Shown here: positions 1 to 64,000 of the stretch, piece by piece | Layout: the number at the start of each line of letters is the position of its first letter | Numbering within the stretch: position 1 is the first letter of the stretch | From: Alphaproteobacteria bacterium | GTDB lineage: Bacteria; Pseudomonadota; Alphaproteobacteria; UBA9219 | NCBI GenBank assembly: GCA_026225415.1 | Contig: JAMFSS010000011.1 | Coordinates: forward strand, 62,001 to 126,000 | Length of the DNA stretch: 64,000 nt | Direction: 5' to 3' | The notes under the pieces: generated by a model | The model's database searches: none | Told to the model about the DNA's origin: nothing | The model's input: only the letters and a program-made list of their open reading frames with translations | Program-made: the position numbers and the translations under genes

Positions 1-95
1 GAATTTATTGATTTTTTATGTCCCTATCATCAAAATAAATATACCTGTTCATTGATATGTGAAGTATCAGGCTTTTATCAAAAGGATGTGACGCC

Positions 96-266
96 ATGAA
101 AAAAATTTCCCTTCTCGCTTTATTGCTTGCGCTTACCAGCCTTTCCGGCTGCATGGATATGCAACAACGCGAATGCCTGATGAGCCCCGGCGCGCCTGCG
201 GCAACATTGACCGACAACCCGCCGCCCACCGCAAGCTGCCTGACGCATGATTGTGACGGACAGTAA
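96..266 (+). CDS. small lipoprotein, 56 aa
   Basis: Short gene with an AAGGA-type ribosome site about 10 bases before the ATG. The N-terminus is a lipoprotein signal: two lysines, a Leu/Ala-rich core and the lipobox L-S-G-C with the acylated cysteine at residue 19. The remaining 37 residues are Pro/Ala/Thr-rich with three further cysteines, so the mature peptide would be a small periplasmic or outer-membrane tether. No family recognised. Its stop lies 2 bases before the GTG proposed for nadQ, so the two are probably cotranscribed. It resembles the tiny hypothetical lipoproteins found across Proteobacteria; whether it has any role in NAD metabolism cannot be judged. Confidence 0.7.
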   Translation: MKKISLLALLLALTSLSGCMDMQQRECLMSPGAPAATLTDNPPPTASCLTHDCDGQ

Positions 267-268
267 CG

Positions 269-1180
269 GTGTCCCCCTCGCCTTTGGTAAAGGCCTCCAC
301 ACTTATTGAATTGAATGCGGTTATTGTGGCCATGGCCAACGGCAAGCCTTGCCTGCTGACCGCATCCGATCTTGCTTTGCCTTCGGGCCCTTTTGAAACC
401 GGTCACCGCACCTTGGAACAAGGGTTGCGTTCATGGGCGCGGGTCAAGGCGCAACAAACGCTGGGCTATGTCGAACAGCTTTATACTTTTGCCGACCGCG
501 ACCGTGACCGCACAGCGCGCGAGCAGCGTGCAGTTTCGATCGGTTATCTGGCGCTGGTTTATCAGGCGCCGCATAATATGGATGATCACTGGTCATCCTG
601 GTATTTGCATTTCCCATGGGAAGACCACCGCGACGGCGTGCCGACACTCACCACCAAAATAATCATCCCCGCTTTGACGGCATGGAAAAATGCCGCGCCC
701 GATGCGGCGGCCAAACGTGAAAGGCACGAACGTATCGCCATCGCCTTTCCCGCCAATCCGCGCCATTGGAACGAAGAACTTGTCCTGCAACGCTATGAAC
801 TTTTGTGGGAAGCGGGATTGGTCAGCGAAGCAGGCAAAAAGAAAAACAATCTTGGCCTTGCGATGCCTTTCGATCATCGGCGCATTGTGGCAACCGCCAT
901 GGCGCGGTTGCGCGCCAAAATTAAATACCGCCCTGTTGTGTTTGAATTGATGCCGCCCGCCTTTACCCTGCTGCAACTGCAAAACACGGTCGAAGCTTTG
1001 GCGGGATTGCGTTTGCATAAACAGAATTTCCGCCGCCTGGTCGAAGCGCAAGGCCTGGTCGAAGAAACGGGTGCAATCACCAGCGGCGCCTCAGGACGCC
1101 CCGCCAAATTGTTCGCCTTCCGCCGCAAAGTTTTGCAGGAACGCGCGGCGGTCGGCACCAAACTGCCGCGAACAAGCTGA
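269..1180 (+). CDS. nadQ: NadQ-like transcriptional regulator of NAD synthesis (Nudix-like + winged helix)
   Basis: 303-residue protein. Residues about 13-150 look like a Nudix-fold ligand domain (opening strand I-E-L-N-A-V-I-V-A), without a clear catalytic Nudix box. Residues about 215-295 look like a winged-helix DNA-binding domain of the kind at the end of Nudix regulators (F-T-L-L-Q-L-Q ... G-R-P-A-K-L-F-A-F). This matches the alphaproteobacterial 'NAD regulator' NadQ, described as controlling nadABC, and nadABC follow directly. The GTG at 269 is chosen because the first beta strand begins soon after it; an ATG at 332 would cut into that strand. A palindrome between this gene and nadA is the probable operator. 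Alternative: another Nudix-related regulator (NrtR type). Confidence 0.75.
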   Translation: MSPSPLVKASTLIELNAVIVAMANGKPCLLTASDLALPSGPFETGHRTLEQGLRSWARVKAQQTLGYVEQLYTFADRDRDRTAREQRAVSIGYLALVYQAPHNMDDHWSSWYLHFPWEDHRDGVPTLTTKIIIPALTAWKNAAPDAAAKRERHERIAIAFPANPRHWNEELVLQRYELLWEAGLVSEAGKKKNNLGLAMPFDHRRIVATAMARLRAKIKYRPVVFELMPPAFTLLQLQNTVEALAGLRLHKQNFRRLVEAQGLVEETGAITSGASGRPAKLFAFRRKVLQERAAVGTKLPRTS

Positions 1181-1277
1181 TATAATTGGCTTATTTTTCG
1201 ATATGGCGTTAGAGCCCGTAAAAGCGTATAGTTTTGGCATGGTTACGGGGATTCAACCCGTTTTTTCGAAGCCTATT

Positions 1278-1296
1278 TATACTCATATTGAGTATA
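1278..1296. promoter_or_regulatory. candidate NadQ operator (19-bp palindrome)
   Basis: TATACTCA-TAT-TGAGTATA: two perfect 8-base inverted arms around a 3-base centre, 24 bases before the nadA ATG and in the only sizeable gap between the regulator gene and nadABC. The symmetry fits a dimeric winged-helix repressor. Assignment to NadQ is inferred from position. Confidence 0.6.
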
Positions 1297-1320
1297 TTAG
1301 TTCCTTTTAGGAGAAGCCAG

Positions 1321-2334
1321 ATGGGTATCGTTTCAAAACAGACGGCAGAAAGCCTGCAACGCACAGCGGCGATTTATGACCGCGTGAAAAATGTTATTCC
1401 GCCGATGGAATGGGCCGCCTTTGCCGATGATGTCGATGCCATTTTGCGCCTGAAGAAAACCCGCAACGCGGTCATCCTTGCGCATAATTATATGCGCCCC
1501 GAAATTTTCCACGGCGTTGCCGATATTTGCGGAGACTCTTTGGCTCTGGCGCGTGAAGCGGTTGATGTGAAAGCCGATGTGATTGTGATGGCCGGCGTGC
1601 ATTTTATGGCCGAGACCGCCAAACTTCTGAACCCAACGCGCACAGTGCTTATCCCTGACACACAGGCCGGTTGTTCGCTGGCGGAATCCGTCACGGCGAA
1701 TGATGTGCGATTGTTGCGCCAACAATATCCGGGCGTGCCAATTGTTACCTATGTCAACACATCGGCTGCGGTCAAAGCGGAATCCGACATTTGCTGCACA
1801 TCCGGCAATGCGGTCAAAATCGTGCAATCGCTGGGCGTTGATCGGGTCATTATGTTGCCCGATGAATATCTTGCACAGAATGTACAAAACGATCTTATCG
1901 CCCTGGGCAGCAAAATTCAGATCATCACCTATAAAGGCCATTGCGAAGTCCATGAACGTTTTTCGCCAAACGATATCACTTTGTTCCGCCAACAAAATCC
2001 GGGCGTGGTGGTTTTGGCGCATCCCGAATGTCCGCCCGATGTTGTGGCGGCATCCGATTATGCAGGTTCGACCAAGGGTATGATTGATTGGGTCGATGCG
2101 CATAAACCGGCGCGCGTGGTTTTGCTGACCGAATGTTCGATGAGCGATAATGTCGCCGCAAGCCGCCCCGAAACGAATTTCGTGCGCCCGTGTCAGCTAT
2201 GCCCGCACATGAAGCGCATTACCTTGGCGAATATCCGCGCATCGCTGGAAACCCTGACACATGAAGTAACCATTCCCGACGCCATCACGGCACAAGCCCG
2301 CCGCGCGGTCGAACGTATGATTGCGGTGCGGTAA
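1321..2334 (+). CDS. nadA: quinolinate synthase NadA
   Basis: Condenses iminoaspartate with dihydroxyacetone phosphate to quinolinate, the second step of de novo NAD synthesis, using a [4Fe-4S] cluster. The 337-residue protein has the family signatures I-L-A-H-N-Y-M near residue 55 and cysteines in the three expected cluster contexts: D-T-Q-A-G-C-S, H-P-E-C-P and C-Q-L-C-P-H-M. The ATG at 1321 follows an AGGAGAA ribosome site; an upstream in-frame start at 1234 would add a hydrophobic stretch reading through the operator and is rejected. The stop overlaps the nadB ATG by one base, so nadA, nadB and nadC form one coupled operon. Confidence 0.95.
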   Translation: MGIVSKQTAESLQRTAAIYDRVKNVIPPMEWAAFADDVDAILRLKKTRNAVILAHNYMRPEIFHGVADICGDSLALAREAVDVKADVIVMAGVHFMAETAKLLNPTRTVLIPDTQAGCSLAESVTANDVRLLRQQYPGVPIVTYVNTSAAVKAESDICCTSGNAVKIVQSLGVDRVIMLPDEYLAQNVQNDLIALGSKIQIITYKGHCEVHERFSPNDITLFRQQNPGVVVLAHPECPPDVVAASDYAGSTKGMIDWVDAHKPARVVLLTECSMSDNVAASRPETNFVRPCQLCPHMKRITLANIRASLETLTHEVTIPDAITAQARRAVERMIAVR

Positions 2335-3791
2335 TGAAACCCGTCATCCTTGGCGCTGGACTCGCAGGGATCACAACAGTCCTCGCTCTCGCCCCCCTGC
2401 CTGTCATGCTTATCTCGCCACGCAAACTTGGCATCGGATGCAGCAGCGCCTGGGCGCAGGGCGGCATCGCAGCATCCATCGGCGCGGACGACAATGCCGC
2501 CCTCCACGCCGCCGACACGATTAAAGCCGGCAATGGCTTGAACGATGAAAACATCGTTCGCCACACAACCGAAGATGCCGCACGCATCATCCAAAACCTT
2601 ATCGGCCAAGGCGTGATGTTTGACCGCGATGCGCAAGGCGCGTTGCATCTGGGGTTGGAAGCGGCACACCAAAAACGCCGCATCGTGCATGCCAAAGATT
2701 CAACCGGTGCTGCCGTGATGCAGGCATTGATCGCCAAAACCCGCGCAACCCCTTCCATTGAAATTATCGAAGACGCCACTGCCACCGACATTATCGCCGA
2801 TGGCCAGATACAGGCTGTGCGTTTGCAACGCGGCACAGAACAAACAACAATTGCCACCAACCAAATCGTGCTGGCGACAGGCGGCGCGGCCGGTTTATGG
2901 CGCGACACCACCAACCCGCCCGAAAATTGGGGCGGAGGTTTGGCGCTTGCCGCCCGCGCGGGCGCGGCGCTCGGCGATCTGGAATTTATGCAATTCCACC
3001 CGACTGCGCTGGACACACATCTTGATCCGATGCCGCTTATCAGCGAGGCGCTGCGCGGCGAAGGCGCATTGTTGATTGATGAAACCAACGCGCGTTTTAC
3101 CGACGAATTGCAACCGCGCGATATCGTCGCCCGCGCCATTGCCAACCATATATCCAATGGCCATCGCGTTTTTCTCGATGCGCGTCCTTTGCGCGATACA
3201 CTCACGGCGCATTTCCCCCATATCCATGCGGTATGCATGAAGGCGGGCATAGACCCCACAACAACCCCTATCCCTGTGCGCCCCGCCGCGCATTACCACA
3301 TGGGCGGTGTCGTTACCGATGCGCATGGCCGCACCAACATCACCGGCCTGTGGGCCTGCGGCGAGGTCGCCAGCACAGGGCTTCACGGCGCCAATCGTTT
3401 GGCGAGCAATGGGTTGCTGGAAGCCGCCTGCTTCGGACAACGTGTCGCGGCAGACATAAGCGCATCGTCACCCGCAACCACGCGCACACACCCAACACGC
3501 GCTTTTACACCGGCTCGCATGGAAACAAGCCAGCAACGCGCCCTTATCCACGCCACATTATCCAACCATGTCGGCGTCGTGCGCAACAAGGCGGGGCTGG
3601 AACGCGCTCTTGACCTTCTGTCGCCCCTTGCCACAATATCCGACCGCGCTTTGGTCGGCATGATGATCGCGCAATCGGCCTTGCAACGCGCCGAAAGCCG
3701 CGGCGCGCATTACCGCGATGATTTTCCGCACTCTTTACCCGACGCTGAACATTCCCGTTACCTGCTCAAGGAATATGCCGATGCCGCATAA
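2334..3791 (+). CDS. nadB: L-aspartate oxidase NadB
   Basis: FAD enzyme oxidising L-aspartate to iminoaspartate, the substrate of NadA. 485 residues, slightly short for the family. A dinucleotide-binding G-A-G-L-A-G lies at residues 8-13, followed by the [13 protein letters not shown] segment. The substrate region [10 protein letters not shown] (about residue 320) and the C-terminal FAD motif [13 protein letters not shown] (about 365) are intact, which separates it from succinate dehydrogenase flavoprotein. It starts on the last base of the nadA stop, and its own end overlaps the start of nadC. Confidence 0.95.
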
Positions 3792-4638
3792 TAATTTGCC
3801 CGATCTGATGGTGCGCCCTTTGGTCGAAGCCGCCTTGCGCGAAGATCTGGGTCGCGCGGGCGATATCACCACCAATGCCATCATCCCCGCCGATACAATC
3901 TGGCAGGCCAAACTGAACACACGGCAGGCGGGCATTGTCGCGGGGTTGGATGCGGCGCGGCTGGCGTTCCATCTGTTCGACGCAGGCGTTATTTTCACGC
4001 CGTTGAAACAGGATGGCGATAAAATTCAGGCGGGTGATTGCCTGGCGCGGGTCGAAGGCCCTGCCCGCAGCTTGCTATCCGCCGAACGGGCGGCGCTCAA
4101 TTTTCTGTGTCATCTAAGTGGGATAGCGACTGAAACGCATAAATTCGTTGAAGCCGTCAAACCGCACGCGACGCAAATTTGTTGCACACGAAAAACCACC
4201 CCCAATCTTCGGGTAATAGAAAAATATGCCGTTAAATGTGGTGGTGGCCATAATCACCGCTTTGGTCTGGACGATGCCATCTTGATCAAGGACAACCATA
4301 TCGCCGTGGCGGGCGGCGTTCGCCCGGCAATTGAAGCCGTGCGCAAAGCGATAGGCCATCTTGTTAAAGTAGAAATTGAAGTCGATACGCTGGCGCAACT
4401 GGACGAGGTTCTGGCGTTACTGCCCACAGCACCGGTAGATAGTGTCTTGCTGGATAATATGGATGCCGCAACATTGAAACTGGCGGTTGAAAAGGTTGCG
4501 GGGCGCGTCGCCACCAATGCCTCGGGCGGCGTCACTTTGCAAACCGTCAATGCCATAGCCGCAACGGGCGTGACCCGCATATCGGTCGGACACATCACCC
4601 ACAGCGCGGCAATTCTGGATATCGGGCTGGATATTTAA
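3781..4638 (+). CDS. nadC: nicotinate-nucleotide pyrophosphorylase (carboxylating) NadC
   Basis: Quinolinate phosphoribosyltransferase, converting quinolinate and PRPP to nicotinate mononucleotide. 285 residues, the usual size. Visible signatures include [14 protein letters not shown] near the start, [24 protein letters not shown] and a C-terminal D-N-M / A-S-G-G-V-T phosphate site. Two in-frame ATGs exist (3775 and 3781); 3781 is preferred because the AAGGA at 3767 is better spaced, and both overlap the end of nadB. Completes nadABC. Its stop overlaps the end of the convergent gene by 4 bases. Confidence 0.95.
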
Positions 4639-5006
4639 CCGGCAGGTTCAAAAGTCGGGTTCGCCACGCCTGTGGCCCAATCATCCGGACGTTGCAGTTG
4701 ATAACGCTTTAACAAAGCCGTCTGCGCTACCTTGATCTGGTTGATAAGAGAATCCGCCAGCTCCGCAGGCGCCTCCGCCTTGCGCGCATCCTTTAAGGCG
4801 ATGCGTGTTATCTGAACGGAATGTAACGCGCCCAGAAGCACATCGTCTTTAAAAGACGGGGCATCGATATGTGGCGCACATAATTTGGCTTCGTCTATGG
4901 CGTTCATAACATCCGCAACCACAGCCTCAATTCTTTCGCTTTCAGCCGTCGCGAAAATATCCAAAGCTTTGGCGAACTTCTCCCGAACGCTTAGTTTTGC
5001 AGCCAT
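4635..5006 (-). CDS. conserved hypothetical protein, helical, 123 aa
   Basis: No family recognised. The sequence is strongly alpha-helical and charged ([16 protein letters not shown] at the N-terminus, then several amphipathic helices) with no signal peptide or membrane segment, so a cytoplasmic helical bundle is likely. ATG at 5006 follows an AGGTG ribosome site; a GTG two codons upstream (5012) is possible. It converges on nadC with a 4-base overlap. Codon use looks like its neighbours, so it is probably a real resident gene. Confidence 0.6.
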
Positions 5007-5012
5007 ATACAC

Positions 5013-5252
5013 ACCTGAAATTTTGTTGATTCGTCCTATCGCCCCGCCACCATAGAATCTTCACCCCGCCCAAACAAATAAATAACCCGTAAAACACGCG
5101 CTGCGATGCAGCATAGTCATGCAATGCAGCATAAAACCCGTGTGCCGCATTTTCGCCACCTGACAAGGCTATTTAACCGCACCTCGTTTTGTTCTACCCT
5201 CTGCCAACTTGCCCGATTCCCCCCCACGCCTTGATTTCCTTTGGAGCGTTCC
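5013..5252. other. divergent intergenic region, 240 bp
   Basis: Separates the minus-strand hypothetical gene from the plus-strand lipoprotein operon and must hold promoters for both. The only structure seen is a 10-base direct repeat, ATGCAGCATA, at 5106-5115 and 5124-5133. No coding sequence or clear RNA structure. Confidence 0.4.
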
Positions 5253-6116
5253 ATGAAAAAAATCGCCGCCGCTTTTGGCCTGTTGTTGTCCCTTGCCGCC
5301 TGTTCCGGCGATTTGCCGCCACCGGCGCCGATGGCCACCAAAACTTTGCCGGCTAAAATCGGCCTGGATGTTCAGGCGATCAATCTGGCCGACCGTTCGG
5401 AAATCCAACCTTCGACATCGCCTTATAATGACAATCATTTCACGCCGACAATCAATGACGCCATCCGCCAATGGGCAACAGACCGTTTGCAGGCGACAGG
5501 CCAGACAGGCCAGGCGATTATCCTGATAAAGGACGCGTCCTTGTCTGCTCAAGCCCTGCCAAAAAAAGACGGCATCGACAAGCTGTTCACGCGTCAGCAA
5601 ACTTTGAAATATACCGGCCACGCGCAAGTATCGATCGAGGCCAACGGCCATGCGGGTTTTGCAACGGCCGACGCCAACGCGACGCGCAGCGTGACTTTGC
5701 CGGAAGACCCGACCGATATGGAAAAACAGGACGCCTATTACACACTGATCAGCGGTTTAATGAAGGATCTGAGCGCCAATCTTGATGCCGCCATTCAAAA
5801 CCACATGGGTTCTTTTATCACAACGGCACCCGTTTTGGGCATGGCGGCGACACCGTTGGAAACCCCGCCACTGCAACCTTTGACAGTGCAACCCATGGCG
5901 ACCGCGTTGCCGCCGATTATCACCAATCAAACCGTTACGGTGACCGCCGTTCCGCCTTCGCCGCAAGTTTTATCGCCAACGCCTATGGTCGTGATGCCAA
6001 CGGTAACAGCGCCTCCCGGTGCGCCAACCGCCACGGTTTCCGTTCCCGCCCTGCCGCCCGCACCACCCACACCGGCGGCGGTCGCACCTACGGTTATCCC
6101 TTTGTCGGCCAAATAA
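5253..6116 (+). CDS. hypothetical lipoprotein, Pro-rich C-terminus
   Basis: 287 residues starting with a lipoprotein signal (M-K-K-I-A-A-A ... L-A-A-C, acylated Cys at residue 17), preceded by a TTGGAG ribosome site. Residues about 30-190 form a mixed alpha/beta domain of unknown family. From about residue 200 the chain is a low-complexity Pro/Thr/Val/Ala tail, typical of a flexible periplasmic linker. A TTG four codons upstream is rejected because the Lys-Lys signal begins at this ATG. It lies 9 bases before the polytopic glycosyltransferase and probably heads that operon. Confidence 0.7.
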   Translation: MKKIAAAFGLLLSLAACSGDLPPPAPMATKTLPAKIGLDVQAINLADRSEIQPSTSPYNDNHFTPTINDAIRQWATDRLQATGQTGQAIILIKDASLSAQALPKKDGIDKLFTRQQTLKYTGHAQVSIEANGHAGFATADANATRSVTLPEDPTDMEKQDAYYTLISGLMKDLSANLDAAIQNHMGSFITTAPVLGMAATPLETPPLQPLTVQPMATALPPIITNQTVTVTAVPPSPQVLSPTPMVVMPTVTAPPGAPTATVSVPALPPAPPTPAAVAPTVIPLSAK

Positions 6117-6125
6117 ATCAGGTCG

Positions 6126-7790
6126 ATGTTCATTATCCACCCACCCCATTTTTTACCCCCCAAGGGTAATCGCGCAAGGTGGCTGGCTTTGCTTGCGCTG
6201 GCTGTGGCGCCTGTGGCTTTCGGTATTCTGGCGTTGGCATTGGGGCAGGACGCCAATTGGGATTTGCGCAATTACCATTTTTATAACGCTTATGCGTTTG
6301 TGAATAACCGCTATGCGATGGATTTGTTGCCATCGCAAACGCCATTTTTCTATAACCCGCTGATGGATGTGCCGTTCTTTGAGCTCGCCACGCATGCGCC
6401 CGCGCGTGTGGCCGGTTTTGCCTTGGGCTTTGCGCAAGGGCTGAATTTTATTTTGCTGTTCATCATCGCGCATGCGGTATTGATCGTCCCCAACCCGCGC
6501 CACAAAGTAATAGTCTGCACCGCGCTTGCCACACTCGGCATGTTGGGCGGTGGCGGCATCGCGCAAATCGGCACGACCTTCGGTGATAACATCACCAGCC
6601 TGGGCGCGTTTTTATCGGCGGCGTTGATTGTGCGCCATATTGATCGTTTATCGTTGGATAAAACGGCGCGTGTCTTTGCCCTCGCGCTTGCGTTCGGCAT
6701 TCCGTCCGGTTTGATGATGGGATTGAAATTACCCAGTGTGATTTACGCGACGGGTCTTTGCGGCGGATTGTTGTTTGCGGGCGGCGGTTTACGGCGCGGC
6801 ATCTGGCTGTCTTTCGCCTTTGGGATTGGCGTGTTGATCGGCTGTGCTGTAACGCTGGGTCCTTGGGCGTATTTTCTGCACACACATTTTGGCAGCCCGT
6901 TATTCCCTTATTTCAACGAAATATTCAAATCCCCCCTCGCCCCCATCGCCAGTTCGCGTGATATCGAATATTCACCCCATGGTTGGCGTGATTTTCTTTT
7001 CATGCCTTTCCTTATGTCGCGCTATCCGTTTCGCGTCGGCGAAATTGATTGGCGCGATTGGCGCATCGCCATTCTGTATGGGCTGTTGCCGTTGGCGATT
7101 TTGGTACGTCTGTTTTTCGGGCGCACCCGCGCGCGCGCCGATGCGCTTTCATCGCCTTATGCCACGCGTTATTTGCTGGCCAGTTTTTCTGTTGCCTATG
7201 CCGTGTGGCTGGTGATGTTCACCATCTATCGCTATGCCGTGGGCATAGAGATGATCGCGCCTTTGCTTATCCTTCTTGCGGTTGGTTTGCTGCCACTCAA
7301 AATCTCCACGCGCGGATTGGTTGCCGCCTTTTTGCTGGCTGTCGTTTCTGCGTCTGTCGTTGGTGGCAATTGGCACCGGCGCGGCGCCTGGCTGGACAGC
7401 TATGTCGAAGCGCAAATTCCGGCATTGGGCGACACATCAAACCTGATGATTTTGATGGCGGGGTTTGAACCCTATTCCCATCTGATCCCTGAATTTCCAT
7501 CCGATATAAAATTCGTCCGCATCCAAAGCAATTTCACCAGCCCCGACCAAGACAAAGGCATTAACCAAATGCTGCATGCCCGCATCGACGCCCACCGCAA
7601 TGCCGGCGGGCGGTTTATGATGCTTATCCCAAGCTGGCAAATACCGGCAGCCGCCGAAGCCATGGGCTATTACGGGCTTAAATATGACGCCCCCGGCTTA
7701 TCTTGCCAGAAGGTGACGGACAGGCTTTTTGATGATACAGAATTAAGCGTGTGCCCCGTTATATCCGACATAGGTAAATCTGATGGCTAA
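6126..7790 (+). CDS. GT-C-type polytopic membrane glycosyltransferase (GtrC-like)
   Basis: 554 residues with roughly ten hydrophobic segments. After the first membrane helix comes a periplasmic loop with [11 protein letters not shown], an acidic residue where GT-C enzymes using polyprenyl-phosphate sugars place their catalytic Asp. The C-terminal 100 residues are soluble, as in GT-C proteins. With the GT2 synthase and GtrA protein just downstream it forms the typical three-part Gtr set: GtrB loads a sugar on polyprenyl phosphate, GtrA helps it cross the membrane, and this protein would transfer it to an envelope glycan. Sugar and acceptor are unknown. Its end overlaps the next gene by 8 bases. 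Confidence 0.7.
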
Positions 7791-8046
7791 AGCTGCCGCA
7801 AAATGGATCAAGAAAAACGACCGTCTGGAAAAAACATTCGCCTTTGAGACATTTCCCGAGGCAATGGGTTTCATGCTGCGCGTATCCTACGAATGCGAAA
7901 AAATGAACCATCATCCCGAATGGAAAAATATCTATAACAAAATCTGGGTCAGCCTCAGCACGCATGACGCGGGCAACAAAGTAACAGTCAGGGACCGCAA
8001 GCTGGCGGCCAAAATGGATTCCCTTTTCACCGCCCTAAAGAAATAG
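7783..8046 (+). CDS. phhB: pterin-4a-carbinolamine dehydratase
   Basis: 87-residue PCD/DCoH family protein. It has the family pattern F-x-x-A-M-x-F, then N-H-H-P-E-W with the catalytic histidines around residues 45-46, then V-S-L-S-T-H-D-A-G and a D-R-K-L-A-A-K helix. The enzyme dehydrates 4a-hydroxytetrahydrobiopterin during recycling of the phenylalanine hydroxylase cofactor. No phenylalanine hydroxylase gene is nearby. It instead overlaps the upstream glycosyltransferase gene and is followed after 8 bases by the GT2 gene, an unexpected operon for this function. Confidence 0.9.
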
Positions 8047-8054
8047 GTTTTTAC

Positions 8055-8984
8055 ATGAACCGTATCGCCGTCCTTATCCCCTGTTATAACGAAGAAACCG
8101 CAATCACGACTGTGATCCATGATTTCCGCCGCGTGCTGCCGGATGCCAAAATTTATGTTTATGACAATAATTCGCGCGACCGCACCATAGAAACCGCCAA
8201 AGCCGCCGGTGCTATCGTGCGCCGCGAACCGTTACAGGGCAAAGGCAATGTGGTGCGCCGTATGTTCGCCGATATTGAAGCCGACATCTATGTGCTGGTC
8301 GACGGCGATGCGACATACCACGCCGAAAGTGCGCCACAGATGATTGCGGCCTTGCGGCAAGACGCCCTTGATATGGTCAATGGCGCGCGCGTCACCGATA
8401 TCCAAAAAGCCTATCGCCCGGGGCACCGTTTCGGCAATTGGCTGTTGACCAGCATGGTGGCATGGATTTTCGGCAGCCGCATTTCGGATATGTTATCCGG
8501 CTATCGCGTGATGTCGCGCCGTTATGTAAAAAGTTTTCCTGCCCTGTCGGCGGGATTTGAAACCGAAACCGAACTCACGGTTCACGCGCTTGAACTGCGC
8601 ATGCCGATTGCCGAAATCGCCACGCCCTACAAAGACCGCCCCGAAGGTTCGATCAGCAAGCTCAGCACCTTCAAAGACGGTTTCCGCATTTTATGGACGA
8701 TTATCGTGTTGGTGAAAGAAGAAAGGCCGATGCAGTTTTTCTCGCTGCTGGCGCTGGGTTTTGCCGCCGCCGCCACCCTATTGATGATACCGATTGTCGT
8801 GCATTTCATGGAAACCGGTTTGGTGCCGCGCCTGCCAACGGCGGTGTTGGCGATGGGTTTGATGATTTTGGGCTTTCTTAGCCTGACCTGTGGTTTGATT
8901 TTGGATACCGTCACGCGCGGACGCCGTGAAATGAAACGCATGCGTTATCTGAATGTGCCCGCGACACAGGATGAACAGACCTGA
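8055..8984 (+). CDS. GT2 polyprenyl-phosphate glycosyltransferase (GtrB/DPM1-like)
   Basis: 309 residues. An N-terminal GT2 domain begins I-A-V-L-I-P-C-Y-N-E-E, followed by V-Y-D-N-N-S-R-D and the metal-binding D-G-D-A-T-Y. The V-N-G-A-R motif and P-Y-K-D-R-P-E-G-S-I-S-K-L-S are typical of dolichyl/undecaprenyl-phosphate mannose or glucose synthases. Two C-terminal membrane helices (about residues 228-250 and 262-285) anchor it. Expected reaction: transfer of a sugar from a nucleotide donor to polyprenyl phosphate on the cytoplasmic face. Its stop overlaps the gtrA-like start (TGATG arrangement), showing coupling. Confidence 0.85.
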   Translation: MNRIAVLIPCYNEETAITTVIHDFRRVLPDAKIYVYDNNSRDRTIETAKAAGAIVRREPLQGKGNVVRRMFADIEADIYVLVDGDATYHAESAPQMIAALRQDALDMVNGARVTDIQKAYRPGHRFGNWLLTSMVAWIFGSRISDMLSGYRVMSRRYVKSFPALSAGFETETELTVHALELRMPIAEIATPYKDRPEGSISKLSTFKDGFRILWTIIVLVKEERPMQFFSLLALGFAAAATLLMIPIVVHFMETGLVPRLPTAVLAMGLMILGFLSLTCGLILDTVTRGRREMKRMRYLNVPATQDEQT

Positions 8985-9385
8985 TGATATCGCGCGATAC
9001 TTTCTGGCAATTTTTCCGTTTCGGTATCGTTGGGGGCATCGGTTTTTGCATGGATGCCGCCTTGCTTTATCTCGGCATCAATGTGCTGGGCTTGGGACGC
9101 ATTACGGCAGCATTGTTTTCATTTCCGCCCACTGTGACCGTAACATGGATTGGCAACAGGCTTTTCACTTTCCGCCACGCGCCACGTGTACAAGCATCCA
9201 AACAGCTGGCCAAATTTGCGACCGTCTGCGCCATAGGGCTTATCTTTAACCGCGGCACCTATGCCCTCTTGGTCAGCACTGTGCCGTTGGTCTATCAATA
9301 TCCAATCTTGGGTTTGCTGGGCGGCACCTGCGCAGGCATGTTTTTTAATTTCTTTGCCGCCAAACGGCATGTATTCGCGGCTTAG
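8984..9385 (+). CDS. GtrA family membrane protein (putative lipid-linked sugar flippase)
   Basis: 133 residues with four hydrophobic segments, the GtrA/DPMS architecture, including F-F-R-F-G-I-V-G-G-I-G-F at the start and N-R-L-F-T-F between helices 2 and 3. GtrA proteins accompany GT2 polyprenyl-sugar synthases and are thought to flip the product. It overlaps the upstream GT2 gene and converges with holB, whose end overlaps its last 4 bases. Confidence 0.85.
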   Translation: MISRDTFWQFFRFGIVGGIGFCMDAALLYLGINVLGLGRITAALFSFPPTVTVTWIGNRLFTFRHAPRVQASKQLAKFATVCAIGLIFNRGTYALLVSTVPLVYQYPILGLLGGTCAGMFFNFFAAKRHVFAA

Positions 9386-10356
9386 AACGCGGCACGGATA
9401 TCGCTCATCGCCGTGATGAAGGCCAATTTTTTGTCCAAATTGCCATGTTCCGCGCTCTCCAATGTCGCCCGCGTTTTGTCCCATAATTGCAGGGCCAATG
9501 GCGCGTGGCCTTCCGCCTGTACCGCTTCCTTATGCACCGTCAAACGCAACCGTTCGACCAGCAAGGCTGTCAGCACTTCAAAGCTTTCGGCATCGGCTTT
9601 GCGCGCAATCTGGTCGGCCAGTTTATGCACACGCGCAACATCCATCACCGGCATCGCATCCAGTATCGCCAGCATTTCGCGGTAGAGCGGCAAAACTTCG
9701 CTTTGGAGAATTTTCAACGCGAACCCAATACTCCCGCCCGATAAATCAATCAACGCGTTAATATCTTCCGGCGGCAAAGTTGGCGCGGCGCGGTGCAAGG
9801 TTGTACGCATGTGGGGTGTGTCGAGCGGCAACAAATCCAATGTGCGCGTGCGCGACCGGATGGTAGGCAATAATGCACCCGGCGTCGTGACGGTCAGCAA
9901 AATCAAAACCTGCGGCGGCGGTTCTTCGACAATTTTCAAAATCGCGTTCTGGCCGTGGCGGTTCAACCGATGCGCTTCGTCTATCAACACCACGCGCCAC
10001 CCGCCATGGGTCGCGGTTTTGCGCAAGAAAGCCGCAACCTTCAACGCCTGCTCAACCGGGATAATGTTTTTCTGCTCTCCGGTTTTTTCATCCAATGGGC
10101 GGCGAATGATCAGCAAATCGGGATGGGTTTCGGCTTCGACAAGTTTGTAAACCTGTTGTGTCGGATCGGCCTTGCCAATTTTGCCCTGCCCCTTGGCCAG
10201 CACGAATTGCGCGATATGTTTGGCCAAAGTCGCTTTGCCAATCCCTTCGATACCTGTAACTAACCACGCATGATGCATGCGGCCAGAGGCGAACGCCGCT
10301 TCGACCTCCGCCATAGCCGCGTCATGCCCGACCAGATGATGCGTATGTTCGCTCAT
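9382..10356 (-). CDS. holB: DNA polymerase III delta' subunit HolB
   Basis: 324-residue clamp-loader subunit. It has the AAA+ start L-V-G-H-D-A-A followed by W-L-V-T-G-I-E-G-I-G-K-A-T-L-A (P-loop), the D-E-A-H-R-L-N Walker B region and the sensor segment T-I-R-S-R. Compared with delta' of E. coli, the degenerate ATPase looks fairly intact. The ATG at 10356 overlaps the tmk stop as ATGA, so tmk and holB are translationally coupled, the usual arrangement. An upstream start at 10374 would lie inside tmk. Confidence 0.93.
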   Translation of the reverse strand: MSEHTHHLVGHDAAMAEVEAAFASGRMHHAWLVTGIEGIGKATLAKHIAQFVLAKGQGKIGKADPTQQVYKLVEAETHPDLLIIRRPLDEKTGEQKNIIPVEQALKVAAFLRKTATHGGWRVVLIDEAHRLNRHGQNAILKIVEEPPPQVLILLTVTTPGALLPTIRSRTRTLDLLPLDTPHMRTTLHRAAPTLPPEDINALIDLSGGSIGFALKILQSEVLPLYREMLAILDAMPVMDVARVHKLADQIARKADAESFEVLTALLVERLRLTVHKEAVQAEGHAPLALQLWDKTRATLESAEHGNLDKKLAFITAMSDIRAAF

Positions 10357-10985
10357 AAGCCGAAGCTCTTGCACATAATGTCTTCAATAACAGTCGAAAC
10401 CGTCGCCGCATCACCCGACGCATCGACAATGCGGAAACGGTGCGCATCCTGCCCCGCCAAAGCCAGATAGGCTTCGCGTAGTTTTTGATGAAACGCGATG
10501 TCGCGTTGTTGATACCGGTCATCCTGCCCGCCGCGCGATGTCATACGCGCCAATCCGGCTTCGACCGGCAAATCCAGCAACAAAGTCAAATCCGGTTCAA
10601 AATCATCGGCGATGAGGGAATAAACATGTTCGACAAAATCCAATCCCAATCCCAAACCAATCCCTTGATAGGCGCGGGTAGAATCCACAAACCTGTCCGA
10701 CACAACCCATGCGCCGCGTTCGAGCGCAGGCCAGATTGTCTTGATCAAATGTTCGCGTCTGGCGGCCATAATCAACAATAACTCGCTATGCGCGTCCCAA
10801 TAGCCTTCGCCCTTGGTCAACCACAACTCGCGAATGGCTTCGGCGGAAGGGGCGCCGCCCACTTCGCGGGTTTGCACCACTTCGATATTTTTACCGCGCA
10901 AAAACGCGCACAAAGCTTTGATCTGGGTCGATTTCCCCGCCCCTTCGCCGCCTTCAAGCGTTATGAATTTGCCACTCATGCTCAT
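10353..10985 (-). CDS. tmk: thymidylate kinase
   Basis: 210 residues (208 if the second Met at 10979 is used). Phosphorylates dTMP to dTDP. P-loop G-G-E-G-A-G-K-S-T at residues 12-20, then the V-V-S-D-R-F-V-D-S-T-R-A-Y-Q-G signature with the D-R-(Y/F) motif of the family. The start codon ATGA overlaps the stop of the DUF559 gene, while the stop overlaps the holB start. In related alphaproteobacteria the gene upstream is normally the D-Ala-D-Ala carboxypeptidase; here the DUF559 element lies between. Confidence 0.95.
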   Translation of the reverse strand: MSMSGKFITLEGGEGAGKSTQIKALCAFLRGKNIEVVQTREVGGAPSAEAIRELWLTKGEGYWDAHSELLLIMAARREHLIKTIWPALERGAWVVSDRFVDSTRAYQGIGLGLGLDFVEHVYSLIADDFEPDLTLLLDLPVEAGLARMTSRGGQDDRYQQRDIAFHQKLREAYLALAGQDAHRFRIVDASGDAATVSTVIEDIMCKSFGL

Positions 10986-11401
10986 TGAGCTTCCCTATCC
11001 GCCACAAGAGGTAGCCCTCCCCCTTTATGGGGGAGGGTTGGGTGGGGGTGATGCCGCAGTAACCCGCTACTTATCACTTCACAAACCCCATCAATATTTT
11101 CCAATACTTCATGATTCCAGAAACGCAAAATCTGATAGCCCTGCTTCTCTATAAACTCACTTCTGTTTTGTTCGCATTCCGACTCCAAATCATGTTGCCC
11201 GCCGTCAATTTCAATCGCAAGCTTTTGCTCATGACAAACAAAATCAACAATAAATCTTCCAATCGGAACCTGTCGGCGAAATTTATATCCATGCATCTGA
11301 CAAGAACGTAATTGTTGCCAAATCGCAGACTCGGCATCGGTCATATTTTTTCTTAATGCCCGTGACAATATTTTACTAGCTGATGGTGGATATTTCTTCA
11401 T
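10982..11401 (-). CDS. DUF559 (Vsr-like) endonuclease-fold protein
   Basis: 139 residues. N-terminal helices (S-R-A-L-R-K-N-M-T-D-A-E-S-A-I-W-Q-Q-L-R) precede the nuclease core: K-F-R-R-Q-V-P-I-G-R-F-I-V-D-F-V-C, then K-L-A-I-E-I-D-G-G-Q-H with the putative catalytic acids, then Q-G-Y-Q-I-L-R-F-W-N. This is the DUF559 family, related in fold to the Vsr mismatch endonuclease. The last 20 or so residues (H-H-P-H-P-T-L-P-H-K-G-G-G) are not nuclease sequence but a translation of the flanking G/C-run repeat. The frame then runs on until its stop overlaps the tmk ATG, so it has been spliced into the dac-tmk operon with coupling kept. Role unknown. Confidence 0.85.
   Translation of the reverse strand: MKKYPPSASKILSRALRKNMTDAESAIWQQLRSCQMHGYKFRRQVPIGRFIVDFVCHEQKLAIEIDGGQHDLESECEQNRSEFIEKQGYQILRFWNHEVLENIDGVCEVISSGLLRHHPHPTLPHKGGGLPLVADREAQ
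11015..11037. repeat. hairpin repeat, left end of DUF559 element
   Basis: CCCTCCCCC-TTTAT-GGGGGAGGG, a perfect 9-bp stem with a 5-base loop, followed inward by GGGTGGGGGTG (11040-11050). The same two modules recur in mirror order on the other side of the DUF559 gene, so these look like ends of one element. The stem lies inside the 3' coding part of the DUF559 gene. Confidence 0.8.
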
Positions 11402-11429
11402 CTTACACTATCATCTCCTATGCAGAAGT

Positions 11430-11511
11430 CACCCCCACCTGCAAAAACTAAGACTTACGACCAAGAGCGTAAGCCTAAGTTTTTGCTTCCTCCCCCATCA
11501 AGGGGGAGGAA
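11430..11511. repeat. compound hairpin repeat, right end of DUF559 element
   Basis: Three modules in order: CACCCCCACCT (11430-11440, mirror of the left-end G run); a 19-nt inverted repeat at 11441-11459 and 11468-11486 (17 of 19 pairing, 8-base loop); then TTCCTCCCCC-ATCAA-GGGGGAGGAA at 11487-11511, a 10-bp stem. The outer hairpins at both ends share the CCTCCCCC/GGGGGAGG stem. On the minus strand these lie between dac and the DUF559 start, where they could also reduce read-through into tmk. Confidence 0.8.
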
Positions 11512-11517
11512 AATTGA

Positions 11518-12684
11518 TCAAGCCTTCTTGCCGCCGAAAACAACGCCCAACTTGGTGAAAAAGCGCGAGAAGAAACCAACTCGCGGCACATCGACCGAGG
11601 CCACCAACGGCACAATTTTCGTTTCCATGCCGGGTGCCGTTACGGTCAACACGCCGATTTGTTGTCCCTTGGCAATGGGTGCTGCAATCGGTTGATCAAA
11701 AGACGCGACCGCCTTTAATCCTGCGCGCGCGCTGCGCGGCAACGTGAACATGGCATTATCCGCCGCGACCATTGGCACATTTTTCGCGGTACCCAGCCAC
11801 ACAGTCGGGCTGGCCACAATATCGCCCGCCTTGGCAACAGGGTACAAACCATATTCACGATACCCGTAGTCCAACACTTTGGCGGACTCGTCAGCACGTG
11901 CCTGCATATCCTGCATGCCGTTCAAAACAAAAAACACGCGGCGCCCATCGCGCACGGCGGAGCCGGTCAGGCCATAGCCGCCGATATCCGTGTGACCCGT
12001 CTTTAGGCCATCAACATTCATATTCCGGTAAAGCAGCGGATTGCGGTTGCCCTGCGAAATACCATTATAGGTAAAATTCAATTCCGAAAAGAAATGATAA
12101 TGTTCCGGAAAATCGCGTTGCAACGCCATCGCCAAAATCGCCAGATCATGCGCGGTGGAATAATGTTGCGGATCGGGCAAGCCGGTCGCATTCATAAAAT
12201 GGCTGTTATTCATGCCCAGCGCTTTGGCTTGGGTATTCATCACATCGGCGAATGCGGATTCCGACCCCGACCCCAAACCTTCGGCCAATGTCACCGCCGC
12301 ATCATTGCCCGATTGTATGATCACACCGCGGATCAAATCTTCGACCTTGGCTTGTTCGCCCACGTTCAAAAACATGCGCGACCCTTCTTGTTTCCACGCG
12401 TGTTCGCTAACCGGCAGTTTGTCTTCCATGTGCAGCTTGCCGTCTTTCAACGCCTGAAACACCACATACATCGTCATCATCTTGCTCATCGACGATGTCG
12501 GCATTTGCGTGTCGGCATCCTTGGCGAACATCGGCGTGCCGGTTGCGGCATCGATCAGATAAACCTGACGCGCGGCGACATCCAATGGCGCAGTGGCAGC
12601 AGGAGCAGCAACCGGCGCGGCCTCCTGCGCTTGCGCAGCCGCAAAAAACATCAAAGAAAAAACAACGGCGAGCTTGGTTTTCAT
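11518..12684 (-). CDS. D-alanyl-D-alanine carboxypeptidase (PBP5/DacA-DacC family)
   Basis: 388 residues with a cleavable signal peptide (M-K-T-K-L-A-V-V-F ... A-Q-A-Q). All three serine-peptidase motifs are present: S-M-S-K (nucleophile Ser65, Lys68), S-G-N at 125-127 and K-T-G at 228-230. A C-terminal beta domain (about 290-380) ends with an amphipathic helix that could hold the enzyme on the membrane. It removes the terminal D-Ala from peptidoglycan stem peptides in the periplasm. It follows rlpA after 12 bases in the minus-strand envelope operon. Confidence 0.92.
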   Translation of the reverse strand: MKTKLAVVFSLMFFAAAQAQEAAPVAAPAATAPLDVAARQVYLIDAATGTPMFAKDADTQMPTSSMSKMMTMYVVFQALKDGKLHMEDKLPVSEHAWKQEGSRMFLNVGEQAKVEDLIRGVIIQSGNDAAVTLAEGLGSGSESAFADVMNTQAKALGMNNSHFMNATGLPDPQHYSTAHDLAILAMALQRDFPEHYHFFSELNFTYNGISQGNRNPLLYRNMNVDGLKTGHTDIGGYGLTGSAVRDGRRVFFVLNGMQDMQARADESAKVLDYGYREYGLYPVAKAGDIVASPTVWLGTAKNVPMVAADNAMFTLPRSARAGLKAVASFDQPIAAPIAKGQQIGVLTVTAPGMETKIVPLVASVDVPRVGFFSRFFTKLGVVFGGKKA

Positions 12685-12696
12685 ATCAGACCTTCC

Positions 12697-13659
12697 TTAG
12701 TCTATAACGGTGCGGGCGGTAATGCCCGATTGTTTGAGCTTGGCGACAAAAGCATCGGCATGCGCGACATCGGCCACAGGGCCCAGGCGCACGCGATAAA
12801 ATTTGGTGCCGTTGATGGTAACGGTTGAAATGCTGGTTTTGCCAAACCGCGACAGGCTTTGCTGCATATGCGCGGCATTGGCTTCAACCGAAAACGCGCC
12901 CGCCTGAATAAACATCTGGTTCTTGCCCGTCACCGGCAATTGCACCACTTCGGCCACCGGCTTGGTCGCGATCAGCTGTTGATGGACTGTCGGATTGGTA
13001 AGGACGGGCGACAGGGTTTCGCTTTGCACAGGCGCGCTGGCAAGCGGCGGCAAAGGTTGCGACGAAACAACAAGCGGCTGTGACGCAACAGGTTGCTCCG
13101 CATCCTCGCCCGAATAAGCCACTTGCGATGTCGTGCCATAATGGCGCATCGCATCGGCAATCGCCTTGCTTTCGTCGGCCAGAACCTGCACGCGCACTTT
13201 CGCTGTACCCGTTCCCTCAAACCCCAATAATTGCGCAGCGCGTTGCGATACATCGATCAGGCGGTTGCCCGAAAACGGCCCGCGATCATTAATACGCACC
13301 ACAATCGACCGGCCATTATCCAGATTGGTGACACGCGCCAGCGATGGCATCGGCAAGGTTTTATGCGCCGCCGTCAGTTCGTTCTTGTTGAATGTTTCGC
13401 CATTGGCGGTGTGTTGTTCGTGGAAATCATCGCCATACCATGATGCGATACCGGTTTCGTCATAGCTGTAATCTTCATGCGGTTCATAAGTCTGGCCATT
13501 CACCTGATAAGGTTGGCCGACTTTGTAAACGCCTTCGCCGCTATTGGCTGGCGGCTTGGTCGCATTACCTGTGGTGGGGGTTTGCTGGTGCGGATGGGTG
13601 GCGCAACCGGCCAGCAATACGCACAAAAACACAGGGGCAAGAAAACACGTTTTTTTCAT
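12697..13659 (-). CDS. rlpA: septal ring lytic transglycosylase RlpA (DPBB + SPOR)
   Basis: 320 residues. Lipoprotein signal with lipobox L-A-G-C (Cys19). A double-psi beta-barrel (about 68-155) opens G-I-A-S-W-Y-G-D-D-F-H and contains T-A-N-G-E-x-F and N-D-R-G-P-F, the RlpA active-site pattern. A Pro/Gln-rich linker follows, then a C-terminal SPOR domain (about 245-320) that binds denuded septal glycan. It cleaves glycan strands lacking stem peptides, which fits its partnership with the neighbouring carboxypeptidase and MltB-type transglycosylase. Confidence 0.93.
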   Translation of the reverse strand: MKKTCFLAPVFLCVLLAGCATHPHQQTPTTGNATKPPANSGEGVYKVGQPYQVNGQTYEPHEDYSYDETGIASWYGDDFHEQHTANGETFNKNELTAAHKTLPMPSLARVTNLDNGRSIVVRINDRGPFSGNRLIDVSQRAAQLLGFEGTGTAKVRVQVLADESKAIADAMRHYGTTSQVAYSGEDAEQPVASQPLVVSSQPLPPLASAPVQSETLSPVLTNPTVHQQLIATKPVAEVVQLPVTGKNQMFIQAGAFSVEANAAHMQQSLSRFGKTSISTVTINGTKFYRVRLGPVADVAHADAFVAKLKQSGITARTVID

Positions 13660-13701
13660 AGGCTATGGTCAGCTAAATTCAGGGAAGCCGGACGCTAACA
13701 T

Positions 13702-13720
13702 AGACTCGGAAGCCGAGTCT
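13702..13720 (-). terminator. hairpin at the end of mltB
   Basis: AGACTCGG-AAG-CCGAGTCT: perfect 8-bp stem overlapping the mltB stop codon. No T-run follows on the minus strand, so it may only attenuate transcription into rlpA or protect the transcript end. Confidence 0.4.
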
Positions 13721-14732
13721 AATCCCTTGCTATACCGTCTGATAACAGACCCACCGATAGGGCAAAATAGGTTGAATGATTCCACCGCATCACCACCGGA
13801 ATATTGGTAAAGGCCAGAAAAGCCGTGGTGCCCACACCGTCAGGTTGTAACAACGAGGCCTCGATATCATTCTGTGGTAGCGCAGACCCGTCGGGATATG
13901 TCACCCCTTTGGCGGCCCATTCGGCCAGACTGTGGCTCTGCCCCAACCCCATTTCGGATGCGTCGATAGGCGCGGCCAACGCCACCTCATGCCCCCAGCC
14001 CAGATTGCGTTGCCAGCCAATCGCCGACAAATAATTGGCGATCGATGCCAATGCATCATCGGTGCTGTTCCAGATATCGCGTTTGCCGTCACCATCGGCA
14101 TCGACCGCATATTTCCAATAGGTCGAAGGCATAAACTGGCATTGCCCCATGGCACCCGCCCATGACCCGCGCAACTGGTCGGGTCGCATATGTTCCTGAT
14201 CAAGGATATGCAAGGCGACAATCAATTCGCTGCGGAAGAAATCGGCGCGGCGTCCTTCATAGGCCAAAGTCGCCAGCGAATTGACGGTTTCAAACCCGCC
14301 CATATTTTGCCCGAAATTGCTTTCGATACCCCACAAAGCAACCACAATTTGCGGCGGCACGCCTGTGCGCTGTTCGATCGTGGCCAATTGGGCTGCATGA
14401 TCGCGCATCAAATCGGCACCTTTGTGAATCCGCACCGTACCCACAACATTATGGCGATAGGCATCAAATGTAATCGTCGTTTCCGGTTGTTTACGGTCCA
14501 ATTCTTCCACGCGCGGATTGGGCACAAAATTATCCAACGCGGCATGAACGGTGGCCGGTGATACGCCGTCGGCCATCGCCTGTTGTTCCGTATCGCGTAT
14601 CCATTCGCGCACCGCCGCCGTTGGCCGCGCCGGTATCGCGCCCGCCACCGAAGAAGGCGCGTTATTTTGATTTTGTTGGGCACAAGATGCGACCAGAACC
14701 AACGCCACGACAAATAAACGGGATAATTTCAT
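13719..14732 (-). CDS. mltB: lytic murein transglycosylase, MltB family (GH103)
   Basis: 337 residues. Lipoprotein-type signal (M-K-L-S-R-L-F ... V-A-S-C, Cys17). The catalytic region has A-L-W-G-I-E-S-N-F-G with the catalytic Glu, then Y-E-G-R-R-A-D-F-F and G-S-W-A-G-A-M-G-Q-C-Q-F-M-P-S-T, diagnostic for MltB/SltB lytic transglycosylases. It cleaves peptidoglycan to anhydromuramic products at the outer-membrane inner face. The ATG at 14732 overlaps the ydcF stop as ATGA; a start three codons upstream (14741) is possible. Confidence 0.92.
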   Translation of the reverse strand: MKLSRLFVVALVLVASCAQQNQNNAPSSVAGAIPARPTAAVREWIRDTEQQAMADGVSPATVHAALDNFVPNPRVEELDRKQPETTITFDAYRHNVVGTVRIHKGADLMRDHAAQLATIEQRTGVPPQIVVALWGIESNFGQNMGGFETVNSLATLAYEGRRADFFRSELIVALHILDQEHMRPDQLRGSWAGAMGQCQFMPSTYWKYAVDADGDGKRDIWNSTDDALASIANYLSAIGWQRNLGWGHEVALAAPIDASEMGLGQSHSLAEWAAKGVTYPDGSALPQNDIEASLLQPDGVGTTAFLAFTNIPVVMRWNHSTYFALSVGLLSDGIARD

Positions 14733-15514
14733 TCCGGCCATAATGCGTTCGTCCTTCCCATCAAATAATAAGCGACCAATCCGACATATTCATGAATCGC
14801 CTGTGACAGCAGATGCATCTGTTGGTCAAACTGCAAGACAGAATGTGTATCATAAATGCCTGTCGTAAAATACCCGGCGGGTGCCGCATAGACATCCCAC
14901 CCCGCCGCGCGGAAACAACCCATGGCGCGGGTCATGTGCCACGCGCTGGTCACCAGCAACCATTTTTGTTGCGGCTCAGGTTTCACAATCTGCGCGGAAA
15001 AAACCGCATTTTCGTAAGTATTGCGCGACTGGGTTTCAAAAACCATCCGTTCAGGCGGCACACCTATTTCCGTCATCATATCGCGGGCGATATCCGCTTC
15101 ATGCTCATCACCTTCGGGACGATGAAAGGCCGAACCGCCGGCAAAAATAATTTTGGCATCGAGATAGGATTTCGCCAATTCATTGACGGTAAAAAACCGC
15201 CGCAGCGATTCAAACGCCGTTAATTGCCCGCGCGCCTGTGTGATGCGCACCTGTTCATCGCCGCCGATAACGATAATGCCGTCGACATGATCGATTGCCT
15301 GAAAAGAAAAATTATTTTCCAAAGGCGTCAACGCCCATTCGCCCACCGGCAGTAACGCAATCGCCAGCAAGCACACAGAAACAAACGCGCACACCCCGCG
15401 CCCCAATCCCGCAAACTTTTTAGTCGCCGCCATCACCAAACCAGCCGCCAGCAGAAAAGCCAGCAAACTGCCCGGTGAGGCATAAGCCCAAAAAATTTTG
15501 GAAAGGGCGAACAA
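14729..15514 (-). CDS. YdcF/ElyC/SanA family membrane protein (DUF218)
   Basis: 261 residues. Two N-terminal hydrophobic segments (about 10-30 and 38-58) are followed by a DUF218 domain with D-G-I-I-V-I-G-G-D, I-I-F-A-G-G-S-A, a V-F-E-T-Q-S-R-N-T-Y-E-N-A motif and L-L-V-T-S-A-W-H-M-T-R-A. Relatives such as ElyC and SanA act in envelope integrity and lipid-carrier use; exact chemistry is unsettled. Its place between gapR and mltB in an envelope operon supports an envelope role. Confidence 0.85.
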   Translation of the reverse strand: MFALSKIFWAYASPGSLLAFLLAAGLVMAATKKFAGLGRGVCAFVSVCLLAIALLPVGEWALTPLENNFSFQAIDHVDGIIVIGGDEQVRITQARGQLTAFESLRRFFTVNELAKSYLDAKIIFAGGSAFHRPEGDEHEADIARDMMTEIGVPPERMVFETQSRNTYENAVFSAQIVKPEPQQKWLLVTSAWHMTRAMGCFRAAGWDVYAAPAGYFTTGIYDTHSVLQFDQQMHLLSQAIHEYVGLVAYYLMGRTNALWPE

Positions 15515-15519
15515 GTTGA

Positions 15520-15825
15520 TTACGCCTCCATACCAATCGCGGCCTTGTATAATTCCAACAGCTCGTCAAATTCGCGGCGCTTTTCAACTTCGACTTTGCG
15601 CAAACGCACGATCTGGCGGATGATCTTCACATCGAACCCCGTTCCCTTGGCTTCGGCATAAACTTCTTTCAGATCTTCGCCGACTGCTGCTTTATCTTCT
15701 TCCAGTTTTTCGATGCGCTGGATGAAAGAACGCAAACGCTGGCCGGAAACGCCGGATGCGCTGTCGCCTTCTCCTGCTTCTTCGATATTCGAATGGGACG
15801 TTCGGGCGGCGGATGATTGGGACAT
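15520..15825 (-). CDS. gapR: GapR-like nucleoid protein (DUF2312)
   Basis: 101 residues. After a variable N-terminus the core reads F-I-Q-R-I-E-K-L-E-E-D-K-A ... V-Y-A-E-A-K-G-T-G-F-D-V-K-I-I-R-Q-I-V-R-L-R-K, ending in A-I-G-M-E-A. This matches DUF2312/GapR, an alphaproteobacterial coiled-coil protein that encircles overtwisted DNA ahead of polymerases and helps topoisomerases. The N-terminal tail is longer than in Caulobacter GapR. It lies 5 bases before ydcF and is first in the minus-strand run that ends with holB. Confidence 0.9.
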   Translation of the reverse strand: MSQSSAARTSHSNIEEAGEGDSASGVSGQRLRSFIQRIEKLEEDKAAVGEDLKEVYAEAKGTGFDVKIIRQIVRLRKVEVEKRREFDELLELYKAAIGMEA

Positions 15826-15872
15826 AAGAATACTCCAGTAGGAAAAAATAAGGGGTTGAGTGGCGCTTTGGA

Positions 15873-16017
15873 AGAACCTGTTCGAAATCTTTTCAGGCTG
15901 TGGCGAAAATTGTGCTTCCCTCTCTTTTTTCGCGCAGCGTATTTAATATACGTGAGCAGGAAAAAGGGAGGAAAGCGCGATTTGCAGTCCAGCATCAAAA
16001 GATTGCGGACAGGTTCT
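15873..16017. repeat. long imperfect palindrome (145 bp), hairpin-repeat family copy 1
   Basis: Starts AGAACCTG and ends CAGGTTCT. The two halves are imperfect reverse complements along their length (ATCTTTT against AAAAGAT, CTTCCCTC against GGGAGG, TCGCGC against GCGCGA) meeting at the apex CGTAT-TTAAT-ATACG (15938-15952). It fills the divergent gap between gapR and the next plus-strand gene. The apex is nearly identical to that of the palindrome at 37855-37982. Confidence 0.75.
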
Positions 16018-16113
16018 AAAACATGCCATCGTCTGAATCCACACAAATAACCCCTCCCCGCCCTGATTTCTCTATGCTAGGGTGATTCCCGGCCTTCCAC
16101 AGCAGAGAAACAT

Positions 16114-16458
16114 ATGCCCTATATTCAACGCGATACTGGCGGCACGATCACCAAGGTCAGCGCCCGCATCCTGATCGGCGGCGATCTCTTGCCCCACAAC
16201 CACCCGGATGTTATCGCGTTTCTTAAGGATCGCGGACAAGACCCCCAACAAGTTGACTTCGCGCTGGGCGAATTGCGCCGCACCGATAATGAAATGGCGC
16301 GCGCGGTCGAAGACATTATTATGGTTTTGCTGAAAAAGAATTTATTTAAAATGAGCGATCTGCCCAAACCGGTGCAAGACCGCATGTCTTTCCGTGTCAA
16401 ACAGCGTGTCTTGATTCAAGACATCTATGACCAAGCGTCAGCGCGGAACATCAACTAA
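16114..16458 (+). CDS. conserved hypothetical protein, 114 aa
   Basis: Begins M-P-Y-I-Q-R-D and continues with a helical protein containing D-V-I-A-F-L-K-D-R-G and V-E-D-I-I-M-V-L-L-K-K-N. Similar small proteins are often labelled 'tryptophan synthase beta-like' in proteobacteria, without demonstrated function and without a real tryptophan synthase domain. No signal or membrane segment. Its stop overlaps the kdsB start by one base, so it is cotranslated with kdsB. Function unknown. Confidence 0.75.
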   Translation: MPYIQRDTGGTITKVSARILIGGDLLPHNHPDVIAFLKDRGQDPQQVDFALGELRRTDNEMARAVEDIIMVLLKKNLFKMSDLPKPVQDRMSFRVKQRVLIQDIYDQASARNIN

Positions 16459-17234
16459 TGCCCGCAGCGATTGTTATACCCGCCCGTTATGGGTCGACCC
16501 GTTTCGCTGGCAAACCCTTGCATATCATCGCAGGCGTTTCTTTATTGGAACGCGTCTGGCGCATTGCTAAAGCCGTTAAGGGTTGCGAGCGCGTCGTGAT
16601 TGCGACCGAAGATGCCCGCATTATCGCGCATGCCAAAAGTTTTGGCGCGGAAGCGGTAATGACCCCCGAGAGTTGCAGCAATGGCAGCGAACGCACCTTC
16701 GCCGCCTTGGCTGCCGCCAACATTACGCAAGATATTATATTGAATCTGCAAGGCGACGCCTTGCTGACCCCGCCCTGGGTTTTGGAAGCGATGATCGCCG
16801 AAATGCAAAAAGCGCCTGATATCGATATCGTCACGCCTGCGGTGCGGTTGGAAAATGAAGCGCTGGAAATTTTCCGTGAGCAGAAAAAAATCACCCCCGC
16901 ATCGGGCACCACGGTCGTGTTCGACGCGCATCACAACGCGTTGTATTTTTCCAAAAACATCCTGCCTTATATCCGCAAGCAAGGTTTTGCTTTTGTGTAT
17001 CGCCATATCGGGCTTTACGGTTACCGCAAACGCGGGTTGGAACGTTACATCGCCTTGCCACCATCGCCATTGGAACAGGCCGAAGGGTTGGAACAGCTTC
17101 GCGCGTTGGAATATGGCCTAAAAATCCGCGTAGCGTTGGTCGATTATAAAACCCGCACCCATCATTCTGTCGACGCGCCCGAAGATGTCGCGATAGCCGA
17201 AGCCATCATCGCCCGCGAAGGCGAATTGGCATGA
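16458..17234 (+). CDS. kdsB: 3-deoxy-manno-octulosonate cytidylyltransferase
   Basis: Activates Kdo with CTP to CMP-Kdo for lipopolysaccharide core synthesis. 258 residues, as expected. N-terminal nucleotide site P-A-R-Y-G-S-T-R-F-A-G-K-P-L, then V-I-A-T-E-D and N-L-Q-G-D-A (Mg/CTP site), and F-V-Y-R-H-I-G-L-Y-G-Y-R late in the chain, all typical of KdsB. Here the usual Q-G-D-E/x-P reads Q-G-D-A-L-L. The presence of kdsB shows that the organism makes Kdo and so has a Gram-negative outer membrane. The stop overlaps the following phosphatase gene by 4 bases. Confidence 0.93.
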   Translation: MPAAIVIPARYGSTRFAGKPLHIIAGVSLLERVWRIAKAVKGCERVVIATEDARIIAHAKSFGAEAVMTPESCSNGSERTFAALAAANITQDIILNLQGDALLTPPWVLEAMIAEMQKAPDIDIVTPAVRLENEALEIFREQKKITPASGTTVVFDAHHNALYFSKNILPYIRKQGFAFVYRHIGLYGYRKRGLERYIALPPSPLEQAEGLEQLRALEYGLKIRVALVDYKTRTHHSVDAPEDVAIAEAIIAREGELA

Positions 17235-17857
17235 CACGCCTCATCCTTGCCCGCCACGGCAATACCTTCACCGCGCAAGAAACGCCGGTATGGGTGGGCG
17301 CGCGAACGGATTTGCCTTTGGTCGAAAAAGGATTGGCACAGGCGCAGGCGGTTGCGGATATGTTGCGCGATGCGAACATCACGCCTGAAACAATCATCAC
17401 TGGGCCCTTACTGCGCACAAAAAGAACCGCAGAAATTATCGCCGCTACTTTAAAAATCCCAACCGACACAATCCGCATTGATAAACGCCTGACGGAAATC
17501 GATTATGGCGTGTGGGAAGCGAAATCCACCGCCGAGATCACCGCGATGGGCGACGGCGACAAACTAAAAGCATGGGATAAGAATTCTGTCTTCCCGTCAG
17601 ACCGGCAATGGTCGCCTTCGGAAACACAAATCACCGCCGATGTCGCAAGCCTGTTGCGTGACGCCGAACAAAAAACATCGGTGATCATCACCAGCAACGG
17701 CATTTTGCGTTTCTTTGCCCATGCTGCGCAAAATGCAGACGCGTTCCCCGCCCGCAAAGTGGCGACAGGCCATGTATGTGTGATGGAATATAAAGACGAT
17801 GCATGGCATATCGTCGAATGGGGTCGAAGCCCCGCCGAACTTTCCCTCAAGGCTTAA
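17231..17857 (+). CDS. histidine phosphatase (phosphoglycerate-mutase-like)
   Basis: 208 residues. L-I-L-A-R-H-G-N-T with the phospho-accepting His near residue 8, then T-G-P-L-L-R-T-K-R-T-A-E-I, E-I-D-Y-G-V-W-E and a late S-N-G-I-L-R-F segment. In the late motif a Ser-Asn-Gly replaces the usual His-Gly, so the second catalytic His is not obvious there, which argues for a divergent phosphatase rather than a glycolytic mutase. Substrate unknown. It follows kdsB with a 4-base overlap, so a link to sugar-phosphate or LPS precursor metabolism is plausible. Confidence 0.8.
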   Translation: MTRLILARHGNTFTAQETPVWVGARTDLPLVEKGLAQAQAVADMLRDANITPETIITGPLLRTKRTAEIIAATLKIPTDTIRIDKRLTEIDYGVWEAKSTAEITAMGDGDKLKAWDKNSVFPSDRQWSPSETQITADVASLLRDAEQKTSVIITSNGILRFFAHAAQNADAFPARKVATGHVCVMEYKDDAWHIVEWGRSPAELSLKA

Positions 17858-18313
17858 GGTCTTTCACCTTTCGGCGTGACTGCGCCCGATGGCGCCTTTT
17901 TTCTTGATCCGCATCATGCCGAAGAACTGCCGTGGCAAAAGCCTCTTCAAACATTTGCTTAAAAATTTCGGACAAAGGATTTTCTTCTTCTACGGACATG
18001 GCGCGCACATCATTTTCAATGCCGCGCGTAAATTGCGCCCTTCTTGTTCAGCGCGGCTACGCACGACAACAGGATTTACGCTGCAATTGTTGCGTCCCAA
18101 TAAATCACCGATTTGACGCGCCGCCATACCACGAAGAATCAACATTTTAAAAAAATCATTTACCGATATCTGGTCTTGTCTGCCGTTAAGGCAGACAGAG
18201 AACATGCTGCGCCGCCAATCGAGAGCCGGTCGCCCTTTGCAATATACGGCTTCACAGGCGACGATCGACTGCTCTATTTGTTCAAAATCATATTCTTGGG
18301 GAAAAATATCCAT
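17847..18313 (-). pseudogene. probable frameshifted gene, unknown function
   Basis: From an ATG at 18313 with a GATAAGG ribosome site, a frame reads M-D-I-F-P-Q-E-Y-D-F-E-Q and a helix-turn-helix-looking stretch (G-M-A-A-R-Q-I-G-D-L-L-G-R-N), then stops at 17990. A different frame takes over around 18030 with good coding character (E-N-D-V-R-A-M-S-V-E-E-E-N-P-L-S-E-I-F-K-Q) to a stop at 17847. One indel near 18030 would join both into a protein of about 155 residues. Alternatively the second part is a separate 50-codon gene from the ATG at 17999. The 3' end overlaps the phosphatase gene by 11 bases. Family not recognised. Confidence 0.5.
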
Positions 18314-18484
18314 AACCTTATCTCTCTGTTCAAAGCCGCCGTTTGATAGCACAGCCCTGCCCTAAAACCCAAAAACATTAGTTTCAAACGCGGATTTAAG
18401 GGCTTGACGATTTTATATTGCTATGCAGCAATTGTGCCTTCAGATTTCAGCATCGGCAAAACATTTTCACACAGGGGCTAAACG

Positions 18485-19822
18485 ATGATTAAGGCTGGAA
18501 TATCAAGGTTTTTTGCGGCACTTCTTGGATTTTTCCTCCTCGCCGCCCCCGCTTTTGCCGCCGATGCCGCGCCCATCAACAGCGGCGACACGGCATGGAT
18601 GCTTACCTCAACCGCGCTTGTGCTGCTCATGACCCTGCCCGGCCTTGCGGTGTTTTACGGCGGTATGGTGCGCAAACACAATGTTCTGGCCACTGTTATG
18701 CAAAGTTTTGCCGCCGCCTGTCTGGTCGCGGTGTTGTGGGTTGTGGCGGGGTACAGCATAGCGTTTACCAATGGCAATGAATATGTGGGCGGCATGGGTC
18801 GTTTCTTGCTGAACAATATCGGTTTCAATCAGGCCTTCACGCTTGGCGCAGGCACAGACGCCGCAACGCCCCTGACCATTCCCGAAACTTTGTTCATGAT
18901 GTATCAGATGACCTTTGCGATTATCGCACCGGCTTTGGTTGCGGGCGCATTTTGTGACCGCATCAAATTTTCATCGATGCTTGTTTTCATGGGGCTGTGG
19001 TCGATTATCGTTTATGCGCCCATCGCCCATTGGGTTTGGCATCCAAACGGTTTTCTGTCCAGCATGGGCGTGTTGGATTTCGCGGGTGGCACCGTCGTGC
19101 ATATCAATGCGGGCGTGGCGGGATTGGTTGCCGCCTTGTTCATCGGCAAGCGTTTGCACTCCGAAGAAAATTACGCGCCGCACAACCCGGCTTACAGCGT
19201 TGTGGGCGCGTCCTTGTTGTGGGTGGGTTGGTTCGGTTTCAACGCCGGTTCTGCGCTCGCCGCCAATGGCCGCGCCGCGATGGCCATGACCACCACCATG
19301 ATCGCCGCCGCTATGGCTGCCCTCGCATGGATGACGGTCGAATGGAAATTGCGTGGTAAACCCAGTGTGCTCGGCACTATCACCGGCGCGATTTCGGGTC
19401 TGGTCGCCATTACACCGGCATCGGGCTTTGTCGATCCAAGCGGCGCGTTGGTTATCGGTGCGTTGGGCGGGGCGATTTGTTATTTATCGGCTGCATTCAT
19501 GAAGGAAAGATTTCACCTGATCGATGACAGCCTTGATTGTTTTGCCATCCACGGCGTGGGCGGCATTTTGGGTGCCATCCTGACAGGCGTATTTGCCAAA
19601 GCATCCATCAGCGGCGTGGCGACGCAAGCGGGCGCGATTGATGGCAATTTCGGCCAGATCTGGATACAGCTGGAAGGCATCGGCTGGACCATCGGTTGGT
19701 GTGCGCTCGGCACGCTGGTTATTCTTTTTGTTATCGACAAAACCATGGGCGTGCGCGTTTCCGAAGATGTGGAACGCCGCGGCCTTGATATCGCCCTGCA
19801 TGGCGAAGGGTTGCAACGCTAG
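18485..19822 (+). CDS. amtB: ammonium transporter AmtB
   Basis: 445 residues with a cleavable signal (ends A-P-A-F-A-A) and eleven membrane helices. Visible Amt signatures: D-T-A-W-M-L-x-x-x-A-L-V, F-Y-G-G-M-V-R, M-Y-Q-M-T-F-A, A-H-W-V-W, the pore-His motif D-F-A-G-G-T-V-V-H-I-N-A-G, and D-C-F-A-I-H-G-V-G-G for the second pore histidine. It conducts ammonium/ammonia across the inner membrane. The partner PII gene glnK, normally directly upstream, is absent here, and no sigma-54 promoter is evident. An ideal terminator follows. Confidence 0.95.
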   Translation: MIKAGISRFFAALLGFFLLAAPAFAADAAPINSGDTAWMLTSTALVLLMTLPGLAVFYGGMVRKHNVLATVMQSFAAACLVAVLWVVAGYSIAFTNGNEYVGGMGRFLLNNIGFNQAFTLGAGTDAATPLTIPETLFMMYQMTFAIIAPALVAGAFCDRIKFSSMLVFMGLWSIIVYAPIAHWVWHPNGFLSSMGVLDFAGGTVVHINAGVAGLVAALFIGKRLHSEENYAPHNPAYSVVGASLLWVGWFGFNAGSALAANGRAAMAMTTTMIAAAMAALAWMTVEWKLRGKPSVLGTITGAISGLVAITPASGFVDPSGALVIGALGGAICYLSAAFMKERFHLIDDSLDCFAIHGVGGILGAILTGVFAKASISGVATQAGAIDGNFGQIWIQLEGIGWTIGWCALGTLVILFVIDKTMGVRVSEDVERRGLDIALHGEGLQR

Positions 19823-19841
19823 GATAAAGCTTTAAAATAAG

Positions 19842-19877
19842 AAGGCCGGGTGTTTCCATGCGCCCGGCCTTTTTTTA
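19842..19877 (+). terminator. rho-independent terminator after amtB
   Basis: AAGGCCGGG and CCCGGCCTT form a GC-rich stem over a loop of about 12 bases, followed by a run of seven T. Ends the amtB transcript 20 bases after its stop. Confidence 0.9.
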
Positions 19878-19889
19878 TGGGGATAAACT

Positions 19890-20393
19890 ATGCGTGGTTA
19901 TTTCGCTGTCGGCGCCGAAGGTATTAGTAAAGGCTTTAATCTCGGCAATCTCGTGCGCACATCGCATGCCTTTGGCGCGAGCTTTTTCTTCACTGTCGGA
20001 TCAACGCTCAATTACGGCGAGATTAAATCGACCGACACATCGCATGCCGATATCCACATGCCGTTTTACGCGCATAAAGGCATGGATGATTTCAAACTGC
20101 CGAAAGATTGTTCGCTTGTCGGTATTGAACTGATAGAAGGCGCGGTCGACCTGCCCAGCTTCCGCCATCCGCTTCGCGCCGCCTATGTGTTGGGCCCCGA
20201 AGGCGGTAATTTGTCCGCCGAAATGGTGGCGCGTTGCGACCATGTCGTGAAAATCCCCACCAAATTTTGCGTCAATGTCGGCATCGCGGGCGCGATGGTG
20301 ATTTATGACCGCATGGTTAGTTTGGGCAGTTTTGCCGAACGCCCCGTTCGCGCGGGCGGCGTTACTGAACAGGTTAAAAGGAAGCGTGGCTAA
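19890..20393 (+). CDS. SpoU/TrmH-family RNA 2'-O-methyltransferase
   Basis: 167 residues, a minimal SPOUT enzyme. Three family motifs in order: G-N-L-V-R-T-S-H-A-F-G-A (motif 1, catalytic Arg), Y-V-L-G-P-E-G-G-N-L-S (motif 2) and V-N-V-G-I-A-G-A-M-V-I-Y-D-R (motif 3), forming the knotted SAM site. Without extra N-terminal RNA-binding domains, it could be a TrmL- or TrmH-like tRNA enzyme; the target is not readable from sequence. It starts just after the amtB terminator. Confidence 0.85.
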   Translation: MRGYFAVGAEGISKGFNLGNLVRTSHAFGASFFFTVGSTLNYGEIKSTDTSHADIHMPFYAHKGMDDFKLPKDCSLVGIELIEGAVDLPSFRHPLRAAYVLGPEGGNLSAEMVARCDHVVKIPTKFCVNVGIAGAMVIYDRMVSLGSFAERPVRAGGVTEQVKRKRG

Positions 20394-20471
20394 GCCTTAT
20401 TGCATTAACTATATCGCTCATTTATAAAACTGGCGAATTTCAAGAATATCTTTTCAAGGAGCAATTCAATC

Positions 20472-21047
20472 ATGACGGAAGAATACCAACCAGAAATAGT
20501 TATATGGGAATTTACGCCCTTTATTCCCCTGCGCCACGACAGCCCTATCGAGGCTATTTTCATGAAGAACTGGCTCAAACGAGTGGGCAAAGAAGTTCAA
20601 ACAAATGATGTTTATTTTATAGAAAATGAACGCAACACTTTTCCCATTATAAAAATCTTTGGCCGCTGGGGCTATCCCGATACACGCGCCACACGTGTTG
20701 CCACCAGCCTGATTAATTGGCTCGGAAGCCCCATAGGGACGGGGTTCGTCGAACAGGCGCAAAGCATGTTCGAGCTACTCAATAAACATCGACCACATGA
20801 AAAACAAAATGCCTATATCATCGAATGGGGCATAAAAAATTCACCAGATGGTTTGGGCAAGCCATTGCGCCAACACATCATGGGCGACGAACAACTAACC
20901 CTTGCCGATGTAAAAAATATGGAGAAAATTCTTCACTGGCTGGGCGGCGAAGATGGGCAAAATTTTATCCAAACCTGCTTGCAGGAACGCGATGTTTATT
21001 TCCGCCAACAACGGCAAGTGCGCCTGCATCACGCGGCACCTAAATAA
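20472..21047 (+). CDS. hypothetical protein, 191 aa
   Basis: No family recognised. Preceded by CAAGGAG. Soluble, Trp-rich at the N-terminus (I-V-I-W-E-F-T-P-F-I-P-L-R-H-D), then mixed alpha/beta, ending R-Q-V-R-L-H-H-A-A-P-K. No signal or membrane segment. The 5' half is more AT-rich than the surrounding core genes, which may mean it was acquired. It overlaps the convergent terC-like gene by 8 bases. Confidence 0.65.
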   Translation: MTEEYQPEIVIWEFTPFIPLRHDSPIEAIFMKNWLKRVGKEVQTNDVYFIENERNTFPIIKIFGRWGYPDTRATRVATSLINWLGSPIGTGFVEQAQSMFELLNKHRPHEKQNAYIIEWGIKNSPDGLGKPLRQHIMGDEQLTLADVKNMEKILHWLGGEDGQNFIQTCLQERDVYFRQQRQVRLHHAAPK

Positions 21048-21612
21048 AGGCCTGCGCCCCGTCCCACAGCATCTTGACGGCGGTATAGAGAATAACCGCA
21101 ATACCGGCATAGCCTGTCTTGGGGTATTTCATCGCCAGTCTGGCGATTTGCGACGAAGCCAAGGCCATCAACACTACCGACAACCCCAAGCCAATCACCA
21201 TAATCTGCACATTATCACGCGCCACGCCGGTGACGCCCAACACATTATCCAGCGACATGGAAATATCGGCGATGAGAATTTGCCAGATGGCGTGGTGGAT
21301 TTTTTTAGCCGATGGTCTGCCGCCCGCCGGTTGCGGATGATTATGCGCATGAATTTCACGCAGCATTTTCCAACAGACCCATAACAACAACAACCCGCCT
21401 GCCGCCAGCAAGCCCGTGATATGCAGCAATTGCACCGCAAAGAACGCCATAACAACCCGTAGCCCCGTCGCGGCGCCAATACCGGCCAGCATCGCCTTGT
21501 TACGCTGAGCCAAGGGCAAAGCCATCACGGCCATGCCAACCATCAACGCATTATCGGCGGACAGCGATAGGTCGATAAGGACTATTTGAACGAGATCAAT
21601 AAACGCAGACAC
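21040..21612 (-). CDS. TerC/YjbE-family integral membrane protein (putative metal exporter)
   Basis: 190 residues with about six membrane helices. The TerC-family acidic membrane motifs are present twice: L-S-L-S-A-D-N-A-L-M near residue 17 and I-S-M-S-L-D-N-V-L-G near 115, each placing Asp-Asn in a helix as in TerC/Alx/YjbE manganese or calcium transporters. A His/Pro-rich cytoplasmic loop (H-A-H-N-H-P-Q-P) could bind metal. It starts 3 bases after the trxA stop and is probably cotranscribed with thioredoxin. Confidence 0.85.
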   Translation of the reverse strand: MSAFIDLVQIVLIDLSLSADNALMVGMAVMALPLAQRNKAMLAGIGAATGLRVVMAFFAVQLLHITGLLAAGGLLLLWVCWKMLREIHAHNHPQPAGGRPSAKKIHHAIWQILIADISMSLDNVLGVTGVARDNVQIMVIGLGLSVVLMALASSQIARLAMKYPKTGYAGIAVILYTAVKMLWDGAQAFI

Positions 21613-21615
21613 GGT

Positions 21616-21942
21616 TTATGCGTTTTCCTTGATCCACGCCTGCAACGCGGCTTTTTGTACCGCGCCAACTTTGGTCGCGACCATTTTGCCGTCTTTGAAC
21701 AGCATCAAAGTCGGGATGCTGCGGATGCCGAATTTGCTGGGCACCATAGGGTTATCATCGACATTGATTTTGGCAATCGTCACCTGCCCCGCCATTTCGG
21801 CGGCGACTTCTTCCAACACGGGGCCGATCATTTTGCAAGGGCCGCACCATTCCGCCCAAAAATCGACCACCACAGGCTGCGTGGATTGCAAAACATCCGC
21901 TTCAAAACTTGCATCGCTTACGGCTTTGGTGGCTGCGCCCAT
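21616..21942 (-). CDS. trxA: thioredoxin 1
   Basis: 108 residues, the classical thioredoxin size. Active site W-C-G-P-C at residues 32-36, the buried Asp27 in V-V-V-D-F-W, and the cis-Pro loop R-S-I-P-T-L. Cytoplasmic (no signal). Reduces protein disulfides using electrons from thioredoxin reductase. It heads a probable two-gene unit with the TerC-like gene. Confidence 0.95.
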
Positions 21943-21993
21943 TTGACTCTCCTGTCGGGTTTAATCTTACTCTCTTAATGTAATGTCGCTTGG

Positions 21994-23646
21994 CTACTTA
22001 TCAAGGTCAATTTTGACAATGCCCAATTTCAGCAACCAGCCAATGGTGCGCCACAGCGAAGGCCTGTCCAGCGCCGGAAAATGGTCAAAAACCGCCTGTA
22101 TCGTCACATTTTTCTGCCCCAGCCAGCCTATCAGGGCGGTAACATCATTGGCGCTTACCAGCATATCATGCGCGTAAGTATTCATCGCATGCGCCCATAA
22201 AACGCGGATTTCATCAGACGATGCCGCCAAGATGATTTTATCATTCAAAGTCAATGATCGCGTCGGATAGGCTTCATACATCGCATAAGAATCGGGCAAT
22301 TGCGGAAGCGCAGTTTTCCATTGTTTTTTGGGCGGCGGATTGGCTTTGCGCCGCGCGACTTGCTCAGCCCACAAATTTTCATAGGCCGGAATGATATGCC
22401 GCCAATCATAAATCGCCCGCACACGCGCCCGCGCTTTTTCAATCATGCGCGTGCGCAAATTCTTATCATTCACAAGCAACAAAATCCGTTCCACCGCCTG
22501 ATCGACATCGACCATAACCGTCGCCGCCGCCCGCGCCAGCAAGCCGCCATAAATCTCGCGCCCGCTTGCGGCCATTACAGTCAGATCAAACCCATTTCCG
22601 GCGGGCGGTTGCATGGTGCGGATCAAAAACCCGTCTTCGCCATCCACAACCGCATCACGATAACCGTTCCAATCGCTTATCACGCGCGGGATACCTGCGG
22701 CCATCGCCTCGACCGGCGTAAGGCCAAAACTTTCCTGACAATTATCGATCAGCGACAGGAAAATATCGCCCGCCGCCCACAACCCATCGGGAAAACGCGT
22801 ATCTTTGGCATCGACAAAAACTACATTAGCCTTGCGGCACACATCACGCGCCAGATTTTTAAATTCACCTGCCGATTCCGCGGGCACAAAATAACCGACC
22901 ATCACCAGATGCACTTTGACGGATGTTTTTGCCGCGACTTGCTCCGCCGTTTGATACATCGCCAAAGGATGCGCCTTGATCGCATAACTCAACCGCCCTA
23001 CCCATAACAACACGATATCATTGTCGCCGATGCCGAGCGCGGCACGTTGCAACGCGCGTTTCTCCGGCGTATTTTTTGCCGCGAATTTTTCGATATCAAT
23101 ACCCAAAGGTATCACCGGCAATTGCACAGGGCATTTATAAACCGCGCCGAATTGCTCTGCGATATAATCGCCGTAATTATCAAAGAAAGCACGAATGGCA
23201 GATTGCACCGCCCACGACGGGCAGATAATCGCATCACTCGCCTCGGATGGAGTCAGGCAATATTCCTGCAAAACCTCGCCCGCCTCTACCCCGCTTATGG
23301 CATGCGCCAAACCGCAAAAAGAAAACGCGCCAAAGCTTTGGCGCAACCAAAACATATTGCGCGTGCCGGGTTCGGGGCGAAACACATGGGTGAACCCGCC
23401 GAAATTTTGCGCGGGATAGCGCCGGTCGAGCGTCACCAACCGCGCTTTATCAACGCCCGCTTCGGCGGCCATTTGTTCGATGTCTTCCAATTCCCATTGA
23501 TGGCCGATCAAAAACGTGAATTTTTCCGCCCGCGCATAACGAAAATATGCCCGCGTCCAATCGCCAATCGCGACATTCAAGCCATAGACATGGTTTTCGC
23601 GCCCCTGTTCAGGCCGGATGGATGTGTAATAAATGGCGGTTGTCAT
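21994..23646 (-). CDS. GT4-family glycosyltransferase with long C-terminal extension
   Basis: 550 residues. Residues about 10-190 form an N-terminal Rossmann-like half; about 190-400 match GT4: V-L-L-W-V-G-R-L-S-Y-A, D-I-F-L-S-L-I-D-N-C-Q-E-S-F-G-L-T-P-V-E-A-M-A-A-G-I-P-R-V-I (the E-x7-E retaining motif). About 120 C-terminal residues do not belong to the GT fold; they look helical and may be a small winged-helix-like segment. The ATG at 23646 begins M-T-T-A-I-Y-Y-T-S-I; the longer upstream frame translates the C/T-rich intergenic region and is rejected. No ribosome site is visible. Donor and acceptor unknown. Confidence 0.8.
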   Translation of the reverse strand: MTTAIYYTSIRPEQGRENHVYGLNVAIGDWTRAYFRYARAEKFTFLIGHQWELEDIEQMAAEAGVDKARLVTLDRRYPAQNFGGFTHVFRPEPGTRNMFWLRQSFGAFSFCGLAHAISGVEAGEVLQEYCLTPSEASDAIICPSWAVQSAIRAFFDNYGDYIAEQFGAVYKCPVQLPVIPLGIDIEKFAAKNTPEKRALQRAALGIGDNDIVLLWVGRLSYAIKAHPLAMYQTAEQVAAKTSVKVHLVMVGYFVPAESAGEFKNLARDVCRKANVVFVDAKDTRFPDGLWAAGDIFLSLIDNCQESFGLTPVEAMAAGIPRVISDWNGYRDAVVDGEDGFLIRTMQPPAGNGFDLTVMAASGREIYGGLLARAAATVMVDVDQAVERILLLVNDKNLRTRMIEKARARVRAIYDWRHIIPAYENLWAEQVARRKANPPPKKQWKTALPQLPDSYAMYEAYPTRSLTLNDKIILAASSDEIRVLWAHAMNTYAHDMLVSANDVTALIGWLGQKNVTIQAVFDHFPALDRPSLWRTIGWLLKLGIVKIDLDK

Positions 23647-23777
23647 GGGAAGGTTTGAGGCTGGAGGTCGGAGGATAGAGGTTAGGGAAGAACAAGACAG
23701 GAAACAACTTCCCTCTAACATTTTTTTGCCTTAGCCTCTGACCTCTGATCCCTAACCCCTAACCCCTAACCCCTCCT
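23647..23777. repeat. C/T-rich divergent leader with CCCCTAA heptamer repeats
   Basis: 131 bp between the GT4 and recO starts. The recO side carries about 3.5 copies of CCCCTAA (23750-23774) after CCTCTGACCTCTGAT; the GT4 side, read on the minus strand, is CCCTAACCTCTATCCTCCGACC. GTTAGGGAAG and CTTCCCTCTAAC form an internal inverted repeat. Both genes thus have pyrimidine-rich leaders without a Shine-Dalgarno sequence. Confidence 0.7.
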
Positions 23778-24545
23778 ATGGATTGGACTGACGAAGGTAT
23801 TGTTCTCTCATCACGCCCACACGGCGAAAACGCGGCTGTGGTCACACTGCTTACGGCATCGCATGGGCGGCATGCCGGTTTGGTGCATGGCGGGCAAGGC
23901 CGCACCGCACGGCCAACATTGCAACCCGGCAACCGCGTTCAGGCGGCGTGGCGGGCGCGAACGATTGACCAGCTGGGCACCTATACGCTCGACCTCGCCT
24001 CGGCACAGGCCGCCATCTGGCTTGATAACCCCGAAGTGGTCGGCATCATCAACAGCGTGTGCGCGGTGACCGAAGCCAGCTTGCCTGAACGACAACCGAT
24101 GGCTGGCGTCTATGCCGGACTTGCCACGCTTTTGTCATTACAAGACAGCGACTTGTGGGCGCCTGTTTATGTGAAGTGGGAGATTAACTTGCTGCAAGCC
24201 CTTGGTTACGGACTTGATCTGACCCAGTGCGCCAGCGGCGGCGGCACCGACAATCTGGCCTATATCAGCCCGCGCACCGGCCGCGCCGTTTCGCTTACAG
24301 CTGGCCAGCCTTATCATGACAAGCTGTTCCCCCTGCCCGCTTTTTTGATCGGGCTAGGTGAATGGGAAGCGGCAGATATTCTGCAAGGCCTGGAAATGAC
24401 CGGCCATTTTTTAAGCCGCCATGTGTTCGCCAACCCGCATTCGCGCACCCTTATCGCCCGGGATGGCGATTTACCGCAAGCGCGGCAGCGTTTGTTGGAT
24501 ATTTACCGTAAAGCGGCGGAGCGGGATGAGTGCGCGGTAGCGTAA
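23778..24545 (+). CDS. recO: DNA repair protein RecO
   Basis: 255 residues. N-terminal OB fold starting W-T-D-E-G-I-V-L-S-S-R-P-H-G-E-N-A-A-V-V, typical of RecO, followed by the helical C-terminal domain with L-L-x-A-L-G-Y-G-L-D-L-T-x-C-A. The RecO zinc site is only partly recognisable (one Cys at L-T-Q-C-A). It promotes RecA loading with RecF/RecR and anneals single strands; recR is also in this window. Translation starts directly after the CCCCTAA repeat tract with no ribosome site. Confidence 0.9.
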   Translation: MDWTDEGIVLSSRPHGENAAVVTLLTASHGRHAGLVHGGQGRTARPTLQPGNRVQAAWRARTIDQLGTYTLDLASAQAAIWLDNPEVVGIINSVCAVTEASLPERQPMAGVYAGLATLLSLQDSDLWAPVYVKWEINLLQALGYGLDLTQCASGGGTDNLAYISPRTGRAVSLTAGQPYHDKLFPLPAFLIGLGEWEAADILQGLEMTGHFLSRHVFANPHSRTLIARDGDLPQARQRLLDIYRKAAERDECAVA

Positions 24546-24555
24546 TTAAGAAAAA

Positions 24556-25200
24556 TCACCCAAACTGCAGCGCAGGCAACCGCGAAGGGTCACGCGCACG
24601 AAGCGCATTATCAAAATACGCGGCGTCCAAATCATCCATAACCTGCGCCATGGGTGTAACGGCCACATTATACGGCCTGTGCAATTTTTGGCGACGTCCC
24701 AACGCTATCGCGCCCAGATTGGTGGCTTCGGCCACAATGGTTACTTGCTTTCCGGCGCGCGCAAAATCGCATGCGGTTTCGCTGACACAGCTTCCTTTGA
24801 TATCATCGCGCGCTTCATACAGACCGCTGAGAATAATGTGTGAATAGCCGTTGGCTTCGACATAGCCAACAATTTTATCTTGTTCATAAGCCGAACAGGA
24901 ATTTTTAAAACCGATCAAAGAAAAAGGCGAAAGCGGCATATCGATTTTCAAGGCGGGGTAATAATCCATTACCGTCGTGGCGGCCAGTGAGAGCTCTCGA
25001 CAAAACTGAACGGCGGCCGGAAGCATACTCCCGACCTGTTGATTGACATAGGCCAGATAGACGGTCGATACACCGCGCGTTTCCAGTTCCGCGATAAGAT
25101 CGAGATTATTCCGTTTAACGCTGTCCCGCGCAAAGGGGGGCAACGCGGCCAACTGCCCCGTCTGCATATCGATACAAAAATGAATCGCCGACATCGCCAA
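24556..25200 (-). CDS. isochorismatase-like cysteine hydrolase fold protein
   Basis: 214 residues. Isochorismatase-like layout: a first strand ending in an acidic residue (H-F-C-I-D-M-Q-T-G), a lysine after the middle strand (S-L-I-G-F-K-N-S) and the nucleophile region G-S-C-V-S-E-T-A-C-D-F-A-R-A-G-K-Q-V-T-I-V-A-E-A-T-N, which matches the family's C-V-x-x-T-A pattern. Asp, Lys and Cys for catalysis are therefore plausible. Substrate unknown; nicotinamidase is unlikely because the metal-site histidines are not seen. It converges on recO. Confidence 0.7.
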   Translation of the reverse strand: MAMSAIHFCIDMQTGQLAALPPFARDSVKRNNLDLIAELETRGVSTVYLAYVNQQVGSMLPAAVQFCRELSLAATTVMDYYPALKIDMPLSPFSLIGFKNSCSAYEQDKIVGYVEANGYSHIILSGLYEARDDIKGSCVSETACDFARAGKQVTIVAEATNLGAIALGRRQKLHRPYNVAVTPMAQVMDDLDAAYFDNALRARDPSRLPALQFG

Positions 25201-25308
25201 CCCGTTCCGTGATTACCTGCGCATTTTAATCATTTTTCGCCCGCGTTTCATCTGAAAATTAAGGTTAAAATGCTTTCACAGAATCATTTTTGCTGATAAC
25301 CACGCCTT

Positions 25309-27564
25309 ATGACCAAATCCTCTTCCAAACAGCTGCCGCCCGAACCGCCACAGGATATCCTCGACAAGCCTTTGCGTGAGGCATTGTCTGAACGGTATTT
25401 GTCCTATGCGCTCTCGACCATCATGCATCGCGCTTTGCCCGATGTGCGCGATGGCATGAAGCCCGTTCATCGGCGTTTACTGTTCGCGATGCAGGCGTTG
25501 AAACTCGACCCCAAATTGCCACCCAAAAAATCCGCCCGCGTGGTCGGCGACGTTATCGGTAAATTCCACCCGCATGGCGACAGTTCGGTTTACGACGCCA
25601 TGGTTCGCATGGCGCAGGATTTCAACCAGCGTTACCCTTTGGTCGAAGGCCAGGGCAATTTCGGCAATATCGATGGCGATAATCCGGCCGCGATGCGTTA
25701 CACCGAAGCGCGCCTGACCGAAGTTGCGCAGCTTTTGCTGGAAGGCATTGACGAAGACGCGGTCGATTTCCGCCCCACTTATGATGGCAGCGAAGTTGAG
25801 CCCATCGTTCTCCCCGCCGCGTTCCCCAATTTGCTGGCCAATGGCACCAACGGTATTGCAGTCGGCATGGCGACATCCATCCCACCGCATAATGTCGCGG
25901 AAATGTGCGACGCTTTGCGTTATCTGATTTCCACACCCAATGCCGGTATCGAAAAACTGGTCAGCTTTATGCCGGGGCCCGATTTCCCCACCGGCGGCGA
26001 ACTGGTTGAAAGCCGCGAGTCGATCATTGAATCCTACAAAACCGGCAAAGGGTCGTTCCGTTTGCGCGCCAAATGGCACAAGGAAGAATTGAAACAAGGC
26101 CAATGGCAAATCGTCGTGACCGAAATTCCGTTTCAGGTGCAAAAATCGCGCCTGATCGAAAAAATGGCCGAGTTGCTACAACTGCGTAAATTGCCGTTGC
26201 TGGATGATGTGCAGGACGAGTCCGCCGACGATGTGCGCGTGGTGTTAACGCCAAAATCGCGCAATGTCGAACCCGCCATTTTGATGGAATCCGTTTTCCG
26301 CCAATGCGATCTGGAAACGCGTATTCCCTTAAACATGAATATACTGAACAAGGACTGCGTGCCCCATGTGATGGATTTGCGCGAAGTCTTGCGTTCCTAT
26401 CTTGATCATCGTCAGGATGTGCTTATCCGTCGTTCGTCTTACCAACTGGCACAGATCGAAGCGCGACTGGAAGTTTTGGGCGGCTATCTGATTGCCTTCC
26501 TCAATCTTGATAAAGTCATCAAAATCATCCGTACCGAAGACGAACCGAAACCTGTTTTGATGAAGGCGTTCAGCCTGACCGATAATCAGGCCGAAGCGAT
26601 TTTGAACATGCGTTTGCGCTCCTTACGCAAGCTGGAAGAAATGCAGATCAAGGGCGAACAGAAAACGCTGGCGGAAAAACAAGCGGGCTTGAAAAAGCTT
26701 CTGAAAAACGAAGATCTGCGCTGGGCGTTTATCGACAATGAAATCGCCGAGTTGAAAAAGAAATTTGGCAAAAACACCAAGCTGGGCGCGCGCCGCACTG
26801 TTATCGGCGATGTGCCTGCCGACATTCTTATCCCTATCGAATCCGTTATCGAACGCGAAAACATCACCTTTGTCTGCTCGGCCAAGGGATGGATACGCGC
26901 GATGCGCGGGCATATCGCGCTCGATGCCTCCGCACGCGCTGCAATCAAATACAAAGAAGGCGACGAAGAAGGTTTTGTGTTAAACGCCGAAACAACAGAC
27001 AAAATTTTACTGTTCGCCAGCAATGGACGTTTTTATACTTTGTCGGGCGACAAGCTTCCGCCCGGTCGCGGTTTTGGCGAGCCTATTCGTTTGATGGTCG
27101 ATTTGCCGAACGAAGCGGAAATTCTGGGCGCGACCCTTTACGCCGCCGAACAGAAATTTATTGTGGCGTCGAATGACGGGCGCGGCTTTATCGTCAAAAC
27201 CGAAGATGTCTTGGCGCAAACCAAAAACGGCAAACAAATCCTCAACCTCGACGACAAAGGCAAGGCTGTCGTGTTCGCCCCCGTGTCGGGCGACCATATC
27301 GCGGTGATTGGCACCAACCGCAAATTGCTGATTTTCCCCATCGGCGAATTGCCGGAAATGGCGCGCGGACGCGGCGTGATTTTGCAAAAATACAGCGGCG
27401 GCGAATTGGCCGATGTGAAAACCATTGTGTTGAAACAAGGGTTAACATGGCAATCGGGCGAAAAGACCCGCACCGAATCCGATATCCGCAACTGGAAAGG
27501 CGAACGCGCCCAGGCCGGTAAAATGGCGCCTAACGGGTTCAACCGGAGCAATAAATTCAGCTAA
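25309..27564 (+). CDS. parC: DNA topoisomerase IV subunit A
   Basis: 751 residues. The cleavage tyrosine is Tyr131 in [10 protein letters not shown]. The quinolone region [10 protein letters not shown] has Ser92 and Asp96 at the positions linked to quinolone susceptibility, so no resistance substitution is visible. N-terminal breakage domain, a coiled-coil region with long Lys/Glu helices (about 400-490), then a beta-propeller C-terminal domain. The C-terminus matches ParC rather than GyrA: no clear GyrA box Q-R-R-G-G-K-G. Decatenates replicated chromosomes with ParE. Confidence 0.93.
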
Positions 27565-27686
27565 ACCCAACGGTGTTATAAATTTTCTGTATGTTTTTTG
27601 GGGCTAAGGCCTCGCACCCACTGGCCACGGCCCCTGAATTGCCATAGTCTTGCGCCTTATTAAACGCACGCCAGAGTGAGGACATT

Positions 27687-28148
27687 ATGCAAAACGAACC
27701 ACCAATTCAGCCGACAACCGAAACGGCAGCCCCCAGAACAGTGCGCCATAAAAGTCTGGAACCCAGACCTGCTATCAGTAACGCCAAGGAAGCCGTCATT
27801 CGCGCCATCGAACTGGTCAATGGTTTCGGTTTCGCCCTTATCATCGGCGCGGTTATTTATTTTATCCTCGGTTCTGTCACCAAACTGGTCGGCGGCCATA
27901 TGCTTGATTGGACATTCTGCGGCTCGCTGCATTATTTCTTTGATGCCAATCCGGCCTGCGTGCCAAATGACTTAACCGGCGAAGATGGTTTCGACGCTTT
28001 CATTTTTCATCTCTTCACAAAAGTCACCTTGCCGTGGATCATGATTTTGATCGGCCTTTTGCTGACGGGTATCAGCTCGTTGTTGTTGAACATCCTCGAT
28101 TACAAATATGTGCCGCCCCGCGCCAAAAAACTGGATGAGGAAGAATAG
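27687..28148 (+). CDS. hypothetical membrane protein, two helices
   Basis: 153 residues. A polar N-terminal 45 residues, a hydrophobic helix (G-F-A-L-I-I-G-A-V-I-Y-F-I-L-G), a central region with two cysteines (F-C-G-S-L-H, N-P-A-C-V-P), a second helix (T-L-P-W-I-M-I-L-I-G-L-L-L-T-G) and a charged tail. The two cysteines between the helices may form a periplasmic disulfide. No family recognised. Its stop is 2 bases before grxC, so it heads a grxC-nitrilase unit. Confidence 0.7.
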   Translation: MQNEPPIQPTTETAAPRTVRHKSLEPRPAISNAKEAVIRAIELVNGFGFALIIGAVIYFILGSVTKLVGGHMLDWTFCGSLHYFFDANPACVPNDLTGEDGFDAFIFHLFTKVTLPWIMILIGLLLTGISSLLLNILDYKYVPPRAKKLDEEE

Positions 28149-28150
28149 GC

Positions 28151-28408
28151 ATGGCGCACATCATTGTTTATTCCGGCCCCGGTTGCCCCTATTGCGACCG
28201 CGCCAAAATGCTGCTCAAGAAAAAAGGCGCGGCGTTTGACGATATCAATATCCGCACCGACGAAACCAAGCTTGCGGAAATGATGCAGAAAACCAACGGT
28301 AAGCGCACCATTCCGCAAATCTTCATCGGCACGCAGTACATCGGCGGTTGTGATGATTTGTATGCGCTTGATGCGGCGGGCAAACTGGATGCTTTACTGG
28401 CAGGATAA
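28151..28408 (+). CDS. grxC: glutaredoxin 3
   Basis: 85 residues. Dithiol active site C-P-Y-C at residues 12-15, cis-Pro loop R-T-I-P-Q-I-F-I, and the glutathione-binding G-G-C-D-D-L. Reduces disulfides at the expense of glutathione. The grxC-nitrilase order (here 8 bases apart) is common in alphaproteobacteria. Confidence 0.95.
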   Translation: MAHIIVYSGPGCPYCDRAKMLLKKKGAAFDDINIRTDETKLAEMMQKTNGKRTIPQIFIGTQYIGGCDDLYALDAAGKLDALLAG

Positions 28409-28416
28409 ACAACACG

Positions 28417-29244
28417 ATGAATAACCGCTTAGTCGCCGCCTGCATACAGACGAATACTTGCCAAGACCTCGCCGCCAATCTTGAAAAAATAAAGCCGATG
28501 ATCCGCGAAGCCGCCGAACGCGGCGCGGAATTTATCGCCTTGCCGGAAAATGTCTGCCTTATCGGCACCAAGCGCGACACGCTTTTTGCGCAATCGCCGC
28601 CCGAGGACAAACACCCCGCCATCGCATTTTTCAGCGCTGAGGCACGCAAAACAAAGACATGGATTTTGGCGGGCAGCGTGCCGGTCGCCACTGAATGCGA
28701 CAGATTGGCCAATCGCAGCCTGATGTTCAATCCGCAAGGCGAAATCGTCGCGCGTTATGATAAAATCCACATGTTCGATGCGGAGCTAAGCGACACGGAA
28801 ATTTACCGCGAGTCGCGCAATTACCGCCCCGGCACCTGCGCCGTTACCGCCAATACGCCGTGGGGCAAAATCGGCATGACCATTTGTTATGATCTGCGCT
28901 TTCCCCAATTACACCGCGCCTTGGCCAAGGCGGGCGCCACCATCATCACCTCGCCTGCCGCGTTTGTCGCCACAACGGGGCGTTTGCATTGGCATATTTT
29001 GTGTCGCGCCCGCGCGATTGAAACCGGTTGCTTCGTTATCGCCCCCGGCCAATGCGGCATGCACAACGCCGAAAGGCTTAGTTACGGCCATTCGCTTATC
29101 ATCGCGCCCAGCGGCGAAATTCTGGCCGAAGCAGGCGAACAACCGACCATTATCATGGCCGAACTGGATATGGATGAAGTGACCGAAGCGCGCCGCAAAT
29201 TGCCGAATTTGCAACATGATTGCGATTTCGACTTTCCGCTTTAG
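28417..29244 (+). CDS. carbon-nitrogen hydrolase (Nit1/omega-amidase type)
   Basis: 275-residue nitrilase-superfamily enzyme with all three catalytic residues: Glu44 (F-I-A-L-P-E-N), Lys116 (Y-D-K-I-H-M-F) and Cys157 (M-T-I-C-Y-D-L-R-F-P). The R-Y-D-K-I-H-M-F-D and C-Y-D-L-R-F-P context is that of the Nit1 branch, which removes deaminated glutathione or acts as omega-amidase. A location directly after a glutaredoxin gene fits glutathione repair. Confidence 0.9.
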   Translation: MNNRLVAACIQTNTCQDLAANLEKIKPMIREAAERGAEFIALPENVCLIGTKRDTLFAQSPPEDKHPAIAFFSAEARKTKTWILAGSVPVATECDRLANRSLMFNPQGEIVARYDKIHMFDAELSDTEIYRESRNYRPGTCAVTANTPWGKIGMTICYDLRFPQLHRALAKAGATIITSPAAFVATTGRLHWHILCRARAIETGCFVIAPGQCGMHNAERLSYGHSLIIAPSGEILAEAGEQPTIIMAELDMDEVTEARRKLPNLQHDCDFDFPL

Positions 29245-29247
29245 CCT

Positions 29248-29895
29248 TTAGATGCTCGAAATCTCGCTATAAAACGCCACATCCTTCCCCACAGCCTCGG
29301 CCCATTTCTGGTTGCCATAATCGAAATGCCACCATTCATCGGGGTCTTGGGTAAAGCCCGCACCCAGCATCGCGTCGCGCAACAAACGCCGGTTATCGCG
29401 CACGACAGAATCCACATCATCAAAATATCCGGGCGCGGCTTCGGCGCCAAAATGGTCAAAGCCTGTGCCCATATTTAACGCCTGCCCCGTTGCGCGAGCC
29501 ACCAAAGTCAGATCAATCGAGCCGCCGGTAGAATGTTGCAACACACGGTCGGCGCGGTCGGGATCGGAAACAAATTTTGACGCTTCTTGCCGCACCCGCG
29601 CCGCATCCCACGCGGGATTCTTTGTCTGTAATTCTTGCAAGCATAATTCATAAAGAGCGTATTGCGTTTCGCGCGACCGCCACGGATCCCAAATTTTGAA
29701 TTGATAATTCGTCAATACGGTTCTTTGCAGCGCAGTCAATTTATCGGCAATCGCCAAACGCGTGTAAAGTTTGGGCAAGGCTGCCAACCCTTGATTAAAA
29801 TAAGCCGGTTCACAGATAAAATCATAATCCGCTAGATCAACCAACGGATCATTATTTTCGACAATCGGTATTTTTTCGTAAAACAATGCGGCCAT
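29248..29895 (-). CDS. D-alanyl-D-alanine dipeptidase, VanX/DdpX family (M15D)
   Basis: 215 residues, no signal peptide, so cytoplasmic. Zinc site and catalytic residues of VanX are recognisable: Arg73 or Arg75 in W-R-S-R-E-T-Q, His121 and Asp128 in H-S-T-G-G-S-I-D, Glu187 and His190 in E-W-W-H-F-D-Y. Hydrolyses free D-Ala-D-Ala. No vanH, vanA or vanRS genes lie nearby, so recycling of wall dipeptide is more likely than glycopeptide resistance. A second member of the family is at 60696-61424. Its start overlaps the ubiG stop by one base. Confidence 0.9.
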   Translation of the reverse strand: MAALFYEKIPIVENNDPLVDLADYDFICEPAYFNQGLAALPKLYTRLAIADKLTALQRTVLTNYQFKIWDPWRSRETQYALYELCLQELQTKNPAWDAARVRQEASKFVSDPDRADRVLQHSTGGSIDLTLVARATGQALNMGTGFDHFGAEAAPGYFDDVDSVVRDNRRLLRDAMLGAGFTQDPDEWWHFDYGNQKWAEAVGKDVAFYSEISSI

Positions 29896-30623
29896 TATTT
29901 CACGGCGTACATCAAATAATTCACGCCCACTTCGCCGCGTTTCAAAACAAAATTATCATTCAACGGGTCATAGATAACACCCGTTATATCGCCCGCATGC
30001 AATCCCGCCTTACCCAGATGCGCCGCGAGTTCCGAAGGCCGGATAAATTTGCGCCAATCATGCGTTCCGCGCGGCACCCATTTTAAAATATATTCCGCCG
30101 CGACAATGCCCAGCAAAAAAGATTTCGGTGTGCGGTTTAATGTCGATAAAATCATGATGCCGTTCGGTTTCAATAATCGCGCCGCCGCACCCAGCAACAC
30201 GTCAATATCCGCGACATGCTCCAGAATTTCCAGCACCGTAATTACATCGAATTTCTGCTTTCCCTGCGCCATATTTTCCGCGCTGTCGCACACATAATCG
30301 ATATCCAACCCGGACAATGCCGCATGCGCCCGCGCCGCCTTTATGCCCTCGGCAGACGCATCTAACCCCGTCACATCACCGCCCAACCGCACCAAAGGTT
30401 CGCACAGCACCCCCCCACCGCACCCGATATCCAAAATCGACAGTCCTTTTAAGGCATCCGCCGCCCCCACCCGCCGTTTAAAATGCCCGCACACGGCATC
30501 GCGAATATATTCCAACCGCGCGGGGTTAAGCTTGTGCAAGGGCTGCATAACGCCCGCGGGATTCCACCAATCACCGGCAAGGCTGGAAAAATGGGCGATT
30601 TCGGCGCGGTCGATGCTGGACAT
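29895..30623 (-). CDS. ubiG: ubiquinone biosynthesis O-methyltransferase UbiG
   Basis: 242 residues. Carries out both O-methylations of ubiquinone synthesis. W-W-N-P-x-G-x-M-Q-P-L-H-K-L-N-P at the start is diagnostic for UbiG; the SAM motif is L-D-I-G-C-G-G-G-V-L-C-E-P-L, followed by E-I-L-E-H-V and N-R-T-P-K-S-F-L. ATG at 30623 gives the standard N-terminus; the frame is open further upstream but that part translates a purine/pyrimidine-skewed leader. No ribosome site; the leader reads TTTGCTCTAACCCCCTCC. Confidence 0.93.
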   Translation of the reverse strand: MSSIDRAEIAHFSSLAGDWWNPAGVMQPLHKLNPARLEYIRDAVCGHFKRRVGAADALKGLSILDIGCGGGVLCEPLVRLGGDVTGLDASAEGIKAARAHAALSGLDIDYVCDSAENMAQGKQKFDVITVLEILEHVADIDVLLGAAARLLKPNGIMILSTLNRTPKSFLLGIVAAEYILKWVPRGTHDWRKFIRPSELAAHLGKAGLHAGDITGVIYDPLNDNFVLKRGEVGVNYLMYAVK

Positions 30624-30768
30624 AGAAAAGGAGGGGGTTAGAGCAAAGAAGGAGAGGAAGAAGAGCGAAAGATAAGGCTTTAAATGCATTTTTGTCGAAT
30701 CTATTCTTGTGCTACAAAAACGACCTATCTTCCTTTTACCCCCCTCTTGCTCTAACCTCTCTTCCCCT
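30624..30768. repeat. C/T-rich divergent leader with inverted CTCTAACC motifs
   Basis: Region between divergent ubiG and lysC. GGTTAGAGCAA (about 30638-30648) and TTGCTCTAACC (about 30747-30757) are inverted copies, giving each gene a pyrimidine-rich leader containing TTGCTCTAACC 20-25 bases before its ATG. Between the arms lies an AT-richer core that presumably holds the promoters. Organised like the GT4/recO intergenic region. Confidence 0.65.
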
Positions 30769-32004
30769 ATGTCCCTTATTGTCATGAAATTCGGCGGCAC
30801 CTCCGTCGGCGACACAGACCGCATTAAAAACGCGGCGGCCAAAGTCGCGGCGGAAATCAAAAACGGCCATAAGGTCGCCGTGGTGGTATCGGCCATGTCG
30901 GGCGTCACCGATCAATTGATCACCCATTGCCGCGCGATATCGCCGCGTTTCGATGCCCGCGAACATGACGCGGTTGTTTCAACGGGCGAACAAGTCACGG
31001 CGGGCCTCATGGCCATGGCCCTACAACAACGCGGGCTTAATGCGCGGTCCTGGCAAGGCTGGCAATTGCGCCTTCTGACCGACTCCGACCATGCCAAAGC
31101 CCGCATTATGGATATCGAAGGCGACGCGTTGCGCGCGCGATTGGATGATGGCGAAACCGGCGTTATCGCCGGTTTTCAGGGCGTGACCGAAGATGGCCGC
31201 ATAACAACATTGGGGCGTGGCGGTTCCGACACTTCTGCCGTTGCGCTTGCGGTCGCGCTCAAAGCAGACCGCTGCGATATCTATACCGATGTGCCGGGCG
31301 TATTCACCTCCGACCCGCGCATTGTGACAGCGGCACAGAAAATGAACCGCGTTTCCTACGAAGAAATGCTCGAACTCGCCTCGCTGGGCGCCAAGGTTTT
31401 GCAAGTGCGCTCGGTTGAAATGGCGATGCGTTACCGCATGCCGGTTCAGGTTCTGTCGACATTCGCCAACGAAGTGGGCAGCGAATTGCCCGGCACTCTG
31501 GTTATAGAAGGAACGAAAGACATGGAAAAAAATACCGTCACCGGCATTGCGCATACCAGCAACGAAGCGAAAATCACGCTCGCGCGGTTGGCCGATAAAC
31601 CGGGTGTCGCGGCGCGGGTTTTCTCGCCCCTCGCCCGCGCAGGGATTAGCGTGGATATGATCGTGCAAACCGCGTCCGAAGACGGGCAAGTGACCGATAT
31701 CACCTTTACCGTCGCAATGGGCGATTGGGAACGCGCGTTAAAAGTGTTGGAAGATGAAAAAGCCAACATCGGTTTCGAAAAAATCCTGTCCGAAAAAAAC
31801 GTCACCAAAATCTCGCTGGTCGGCATCGGCATGCGCAGCCATGCGGGCGTCGCGGCCTTGATGTTTGAAACGCTGGCCGCCAAAGGCATTAATATCCAGG
31901 TTATCGAAACGTCGGAAATCAACACATCGGTGCTGATCGCGTCGGAATATACCGAACTGGCGCTCCGCGCCTTGCACAGCGCCTATGGTTTGGATGCGGC
32001 ATAA
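30769..32004 (+). CDS. lysC: aspartate kinase
   Basis: 411 residues. Phosphorylates aspartate at the entry to Lys, Thr, Met and diaminopimelate synthesis. Catalytic domain begins V-M-K-F-G-G-T-S-V with the ATP-binding K-F-G-G; G-R-G-G-S-D-T-S-A-V-A-L-A lies near 155; T-D-V-P-G-V-F-T-S-D-P-R follows. Two C-terminal ACT domains (about 265-411, S-V-D-M-I-V-Q-T and I-Q-V-I-E-T-S-E-I) give feedback control by lysine/threonine. ATG at 30769 chosen; the upstream frame is leader. Confidence 0.95.
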   Translation: MSLIVMKFGGTSVGDTDRIKNAAAKVAAEIKNGHKVAVVVSAMSGVTDQLITHCRAISPRFDAREHDAVVSTGEQVTAGLMAMALQQRGLNARSWQGWQLRLLTDSDHAKARIMDIEGDALRARLDDGETGVIAGFQGVTEDGRITTLGRGGSDTSAVALAVALKADRCDIYTDVPGVFTSDPRIVTAAQKMNRVSYEEMLELASLGAKVLQVRSVEMAMRYRMPVQVLSTFANEVGSELPGTLVIEGTKDMEKNTVTGIAHTSNEAKITLARLADKPGVAARVFSPLARAGISVDMIVQTASEDGQVTDITFTVAMGDWERALKVLEDEKANIGFEKILSEKNVTKISLVGIGMRSHAGVAALMFETLAAKGINIQVIETSEINTSVLIASEYTELALRALHSAYGLDAA

Positions 32005-32011
32005 GGTTTGA

Positions 32012-32050
32012 CAGCGGGGCATTGCCGCCGCAATATGCGCCCCATAGCTG
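32012..32050 (+). terminator. interrupted hairpin after lysC
   Basis: CAGC-GGGGC-ATTGC and GCAAT-GCCCC-GCTG pair in order with small internal loops. Lies 8 bases past the lysC stop and 37 before the next gene. No T-run, so a weak terminator or an mRNA-end structure. Confidence 0.4.
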
Positions 32051-32087
32051 TTAAGAATGCCTGTAAAATAATGGATAAATTAAGACA

Positions 32088-33098
32088 ATGGTAAAAGTTT
32101 CGCCACCCCTCCACCATCTGTGGCAACGCGGCTGCGACTTTCTGGGCACCGACCTCGCCATTATGGGCGGCGCGATGTCGTGGGTTTCCGAACGGAATCT
32201 GGTCGCGGCATTGTCCAATGCGGGCGGGTTCGGCACTATTGCCTGCGGGTCGATGACGCCCGATCTCCTGCGCGCCGAAATTCGCGGCACCAAGGCGCTT
32301 ACATCCAAACCTTTCGGCGTCAATCTCATCACCATGCACCCGCAACTCGATGCGTTGATCGATATTTGTTTGGACGAAAAAACCACCCATATCGTTTTGG
32401 CGGGCGGCCTGCCCCCCGCGCCCGCCGTTAAAAAAATCAAAGACAGCGGCGCGAAACTGATGTGCTTTGCGCCCACCGCTGCGCTGGGCAAAAAGCTGGT
32501 GCGTTCCGGCGCGGATGCCCTGATTATCGAGGGCATGGAAGCGGGCGGCCATATCGGCCCCGTCAGCACATCGGTGCTGGCACAGGAAATTCTGCCTGAA
32601 ATCCGCGATGTGCCGGTGTTTGTGGCGGGCGGTATCGGGCGCGGCGAGGCGATTGTGTCATACCTGGAAATGGGCGCATCGGGCGTGCAATTGGGCACAC
32701 GTTTTGTGTGCGCCACCGAATCCATCGCGCATGCGAAATTCAAACAGGCCTTCATCCGCGCCGCCGCGCGTGACGCCATTCCTTCGATGCAACTCGATGC
32801 GCGTTTTCCCATCATCCCGGTTCGCGCTTTGGCCAATGAAGGATCCAAAAAATTCCTCGATAAACAACGCGAAGTCATCACGCGTTTTGACGCGGGCGAA
32901 TTGACCAAGGAAGAATCGCAACTGGAAATCGAACATTTCTGGGCGGGCGCCCTGCGCCGCGCGGTGATGGATGGCGACATAGAAACGGGGTCAGTCATGG
33001 CCGGCCAAAGCGTCGGCATGGTGCGCACCGAACAACCCGCATCGGAAATTATGGCCGAATTGATTGCGCAGGCAGAAAACGCCTTAAAGAACAGATAG
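32088..33098 (+). CDS. nitronate monooxygenase / 2-nitropropane-dioxygenase-like FMN protein
   Basis: 336-residue TIM barrel. Signatures: I-M-G-G-A-M-S-W at the FMN site, A-G-G-F-G-T-I-A-C-G, F-G-V-N-L-I-T near strand 3, E-G-M-E-A-G-G-H-I-G-P around the flavin phosphate, and F-V-A-G-G-I-G-R-G followed by G-A-S-G-V-Q-L-G-T-R-F. These are shared with nitronate monooxygenases and FabK-type enoyl-ACP reductases, so the reaction is open between nitroalkane oxidation and an NADH:FMN reductase activity. It lies 83 bases after lysC on the same strand. Confidence 0.8.
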   Translation: MVKVSPPLHHLWQRGCDFLGTDLAIMGGAMSWVSERNLVAALSNAGGFGTIACGSMTPDLLRAEIRGTKALTSKPFGVNLITMHPQLDALIDICLDEKTTHIVLAGGLPPAPAVKKIKDSGAKLMCFAPTAALGKKLVRSGADALIIEGMEAGGHIGPVSTSVLAQEILPEIRDVPVFVAGGIGRGEAIVSYLEMGASGVQLGTRFVCATESIAHAKFKQAFIRAAARDAIPSMQLDARFPIIPVRALANEGSKKFLDKQREVITRFDAGELTKEESQLEIEHFWAGALRRAVMDGDIETGSVMAGQSVGMVRTEQPASEIMAELIAQAENALKNR

Positions 33099-33173
33099 TT
33101 ATTACGGTATTTCCCCTTTCCGCACCCTGCCCTTTTGTTTGCATTTCACCGGCACTTCTTCTATTGTCCGGCC

Positions 33174-34277
33174 ATGTCAGGAAACAGCCTTAAAAATCAA
33201 AACCCGCCCACGGCGGAAAAGCCCGAAGCCGCGCGCGTGGTCGCCATTCCCAAAGAGCAACCCGCGCCTGCCACAGGTGCGCCCAACCGCGGCAAAACCG
33301 AAGCCCCGAAAACAGAGCGCATCGGCGATATCCTGCGCCGCGCCCGTCTGGACAAAAATGACGATCTGTATCAGATCGCGGAATATCTGTGCATCAAACC
33401 GCATTTTCTGATCGCGCTGGAAAACAGCCATTATGACGCGCTGCCCGCCGATGCCTATGTTATCGGCTTCCTGCGCACCTATGCCAATTTTCTGGGCGTG
33501 GATGGCAAAATTGCCGTTGACCGTTACCGTTATGAAATGGCGGGCCGCCGCAAGAAACCCGTTCTGTCGATGCCTACCCCCGTTTCCGAAGCGCGCGCCC
33601 CCACCGGCATTATTATGGCGGGCGCCACCATCGCTTTGTTGCTTATCTATGCGTTGTGGTACGGCATTTCATCATCCAACCGCGCGCAATTCAGCACAGC
33701 CCCACCATTACCAACCGTGGCGCAACCGGCACCTAATTCTTCCACATCATCTGGCAATGATGGGGCGGCTGGTTTAACCGCGCCCCTGTCCGGCTCGGCC
33801 TCTGTCACCACAAATGCACCCGCCGACGGCATCCTCATCACCAAAGACGCGCCCAAAGAACAGGCATTGCCCGCAGCTTTGCCGCCCGCTATCCCGCTTC
33901 CTGTCAAAGAAACCGAAAAACAAACGGCGCAGGATTTGAATCTGGCGGCGCTTAACAAGGCCGACACGGCAAAACCCGCCGAAGCAAAAACACCAACCGA
34001 CCCGAACGGCTCGCGCGTCACCATCCGCGCCACGCAAAGCAGCTGGATCATGATCACCGACAATAACGGCAAGGCGATTTACGACCATGTGTTGAAACCG
34101 GGCGAAAGCTATAAGGTTCCCAACAAATCCGGTCTGTCGCTGACCACCGGCAATGGCAGCGGTATCGTCATGTCGGTTGACGGCAAAGACGTGCCACCGG
34201 TCGCCAATGGCGCGCCGCATGTCGTGCGCAATATAGACTTAACCCCCGATCATTTATCGGCCACAACCACCCAATAA
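33174..34277 (+). CDS. rodZ: RodZ-like helix-turn-helix membrane protein
   Basis: 367 residues. Cytoplasmic HTH (about 45-115: I-G-D-I-L-R-R-A-R ... I-A-E-Y-L-C-I-K-P-H-F-L-I-A-L-E), single membrane helix about residues 143-165 (G-I-I-M-A-G-A-T-I-A-L-L-L-I-Y), a long Pro/Ala/Thr periplasmic linker and a C-terminal DUF4115 beta domain (about 280-360). RodZ links MreB to the wall machinery; the order rodZ-ispG is common in proteobacteria. The ATG at 33174 fits the usual short N-tail; it has a C/T-rich leader and no ribosome site. Confidence 0.85.
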   Translation: MSGNSLKNQNPPTAEKPEAARVVAIPKEQPAPATGAPNRGKTEAPKTERIGDILRRARLDKNDDLYQIAEYLCIKPHFLIALENSHYDALPADAYVIGFLRTYANFLGVDGKIAVDRYRYEMAGRRKKPVLSMPTPVSEARAPTGIIMAGATIALLLIYALWYGISSSNRAQFSTAPPLPTVAQPAPNSSTSSGNDGAAGLTAPLSGSASVTTNAPADGILITKDAPKEQALPAALPPAIPLPVKETEKQTAQDLNLAALNKADTAKPAEAKTPTDPNGSRVTIRATQSSWIMITDNNGKAIYDHVLKPGESYKVPNKSGLSLTTGNGSGIVMSVDGKDVPPVANGAPHVVRNIDLTPDHLSATTTQ

Positions 34278-34298
34278 AGCCTAGCAGGAGAAGAAGTG

Positions 34299-35447
34299 AT
34301 GTCTGTCGATCATACCGATGCCCAAGCCCACCGTCCCTGGCGCCAAATCGCCCGCCGTAAAAGCCGCCAGATAAAAGTCGGCAATGTTCTGGTCGGCGGC
34401 GATGCGCCCATATCGGTGCAGACAATGACCAACACCTTGACCACCGATGCCAAGGCCACCATCGCGCAAATTCTGGCCGCCGAAGCGGCAGGTGTCGATA
34501 TCGTGCGCGTGTCATGCCCCGATGAAGAATCCACGGCGGCACTGGCCGAAATCGTCAAAGGCGTGAATGTGCCGATCGTCGCCGACATTCATTTCCATTA
34601 CAAACGCGGCATCGAAGCCGCCAAAGCAGGCGCCGCCTGTTTGCGCATTAATCCCGGCAATATCGGTTCCGATGACCGCGTGCGGGAAGTCGTGAACGCC
34701 GCCAAGGATTACGGTTGCGCCATCCGTATCGGCGTTAATGCCGGTTCGCTGGAAAATGATTTGCTGGAAAAATATGGCGAACCCTGCCCCGACGCGATGG
34801 TCGAAAGCGCGATGCGCCATGTCAAAATTCTGGAAGATCATGATTTCTTCAATTTCAAAATCAGTGTCAAGGCATCGGACGTATTCCTTGGCGTCGCGGC
34901 CTATCAGGCCATTGCCGAAGCGTGCGATTATCCTTTGCATATCGGCATCACCGAAGCTGGCGGCCTGCGTTCCGGCACCGTGAAAAGCGCGGTTGGTCTG
35001 GGCAGTCTGTTATGGGCGGGTATCGGCGACACAATGCGCGTTTCCTTGTCGGCGGAACCTGTCGAAGAAGTCAAAGTCGGTTATGAAATTTTGAAATCGC
35101 TGGGGCTTCGTCGTCGCGGCGTAACCGTTATTTCATGCCCGTCATGCGCGCGCCAGAATTTCAACGTCATTAAAACGGTCGAAGTTTTGGAAGAACGCCT
35201 GGCACATATCACAACGCCGATGACCGTTTCGGTGATCGGCTGCGTGGTCAATGGCCCGGGCGAAGCGATGATGACCGATATCGGTTTCACCGGCGGCGGC
35301 AAAGGCACGCATCAGGTTTATATCGCCGGCCAAACGGCGCACCGTTTGCAAAATGAAGATATCGTCGGTCATCTGGTCGGTCTGGTGGAAAAGAAAGCCG
35401 CCGAAATTCAGGCAGAAAAAGCCAAATTGGAAGTAGCGGCGGAATAA
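34299..35447 (+). CDS. ispG: 4-hydroxy-3-methylbut-2-enyl-diphosphate synthase IspG (GcpE)
   Basis: 382 residues. [4Fe-4S] enzyme of the MEP isoprenoid pathway. TIM-barrel part begins [24 protein letters not shown]; the C-terminal cluster domain has S-C-P-S-C-A-R and [10 protein letters not shown], supplying the three cysteine ligands plus the conserved acid. ATG at 34299 is spaced well from AGGAGAAG; the GTG immediately before it would also be in frame. Confidence 0.96.
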
Positions 35448-35493
35448 TTTTTAAGGCGAATAATTTTAACGATGCTTTTTTTGAGGATATTTT

Positions 35494-35898
35494 ATGAATG
35501 ATGTTTCAATCACAACCGAAAACCTGTTTCTTACCGCAACAGGCGAAGCGCAGATTCCGCCCAACCGCCGACATCTGTTCGGTATTTTTATTAAGCTGTC
35601 GAATGAGCGCCGTGAAGCCATGTTAAAATGGGCACAAAGGCAAACAAAACCGCAGGCTATTAGCTATGTGCGCATGTTTGCCTTGGCTCTTGCCGAGAAA
35701 AAAATAGATTTGTCCCAAGCGGCTGATTGGCGACCTTTGCTGGCTGATTTTATTGAATCGCAAAGGGCTAATATCAAGGAGCCTGCCTTGTCGGTTTGCC
35801 GTGCGGATATTATCGGCTTTCTTTCATCCTGGTTCGATATCGATCAAGCCAGGCGTCCGGCTACACCGGTTATTACCGCCTCTAGGCTTCAAAGCTGA
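35494..35898 (+). CDS. hypothetical protein, helical, 134 aa
   Basis: Preceded by TGAGGAT. Soluble, mostly helical: R-R-H-L-F-G-I-F-I-K-L-S-N-E-R-R-E-A-M-L, then a segment with W-R-P-L-L-A-D-F-I-E and a last helix I-I-G-F-L-S-S-W-F-D. No family recognised. Base composition is more AT-rich than ispG and prfA on either side, so it may be a later insertion. 44 bases before prfA. Confidence 0.6.
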   Translation: MNDVSITTENLFLTATGEAQIPPNRRHLFGIFIKLSNERREAMLKWAQRQTKPQAISYVRMFALALAEKKIDLSQAADWRPLLADFIESQRANIKEPALSVCRADIIGFLSSWFDIDQARRPATPVITASRLQS

Positions 35899-35942
35899 AA
35901 TGGGCTATAGGCTCTAACCCTTAACAGCCTCTAGATCGCCGC

Positions 35943-37007
35943 ATGTCCCTTACCGAAACCCTGTCCCGCGTTCTGGCGCGTCATGATGAAGTGCGCGATG
36001 CGTTATCGCAGCCGATGGCGGCCGACCAGTTCAAAAAACTATCCAAGGAATATGCCGACCTGACACCGGTGGCCGACGCCATTATCGCATTAAACAAAGC
36101 GCGGCAGGAATTGGTGGATGCCGAAGGCATGCTGTCCGACCCCGATATGGCCGCCGAAGCGAAACAGGAAATTGAAGCGTTAAAGCCGACCATCCCCGCG
36201 CTTGAGCTGCAAGTTCAACGCATGCTGTTACCCAAAGACATCGCGGATGAACGCAATGCGATTATCGAAATCCGTGCCGGTGCCGGTGGCGACGAAGCCG
36301 CCTTGTTCGGCGCGTTGCTGTTCGACATGTACCGCAAATATGCCGCCGTGCGCGGGTGGAAATTTGAAGTGATGGAATTGTCGGAAAACGATCTGGGCGG
36401 CTTGCGTGAAGGCACCGCCGAAATTACAGGGCGCGGCGTTTTCGCGCGATTGAAGTTCGAGTCCGGCGTTCACCGCGTGCAACGCGTGCCCCAAACCGAA
36501 ACGCAGGGACGCGTCCACACATCGACCGCGACCGTCGCCGTGTTGCCGGAAATGGAAGAAACCGATATCGATATCCAGGAAAAAGACCTGCGCATCGATG
36601 TGTACCGCGCCTCGGGCGCGGGCGGCCAGCATGTGAACAAGACCGAAAGCGCGGTGCGCATCACCCATATCCCCACCAATACGGTTGTGGCGATGCAGGA
36701 AGAACGCTCACAAATCAAAAATCGCGCCAAGGCGATGAAGATTTTACGCGCCCGTATCTATGAACAACGCGACCGCGCCATTAAATCGGCGCATGCAGCA
36801 GAACGCAAAAGCCAGGTGGGAACCGGCGACCGGTCGGAACGTATCCGCACCTATAATTTCCCGCAAGGCCGCGTTTCCGACCACCGTATCGAACTGACAT
36901 TGTATAATATCGAACAGGTTATCGCCGGCAACGAACTGGATAAATTCATCGACGAGCTGATCCAACGCGACGAAGCCGAAAAACTGGCGGAGTTGAGCGG
37001 ACAATGA
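35943..37007 (+). CDS. prfA: peptide chain release factor 1
   Basis: 354 residues. Recognises UAA/UAG in the ribosomal A site. Stop-codon tripeptide P-x-T is P-Q-T at residues 183-185 ([10 protein letters not shown]), which marks RF1 rather than RF2 (S-P-F). The catalytic G-G-Q is at 227-229 in [11 protein letters not shown]. The prmC gene overlapping its 3' end encodes the methylase of that glutamine. The leader contains GGCTCTAACCC and no clear ribosome site. Confidence 0.96.
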
Positions 37008-37858
37008 GGTTGGCGGACTATGTGGCAAACGCCATTGAAACTCTAAAACTCGCTGGTGTCGATAACCCGCAACTTGATACCCGCCTGCTTGCCGGTCATG
37101 CGCTTGGTATCGACCGCGCCGAACTCCTCAGCCAATCGCAACGCGAATTATCAGATGCCGAGCAAACGTCAATCACCGCACTTATTACCCGCCGCGCAGC
37201 CCGCGAACCGGTGGCACGGATTATAGGCACACGCGGGTTCTGGGGTTTAGAATTCGGGTTGAACGAAGCCACATTGGAACCGCGCCCCGACAGCGAAACC
37301 TTGGTCGAAGCTATCTTAAAACTAAAAACAGATGCCCACCGGATTCTTGATTTAGGCACAGGCAGCGGCTGTCTCTTGCTGTCCTTGCTACACGAATTTC
37401 CATCCGCAACCGGCCTTGGCATCGATATCAACCCGCGTGCCGTCGAACAGGCTGCGCAAAATGCTGTCGCGCTTAAACTGAACAACCGCGCCGCATTTCA
37501 AACCAGCAATTGGCTGGAAAATATCACAGGGAAGTTTGATATTATCATCAGCAACCCACCTTATATCCCCCATTTCTATATCGAGCATCTCATGCCCGAA
37601 GTGCGTGATCATGACCCGATGCTGGCATTAGACGGCGGCACCGACGGCCTCGCCCCCTACCGCCACCTCATCCCGCAACTCCCCCATTTTCTGACCCCGA
37701 ACGGCATCTTGTGCTTTGAAATCGGCATCACCCAAGCGCTACAGGTGGCAACGCTGTTACAACAATCTAATTTTCAAAACATCACCACACACAAAGATTT
37801 AGGTGGTATCGACAGATGCATAACCGCCCTCACTTCTCTCAAAGTATCAGAGAGGTAA
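37004..37858 (+). CDS. prmC: release factor glutamine methyltransferase PrmC
   Basis: 284 residues. N-terminal helical domain ([15 protein letters not shown]) that binds the release factor, then a class I methylase with [13 protein letters not shown] and the N-P-P-Y motif (S-N-P-P-Y-I-P) that positions the glutamine amide. Methylates the G-G-Q glutamine of RF1/RF2. Start overlaps prfA by 4 bases, a standard pair. Its stop codon lies inside the left terminal repeat of the palindrome that follows. Confidence 0.95.
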
Positions 37859-37982
37859 AATTACGAATATTGTGGTGATTAGGGTGATTTTTAGGAAGAC
37901 CCGCAAGGCAAGCGTATTCAACATACGCGCGTTGCGGGTCTTCCTAAAAAGCGCACTAGGCGCCCAATAGGCGTAATTTTAC
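37855..37982. repeat. long palindrome (128 bp) between convergent genes, hairpin-repeat family copy 2
   Basis: Perfect 11-bp ends GTAAAATTACG (37855-37865) and CGTAATTTTAC (37972-37982), imperfect outer arms, then a perfect 19-bp stem TTTTTAGGAAGACCCGCAA (37888-37906) with its complement at 37932-37950 and the apex CGTAT-TCAAC-ATACG (37913-37927). The ends include the prmC stop codon and the last base of the ETF-QO stop, so it fills the whole gap. It can terminate transcription in both directions; the AAAAA/TTTTT outside the stem favours this. Confidence 0.85.
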
Positions 37983-39616
37983 TACATGTCTTGGTAATTA
38001 GGGCCGCCGCTTCCCTCTGGCACACACCAATCTATATTCTGCGTCGGGTCTTTGATATCGCACGTCTTACAATGCACGCAATTTTGCGCGTTGATTTGCA
38101 GGCGCGGCTTGTCACCCTCTTGCACAATCTCATACACCCCTGCCGGGCAATAACGCGTTTCCGGCGCTGCGTAATCGCGCAAATTCACATCAATCGCCAC
38201 CGCAGGATTACGCAATTTTAAATGCGCGGGTTGGTCTTCTTCGTGATTGGTGTTGGACAAGAACACTGACGACAAACGATCGAAAGAAATCACGCCATCG
38301 GGTTTGGCATACTCAATCTTGGCGCAATCCTTCGCCAGTTTGGTCGCCTTGTTATCGGCATGATTACGCAATGTCCACGGCGCACGCCCGCGCAACAACA
38401 CTGTATCGATCGCGCTGTAAATCATGCCGCCCAGCAATCCCCAACGGAAGCTGGGGCGTATATTGCGCACGCCAAACAACTCCGCCCATAACCATGATTT
38501 TTCCAAACGCGGGCGGTAATCGGTCGCTTCCACTGCGTCGCCCGCCAATAAATCGGCCAAAGATTCCGCCGCGACCATGCCCGATTTCATCGCGGTGTGG
38601 TTGCCCTTAATTTTGGGCACATTCAAAAATCCCGCCGCATCGCCAATCAACAACCCGCCGGGGAATGTCAAACGCGGGAGGGATTGCACGCCGCCTTCGC
38701 TCAACGCCCGTGCGCCATAAGACAAGCGCTTGCCACCCTCTAATAAAGAACGAATATGCGGATGTTGTTTAAACCGTTGAAATTCTTCAAACGGCGACAG
38801 ATATGGATTTTGATAATCCAGCCCGACCACAAAACCAATCGAAACCAGATTTTTCTCCCAATGATACAGCCACGACCCGCCATAGGTGCATGCATCCATC
38901 GGCCAGCCAATCGTGTGTTGCACATGGCCTTCGCGGTGTTTGGACGGATCGATTTCCCAAATTTCCTTAATACCCAACCCGTAAGTTTGCGGGTCGACAC
39001 CCTTGCGCAGATCAAATTTTTCAAACAGCACTTTGGTTAATGACCCACGGCACCCTTCGGCAAACACTGTTTGCCGTGCGCGCAATTCCATGCCGCGCGT
39101 ATATCGTTCTGTGCGTTCGCCGTTTTTGCCAATGCCCATATCGCCGGTGGCAACACCCGCCACGGCACCCGCATCATCATACAAAATTTCGGCACCGGCA
39201 AAACCTGCGTAAATTTCCACGCCTAAAGCTTCCGCCTGTTGCGCCAGCCATTTACCCAAGCGCCCCAGACTGATGATGTAATTACCATGATTATTCATAG
39301 TCGGCGGGTTGGGCAAGCGGAACGCCTTACGCGCGGTCATAAAATAAAAACTGTCGGATGTCGCGGGTACAGTTAATGGCGCATCGAGCTCTTTCCAATG
39401 GGGCAGCAATTCATTCAACGCACGCGGTTCAAACACCGCACCCGAAAGCAAATGCGCGCCAACTTCGGAGCCTTTTTCGATGACACACACGGAAATCTCG
39501 CGCCCCGCTGTTTGCGCCAATTGCTTCAATCGAATGGCGCAGGAAAGCCCCGCAGGCCCCGCGCCCACGATCAACACATCATAAGACATAATCTCGCGTG
39601 GTTCTGTTTCAGACAT
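37982..39616 (-). CDS. electron transfer flavoprotein-ubiquinone oxidoreductase
   Basis: 544 residues. Passes electrons from ETF to ubiquinone at the inner membrane, so beta-oxidation or amino-acid dehydrogenases feed the chain. FAD motif [12 protein letters not shown] at about 13-24; a G-C-R-G-S-L-T-K segment; and a C-terminal ferredoxin-like part with [23 protein letters not shown] providing the four [4Fe-4S] cysteines and the diagnostic end G-G-P-N-Y. No etfAB genes are in the window. Confidence 0.95.
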
Positions 39617-39673
39617 GCCAAAAACCCCTGTGATAAGGGTCTAAGTTTACGAATGAAATAGTAAGGAAAGGGT

Positions 39674-40165
39674 TTACTTTGACGGACCGGCAGGGCCATG
39701 CATCATCGACATACCTTTGGTGCCGGGCGCTTTCTTCTGCGCCGCCACGGGTCTTCGCTGTTGTAACCCGCGCGAGTCACGGGCGGCACCGCCGCGGTCA
39801 CGCTCTCGGCTCTTGATAAATTCGCGCACTGTCTTGTCGCCAAATTCAATCATCCAATTCACAACGGCGAACGATTTGGCATTGGTCTTGGTCTTTTCCC
39901 ATGCCACGCTCAAATTCGCCGAAGCGCGCATCGGCAATTCACTGAAAAATTCCACAATCGCTTCGATCAGGTCGGCGCCGACCAAATGGCGGTGTTCGCC
40001 TTTGACCTCTTCCGCCTTGCGGGTGGTGAGCATTTTGGCAATGCCGGAGCCCGCCCCTTCGGTATCACCCTCGCCCTTTTTCTTACGACGCGCTGAATCC
40101 TCTTGCTCGGCATCCAAAGGGATACCGTTCAATTCGTCATCATTGTCATCGATGGGCGTGGTCAT
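39674..40165 (-). CDS. hypothetical protein, charged, 163 aa
   Basis: An acidic N-terminus (D-D-N-D-D-E-L-N-G), a basic patch (A-R-R-K-K-K-G-E-G), a middle helix-rich segment (L-I-E-A-I-V-E-F-F-S-E-L-P-M-R-A) and a basic, Gln/Arg-rich tail ending M-M-H-G-P-A-G-P-S-K. No signal peptide or membrane helix. The charge pattern suggests nucleic-acid or protein binding, but no family is recognised. Codon use is like the core genes. Confidence 0.6.
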   Translation of the reverse strand: MTTPIDDNDDELNGIPLDAEQEDSARRKKKGEGDTEGAGSGIAKMLTTRKAEEVKGEHRHLVGADLIEAIVEFFSELPMRASANLSVAWEKTKTNAKSFAVVNWMIEFGDKTVREFIKSRERDRGGAARDSRGLQQRRPVAAQKKAPGTKGMSMMHGPAGPSK

Positions 40166-40189
40166 TACCTGATTCGTTCCTTTATAAAA

Positions 40190-40480
40190 TTAAGTCTCGA
40201 CAACCTTGCCATCCTTCAAATGAAGGAAGCTTGTATCATAACCTTCGACAGGCCTCTTATTCTCCATGCGAATAATAAGGATCTTATTAATTTTCAGCAA
40301 GAAGTTATGCATTTCGTCGGTCGCTTCCCAATCGATAGGATAGGTGCCGCCTGTGTCATAGATGATCTCTAAGCGTTTTTTATCAAGGTGATAGCCAACC
40401 CACAGAGGCGTTGCCTCGAAAGGTTCATCATGGACAAGACACATCTTTCCACGGGCGTTAACGACAAGACCAATATTCAC
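40190..40480 (-). CDS. hypothetical protein, beta-rich, 96 aa
   Basis: Small soluble protein: N-I-G-L-V-V-N-A-R-G-K at the start, W-V-G-Y-H-L-D-K-K-R-L-E-I-I-Y-D in the middle, I-L-I-I-R-M-E-N-K-R-P-V-E-G at the end; alternating hydrophobic residues point to a beta sheet. No family recognised. 24 bases downstream of the preceding minus-strand gene's end point, more AT-rich than its neighbours. Confidence 0.6.
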   Translation of the reverse strand: MNIGLVVNARGKMCLVHDEPFEATPLWVGYHLDKKRLEIIYDTGGTYPIDWEATDEMHNFLLKINKILIIRMENKRPVEGYDTSFLHLKDGKVVET

Positions 40481-40634
40481 GGCAAAACAGCTCCCAAACG
40501 ACTTATATTATAGACCAGCGATTCACTTTTCCCATAAAATTGCATATTTTACGGAAAAAGATCGCGGCCTTACGGGGACAAAAAACCCCGCATATTGTCG
40601 GCCACAGATGGTTAAAACCTTATGAAGAACAACC
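40481..40634. other. intergenic region downstream of recR
   Basis: 154 bp. Contains CGGGG-ACAAAAAA-CCCCG at about 40576-40593 inside a larger GGCC...GGCC frame, a possible weak terminator for the minus-strand recR transcript but without a T-run after the stem. Otherwise AT-rich with likely promoter sequence for the 96-residue gene. Confidence 0.35.
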
Positions 40635-41225
40635 CTAACCCGCCTTACGACGCGCCTGCATGGCGGCGGCCAAAGTACCGTCATCAAGATAATCCAACTC
40701 GCCCCCCACCGGCAACCCATGCGCGAGTTTCGAAATCGTAACACCCGCATCCTCCAACCGTTCGGCCACATAATGCGCGGTCGCCTGCCCTTCGACCGTT
40801 GCATTAAGCGCGAGGATTACCTCTCTGGTTTCATTCAATTTTACGCGTTCAAGTAATTTCTCAATCTTCAAATCGGCGGGGCGGATACCTTCCAGCGCCG
40901 ACAGAGTTCCCCCCAACACATGATAGATACCGCGGAACGCATGGCTGCGTTCCAATGCCCATAAATCGGCGACATCCTCCACCACGCATATCAAGCCACG
41001 GTCGCGGCCATTGTCCCGGCAAATTTCGCAAGGATCACAGCCGCCCAGATTGCCGCAGGTGGTGCAACCCTTCACATCCTGTGCCGCGCGGGTCAGAGCG
41101 TCGATAAGCGGCAGCATGACCGCTTCGCGCCGTTTCAACATATACAAAACCATGCGGCGCGCCGAACGCGGCCCCAAACCGGGCAACTTGGCCAAATGCT
41201 TCATCAGTTGGTCGAGGGGTGACAT
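40635..41225 (-). CDS. recR: recombination protein RecR
   Basis: 196 residues. N-terminal HhH (L-A-K-L-P-G-L-G-P-R-S-A-R-R), a zinc finger with Cys54, Cys57, Cys63, Cys66 and Cys69 available, and a Toprim domain starting I-C-V-V-E-D-V-A-D. A C-terminal Walker-B-like L-D-Y-L-D-D-G-T-L motif is seen. Acts with RecO in loading RecA at gaps. Normally recR directly follows ybaB; here a 192-residue AT-rich gene separates them. Confidence 0.95.
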   Translation of the reverse strand: MSPLDQLMKHLAKLPGLGPRSARRMVLYMLKRREAVMLPLIDALTRAAQDVKGCTTCGNLGGCDPCEICRDNGRDRGLICVVEDVADLWALERSHAFRGIYHVLGGTLSALEGIRPADLKIEKLLERVKLNETREVILALNATVEGQATAHYVAERLEDAGVTISKLAHGLPVGGELDYLDDGTLAAAMQARRKAG

Positions 41226-41235
41226 AAATACCTAA

Positions 41236-41814
41236 TTATAAAGCAGGTCGGCTGGACAACCTTGCTAATTGTGAAACTTCATCTCCTATCAAAGATTTAA
41301 TCATTTTTCTTTTTAGTGGACAAATACCGGTTACAAGCCCGTGTCCATTGATGTTCGCTTTAATTTTTTCAGCTAGCTGTAAAGGATAAAAACTATCCGT
41401 TACTATTTTAGGAAACCCAGCAGCATCTGATCCAACGTCATAACCGCCCTTGCCTGCATAAATTTCTAGCACCGTCGCACCTAATTTACCCACAACCAAG
41501 CTGGCACTAGAAAATATTTCATTAACCTCAGAAATTTGCACATATCCATCCAGAAAACTATCACACATTTTTATGGCTGCTCTAAAAACCCCTTGGTCCG
41601 GCAATTCAATTTCATGCTTTAACCGCCACACAGGAAACGCTCCTTGTTGAAGATAAGTCAAAGGATTCGAATAGGCTTGATCTTGAACTGCTAAATACCA
41701 AGTCGAAAACACACAGGCTTCCTGAAAATAGCCTCGCACCTCTTCCTGTATTTGGAGAGAGTGCTTTGCTAGATCTTCAGCAAATAATTTAAATTCAATT
41801 TTGATGTCTTCCAT
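41236..41814 (-). CDS. hypothetical protein inserted between ybaB and recR
   Basis: 192 residues, no family recognised. Soluble alpha/beta: I-E-F-K-L-F-A-E-D-L-A-K-H, a Trp/Tyr-containing middle (F-S-T-W-Y-L-A-V-Q-D-Q-A-Y) and a C-terminal I-C-P-L-K-R-K-M-I-K-S-L. Codon use is clearly more AT-rich than recR and ybaB, which are contiguous in most bacteria, so this gene looks like a recent insertion. It sits 10 bases before recR and 22 after ybaB in the same direction, so it is transcribed with them. Confidence 0.65.
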   Translation of the reverse strand: MEDIKIEFKLFAEDLAKHSLQIQEEVRGYFQEACVFSTWYLAVQDQAYSNPLTYLQQGAFPVWRLKHEIELPDQGVFRAAIKMCDSFLDGYVQISEVNEIFSSASLVVGKLGATVLEIYAGKGGYDVGSDAAGFPKIVTDSFYPLQLAEKIKANINGHGLVTGICPLKRKMIKSLIGDEVSQLARLSSRPAL

Positions 41815-41836
41815 AAATTAACCTTAAAAATATTCC

Positions 41837-42157
41837 TCAAAACGGCAACTTAACACCCGGCGGCAATTGCAACCCGCCCATGACTTTTTCCGTTTCACCG
41901 GCGATCATCGCTTCGGCCTTCGCCTTAGCGTCGTTGCTTGCCACCACGATCAAATCTTCCAACATTTCCTTTTCCGACGCGTCCAGCAATTTGGCGTCGA
42001 TGGAAATTTTACGCATCTCGGCCTTGCCATTCATCACGACCGTGACCAGCCCGCCGCCCGATTGCCCCGTCACCTCGACATCGCCCAGACGGTTTTGCAT
42101 GTCGCCCATTTTGGCCTGCATGTCCTGAACCTGCTTCATCATTTTCGCTATATTCAT
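41837..42157 (-). CDS. ybaB: YbaB/EbfC nucleoid-associated protein
   Basis: 106 residues. Starts M-N-I-A-K-M-M-K-Q-V-Q-D-M-Q-A-K-M, then V-E-V-T-G-Q-S-G-G-G-L-V-T-V-V-M-N-G and D-L-I-V-V-A-S-N-D-A-K-A-K-A: the typical YbaB dimeric DNA-binding fold. ATG at 42157 follows AGGACAGG; a frame extending 8 codons upstream lacks support. Typical position between dnaX and recR, though both junctions carry extra genes here. Confidence 0.93.
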   Translation of the reverse strand: MNIAKMMKQVQDMQAKMGDMQNRLGDVEVTGQSGGGLVTVVMNGKAEMRKISIDAKLLDASEKEMLEDLIVVASNDAKAKAEAMIAGETEKVMGGLQLPPGVKLPF

Positions 42158-42245
42158 GGCCCTGTCCTTTTTTTTAACCAAACGGCGAAAGTATTTTTCG
42201 TGCTTTACGCGCCTGCCCCAGATTGCCTAAAATACGCCGATTTTA

Positions 42246-42270
42246 CAAGGACAGACCGCTGTCCTTTTTA
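42246..42270 (+). terminator. terminator-like hairpin before the 215-aa gene
   Basis: AAGGACAG-ACCG-CTGTCCTT followed by TTTA: an 8-bp stem and short T-run on the plus strand, 11 bases before the ATG at 42281. In front of a gene it would act as an attenuator, unless the real transcript starts inside it. The GGACAG also resembles the ybaB ribosome-site region. Confidence 0.4.
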
Positions 42271-42280
42271 CATAAAAAAT

Positions 42281-42928
42281 ATGTTTTTTCTTAGCAAAGA
42301 TATCGCGGAATCCCGCCCTGCCCGTCTGGTTGATGCCGGTTCCACCGCCGACATCATCCAAAGCCTTACGTTGCCTTATGCGGCGGCGGGCAAAGCAGCC
42401 GTGATTTCAACCATCATAGCGGTTGGCGCCACCTATGATAATGTGTTTCGCCCCCAATCCAAACTTAGCCTTCGCGATGAAATCCTGATCAAACAGGCTT
42501 TGACGACCGCGATTGGTTTAGGGTTTTCTGTGGCTGACACACTGAGCATAGAAACGGTCAATCTGAACCAAGGGCAAGATTACCATTCCGAAAAACCCTA
42601 TCACGGCGATCTGGTCGTTTTGTGTTGCATCCCCAAATGGGGCAACAGCGATCCGTTTAAAATCCACGAAAGCCGGTTGACCAGCCCGCATGGCAACAGC
42701 CCGCGCCGATGGAGACAAAGCCTTGAAAAGCGAAACCCCTTGATGGCCGTGTCTTCGGAGGCAACCGATTGCCGCGGCGAAATAACGGTACGGCGATCAC
42801 GCCCCGATACTTACCAGCATATCGAACCGGTTGATTTCCGCGCCGAAACCTTCCGCCAAAACGAACCGCGCAATTTCACAATGCATGCGATTATCCGCAA
42901 GGATATCGCCGCGCGACTGGCGTTATAA
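42281..42928 (+). CDS. hypothetical protein between ybaB and dnaX, opposite strand
   Basis: 215 residues. N-terminal half alpha/beta (P-A-R-L-V-D-A-G-S-T-A-D-I-I-Q-S-L-T-L-P-Y), middle with V-A-D-T-L-S-I-E-T, C-terminal half basic and Ser/Arg-rich. No signal or membrane segment; no family recognised. The ATG at 42281 is the first after the divergent ybaB start; the frame stays open upstream but only as antisense of ybaB. It lies on the opposite strand inside the dnaX-ybaB-recR block and its stop abuts the dnaX stop. Confidence 0.6.
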   Translation: MFFLSKDIAESRPARLVDAGSTADIIQSLTLPYAAAGKAAVISTIIAVGATYDNVFRPQSKLSLRDEILIKQALTTAIGLGFSVADTLSIETVNLNQGQDYHSEKPYHGDLVVLCCIPKWGNSDPFKIHESRLTSPHGNSPRRWRQSLEKRNPLMAVSSEATDCRGEITVRRSRPDTYQHIEPVDFRAETFRQNEPRNFTMHAIIRKDIAARLAL

Positions 42929-44695
42929 ATCTTCGCCGTCATTCAACAGGGTATCGCCGTCCGATGCTGGCGCGGCATCATCGCTGGCGGCTACAGCCAC
43001 CACCACACGCTGCCGCAACGCTGTCATTTTCGCATCGGGAAAGGCAACAAACACGGCCTGCATCAACGGGTGATTGCGGGCGCGTTCGTGCCGCGCCGCT
43101 TCTGCCGCGCGGGCTTCCTCGGCCAAACTGGGTTCGCCCTGTGCCGATGAAACAGAAACCACCCAGCGTTGGCCTGTCCATTCGGTCAGACATTGCCCAA
43201 CGCGTCCGGCGAAATTGGCGGGTGCCTGTTCGCCCACGCGTAATTCCAATAAACCCTGTTCACACCGCACCAGATGCGCCTGCCCATACAATACGGCATG
43301 CAAACCGGCTTCGCGTTTTTCGGAAAACAACGCGACGATTTCGCGGTAATTCATCGGCTGCATTTGCGCCACTACTTGCGGTGCCGCAACAGCCACAACC
43401 GAACCACCGCCGCCCAACGCCAATTTCGCACGCGGCGCATTGCCACCACCGCCGCCCGTATCGCCCGAACCCTGCGCAGTCGTCCCTGCTCCGCTATCAC
43501 GCAATTTACGCACCAGATCACCGGGCGTCGGCAAGTCGGAAGCATAAGCCAAACGGATCAAAACCATTTCGGCGGCCTGTGCCGGATGCGCGGCGGCCTG
43601 AACTTCGGTAATGCCCTTCAGCAAAATCTGCCACGCGCGTGCCAGCGCGGGAATTTTAATGTCCGAAACATCGGTTAACAAAGCGCGGTCATATTCCGCC
43701 AGCGATTCATCCCTGGCAAATTCGGGTATAACCTGCCCGCGGGTCAGTAAATGCACCAGATCGGCCATATCCTGCAACACCTGCAACGGGTCGCACCCGG
43801 CTTGCAACATGGTGCCGAAACTGCCCAACGCATCCGCCACCTGCCCGCGCAGCAATTGGCGGCACAGCCCGATGCTTTGGCCGCGGTCGGCCAGCCCTAG
43901 CATATCCTTCACATCATCGGCGGCCACCACACCATTGCCACGCGCAATCGCCTGATCCAACAAGCTTAACCCATCACGCACCGAACCATCTGCGGCATGC
44001 GCGATCATTTTCAACGCTTCGGTGTCGGCCTTGGCGCCTTCCCATTCGGAAATTTTGGCGAAATGCATGGCCAGCTCGTCGCTTTCGATACGGCGCAAAT
44101 CAAAACGCTGGCACCGCGACAACACGGTCACCGGCACTTTGCGGATTTCCGTGGTCGCGAAAATAAATTTGGTGTGCGGCGGCGGTTCTTCCAATGTTTT
44201 CAGCAACGCGTTGAACGCGTTTTTCGACAACATGTGGACTTCATCGAGGATATAGATTTTATAACGCGCCGAAACGGGGCCATAACGCACGCCGTCGATA
44301 ATTTCGCGCATGTCTTCCACGCCGGTGCGCGACGCGGCATCCAATTCCATCACATCGACATGACGGTCTTCCATAATCGTGCGGCACGCATCGCATTGGC
44401 CGCAGGGCGTTATTGTCGCCCCGCCTTTGCCATCAACACCGGTACAATTCAAGGCGCGCGCGATAATACGCGCGGTGGTCGTTTTACCAATCCCGCGCAC
44501 ACCCGTTAACATCCAGGCATGCGGCAAGCGTCCGGCCTCGATGGCGTTGGAAAGGGTGCGCACCATCGCTTCCTGACCTATCAATTGGTCGAAAGTCGTC
44601 GGGCGGTATTTACGCGCCAGCACCCGATAAGCGGGCGGCGCTTCGGCGGCGGGCAAATCTTCGGGGGCGAATAAACCGGACAAGGATAATTTCAA
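42923..44695 (-). CDS. dnaX: DNA polymerase III subunits gamma/tau
   Basis: 590 residues from a TTG at 44695 (L-K-L-S-L-S-G-L-F-A-P; a TTG at 44683 is the alternative). Clamp loader ATPase: Y-R-V-L-A-R-K-Y-R-P-T-T-F-D-Q-L-I-G, P-loop G-V-R-G-I-G-K-T-T-T-A-R, zinc finger C-G-Q-C-D-A-C, D-E-V-H-M-L-S, and a C-terminal tau-like region. The frame is open for 88 more codons upstream, but these cover the SRP RNA gene and are not dnaX. No A-AAA-AAG slippage site was noticed, so separate gamma production by frameshift is not indicated. Confidence 0.92.
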   Translation of the reverse strand: MKLSLSGLFAPEDLPAAEAPPAYRVLARKYRPTTFDQLIGQEAMVRTLSNAIEAGRLPHAWMLTGVRGIGKTTTARIIARALNCTGVDGKGGATITPCGQCDACRTIMEDRHVDVMELDAASRTGVEDMREIIDGVRYGPVSARYKIYILDEVHMLSKNAFNALLKTLEEPPPHTKFIFATTEIRKVPVTVLSRCQRFDLRRIESDELAMHFAKISEWEGAKADTEALKMIAHAADGSVRDGLSLLDQAIARGNGVVAADDVKDMLGLADRGQSIGLCRQLLRGQVADALGSFGTMLQAGCDPLQVLQDMADLVHLLTRGQVIPEFARDESLAEYDRALLTDVSDIKIPALARAWQILLKGITEVQAAAHPAQAAEMVLIRLAYASDLPTPGDLVRKLRDSGAGTTAQGSGDTGGGGGNAPRAKLALGGGGSVVAVAAPQVVAQMQPMNYREIVALFSEKREAGLHAVLYGQAHLVRCEQGLLELRVGEQAPANFAGRVGQCLTEWTGQRWVVSVSSAQGEPSLAEEARAAEAARHERARNHPLMQAVFVAFPDAKMTALRQRVVVAVAASDDAAPASDGDTLLNDGEDL

Positions 44696-44723
44696 GGTTT
44701 GGGTGATTATAAAATGGCAACAG

Positions 44724-44750
44724 CCCGCCTCCGCAAGGGCTTCGGCGTGG
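44724..44750. repeat. 27-bp repeat, copy 1 (between ffs and dnaX)
   Basis: CCCGCCT-C-CGCAAGGGCTTCGGCGTGG-like sequence; matches 62460-62486 inside htpG at 26 of 27 bases (single C/T difference). Weakly self-complementary: CGCC...GGCG ends with a GC...GC inner pair. Lies between the dnaX start and the ffs 3' hairpin. Confidence 0.8.
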
Positions 44751-44783
44751 CACTTTTTGCGAACCAGCGGTTCGCAAAAAGTG
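44751..44783 (-). terminator. hairpin at the 3' end of ffs
   Basis: CACTTTTTGCGAACC-AGC-GGTTCGCAAAAAGTG: perfect 15-bp stem with a 3-base loop directly after the SRP RNA sequence on the minus strand. No separate T-run, but the stem itself contains TTTTT. Likely ends or processes the ffs transcript. Confidence 0.6.
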
Positions 44784-44875
44784 GGAGATTGAACATGACC
44801 CAAATCGAAAATGTTACGGCTGCTGCCTTTCGGCCCTGACCGGGTTGGCACCGGATTCGCCCACGCCAACCTCCC
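44783..44875 (-). ncRNA. ffs: signal recognition particle 4.5S RNA
   Basis: On the minus strand the segment contains the universal SRP domain IV: GGTCAGG-GCCGAAAGG-CAGCAGCC, with the asymmetric loop (AGCAGCC/GGTCAGG) bound by Ffh. The ends GGGAG (44875 side) and CTCCC (44783 side) pair, giving a simple 93-nt hairpin RNA of the 4.5S type. A TATAAC box 6 bases upstream of the first G (44882-44887 region) fits a -10 element. It precedes dnaX on the same strand. Confidence 0.93.
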
Positions 44876-45024
44876 GCGATGGTTATAGCAAAAATACCGC
44901 GAATGCCGAGTCTTAAATATTAAGCCAAAACAGGCTTTATGGTTAAGAATTCTGTTCAAATTTCTGATTGCGATAAGGTTTATCGGAATGTTAGCGTGAA
45001 GGATAAATTTACACAGGAGCTATT

Positions 45025-45633
45025 ATGTCACTTTCATTTCGCGACTGGGCACATTCTTTTTTTGCGCAATTCGGACTTTGGAATCACAGCGCAGAAAAAG
45101 ACACGACTGATGCCACAGAAATTTACATCCCCCAAACGGCAAAAGCCGTTGCGCCGCCAAAGCCAGAAGTGCCCCCATTATCCGAAGAAGATTTTGCCAC
45201 AGCGCGCGACCAGCTATTCTCTGAATTAGCGATCGCCGCTTCGCGTATTAAAAAAGCCAGAAATGGTGAACCCTTCGGGCAAATGATTTTCGAAGAAGAT
45301 CCAAAACCTGATAGCAAAATGAACATCGCACCCGCCGATAGAACTTTGATAGTTACAATTGGCTTTCCACCGGATAATTCGCCCAAACCCAATCCAATAG
45401 GATTTTGTAAAGAATGGCTTTATATTGATGTCCTGCCGCCGCGCGATGGTAGCCCTCGCTACAGCTGCAAACGTTGGTGCATCGATAATATATTTGAACG
45501 CCATGGCAACAATCTAAGTCTCAATGCGCTGCTCGACATTATTGGCAACTACGGCAGGCATATACAATTTACCGACTGCCCGAAAACATTATTCCAAGGG
45601 TCTTTTGGCTTCACAACGCCAACGGCCCGATAA
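45025..45633 (+). CDS. hypothetical protein, 202 aa
   Basis: Preceded by ACAGGAGC. N-terminus F-R-D-W-A-H-S-F-F-A-Q-F, a Pro/Ala-rich linker about residues 35-60, then a soluble domain with I-V-T-I-G-F-P-P-D-N, E-W-L-Y-I-D-V-L-P-P-R-D-G and a C-terminal I-I-G-N-Y-G-R-H-I-Q-F-T-D-C. Four or five cysteines in the last third could bind metal. No family recognised; composition is more AT-rich than the neighbouring dnaX. Confidence 0.65.
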   Translation: MSLSFRDWAHSFFAQFGLWNHSAEKDTTDATEIYIPQTAKAVAPPKPEVPPLSEEDFATARDQLFSELAIAASRIKKARNGEPFGQMIFEEDPKPDSKMNIAPADRTLIVTIGFPPDNSPKPNPIGFCKEWLYIDVLPPRDGSPRYSCKRWCIDNIFERHGNNLSLNALLDIIGNYGRHIQFTDCPKTLFQGSFGFTTPTAR

Positions 45634-45637
45634 GTGG

Positions 45638-46189
45638 CTAGGGCTTGGCGTCAGTTTTTTCATCCGGTTTTGTTTCCGGCTTAGGCGCATCTGTCTTCGC
45701 CTCCAGCAAAGCCTTGACCTCACCGCCCAAGCCACCTTCGGTCAAAGGCTTGATATCAGGCCGCATCATATCCACCACAACGCCGTCTTTGCCGATCACA
45801 TAAGTGACAGGGATTGCCGAAGGCGTTCCGAAATCATTCTTGCTGGCGCTGTCCATCATTGATGCAGGAAAAGTGAAGTAGTGCATCAGGTTCAACACAT
45901 CGCTTTTGTTACGTGGCCGGTCGGCGCTGATCGCCAATACTTCCACGCCTTTGCTGTGCGTTTTGCGCCATACGGCTTCCAACGCGGGCATTTCATCGCG
46001 GCAGGCGGGGCACCATGTCGCCCAGAAATGCAACACGACAACCTTGCCCTTTAACGACGACAAATCAAACGCTTTGCCATCCAAAGTCGGCGTGACCAAA
46101 GCGGGTACGGGTTGCCCCACCACGGCTTCCGCATGCGCCGCATGTGTGAACAACAACGCCGCCAGTAACACCAGAATTTTTGTGCGCAT
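45638..46189 (-). CDS. TlpA/ResA-like periplasmic thiol-disulfide oxidoreductase
   Basis: 183 residues with a cleavable signal (M-R-T-K-I-L-V-L-L-A-A-L-L-F-T-H-A-A-H-A). Thioredoxin fold with W-C-P-A-C in F-W-A-T-W-C-P-A-C-R-D-E-M-P-A-L, cis-Pro in S-A-I-P-V-T-Y-V-I-G, and an acidic/Pro-Lys tail. Such proteins reduce specific exported partners, for example apocytochromes or metal chaperones. It is last in a minus-strand run with an outer-membrane-like protein and a DUF2946 protein, both with cysteine motifs, which suggests that it maintains their thiols. Confidence 0.85.
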   Translation of the reverse strand: MRTKILVLLAALLFTHAAHAEAVVGQPVPALVTPTLDGKAFDLSSLKGKVVVLHFWATWCPACRDEMPALEAVWRKTHSKGVEVLAISADRPRNKSDVLNLMHYFTFPASMMDSASKNDFGTPSAIPVTYVIGKDGVVVDMMRPDIKPLTEGGLGGEVKALLEAKTDAPKPETKPDEKTDAKP

Positions 46190-46197
46190 AACGCCCC

Positions 46198-47115
46198 CTA
46201 AAAATTATACCCGACCACGAATTTCGTTAAAACGGGTGCCGTCAATTGATTACCATTCACATTCTGATAAAGAGGCAATTCGATATCAGCATAAAGTTTG
46301 AACGCATCGATATTATATTCGACCCCCGGCGATATAAACAAGCGCGTATAGCCTGAATCAGGCGTATCCGCCGCCGCGCCCACATCTTGTTGATGCGTCG
46401 AGCCGATAAATTGCAACAAAGGCGCAATGGCATCGGCCCCCACAACAGTACCCGCATTGTAATAAGACCCGATCGCCGCATTGACATCATCACCCGGCCG
46501 GTAATGGCTAGCGACGGTAAAGGCATGTTGCCATTGCCCGTTCATGAACCAGTCAAACTTGCCATCATCGGTCAAAGCCCCGCGATGATAGGCGCCCAGC
46601 AACCAGTCGGTGCTGCCGGTGCCAATTTGGGTATCGCGGTCAAAACCGGGCTGTTTATAAGTCCCCGTGGGTAATTTAAAACCATAGGTGATGCCGGTCG
46701 ACATATCATCGGAAAAGCCCGCATAAATGCCTTTTACCCGGATATCGCCTAGCGACGCGTGGTGGAAGCTGGCGGGGTCGCTTGCATCATCGGTCGTGTT
46801 GAATGTGCGCGTCCAATACGGCACTTCCGCCTCGATGCCCCAATCGCGGTTAAACATATATTGCCCGCCTGCGGTGATGAAGTTGGTGACGATTTCTTTG
46901 TCGGAATTATTGGCGGGGTCGGATTTTCCGGTGCCGCTCCAATTCTTGTTCTGATCCATATAATTATATTCCAGCCACACGCTGCCGCCCGAACCTGTCG
47001 GCATCATCGACCCTGTACCCACATCAAACACACCGCACCCACAGGCGCAGGCAAACGCAGCAGCGGGCGTAAACACACACAAAGACGCAACAGCAAACAA
47101 TAGTTTTTTAGACAT
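46198..47115 (-). CDS. putative outer-membrane beta-barrel protein with N-terminal Cys cluster
   Basis: 305 residues. Signal peptide M-S-K-K-L-L-F-A-V-A ... A-A-A-F-A, then C-A-C-G-C-G-V-F-D-V-G at the mature N-terminus, followed by alternating aromatic beta strands (W-L-E-Y-N-Y-M, I-T-Y-G-F-K-L-P-T-G) to a terminal F (V-V-G-Y-N-F), as in outer-membrane barrels. The closely spaced cysteines may bind a metal. ATG at 47115; a longer frame to 47160 has no signal. Between the TlpA-like and DUF2946 genes. Confidence 0.75.
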   Translation of the reverse strand: MSKKLLFAVASLCVFTPAAAFACACGCGVFDVGTGSMMPTGSGGSVWLEYNYMDQNKNWSGTGKSDPANNSDKEIVTNFITAGGQYMFNRDWGIEAEVPYWTRTFNTTDDASDPASFHHASLGDIRVKGIYAGFSDDMSTGITYGFKLPTGTYKQPGFDRDTQIGTGSTDWLLGAYHRGALTDDGKFDWFMNGQWQHAFTVASHYRPGDDVNAAIGSYYNAGTVVGADAIAPLLQFIGSTHQQDVGAAADTPDSGYTRLFISPGVEYNIDAFKLYADIELPLYQNVNGNQLTAPVLTKFVVGYNF

Positions 47116-47166
47116 GGAAAACTCCGCATAAGCAAAAGGGTACGGCAAAGGCCGTAACAAAAGGAC

Positions 47167-47538
47167 TTAGGCGGAAACAGGCGGCGCGCGCGCCGGCGGT
47201 AACAAGGTGGAAGCAGATGCCGGAACAAAATCGGAAACAGAAATAACCGGCGCGAAAGCGACAAAAGAAACAGCGGCGACCGCCACAGCATCCGGCGGCA
47301 CCGACCCACCACCGAGCAAATGCAGGCTTTGGCAAACCGGACAGGCTGGTAATTTATGCGCGGGCGCTTTATCATGCCCACCGGTATTCGATTGTTCCGC
47401 GCCACAGATATGCACAGCTGCCTGCGCCATCGCAGGTTGATGCGCCAGCATAACAAACATCGGCACAAGCATCGCCAGCAACGCCACCCAAGCGGTCGCG
47501 CGGTACAGGCGGGGGAATCGGGTGCGGATAAAAGACAT
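47167..47538 (-). CDS. DUF2946-family protein
   Basis: 123 residues. N-terminal membrane helix or signal (W-V-A-L-L-A-M-L-V-P-M-F-V-M-L), then H-I-C-G-A-E, a His/Lys/Pro stretch, and P-A-C-P-V-C-Q-S-L-H, the C-x-x-C of DUF2946 proteins, which end as here in A-R-A-P-P. Family members are often found near copper or other metal-handling genes; direct function is not established. Likely first gene of a three-gene unit with the barrel and TlpA-like proteins. Confidence 0.75.
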   Translation of the reverse strand: MSFIRTRFPRLYRATAWVALLAMLVPMFVMLAHQPAMAQAAVHICGAEQSNTGGHDKAPAHKLPACPVCQSLHLLGGGSVPPDAVAVAAVSFVAFAPVISVSDFVPASASTLLPPARAPPVSA

Positions 47539-47662
47539 GGCCGGACGGTCATACCGCCCAAATTACTCTGTCACAAGGGTTTTTCGTGAATTTTCACCCC
47601 ATATCTTTTGCCACCCCTTTCCGCTAATCTGCCCTCGTAAACGCCATATAAAGAGAGCATCC

Positions 47663-47881
47663 ATGTTTAATCAGGATAACCGACATACAGATACCGTCGA
47701 CACGCTGGAACAAGTGGCCGAAAATGCCGGGCGTTATTTGCGCAAGCTTCTGGACGAAAACCCCACTATTGAAACCGGCGTTGAATCATTGGCCACCGCC
47801 ATTCGCAACGAACCTGTCAAAGCTTCGCTTATCACGCTGGGTATCGGCTTGGTTCTTGGCCATATTTTCCGTCGTCATTAA
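47663..47881 (+). CDS. small DUF883/YqjD-like membrane-anchored protein
   Basis: 72 residues. A charged helical N-terminus (T-V-D-T-L-E-Q-V-A-E-N-A-G-R-Y-L-R-K-L-L-D-E-N-P) and a C-terminal hydrophobic helix with a basic end (A-S-L-I-T-L-G-I-G-L-V-L-G-H-I-F-R-R-H). This layout is that of YqjD/ElaB-type inner-membrane anchors, some of which bind ribosomes. AGAGAG ribosome site. Forms a run with the next two membrane genes. Confidence 0.65.
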   Translation: MFNQDNRHTDTVDTLEQVAENAGRYLRKLLDENPTIETGVESLATAIRNEPVKASLITLGIGLVLGHIFRRH

Positions 47882-47890
47882 GGGTCACAC

Positions 47891-48268
47891 ATGCTTGGAA
47901 AAATTACATCACTTCTGGCCGCTTTTGAAACCGTGTCGGGTCTTAACATCACCCGCCAGATGATCGGCAAGCTTTTGCTTCTGGTGGCGCTGACCATTGC
48001 CGCCGCCATCACGGCATCGGCTTTGTTCCTGCTTTGCCTGTACGGCATCTATCTGTTTCTAACATCACAGGGGTTAAGCGAGGCGCAATCGCTTGTTATC
48101 ATCGGCTTATTGATGATTGTAAAACTGGCCTGCATCATAACTCTTTTATTGCGCAAACTGCGCCGCATGCAATCGATCCCTTTGCATGTCTCAAGTCTGG
48201 GTGCGCAGGGCGTATCGACAGTGCAATCCATCCTGCGCGGTTTTTATCACGGCGTAACGGGTAAATAA
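47891..48268 (+). CDS. small membrane protein (holin-superfamily III / DUF1469-like)
   Basis: 125 residues with two long hydrophobic helices (about 26-58 and 67-86) separated by a short loop, a basic stretch (L-L-R-K-L-R-R-M-Q), and a soluble tail. Matches the layout of the small proteins often encoded next to YqjD-like anchors (YqjE). No catalytic motif. It lies 9 bases after the previous gene and 1 before the transporter, so all three are coexpressed. Confidence 0.6.
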   Translation: MLGKITSLLAAFETVSGLNITRQMIGKLLLLVALTIAAAITASALFLLCLYGIYLFLTSQGLSEAQSLVIIGLLMIVKLACIITLLLRKLRRMQSIPLHVSSLGAQGVSTVQSILRGFYHGVTGK

Positions 48269-48269
48269 A

Positions 48270-49376
48270 ATGTCTGAACCTATAATCCACCCCGCATCGG
48301 AAACAGAAGAAGGCGCATCGCCCCTTCCGCCCTATGAGCCCATCCACATCAACACGGTTTTTCTGGGCGGGCTTTTTATCTTTGCGACGCTGGCGGCGTG
48401 CTATACGGCTTCTTCCATCCTGTTGCCGATTATTCTGGCGATTATCCTGAAATTCGTGCTTAACCCCGCGATGCGTTTGCTGCAAAAGGCGCATATCCCT
48501 TCGCATGTCGCGTCATTATTGGTGATCAGCGTTTTGTTCGGCGGCATCTACGCGCTCGGCTCCGTCCTTTCCACACCGGCATCCGATTGGGCGCAACAAT
48601 TGCCCGGCACCATCACCAAAATCCAACACCAACTGCATACCATCACCACACCGTTAAAGGCCACGCAAACCGTCGTGCAGAACGCGGAAATTTTGACCCA
48701 GACGACAACAACCAAACCCGTGACCGTCACCATTCAGGGTTCCAGCTTTTCCGACCGGTTATTGACCAACACCCAAAGCCTGGCACGCGGCGTTGGCGAA
48801 ACTTTTCTGGTGCTTTATTTCCTTCTGGCATCGGGCGATGTTTTCCTGCGCCGCCTTACCGAAATCCTGCCGCGCTTCCACGATAAACGTCAGGCCGTCC
48901 TTATCACCCAACAAATCGAGAGCGATATTTCCGCCTATCTGGCCGCCATCACCTTGATGAACGCGCTGGTCGGAATCGCCACCGGCGCCATCATGTCGCT
49001 CTATGGGTTGGGCGATCCCATCCTGTGGGGCTTTATGGCGTTTATGTTGAATTACATTCCTGTGCTGGGGCCGTTTATCGGCATTACGCTTTTTATTCTG
49101 GTCGGTATCAGCTCGCAAACAACGCTCTATGCCGCCTTGCTGCCCGCCACGATTTATTTGCTGGTGCATATCACCGAAAGCACTTTCCTGACGCCGCGCG
49201 TGTTGGCGAAACGCTTTACGCTTAATCCCGTTCTTATCATCCTTGCGTTGATTTTCTGGTATTGGATGTGGGGCGTGCCGGGCGCCATTCTTGCGACGCC
49301 TTTGCTGGCCATCACCAAAATTATCTGCGACCGGATTGAATCGTTGCGCCCCGTCGGGCATTTCATGGAAGGCTGA
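48270..49376 (+). CDS. AI-2E/PerM family membrane transporter
   Basis: 368 residues with seven or eight membrane helices. The family features are present: paired helices at the N-terminus, a long periplasmic/cytoplasmic amphipathic region (about 110-165), then N-Y-I-P-V-L-G-P-F-I-G and the later H-I-T-E-S-T-F-L-T-P-R-V-L-A-K-R-F-T-L-N-P-V and G-V-P-G-A-I-L-A-T-P-L-L-A-I-T-K. Members export autoinducer-2-like or other small solutes or ions; the substrate is not predictable. Confidence 0.85.
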   Translation: MSEPIIHPASETEEGASPLPPYEPIHINTVFLGGLFIFATLAACYTASSILLPIILAIILKFVLNPAMRLLQKAHIPSHVASLLVISVLFGGIYALGSVLSTPASDWAQQLPGTITKIQHQLHTITTPLKATQTVVQNAEILTQTTTTKPVTVTIQGSSFSDRLLTNTQSLARGVGETFLVLYFLLASGDVFLRRLTEILPRFHDKRQAVLITQQIESDISAYLAAITLMNALVGIATGAIMSLYGLGDPILWGFMAFMLNYIPVLGPFIGITLFILVGISSQTTLYAALLPATIYLLVHITESTFLTPRVLAKRFTLNPVLIILALIFWYWMWGVPGAILATPLLAITKIICDRIESLRPVGHFMEG

Positions 49377-49378
49377 AT

Positions 49379-50098
49379 TTGAGCGCGCCCCTTCTGTTCG
49401 ACCCTGCCCTTGTCCGCCGTCACATCAATCGCGCCACGCCAAATTTCGCCGCGCACCGCGCCTTGTTCGACGCGTCGGGTGATGAAATCATCGACCGCAT
49501 CACCGATGTCAAAAAAACTTTTACAGCCAAATGCGATCTCAGCCCCTTTCCGTTTTTGCCCTCATCAGCCCATCTGCCGTTGCATGATGACCGCATCCCA
49601 ACCGAACCAAATTCATTCGACCTGATCGCCAGCAACCTTGCGCTGCATTGGGTCAATGATGTGCCGGGCGTGCTTATGCAAATCCACGCGGCACTTAAAC
49701 CCGACGGATTATTTATCGCCAGCCTGATAGGCGAACAAAGTTTGGGCGAACTTCGCGCCTGTCTGACCGATGCGGAAATTGCGGTCATGGGCGGGATCAG
49801 CCCGCGCCTGTCGCCCACGATTGATCTGCAAACCGCCAGCGTATTGATGCAACGCGCAGGCTTCACCCTGCCCGTGGCGGACAAAGAAACCGTCACGATC
49901 ATGTACCCGGACATGTTCGCCCTGATGCGCGATTTGCGCGGCATGGGGCAAACCAACGCCCACAGCCAGCGGTTGCGGCACCCCACCAAACGCGCGGTAT
50001 TTACCGAAGCGGCGCGGCTCTATCAAACACGCTTTGGTGATGAAAACGGGCATATCCCCGCTTGTTTCGACCTGATTTACCTGCATGGCTGGAAATAA
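49379..50098 (+). CDS. BioC/NDUFAF5-like methyltransferase family protein lacking SAM motif I
   Basis: 239 residues from a TTG 2 bases after the transporter stop (the next in-frame Met is much further in). S-N-L-A-L-H-W-V-N-D-V-P-G-V-L, L-K-P-D-G-L-F-I-A-S-L-I-G-E and the C-terminal Y-P-D-M-F-A-L-M-R-D-L-R-G-M-G are characteristic of the NDUFAF5/BioC branch. The glycine-rich SAM-binding motif expected after E-I-I-D-R-I-T-D-V-K-K-T-F is missing: the chain goes straight to C-D-L-S-P-F, as if about 30 residues were deleted in frame. The protein is shorter than the usual 270-300. Either a NDUFAF5-like non-methylating enzyme or an inactive remnant. Confidence 0.75.
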   Translation: MSAPLLFDPALVRRHINRATPNFAAHRALFDASGDEIIDRITDVKKTFTAKCDLSPFPFLPSSAHLPLHDDRIPTEPNSFDLIASNLALHWVNDVPGVLMQIHAALKPDGLFIASLIGEQSLGELRACLTDAEIAVMGGISPRLSPTIDLQTASVLMQRAGFTLPVADKETVTIMYPDMFALMRDLRGMGQTNAHSQRLRHPTKRAVFTEAARLYQTRFGDENGHIPACFDLIYLHGWK

Positions 50099-50138
50099 AC
50101 CTTAACCGTATTTTAGGGGTTATCGGCGAGTTTAGGGC

Positions 50139-51302
50139 ATGTCTGATTACAATAACCTTTCTGCCGAAGAACTGGCCGCCGCGCTTCGTGAGTGCGAACA
50201 AAAATACAATGCGATCTTTGAAAATGCCGATATCGGCATTTTCCATATCGCCGAAGACGGCGCATGGACAAACGCCAATTCGACCGCGGCCACTATCCTT
50301 GGTTATGCCGATGCCCCTGATCTGGTATCCGCGCAACCGGATGTGAACGGCAAACTTTTTGTCGATAAAACCGAACGCGCCGAGTGGTTTGAAAAAACCC
50401 GCACACATGGCCGCTATGCCTGCGAGATCGCGTTTTACACTCTTACCGGCAAAGTGATCTGGGTCAGCCTGAGCGGCCATGAAACGCATGACATCGACGG
50501 CAAGCGCGGTTTTGAATGCACGATGTATGATATCACCGAGCGCCGCAAAGCCGAAAACGCGTTGATGAGCGCCAAGGAACAGGCCGATTTCGCCAACCGC
50601 AGCAAGTCGGAATTCCTGGCGAATATGAGCCATGAATTGCGCACGCCGCTCAACGCCATTATCGGTTTTGCCGAAATTATCAAAGACCAATTGTTCGGGC
50701 TGGTCGGGCAACCGCAATATGTCGAATATGCCAAAGATATTTATGACAGCGGCCAATTATTATTGTCGTTGATCAACGACATTCTGGACATGTCGAAAAT
50801 CGAAGCGGGCAAGCGCCTGTTGCATGATGTGACGCTTAACCTTGATACGCTGGTGCAATCGGTTCTGCGTTTGGTGGCGGCACGCGCCAAGGAAGAAAAA
50901 GTGCGGCTGACGGTCGATATTCCGCGCGATCTGCCCGGCCTGCGCGGCGAAGAAAAAGCGATGAAGCAGATTTTAACAAACCTGCTGACCAACGCCGTGA
51001 AATTTACATCGGAAGGCGGCAGCGTCACATTGACCGCCCGCGTGAACGACCACAACCAGATCAACATAACAGTAACCGATACCGGTATTGGCATTGCGCC
51101 ACAGGATATCGCTGTGGCGTTGGCGCCGTTCGGCCAGATTGAAAGCGCGCTCAGCCGCAAGCATCAAGGCACCGGCCTCGGCCTGCCTTTGACCAAAGCA
51201 TTGGTCGAACTTCATGGCGGCACGCTCGATCTGCAAAGCGAATTGGGCAAAGGAACGATTGTCATCCTTCTATTCCCCCAAGACCGCGTCGTGCGCGGGT
51301 AA
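50139..51302 (+). CDS. PAS-domain sensor histidine kinase
   Basis: 387 residues, no membrane helices, so a soluble kinase. PAS domain about residues 18-135 ([13 protein letters not shown] ... [10 protein letters not shown]); HisKA with the phospho-accepting His165 in [14 protein letters not shown]; HATPase with N box [12 protein letters not shown]1 D-T-G-I-G-I and G2 G-T-G-L-G-L-P-L. No response regulator gene nearby and no receiver domain attached: an orphan kinase. The PAS N-terminus lacks an obvious heme or flavin site. Confidence 0.93.
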
Positions 51303-51349
51303 ACCCCTCTATCGTCATCCTCCCCCTTAGTCATCTCTCTATCTTCGTC

Positions 51350-51414
51350 ATCCCGGAAGTTTTGCTTTTTCAGAACCGCCTTGGCGGGGCTGGAAATGCA
51401 AAACTATCCGGGAT
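51350..51414. repeat. 65-bp palindromic repeat
   Basis: ATCCCGG-AAGTTTTGC at the left end pairs with GCAAAACT-ATCCGGGAT at the right with one bulged base; the interior (CAG..CCGCC / GGCGG..CTG) pairs too. The flanks CGTCATCCCGG and CCGGGATCCAG are of the kind seen in dispersed intergenic repeats of alphaproteobacteria. No second copy occurs in this window. Confidence 0.65.
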
Positions 51415-51470
51415 CCAGTATTTGCTTTTTATCCTAAAAACAATAATCCCATAAACATGTGATTTTTCCC

Positions 51471-51499
51471 TTGACATGCTGTTCCCGTCATGATACAAC
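51471..51499 (+). promoter_or_regulatory. sigma-70-type promoter for the lolA leader transcript
   Basis: TTGACA at 51471-51476, a 17-base spacer and TACAAC at 51494-51499. Predicted start near 51506, exactly where the first hairpin of the leader begins. One of the best promoter matches in the window. Confidence 0.7.
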
Positions 51500-51505
51500 C
51501 AACCC

Positions 51506-51640
51506 GCATCCTCAAAAAAAGGATGCCTGATGAAACCGGCCTCCCCGCCAGCCATGGATGAAAGGGAAACACCGGCTCCTCAGGGTTGTTGACGTACATC
51601 CCGCCTTACACGGGATGCCTGCAGGGACTACCATTTTGTA
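51506..51640 (+). ncRNA. candidate structured leader RNA / small RNA upstream of lolA
   Basis: Starts with GCATCCT-CAAAAAA-AGGATGC (51506-51526), whose 3' arm contains the AAGGA that would serve the small ORF at 51530. After the ORF comes CATCCCG-CCTTACA-CGGGATG (51597-51617) and a CCTGCAGG palindrome. The 3' boundary is uncertain. It could be a cis-acting leader of lolA, 110-220 bases downstream, or an independent small RNA. It might belong to a known alphaproteobacterial leader family that I cannot name with certainty; riboswitch cores I know (TPP, cobalamin, SAM-I, glycine) were not recognised. Confidence 0.5.
51530..51592 (+). CDS. 20-codon proline-rich leader ORF
   Basis: ATG 7 bases after AAGGA, encoding M-K-P-A-S-P-P-A-M-D-E-R-E-T-P-A-P-Q-G-C and a TGA stop. 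Five of 20 residues are proline, and P-A-P-Q-G-C lies at the C-terminus, a composition that could slow ribosomes near the stop. The ribosome site is inside the 5' hairpin, so translation may be gated by RNA folding. Inference from sequence only. Confidence 0.4.
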   Translation: MKPASPPAMDERETPAPQGC

Positions 51641-51727
51641 ACGAGACCTAAAGGATAAGGATAAAAAACCCAGCCAGCCCCCAAATTCCCCCTTTCTTTC
51701 GCCGCATTCTTCGCCCATCTTGGGGGC

Positions 51728-52354
51728 ATGAAAAAACACATCCTCGCTCTCGCGTTCATCACCTTATGCCTTGCGCCCGCCCCTTTGTTTGCGGCGGAAC
51801 AGGCCGCGCATTTATCCAATCAGGATAAATCCGATATCGCGCGCATAGAAAATTACCTGAACAATCTAAAAAATATTTCCGCCGATTTTATGCAAATCGA
51901 TGATGCGGGCGGCATTATGCATGGCACGCTTGATATATCGCGCCCCGGCAAAATGCATGTCGCCTATAACCCGCCCAACAAGGATTTTATCATCGCCGAT
52001 GGCAGTTTTGTGCATATCTGGGATGACTCTTTGCAAAACCAGACCAATGTGCCGCAGGGCAGCAGTTTGGCCGAATTTATCCTGCGCGATCCGGTTAAAC
52101 TGGCGGGCGATGTGACCATCACCAAAATCCAGCATTTCGCCGCCAAGATCGAAGTCACGCTTGTGCAAACAACCGACCCCGGCGCGGGCAGCCTGACCTT
52201 GGTGTTTGAAGACCGCCCGTTGAATTTGCGCCAATGGAAAGTATTGGACGCGGAAGGCCACAGCACCGGAGTCAATCTGCAAAATATGGAGGAAGTCGCC
52301 AGCTTCCCGCGCGATACTTTCGTGTTTGTGCCGCCCAATTTTGGAAAAAATTGA
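51728..52354 (+). CDS. lolA: LolA-family outer-membrane lipoprotein carrier protein
   Basis: 208 residues with signal peptide M-K-K-H-I-L-A-L-A-F ... P-L-F-A-A. Mature part is the LolA half-barrel: Y-L-N-N-L-K-N-I-S-A-D-F-M-Q-I, then D-I-S-R-P-G-K-M-H-V-A-Y and D-P-V-K-L-A-G-D-V. It chaperones lipoproteins across the periplasm from LolCDE to the outer membrane; several lipoprotein genes in this window (RlpA, MltB and others) would be clients. Leader C/T-rich with only a GGGGG before the ATG. Its stop overlaps the xthA start (TGATG). Confidence 0.88.
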   Translation: MKKHILALAFITLCLAPAPLFAAEQAAHLSNQDKSDIARIENYLNNLKNISADFMQIDDAGGIMHGTLDISRPGKMHVAYNPPNKDFIIADGSFVHIWDDSLQNQTNVPQGSSLAEFILRDPVKLAGDVTITKIQHFAAKIEVTLVQTTDPGAGSLTLVFEDRPLNLRQWKVLDAEGHSTGVNLQNMEEVASFPRDTFVFVPPNFGKN

Positions 52355-53142
52355 TGCGCGTTGCGACTTGGAACATTAATTCAGTGCGCCTGCGCATGGG
52401 TTTGTTGGAACGTCTGTCAGACGAAGCCGCGCCCGATGTGATTTGTTTGCAGGAAACAAAAACCATTGATGATACTTTTCCCCGCGCCGCCTTTGCCGCC
52501 AAGGGATACACGCATCAACATATCCTCGGCATGAAAAGTTACAACGGCGTGGCTATCATGTCGCGCTTGCCGCTTTCTAACACCGGCCACAAAAACTGGC
52601 ATAACCGCGAAGATTGCCGCCATATCTTCGCAACCCTGCCTAACAACACAGAAGTCCATTGCGTTTATGTGCCGGCGGGCGGCGATATCCCCGACCCGGC
52701 GGCGAACGATAAATTCGCGCATAAACTCGGTTTTATGGATGAACAGGCCGCGTGGTGGAAAAGCCGCAAGGACAAAAAACCGAAAATAATCGTCGGTGAT
52801 TTTAATGTGGCGCCATTGGAACATGATGTGTGGTCGCACAAGCAAATGATCGATGTCGTTTCACACACACCGGTTGAAATTGAAAAACTGACGGCGTGGC
52901 AGAAGGCGCATAACTGGTATGATGCCATACGGCATTTCGTACCCGAGAGCGAAAAATGTTATTCCTGGTGGAGCTACCGCGCGGCCGATTGGACCGCGTC
53001 AAACCGTGGCCGTCGTCTTGACCATATCTGGGTCACACCCGATCTTCAGCCCGCGCTCAAATCGCACATCATCCTGCGCGATGCGCGTGGGTGGGGGCCG
53101 AAACCGAGCGACCATGTGCCGGTGATGGTCGATATCGGGTAG
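52354..53142 (+). CDS. xthA: exodeoxyribonuclease III
   Basis: 262 residues, apurinic/apyrimidinic endonuclease of the ExoIII branch. W-N-I-N-S-V-R at the start, C-L-Q-E-T-K with the metal-binding Glu, G-D-F-N-V-A-P for the catalytic Asp/Asn, W-S-Y-R-A-A-D-W and R-R-L-D-H-I-W near the end, and the final S-D-H-V-P-V. ATG at 52354 shares bases with the lolA stop, so lolA-xthA are translationally coupled. Confidence 0.94.
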   Translation: MRVATWNINSVRLRMGLLERLSDEAAPDVICLQETKTIDDTFPRAAFAAKGYTHQHILGMKSYNGVAIMSRLPLSNTGHKNWHNREDCRHIFATLPNNTEVHCVYVPAGGDIPDPAANDKFAHKLGFMDEQAAWWKSRKDKKPKIIVGDFNVAPLEHDVWSHKQMIDVVSHTPVEIEKLTAWQKAHNWYDAIRHFVPESEKCYSWWSYRAADWTASNRGRRLDHIWVTPDLQPALKSHIILRDARGWGPKPSDHVPVMVDIG

Positions 53143-53148
53143 ACATTA

Positions 53149-53475
53149 TTATCGCGGCGTGTGACGCGTGGCGCGATGTTTGGTTGCTGGCCGCGCCCCA
53201 TCACAGGCACTGTTATCCACAATCACGCGGCCATCTGGCAATATCGTAACTGCAGCCGCCGTTTCGCCGCCCGTTTGATTATATGAGGTAACATTGCAGG
53301 TTGCATGAGGGGTGGATGTAGTTTGTTGAGTAGCATCGCCCATATTAATCGTTCCTGCCGTAATGCCGCCGCTCTGGCCATAAGATGTAACATTCTGCGC
53401 AAGGCTGGCAGATGGCAATCCAAAGACAGCTGCAGCTGAAGCAAGCGCCACAGCAAAATTATTTTTGTTCAACAT
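53149..53475 (-). CDS. small secreted protein with two internal repeats
   Basis: 108 residues: signal peptide M-L-N-K-N-N-F-A-V-A-L-A ... S-A-S-L-A, then two imperfect copies of N-V-T-S-Y-x-Q-(S/T)-G-G-x-T-A (about residues 28-41 and 61-74), one with a preceding cysteine, and a basic tail R-A-T-K-H-R-A-T-R-H-T-P-R. The repeats (Asn/Thr/Gln/Gly-rich, aromatic in the middle) vaguely recall curlin-type repeat units, but the spacing does not match and no assignment is made. Converges with xthA. Confidence 0.65.
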   Translation of the reverse strand: MLNKNNFAVALASAAAVFGLPSASLAQNVTSYGQSGGITAGTINMGDATQQTTSTPHATCNVTSYNQTGGETAAAVTILPDGRVIVDNSACDGARPATKHRATRHTPR

Positions 53476-53545
53476 ATTTAAGTCCCCATACAAATAACGT
53501 TATAGGTTTATAACAGATGAAATACTTTCCTCAAATAACCTATTT

Positions 53546-54514
53546 TTATCCATAAAAACCGCGATACCATTCAACAAAGCTGGCAACGCCCGCCTCGATA
53601 TTCGTGGTGGGTTTCCACCCCAAATCGCGCGTAGTGGATGCGATATCCGCGAAAGTCTTATACACATCACCCGCCTGCATCGGTTGAAAATCCATCACCG
53701 CTTTTTGACCCAAGGCATTTTCCAACACGGAAATAAACCGCATCAAATCTTCGGATTGCGAATTACCAAGATTATACAGCGCAACCGGCGGCGCACCGGT
53801 ATCGACAGGTGCTTTATCCAACGCCGCCACGACACCCGCAACGATATCGTCGATAAAGGTGAAATCGCGCCGCATCTTGCCGTGATTGAAAACCTGTATC
53901 GGCTTGCCCGCGATAATGTCACGCGTAAAGCTGAACGCCGCCATGTCCGGCCTGCCCCACGGGCCATACACGGTAAAGAACCGCAAGCCGGTCGTGGGGA
54001 TGCGGTACAGATGCGCATAGCTGTGCGCGATCAATTCATCCGCCGCTTTGGTCGCGGCATACAGCGACACAGGATGCGCGACTTCATCCCCCACCGCGAA
54101 CGGAATTTTGGTGTTGCCGCCATAAACGGACGACGAACTTGCATACACAAAATGTTTCAAATCCGGTATGTGCCGCGCCAATTCCTGCATCACCAGATGC
54201 CCGACCAGATTGGATTCAACATAGGCATAGGGATTTATCAGCGAATAACGCACGCCAGCCTGCGCCGCCAGATGCACAATATGGGTGATGCCTTGCGCCG
54301 CGAAACCAAGCATCGCGTCGCGGTCGGCAATATTGATTTTATGGAAGGTAAAATTCTTATGCGGCATCAGCAAATCCAGCCGCGCCTGTTTCAACGACAC
54401 ATCATAATAATCATTCAGATTATCGATACCGATAACATTATCGCCGCGCGCCAGCAAAGCCCGCGCGACATGAAAACCGATAAAACCCGCCACGCCTGTC
54501 AGCAAAATACGCAT
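53546..54514 (-). CDS. NAD-dependent epimerase, UDP-glucuronate 4-epimerase type
   Basis: 322 residues. Rossmann start I-L-L-T-G-V-A-G-F-I-G-F-H-V, then D-N-L-N-D-Y-Y-D-V-S-L-K, a signature of the UDP-GlcA 4-epimerase (CapI/LpsL) branch; catalytic Y-x-x-x-K in S-L-Y-A-A-T-K-A and F-T-V-Y-G-P-W-G-R-P-D-M-A. It would supply UDP-galacturonate for surface polysaccharide or lipid A. It stands alone between xthA and hemA on the minus strand. Confidence 0.9.
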   Translation of the reverse strand: MRILLTGVAGFIGFHVARALLARGDNVIGIDNLNDYYDVSLKQARLDLLMPHKNFTFHKINIADRDAMLGFAAQGITHIVHLAAQAGVRYSLINPYAYVESNLVGHLVMQELARHIPDLKHFVYASSSSVYGGNTKIPFAVGDEVAHPVSLYAATKAADELIAHSYAHLYRIPTTGLRFFTVYGPWGRPDMAAFSFTRDIIAGKPIQVFNHGKMRRDFTFIDDIVAGVVAALDKAPVDTGAPPVALYNLGNSQSEDLMRFISVLENALGQKAVMDFQPMQAGDVYKTFADIASTTRDLGWKPTTNIEAGVASFVEWYRGFYG

Positions 54515-54643
54515 GATACACCTGTGTCCGAAACACCCCTAAATTGCACAAAAACCGCCGAAATGCCCAGAAAAATCGCGACCCCTCTTGATACGCAGGT
54601 GATTTGGGTTTAGGCATGACCAACTGCTCAAGGATGCCCCACG

Positions 54644-55876
54644 ATGACATGGAACGCCGACGCCTATAACGCGCTTTTCGCCAGGGATATTGAGAATCTG
54701 AAACAAGATGGGCGTTACCGCAATTTTGCGACCATTGAACGTTTGCGCGGCGAATTTCCCGCCGCCCTGATGCATACCCCCCATGGCACCAAACGCGTCA
54801 CCGTCTGGTGTTCCAATGATTATCTTGGCATGGGACAACATCCCGATGTGTTGGCGGCGATGCAAAACGCATTGCATAAATGGGGCGCCGGTGCTGGCGG
54901 TACGCGCAACATAAGCGGTAACAGCCTTGTTCACACAGAATTAGAAACCGCGATTGCCGCATGGCATGGCAAGGAATCCGCTCTGCTGTTCAGTTCGGGC
55001 TATGTTTCCAACGAGGCGACGCTTTCGACCCTTATCAAAATGTTGCCGGGTTGCATTGTTTTTTCCGATGCGAAGAACCATGCGTCGATGATTGCGGGCA
55101 TGTCGCGCCACAAGGTCGAAAAACAGATTTTCCTGCATAACAATATCGCCGACCTTGAACATAAACTGGCGGCATCGCCGAAACATGCGCCCAAAATAAT
55201 CGCCTGTGAAAGCGTTTATTCGATGGATGGCACCATTGCGCCTCTGCGCGAAATCGGCGCGCTGGCGAAAAAATACGGCGCTTTGACTTATCTGGATGAG
55301 GTGCATGCGGTTGGGTTGTATGGCCCCACGGGGGCGGGTATTTCCGAACGCGACAAGGCGCAAGGCTTGTTTGATATTATCGAGGGGACATTCGGCAAAG
55401 CGTTCGGCGTTGCGGGCGGGTACATCACCGGTTCGCGCGTTTTGGTTGATGCCATCCGTTGCCATGCGCCCGGTTTTATTTTCACGACATCGATGCCGCC
55501 GGTTGTGGCCGCGGGTGCCTTGGCCAGTTTGGGTGTTTTAAAAACCGCAAATGATCTGCGCCTGCGTCAGCAAAAACAGGCCAATTATTTGCGCGCCGAA
55601 TTACGCGCCGCCGGTTTGCCCTTGATGGAAACCCAAAGCCATATCGTGCCGGTGATGATTGGCGGCGCCAAATGTTGCAAGGCGGTGGCCGATTGGTTGT
55701 TTGATTATGCGGATATTTATGTGCAGCCGATCAATTACCCGACGGTGCCCGTGGGCGAAGAACGGTTGCGCCTGACGCCAAGCCCGTTGCACACCGATGC
55801 GATGATCGATGATCTGGTGGATTCCCTGTGTACCCTGTGGGACCAACAGCATTTACCGCGTTTGAAGGTGGCTTAA
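54644..55876 (+). CDS. hemA: 5-aminolevulinate synthase
   Basis: 410 residues. PLP enzyme condensing glycine and succinyl-CoA to ALA, the C4 route to heme typical of alphaproteobacteria. [33 protein letters not shown] and the PLP lysine in G-T-F-G-K-A-F-G; the end Q-P-I-N-Y-P-T-V-P-x-G-x-E-R-L-R separates it from 2-amino-3-ketobutyrate ligase. AAGGA ribosome site before the ATG. Confidence 0.95.
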
Positions 55877-55883
55877 AAAACAC

Positions 55884-55912
55884 TTGACAAAAAAGTAATA
55901 CCGTATTACTAT
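55884..55912 (+). promoter_or_regulatory. promoter and operator of the toxin-antitoxin pair
   Basis: TTGACA at 55884-55889, 17-base spacer, TACTAT at 55907-55912. The palindrome GTAATA-CCG-TATTAC (55895-55909) covers the spacer and the start of the -10 box, an ideal place for autorepression by the AbrB-type antitoxin. With the -10 box ending 6 bases before the ATG at 55919, the mRNA probably has no leader. Confidence 0.75.
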
Positions 55913-55918
55913 TCGCCT

Positions 55919-56149
55919 ATGGAAAACGAGTCCCTCACCTCCAAATTGACCAGCAAAAGCCAGGCTGTCATCCCCCGCGCCATTCGGCGCAAGTTAGGTA
56001 TTGAGCCCGGCGACCGCATCCGTTACCGCGTGCGCGGCGAACAGGTTATCATTGAGAAAGTCACCACACGCAACGTGAAAGACGATCCCTTTATCACGTT
56101 TGATGAATGGGCAAGCGCGGCAGATGATACCGCTTTTGCGGATTTGTAA
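55919..56149 (+). CDS. AbrB/MazE-type antitoxin
   Basis: 76 residues. Swapped-hairpin AbrB fold: L-T-S-K-S-Q-A-V-I-P-R-A-I-R-R-K-L-G-I-E-P-G-D-R-I-R-Y, then V-I-I-E-K-V, followed by an acidic, disordered tail (D-E-W-A-S-A-A-D-D-T-A-F-A-D-L) that would wrap the toxin. It would repress its own promoter through the palindrome at 55895-55909. The toxin gene starts 2 bases after its stop. Confidence 0.9.
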   Translation: MENESLTSKLTSKSQAVIPRAIRRKLGIEPGDRIRYRVRGEQVIIEKVTTRNVKDDPFITFDEWASAADDTAFADL

Positions 56150-56151
56150 AT

Positions 56152-56493
56152 ATGGCGACACCAAAATTTTCAAAATGGGATATTGTCAAAGTCCCCTTTC
56201 CTTTTACCGAAGGAGTCGGCGATAAACGTCGTCCGGCCTTGATCGTCAGCACAAAATCATTGGCACAAGCCCAGAACCTTTATTGGCTCTTGATGATTAC
56301 CAGCGTTGTTGATCCTATATGGACAGGTGATGTGCCCATCCCCCATTTTGCCGCAGCCGGATTGCCCGTTGTCTCTATCATCCGCACCGCCAAAATTGCG
56401 ACCTTACAGGAAGATCGGATTTTGGGACGCATCGGCACATTGCCCCAAGCCGAAAGAAAACTGGTGACTGCGGCATTAGGTAAGTGGCTGTAA
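56152..56493 (+). CDS. MazF/PemK-type mRNA interferase toxin
   Basis: 113 residues. W-D-I-V-K-V-P-F-P-F-T-E at the start, K-R-R-P-A-L-I-V-S-T (the family R-P-A-L-V), then L-M-I-T-S-V and I-I-R-T-A-K-I-A-T-L near the active site. Members cut RNA and arrest growth until the antitoxin binds. Both partners look intact, so this is an apparently functional type II module inserted between hemA and gap. Confidence 0.88.
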   Translation: MATPKFSKWDIVKVPFPFTEGVGDKRRPALIVSTKSLAQAQNLYWLLMITSVVDPIWTGDVPIPHFAAAGLPVVSIIRTAKIATLQEDRILGRIGTLPQAERKLVTAALGKWL

Positions 56494-56495
56494 AG

Positions 56496-57506
56496 CTATT
56501 TCGCCTTCATCATCGCGATAGCGGTATCCGACATGCGGTTAGAGAAACCCCATTCATTGTCGTACCAGCTCATGACGCGCACGAAGGTGCCTTCGATCAC
56601 TTTGGTTTCCTTCAACGCGAAGATTGATGAACGCGGATCATGATTGAAATCGGTCGAGACCAGCGGTTCGCTGTAAGCACCCAAAATACCCTTGAGCGAG
56701 CCCGAAGCGGCCGCATCCGTAATCGCCTTGTTGATTTCTTCGACTGTCGTGGCGCGTTTCGCGACAAATTTAAAATCGACCACCGACACATTCGGCGTCG
56801 GCACGCGGATCGATGTGCCGTCCAGCTTGCCCTTCAAATTCGGCAACACCTTGCCGACCGCCTTGGCCGCACCGGTTGATGTCGGGATCATGTTTATCGC
56901 GGCGGCGCGGGCGCGGTGCAAATCGCTGTGCGCCGTATCGACCGTACGTTGATCGCCGGTATAGGAATGGATGGTGGTCATGAACCCGTGGGAGATACCA
57001 ATGGCCTTATCCAAAACAAACGCAACGGGCGCCAAACAATTGGTGGTGCAGGACGCGTTGGAAATAATCGTGTGTTCGGCCTTTAATTGGTCGTGATTGA
57101 CGCCGTACACCACGGTTAAATCTTCATCCGTCGCGGGGGCGGAAATCAAAACTTTTTTCGCGCCAGCCTTCAAATGCAAACCTGCATCATCGCGCGAGGT
57201 GAAACGCCCCGAACATTCCATCGCGATATCAATACCCAGATCGCCCCAGCCCAGCTTGGCGGGATCGGCGCTTTGCAAACCTTTGACGCGCTTGCCGTTG
57301 ATAATCAGATCCTTGCCATCCACCGCAACTTCGCCGCCGAAACGGCCATGAACGGAATCATATTTCAGCAAATGCGCGTTGGTTTCCGCCGAAGCCAGAT
57401 CATTGATCGCGACGATTTCGATGTCGTTGCGGTTGGCTTCGAACGCGGCGCGAAGAACCAGACGGCCGATACGGCCAAAACCATTGATGGAAACGCGGAT
57501 AGTCAT
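56496..57506 (-). CDS. gap: glyceraldehyde-3-phosphate dehydrogenase
   Basis: 336 residues. NAD motif [10 protein letters not shown], catalytic Cys in [12 protein letters not shown], the catalytic His in H-S-Y-T-G-D-Q, and W-Y-D-N-E-W-G-F-S at the C-terminus. Interconverts glyceraldehyde 3-phosphate and 1,3-bisphosphoglycerate. It follows tkt after 17 bases on the minus strand; the common third partner pgk is not in the window. Confidence 0.96.
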
Positions 57507-57523
57507 GACTTGCTCCTTATGTT

Positions 57524-59536
57524 TTACTTACCAGTTAGTTTTTGCGCCGCCGCAACAATCGCTGCGGTCGTGATGCCGAAATGTTCATACAGTTTTTCGG
57601 CGGGTGCGGATGCACCGAAACCCTTCATGCCGATAAAGATACCCTTGTCACCAAGATAACGATCCCAACCCATTTGTATCGCGGCTTCGACCGCAATGCG
57701 AGGTGCGGTGCCCAAAACAGTGGCGCGGTATTCCGCCGTTTGTTTTTCAAACAATTCAAAACAGGGCAGGGAAACAACCGCCGCCTTGATGCCTTTGTCG
57801 GCCAGTTGCGCGCGGGCTTCCATCGCCAAGGAAACTTCGGAACCGGTCGCCATAATGGTGACATCGCGTTTTTGGTCGTCGCCCGCCAGCACATAACCAC
57901 CGCGTGCCGACAGGTTTTCAGAATCTGCCTTGCGCAAAGTCGGCAATCCCTGACGCGACAGCGCCAGCAGACTGGGCGAAGTTTTGGAACGCAACGCAAT
58001 GTCCCAACATTCCGTCGTTTCAACACCGTCGCAAGGGCGCATGACCAACAAATTGGGAATGGCGCGCAACGCGGCCAGATGTTCAACCGGTTGATGCGTG
58101 GGGCCATCTTCGCCCAAACCGATTGAATCATGCGTCATGACATGCACAACGCGAATGCCCATCAATGCCGACAAACGAATGGCGGGGCGCGAATAATCGG
58201 CGAACTGCATGAATGTGCCGGCATAGGGAATAATGCCGCCATGCAACGCCATGCCGTTCATCGTGGCGGCCATCGCATGTTCACGCACGCCGTAACGAAT
58301 GTATCGCCCGTTATAGTTGGCGGGCGTTACATCGGTAAAACCTTTGACTTGGGTGTTGTTAGACGGCGTTAAATCCGCGCTGCCGCCGATTAATTCCGGC
58401 ACAACGCCCATAATCGCTTCCAACACTGCACCGGAAGATTGGCGCGTGGCATGTTTGGGTTTTTCGGTCGCCAGTTTTTCCTTCAACGCTTTTATTGCGG
58501 CATCGTAAGCTTCGGGCAAATCGCCCGCCATGGCGCGGTCGAATTCCGCATGGTCTTTATGGCCGTTGCGGCGGATTTTCCATGCGTCATGTTCCACATT
58601 GCCCCGCGCACCGGCTTCGCGCCACGCCGATAAAATATTTTCCGGCACAACAAATGCCTCGTGCGGCCATTCCAGTTGAACGCGCGTGGCGGCGATTTCA
58701 TCGGCACCGAGCGCAGAACCGTGGCAATGATGCGTGCCCTGTTTATTCGGCGCGCCGAAACCGATAATGGTGCGGCAGGCGATAAGCGAAGGTTTATCGG
58801 TGATGGCCAGCGCGTCATGCGTCGCCTTTTCAATCGCGACCGGATCATGCCCATCGACCGATTGCACATGCCAGCCATAGGCGCGGTAACGCGCCGCGAC
58901 ATCTTCGGTGAATGATAAATCAGTCGACCCATCGATGGAAATTTTATTGTCGTCCCAGAACACCGTCAGGCGCCCCAGTTTCAGATGCCCGGCCAATGAT
59001 GCCGCTTCGGCGCTGATGCCTTCCATCAGATCGCCGTCGCCCATCATCACGAAAGTGCGGTGATCGACCAGATCATCACTATAACGCGCGTTTAAAATCC
59101 GTTCGGCCAGAGCAAACCCGGTGGCATGCGCGACGCCCTGCCCCAACGGGCCGGTTGTCATTTCCGCGCCAATTTCCACATCATATTCGGGGTGGCCGGC
59201 GGTGTGGCTGCCCAACTGGCGGAAATTTTTGATCTCCCCGATGGTCATTTTCTTGAAGCCGGTGAGGTAGGCCAGCGCATAAAGCAGCATCGACCCATGC
59301 CCGCCCGACAAAATAAAACGGTCGCGGTCGGGCCAGGCGGGGTTAGCGGCATCGAAACGCAGGAATTTAGTCCATAACACGGTCGCGACATCAGCCATGC
59401 CCATCGGCATGCCGGGATGGCCGGATTTGGCTTTTTCCACCGCATCCATCGCCAAGGCGCGGATGGCGTTGGCCATATCCTTGTGCAAAGGATGGGCGGC
59501 GGGTGTGGGAGCAAGTGCGGCGGCAGCGTTAGGCAT
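57524..59536 (-). CDS. tkt: transketolase
   Basis: 670 residues. Thiamine-diphosphate enzyme of the pentose phosphate pathway. Signatures: S-G-H-P-G-M-P-M-G near residue 38, the TPP motif [13 protein letters not shown] (G-D-G ... N replaced by the family's variable segment), D-D-N-K-I-S-I-D-G, and [17 protein letters not shown] in the middle domain. Exchanges two-carbon units between sugar phosphates; cotranscribed with gap. Confidence 0.95.
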
Positions 59537-59583
59537 GGGAACCCCAAATTCGATGAGCGAAAGATGGGGGCAAAATGCCTGAT

Positions 59584-60645
59584 TTAACGCGGTTTTGCAA
59601 GCATTAGTAACGCCGCGCTCGCCACACGCAATAAGGGTTTGGGAAGCCAGATATTCAAGGGGCGAATGGGTTCAAATCTGCTTTTCGGTTCCACAAATTC
59701 CACCGGTTCAAATTTCTTTTCCAGCGCCAGAATATCGGCCTTTGCTTGTGTAACAAAGGCAGCAAATTCAGGTTGTACAACAACGGCCGGGTCTTCGTTT
59801 TCCGGTTCTTCGTTTTCAATGTAATAATCCAGAAAACCCTTAGCGGTTTCGGCGCTTAGCTTATACATGGAACACAGAGCTATTTCGAATTGCCGCATAA
59901 AGGGATAAAAAAGCGGATTTTCGGCATCAAGATTATTTGTCAAAGTACCAATCGTGCCAATCATGCCCGACAAATCTTTGTAAACCTCAGCCTTGTCCGC
60001 GTCTTCCAACGCCGCCGCCGCGCAAGTTATATCGACGGCTTCGGCAACATGCGTGATAAGCATTTCCGTTACTTGCGGAAGGACACCCGCCATGTCAGCA
60101 GCGTCGGTTATCTCGCGCATATAAATATTGATATCGGATCCCAAAAGATGGTCCAAAGCTTGATCCGCCGAATCATAAATATCCGTTCCCAAATCTGTAT
60201 CCAAATCAATCCACCTTGCGGCACAATGGTAGGTACGAAATACACGCTGATTAAACCCTATCCAGCCCGCTTCATTGTCGGGAACCATATTCGAAAAAAG
60301 TTGATGCAGGTCGTCGAAAAAATCATTCGCTTCGCGATTAACTCTGGCATCTGAACAATATTGATCGGCATAGGCGGCGATTGTCGCCGCCATAGGATAA
60401 AGGGCGTGATCATGCTCCGATAATATAGTGCGCGCATAAGACAATAATCTGAGCGAAAGATCGCGTGCCTTTTCGGGCGCGTTTTTGGTTATTTCGCGCG
60501 CGACAGTGCCAATTTCATCCAGCTTGTCATTGATGGTTAAATTATCGTGAATGGCGAGAACGGGTTCTGTTTCCGTTGTCGATAATTTGAAATAATCATC
60601 GAAGCCATTCGCAATGGCCAGTTGTTCTTGAAAAGAATATGGCAT
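59584..60645 (-). CDS. hypothetical protein, helical, 353 aa
   Basis: No family recognised. Almost wholly alpha-helical with many acidic residues (for example [11 protein letters not shown] and [14 protein letters not shown]), no signal peptide, and a hydrophobic C-terminal helix with basic end ([20 protein letters not shown]) that could attach it to the membrane. 47 bases upstream of tkt on the same strand. Its start overlaps or abuts that of the divergent dipeptidase. Confidence 0.65.
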
Positions 60646-60695
60646 ATAGATCGACCAATAATTTTTTAATCTCTGACCCAGTATCCCCGTTCATC

Positions 60696-61424
60696 ATGGC
60701 ACCTGTCAAACCCTATCGTTCTATCCCCATTCGCGAATGTGGCGAGGCGTTAACCATAATTCCGCGCGACGCTTTCGCGTTTTATGACCCGCATCCCTAT
60801 GTGGCATTGGGCGCGCCTTACGGCGATGCCAACCCGTGGATGTTACGGCCCCGCGTTTTATACGCGTTGCAACGGGCGCAGAAAAAGCTGGAAGCCGTCA
60901 AGCCCGGCTGGAAGATTTTGATGTTCGACGCCTACCGCCCCAATGCAGTGCAGGCCTTTATGGTCGAAAATGAATTGAAAATTCAGGCCAAGGCCGACGG
61001 GTTGGATGCCGCAAACCTGACATCCGCCGAGCGCGAGAAGCTGTTGGCCAAGGTGTATCTCTTCTGGGGTATCCCCAGCGAAGACCCCCAAACGCCGCCA
61101 TCGCACAGCACCGGCGCCGCGATTGATGTGACATTGGCCGATGAAAACGGCAATGAAGTCGATATGGGTTCGCCGATTGATGAAAACTCGCCGCGATCCT
61201 ATGCCGACCATTTCGCAACGGCGATTGACGATGCGCGGAAAATTTTCAACGACAACCGCGAATTATTGAACGGCGTTTTGCAGGGCGAAGGTTTCCGCCG
61301 TCATCCGCAGGAATGGTGGCATTTTTCACGCGGCGATCAATTCGGTGTATGGCTGGAACATGGGCTGGGCAACGACAAATTTGCCATTTATGGCCGCGCC
61401 GATTTGATTAAAGCGCCCGCTTAA
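60696..61424 (+). CDS. D-alanyl-D-alanine dipeptidase, VanX/DdpX family (M15D), second copy
   Basis: 242 residues from the ATG at 60696; an ATG at 60639 would overlap the divergent gene and adds an unconvincing N-terminus. VanX residues: Arg81 (F-D-A-Y-R-P-N-A), His137 and Asp144 (S-H-S-T-G-A-A-I-D), Glu206 and His209 (E-W-W-H-F-S). No signal peptide. It differs considerably from the copy at 29248-29895, so this is not a recent duplication. Probably cleaves cytoplasmic D-Ala-D-Ala or related dipeptides. Confidence 0.88.
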   Translation: MAPVKPYRSIPIRECGEALTIIPRDAFAFYDPHPYVALGAPYGDANPWMLRPRVLYALQRAQKKLEAVKPGWKILMFDAYRPNAVQAFMVENELKIQAKADGLDAANLTSAEREKLLAKVYLFWGIPSEDPQTPPSHSTGAAIDVTLADENGNEVDMGSPIDENSPRSYADHFATAIDDARKIFNDNRELLNGVLQGEGFRRHPQEWWHFSRGDQFGVWLEHGLGNDKFAIYGRADLIKAPA

Positions 61425-61987
61425 CCCATTTCCGCGCCGCGCACCTGTGGCGTGGGTGTGGTGGGGGTTTGCGGTGGCGCATTGGGTTGTGGCGCGGGCG
61501 CGGGTTGGGCAAAATTTTTGCCGACCCTTCCAAAAAATTGCCGTGTGATGATATCAAGACGGTCGATGCGGCCGGCATCGTTGCCGCCTATGTCGTTGCT
61601 GATATCGCAGATGTTGTTCAATTGGGTTTTTATTCTTTCATGTTCGTCTTGAAGCGGTGGGGTGGCAGGTTTTGAAACACCCGCCTCATTAAAAACAGTC
61701 ACGCCTTTTTCATCTTCGAGCGTTTTATATTCTTTGCCGTTAGGAAAATCATAGACCACGAGCGACACAGCGCCGCGCATAACCAAGGTTGCGTCTTCTG
61801 TCACCGATTTCCATTCGCCAAAAACGAGTCTGGTTTTATCCGGCATGGTCGCCACTACGCAACGCGTGAGCACAGCCATGTTTGGTTGCCCCGACGGGGC
61901 ATCGGCGACAATATTCGTTTTGGCATTCGCCATTGGCGGAAACAACGAAGCCGCCATAAACAAGGATTTTAAAACGCGATTAGTCAT
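61421..61987 (-). CDS. hypothetical exported protein, Pro-rich tail
   Basis: 188 residues. Signal-like N-terminus (L-K-S-L-F-M-A-A-S-L-F-P-P-M-A-N-A), then a small domain with C-V-V-A-T-M-P-D-K-T-R-L-V-F-G-E-W and Y-D-F-P-N-G-K-E-Y, and a Pro/Thr/Ala-rich tail from about residue 160. Two cysteines are separated by roughly 85 residues. No family recognised. It ends 4 bases into the convergent dipeptidase gene. Confidence 0.65.
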   Translation of the reverse strand: MTNRVLKSLFMAASLFPPMANAKTNIVADAPSGQPNMAVLTRCVVATMPDKTRLVFGEWKSVTEDATLVMRGAVSLVVYDFPNGKEYKTLEDEKGVTVFNEAGVSKPATPPLQDEHERIKTQLNNICDISNDIGGNDAGRIDRLDIITRQFFGRVGKNFAQPAPAPQPNAPPQTPTTPTPQVRGAEMG

Positions 61988-62065
61988 ATGCTGTCCTGTG
62001 AAATGTTAGGACGTCAGGATAGAATGCGCGGCAGGTTTCAACAATGTGTTTTTATGGTTAAAGCG

Positions 62066-63958
62066 CTACACGGCTTTCGCCAACACCGCGCCCACCAAAA
62101 CATTCCCGAGGCGTTCGCTGAATGCTACAGGATCGGAAAGCGTATCGCCATCCAGCAAGCGCGCCTGATCAAACAGCAACCATGCGATGTCTTTCAAACT
62201 GTCTGCCGCGCCCGATTGTTTGGCACGCGCCGCCATTTGTATGATAAGCGCGTGTGTTGGATTCAATTCCAAAATACGTTTGCTGGCGGTGCGTATCTGG
62301 TTGTGCTGTTTCAAAAAACGTTCCAGATGAATGTCCAGATCGCCTTCATCCGCCGTTAAACAGACGGGGCTGGAAGTAAGCCGGTCCGTTGTGCGCACAT
62401 CTTTTACTTCGTCGCCCAGCGTGAGTTTAAGCAGTGCAACGAGGTCGGCGGTGCCTTCCCCCGCCTTCGCAAGGGCTTCGGCGTGGTCTGGTGCGGCGTC
62501 TATCTTGCCCAAATCTTCACCGGCGCGGGTGACGGATTTGAAGGATTTGCCATCGAAGGATTCCAATGACGCCGGCCAAAAATCATCAACAGTTTCCGTC
62601 AGCAACAACACTTCCACGCCTTTGGCCTTGAAGCCTTCCAGATGCGGGTTGCGTTGCAGTTTTTCAATCGACTCGCCACAAATGAAGAAGATGGATTCCT
62701 GGCCTTCCTTCATGCGACCCACATAATCCGCGAGCGATACCAGCTCATCATTGCCCTTGCCCAACGTCGCGGTCGAACGGCAACGCACAAGTTTTGATAA
62801 ATCCTTGCGATGGTCGGCATCTTCATACAAGCCTTCTTTCAATACTGCGCCGAAATTATCCCAGAATTTCGCGTAACCGGCGGCATCGTCGTTTGCGAAT
62901 TTCGCAAGGTCGGACAAAACGCGTTTCGTCAAACCCTGACGCATTTTCGCAATCGTCGGATTGTTTTGCAGCATTTCGCGGCTGACATTTAATGGCAGAT
63001 CTTCGCTGTCGACCACGCCGCGCAGGAAACGCAACCAGGGCGGCACCAAACCATCGGCATGGTCGGTAATAAAGACGCGTTTCACGAACAGTTTGACGCC
63101 ATGCTGGCGTTTGGGGTCGAACAGATCGAACGGTTTGACGGAAGGCACGAACAGCAAGCCGGTATATTCGATCACGCCTTCGGCGCGCCAATGCAAGGTA
63201 AGCGCGGCATCATCATAGGCATGCGCGACATGATGATAAAATTCTTTATATTGGTCGGCGGTGATTTCATTCTTTGGCCGCAACCACAAAGCCCCTGCCC
63301 GGTTGGCGGGTTTTTCTTCGCCGTTTAAAATAACGGGTATCGCTATATGGTCGGAATATTTGCCGATGATGGTGCGCAACCGTTCGGGGTTGAGGAATTC
63401 ATCTTCGCCCTGTTTCAGATAGATTGTGATTTCTGTGCCGCGTGTCGATTTATCGGTTTCCTCGACAGTAAATTCGCCGCGCCCGTCAGATTCCCATGAC
63501 CATGCTTCTTCGCTGCCTGCTTTGCGTGATTTCACCTCGACCGCTTGCGATACCATAAAGGCGGCATAGAAACCGACGCCGAATTGGCCGATCTGGTTGA
63601 TGTCTGCTTTTTTTGCGTCTTTGATTTGTTCCAAAAATGCCGAGGTGCCGGAACGCGCGATGGTGCCGAGATTTTCCACCAGCTCGTCGCGCGTCATGCC
63701 GATGCCGTTATCGTTCACGGTGATGGTGCGGGCTTTTTGGTCGATATCGATGGTTATTTTGAAATCGGGATTGTCTCCTGTTAATTCGGGTTGGGTCACG
63801 GCGGCATAGCGCAATTTGTCGCAGGCGTCGGACGCGTTGGAGATCAGCTCGCGCAGGAACACTTCCTTGTCGCTGTACAGCGAATGGACGACGATATCCA
63901 GCAAACGGCTGACTTCGGCACGGAATTGCATTTGTTCGGCGGGTTTGGATGCGGACAT
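62066..63958 (-). CDS. htpG: chaperone HtpG (Hsp90)
   Basis: 630 residues. N-terminal ATPase of the GHKL type: F-L-R-E-L-I-S-N-A-S-D-A-C-D-K-L-R near residue 35, then D-N-G-I-G-M-T and G-Q-F-G-V-G-F-Y-A-A-F-M-V; middle domain with N-V-S-R-E-M-L-Q-N-N; C-terminal dimerisation domain. Cytosolic ATP-dependent chaperone. In the middle/C-terminal linker, D-H-A-E-A-L-A-K-A-G-E-G is encoded by the 27-bp repeat also found beside ffs. The 78-base gap to the upstream (61987) gene holds no further feature. Confidence 0.96.
   Translation of the reverse strand: MSASKPAEQMQFRAEVSRLLDIVVHSLYSDKEVFLRELISNASDACDKLRYAAVTQPELTGDNPDFKITIDIDQKARTITVNDNGIGMTRDELVENLGTIARSGTSAFLEQIKDAKKADINQIGQFGVGFYAAFMVSQAVEVKSRKAGSEEAWSWESDGRGEFTVEETDKSTRGTEITIYLKQGEDEFLNPERLRTIIGKYSDHIAIPVILNGEEKPANRAGALWLRPKNEITADQYKEFYHHVAHAYDDAALTLHWRAEGVIEYTGLLFVPSVKPFDLFDPKRQHGVKLFVKRVFITDHADGLVPPWLRFLRGVVDSEDLPLNVSREMLQNNPTIAKMRQGLTKRVLSDLAKFANDDAAGYAKFWDNFGAVLKEGLYEDADHRKDLSKLVRCRSTATLGKGNDELVSLADYVGRMKEGQESIFFICGESIEKLQRNPHLEGFKAKGVEVLLLTETVDDFWPASLESFDGKSFKSVTRAGEDLGKIDAAPDHAEALAKAGEGTADLVALLKLTLGDEVKDVRTTDRLTSSPVCLTADEGDLDIHLERFLKQHNQIRTASKRILELNPTHALIIQMAARAKQSGAADSLKDIAWLLFDQARLLDGDTLSDPVAFSERLGNVLVGAVLAKAV
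62460..62486. repeat. 27-bp repeat, copy 2 (inside htpG)
   Basis: 26 of 27 bases identical to 44724-44750. In the htpG frame it encodes H-A-E-A-L-A-K-A-G in a linker that is variable among HtpG proteins, so it looks like an in-frame inserted element that the protein tolerates. Confidence 0.75.
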
Positions 63959-64000
63959 GGGGGGTACCTTTGGGGGCTTGGAAACGGGTTAATGCTTTGG

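Follow-up and report, generated by a model that had tools for sequence, protein, structure and literature searches.

The question raised by this locus is why a small nuclease gene, packed between mirrored hairpin repeats, should lie between dac and tmk, and whether gene and repeats together form a mobile unit. The locus is from an Alphaproteobacteria bacterium (UBA9219), assembly GCA_026225415.1, and all coordinates are those of the window, by which we mean the whole 64-kb stretch analysed (JAMFSS010000011.1, positions 62,001-126,000, forward strand). On direct reading the block at 11015-11511 sits between dac and tmk and holds a DUF559 gene with two inverted arms, laid out as follows.

10353..10985, minus strand: tmk, thymidylate kinase, downstream of the unit (PF02223, E=2.9e-41; open reading frames)
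10982..11401, minus strand: DUF559 nuclease gene, 139 codons, with its C-terminal tail from the 3' arm (PF04480, E=5.7e-39)
11015..11037, plus strand: hairpin of the 3' arm, CCCTCCCCC (11015-11023)-TTTAT-GGGGGAGGG (11029-11037) (sequence; arm detector)
11040..11048, plus strand: third strand of the 3' arm, GGGTGGGGG, which mirrors the purine strand, with the linker TT at 11038-11039 (sequence; arm detector)
11432..11439, minus strand: third strand of the 5' arm, GGTGGGGG (sequence; arm detector)
11441..11486, minus strand: stem-loop of the 5' arm, GCAAAAACTTAGGCTTACG..., at the linker position (sequence; layout repeated in L011 and L020)
11487..11511, minus strand: hairpin of the 5' arm, TTCCTCCCCC-TTGAT-GGGGGAGGAA (sequence; arm detector)
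11518..12684, minus strand: dac, D-alanyl-D-alanine carboxypeptidase, upstream of the unit (PF00768, E=1.5e-70)

Both arms have their parts in the same order, pyrimidine strand, loop, purine strand, linker and G-rich third strand, and the third strands of both point towards the DUF559 gene. The mirror pairs are GGGGGAGGG with GGGTGGGGG and GGGGGAGG with GGTGGGGG. The linkers differ, being TT in the 3' arm and a stem-loop in the 5' arm, and this stem-loop (11486-11441), at the position taken in the other arm by TT alone, is the extra 19-nt stem that a first-pass annotation had noted on the 5' side. The mirrored hairpins outside and C5/G5 runs inside described in that annotation are all present at this place around the gene, the innermost runs being the final element of each arm. 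It had also described the tail of the nuclease as the repeat itself, and indeed about the last 23 codons (HHPHPTLPHKGGGL...) are the translated 3' arm, with the TGA of the DUF559 gene overlapping the ATG of tmk as ATGA, again as described. The inverted-repeat score across the gene is 18.5. Reading into the arm is found elsewhere too, the frame entering the right-hand arm in 32 of the 51 DUF559 genes that have one. At another place in the same genome (L005, G000:C5:97266-97577) there is a DUF559 open frame of 581 aa which by eye appears to cross the right arm and enter the beginning of a gene resembling folC, a possible natural fusion.

BoxC/TM repeats were first described in the 1990s, and as read from their sequence the window arms share the anatomy of this repeat, known as BoxC, PIT or the intrastrand triplex motif (TM): our arm detector finds in both a hairpin followed by a mirrored third strand (L006). 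The hairpin family proposed in the first-pass annotation is real and is mirrored around the gene, but it is the known BoxC/triplex motif and not a new one. In the parts of Holder et al. (2015, PMC4666352) used here the TM is reported from more than 260 genomes, with 23 occurrences in E. coli MG1655 and inverted pairs in five cases; the E. coli linker is TTA or CCG, and the E. coli motif forms a triplex as a single strand in vitro. The same parts state that transposase or integrase remnants were never found around the TM, and no word of the main text starts with ycjD, DUF or endonuclease. By eye there is a BoxC/TM-type motif downstream of the E. coli DUF559 gene ycjD.

The purine strand and the third strand mirror each other with a score of 0.842 in 34 distinct arms, as against 0.758 when shuffled, and only 1 of 2000 shuffles was as high. 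This mirror rule favours, on sequence grounds, a triplex over a plain G-quadruplex, the formation of either being unproven by the rule. The arms do fit the G-quadruplex pattern, but a triplex would suit them better because the interruptions in the last G-run mirror those of the hairpin and because the linker may be a stem-loop. An RNA family for the arms was also considered and rejected, as the two matches were both far under the gathering scores.

With regard to the nuclease, the window protein passes the PF04480 cut-off (132.8 bits against 20.6). Its structure model, built from 50 aligned sequences, has a pLDDT of 87.3, and structural neighbours were also searched with Foldseek. The best structural match is 3hrl, another DUF559 protein (Z 17.0; sequence-profile E value 7.7e-36), with the catalytic domain of the homing endonuclease I-Bth0305I (3r3p) at Z 13.4 (5e-5) and the mismatch nickase Vsr (1cw0) at Z 10.8 (0.12). 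The fold is Vsr-like, in agreement with the first-pass annotation, and a known homing nuclease is a relative of the window protein by both profile and fold. In the parts of the source used here, the DUF559 protein VsrA of Caulobacter, a proposed mismatch-repair enzyme, is required for the DNA-damage response in cells that lack a cytosine methylase (PMC12907096); since VsrA is needed in that response, a DUF559 member appears to act on DNA in vivo. A role of the window protein as a defence gene was rejected, PADLOC giving no match for it.

The distribution of the family is patchy: 29 of 59 relatives have it, as do 108 of the 299 genomes sampled from the window's phylum, and PF04480 matches number up to 10 per genome (G044). 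Phyla are intermingled in the DUF559 tree, though two odd placements (L034 and L046) are metagenome bins, and the search of phage records gave 2 matches. Among 14 control genomes, one of them an E. coli, only Caulobacter and Corynebacterium gave PF04480 matches; E. coli K-12 carries ycjD, yet this search gave no E. coli match.

The arrangement in the window is one case of a general pattern. When DUF559 genes were compared with control positions inside the same loci, an arm was found within 300 bp of 82 of 96 genes and of 37 of 1316 control positions, and arms on both sides of 40 of the 96 genes and of none of the 1316 positions, which bears out the enrichment of DUF559 genes beside such hairpins that the first-pass annotation had proposed as a check. 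The 96 genes, all found by profile or protein search, are in three sets (58 + 29 + 9), and the association extends across phyla. For the first set, counted without loci found by peptide patterns, an arm is present on either side of 47 of 58 genes and on both sides of 25. For the phylum-wide set, comprising the 29 best-scoring loci, chosen by score instead of by random draw, the figures are 28 of 29 (controls 21/290) and 12 of 29 (controls 0/290), and for the cyanobacteria, Deinococcus and Neisseria set 7 of 9 (controls 3/90) and 3 of 9 (controls 0/90). Of the places in relatives (73 listed), 53 have E<1e-20 and 51 of these were used; the plasmids contributed 18 of 43 records, which were chosen by organism with the flanks still unseen. 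The plasmid query included the arm-encoded tail, and one match (L244) extended over that tail.

Other measures of the association include a further 40 DUF559 loci from a scan with six peptide patterns, which may be biased towards arms because one pattern (HHPHPTLP) is encoded by the arm itself. These loci count in the 93-locus arm test, the inverted-repeat, G-run and Mantel tests and the mirror rule, and are absent from the 82 of 96 and 40 of 96 given above. The 93-locus test is of full arm anatomy, and the 58 genes given above are those of its loci that did not come from the peptide scan; with controls drawn from all its loci it gave an arm on either side in 76 of 93 loci (13/936 controls) and on both sides in 38 (0/936). 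A gapped inverted repeat with a score of at least 18 spans the gene in 60 of 83 DUF559 loci and in none of 1360 controls, being missing at the other 23 loci, and an ungapped one with a score of 16 does so in 37 of 63 loci (4/995 controls); G-run arms face the gene from both sides in 13 of 63 (0/3164 controls). In the phylum-wide set a plain inverted-repeat score of 18 is reached at 13 of 29 genes, but also at 7 of 290 controls. Loci with short flanks were dropped (8 of 91 in the gapped inverted-repeat test and 8 of 101 in the arm-detector test), and the strict arm detector misses short all-G arms in L307 and L311 as well as E. coli ycjD, where the stem contains one mismatch.

Coevolution of arm and protein was rejected, as the global Mantel test of arm type against protein, which left out the 34 of 100 loci without a clear inverted repeat, gave no support (rho 0.03, a value reached in 270 of 1000 permutations). 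In only 9 of 30 loci does the arm resemble that of the nearest foreign homologue more than the mean of its own genome, and in G014, G015 and G019 two DUF559 genes that are 52-57% identical share arm types within each genome.

At the level of whole genomes, five or more arms are present in 48 of the 80 phylum genomes with a strong DUF559 match (E<1e-12) and in 16 of the 219 others, which have none or a weak one (299 genomes in all); these counts are raw, with ancestry, base composition and genome quality left uncorrected. There are ten or more arms but no strong DUF559 match in nine genomes. In the 59 relatives the numbers of DUF559 genes and arms are correlated (Spearman 0.38, p 0.003, uncorrected for ancestry or composition), in contrast to those of RAYT genes and arms (Spearman 0.08, p 0.56). 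The counts behind the correlations, the arm neighbours and the co-occurrence were copied by hand from search listings, and those from the G006 listings are "at least" figures. A profile search for the Y1 transposase (PF01797) gave none in the window genome (G000), G006, G036, G042 or G046, and RAYT was rejected as the driver of the arms, the numbers being uncorrelated and several arm-rich genomes lacking RAYT.

The distribution of the arms themselves is informative. The first-pass annotation had named hairpins equally common away from DUF559 genes as the observation that would count against it. Of the five copies of GAGGGGTTAGGGGCGGGG in the window genome, four form the facing arms of two other DUF559 genes, but of 14 hairpins of the form CCTCCCCC(3-8)GGGGGAGG 12 are away from any DUF559 gene. 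G006, which is in the same genus, has 170 arms with the tail pattern and 1 for the reversed control, and its four DUF559 genes are each next to a different arm family. The hairpin pairs without DUF559 that were to be sought exist, as gene-less inverted arm pairs are amplified in G006 and are also present in other genomes. Among the arms listed (at least 209, from six genomes, with single-arm contigs left out) neighbours no more than 250 bp apart are 48 times +/-, 9 times -/+, twice -/- and never +/+, and in G006 the short pairs are mostly tails-inward. In G295 there are 25 arms all on one strand, with an array-like appearance.

Opposed arms 250-900 bp apart, among the arms listed in six genomes, enclose DUF559 at all 5 loci. 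By eye there are five further opposed pairs among the arms listed, and 4 of the 5 hold DUF559 (in G198, G249, G275 and one in G126), the place in G275 having been found from its arms and being absent from the listed profile matches. One opposed pair at gene distance in G126 is a repeat cluster enclosing no gene. The ten opposed-arm loci at gene distance are thus nine with DUF559 and one geneless, none having another gene. At L316 (G126:C1:2657700-2658950) there is a cluster of several TM-like repeats without a DUF559 match.

The first-pass annotation described the block as interrupting the dac-tmk junction and proposed a search for empty sites, and in 20 of the 25 relatives that have tmk (28 searched) dac and tmk are directly adjacent, the junction being uninterrupted. 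Of the other five G006 has DUF559, one has another gene and three have no dac beside tmk. In G007 (L108) a different gene, class IV aminotransferase-like by eye, lies between dac and tmk. At dac-tmk, the DUF559 copy of the window genome is sister to that of G006 (97/85), so that it is probably an old insertion that has been inherited. The same annotation had proposed that a target duplication be looked for, and none was seen by eye in the aligned ends of the G006 copies, where exact ends are not set.

Movement looks clearer in Deinococcus plasmids than at dac-tmk. In D. proteolyticus DUF559 separates hpaB from an oxidoreductase gene that itself forms a closed junction with hpaE, and in Deinococcus NW-56 it lies between an equally annotated oxidoreductase gene and hpaE; the two DUF559 proteins are 87% identical and are at different junctions of the hpa operon. 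In D. aetherius DUF559 follows a VOC gene and in D. psychrotolerans it is between paaD and paaZ. No clean empty site was found in the Sinorhizobium and Azospirillum plasmids. In E. coli 3333 of 5426 genomes contain at least 80% of the fabI-ycjD-sapF block, and ycjD was rejected as a clean empty site, there being an efflux operon beside sapF in O157:H7 Z1813 and S88.

Some other placements were seen in passing. Three cyanobacterial plasmid loci (L306, L309 and L313) have DUF559 beside or inside DUF1156 or PglX-type methylase and BREX genes, in L313 as a stretch that has an arm on either side and falls within a single long annotated ORF, and these DUF559 genes may be insertions into defence genes. 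In six relatives (L019, L021, L023, L025, L026 and L186) an arm-bearing DUF559 gene precedes what is by sequence a sufC-like gene.

Among known systems, the unit shares with BoxC/PIT/TM the hairpin with a mirrored G-rich third strand and the occurrence in inverted pairs. In the parts of the published account used here (PMC4666352) BoxC/TM has no linked gene or mobility function, whereas our arms enclose the gene of a nuclease and may have a stem-loop as linker. With the REPtron (RAYT/TnpAREP and its REPs, as described in the parts of PMC6006769 used) it has in common inverted hairpin repeats around a small nuclease gene, the presence of these repeats in many gene-less copies as well, and a patchy distribution. 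It differs in having a Vsr/homing fold in place of an HUH Y1 transposase, the window protein not being PF01797, and in the third strand after the hairpin; nor is the GTAG/GTGG foot general, as GTAG precedes one window arm (11011-11014) and other arms read ATT, TT, AAG or ACT. Because enzyme and repeat foot differ, the unit is not a member of RAYT/REP. The analogy with RAYT/REP drawn in the first-pass annotation holds for the anatomy, no Y1 transposase being needed in several arm-rich genomes, but that DUF559 moves or cuts arms we can only infer. I-Bth0305I and Vsr resemble the window protein in profile and fold (3r3p, 1cw0) but the DUF559 gene is outside an intron and has repeat arms. MITEs are alike in having many short gene-less inverted-pair copies (in G006 and others); no DDE transposase is implied here, and by eye no target duplication was seen in the provisional ends of the aligned G006 copies. 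Among titles and abstract openings in PubMed Central, outside which most subscription papers lie, we found no link of DUF559 to these repeats.

Our preferred explanation is that the block is a REPtron-like unit, in which one Vsr/homing-fold nuclease gene is carried between or next to inverted BoxC/TM arms and moves them, and we regard this as somewhat better than an even chance. As the gene is usually beside or between mirrored arms, the nuclease is a candidate agent for the spread of BoxC/TM repeats. DUF559 would recognise an arm extruded as a single strand, as a hairpin with the third strand possibly folded back, and would then nick or cut at or near the arm, after which arm pairs could be copied elsewhere by repair or strand transfer, in company with the gene, as in the window, or without it, giving the short gene-less pairs. 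We infer that DUF559 binds and cuts arms and thereby moves them, and that the triplex is recognised over the hairpin alone. The minimal nuclease-plus-hairpin element suggested in the first-pass annotation gains from the enrichment, the empty sites and the gene-less pairs, but has against it the arms in genomes without a strong DUF559 match.

Those same genomes fit a different reading, for which the Mantel test leaves room, since arm type does not follow the protein overall and is often common to different DUF559 genes of a genome, the result least in line with a nuclease that owns its arms: that DUF559 is a free-standing homing-type endonuclease colonising resident TM pairs, with the arms being host repeats that are its landing or target site. 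Arms that track the host genome more than the protein, as in G014, G015 and G019, agree with it, as does the finding that the closest solved relative outside DUF559 is a homing endonuclease. However, arms and DUF559 co-occur strongly, as would be expected if the former depended on the latter, and with 4 of 5 copies at DUF559 genes the GAGGGGTTAGGGGCGGGG arms of the window genome are hardly a resident family, so that we think this reading rather unlikely. It and our preferred explanation would share a core, that DUF559 acts on the arms.

Two further readings were weighed. TM arms may be unstable, recombination-prone spots with DUF559 as passive cargo or a late arrival, and in its favour TM loci are reported to be rearranged more between strains of E. 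coli, in the parts of PMC4666352 used, and an efflux operon takes the ycjD place in two E. coli strains; but passive capture does not predict arms mirrored around the gene, and with DUF559 in 9 of 10 opposed-arm loci, no gene in one and no other gene in any, it is improbable. It is still harder to credit that DUF559 is a Vsr-like nuclease with which the host repairs or maintains its DNA by acting on TM structures or mismatches, and whose gene stays near its substrate: the fold match to Vsr (Z 10.8) and the place of Caulobacter VsrA in the DNA-damage response (PMC12907096, in the parts used) are in its favour, but what is typical of a housekeeping gene is not seen in the patchy presence, the up to 10 matches per genome, the placement in operons and the mixing of phyla in the tree, and we give it very little weight.

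Returning to the REPtron-like unit, a wider form of this explanation is that DUF559 nucleases are a pan-bacterial class of minimal mobile elements of about 0.5 kb, with intrastrand-triplex motifs as ends and a Vsr/homing-fold nuclease as sole gene, and that the BoxC/TM repeats in E. coli, cyanobacteria and many others derive from them; we put this forward tentatively, as a little short of an even chance. The presence of DUF559 genes beside BoxC/TM repeats opens the spread of these repeats to direct test, and in E. coli K-12 too, with ycjD as the candidate there. If the explanation is true, it would give a role to the uncharacterised DUF559 family, present in 108 of the 299 sampled phylum genomes, and would add a second, unrelated enzyme to those in a REPtron-like arrangement.
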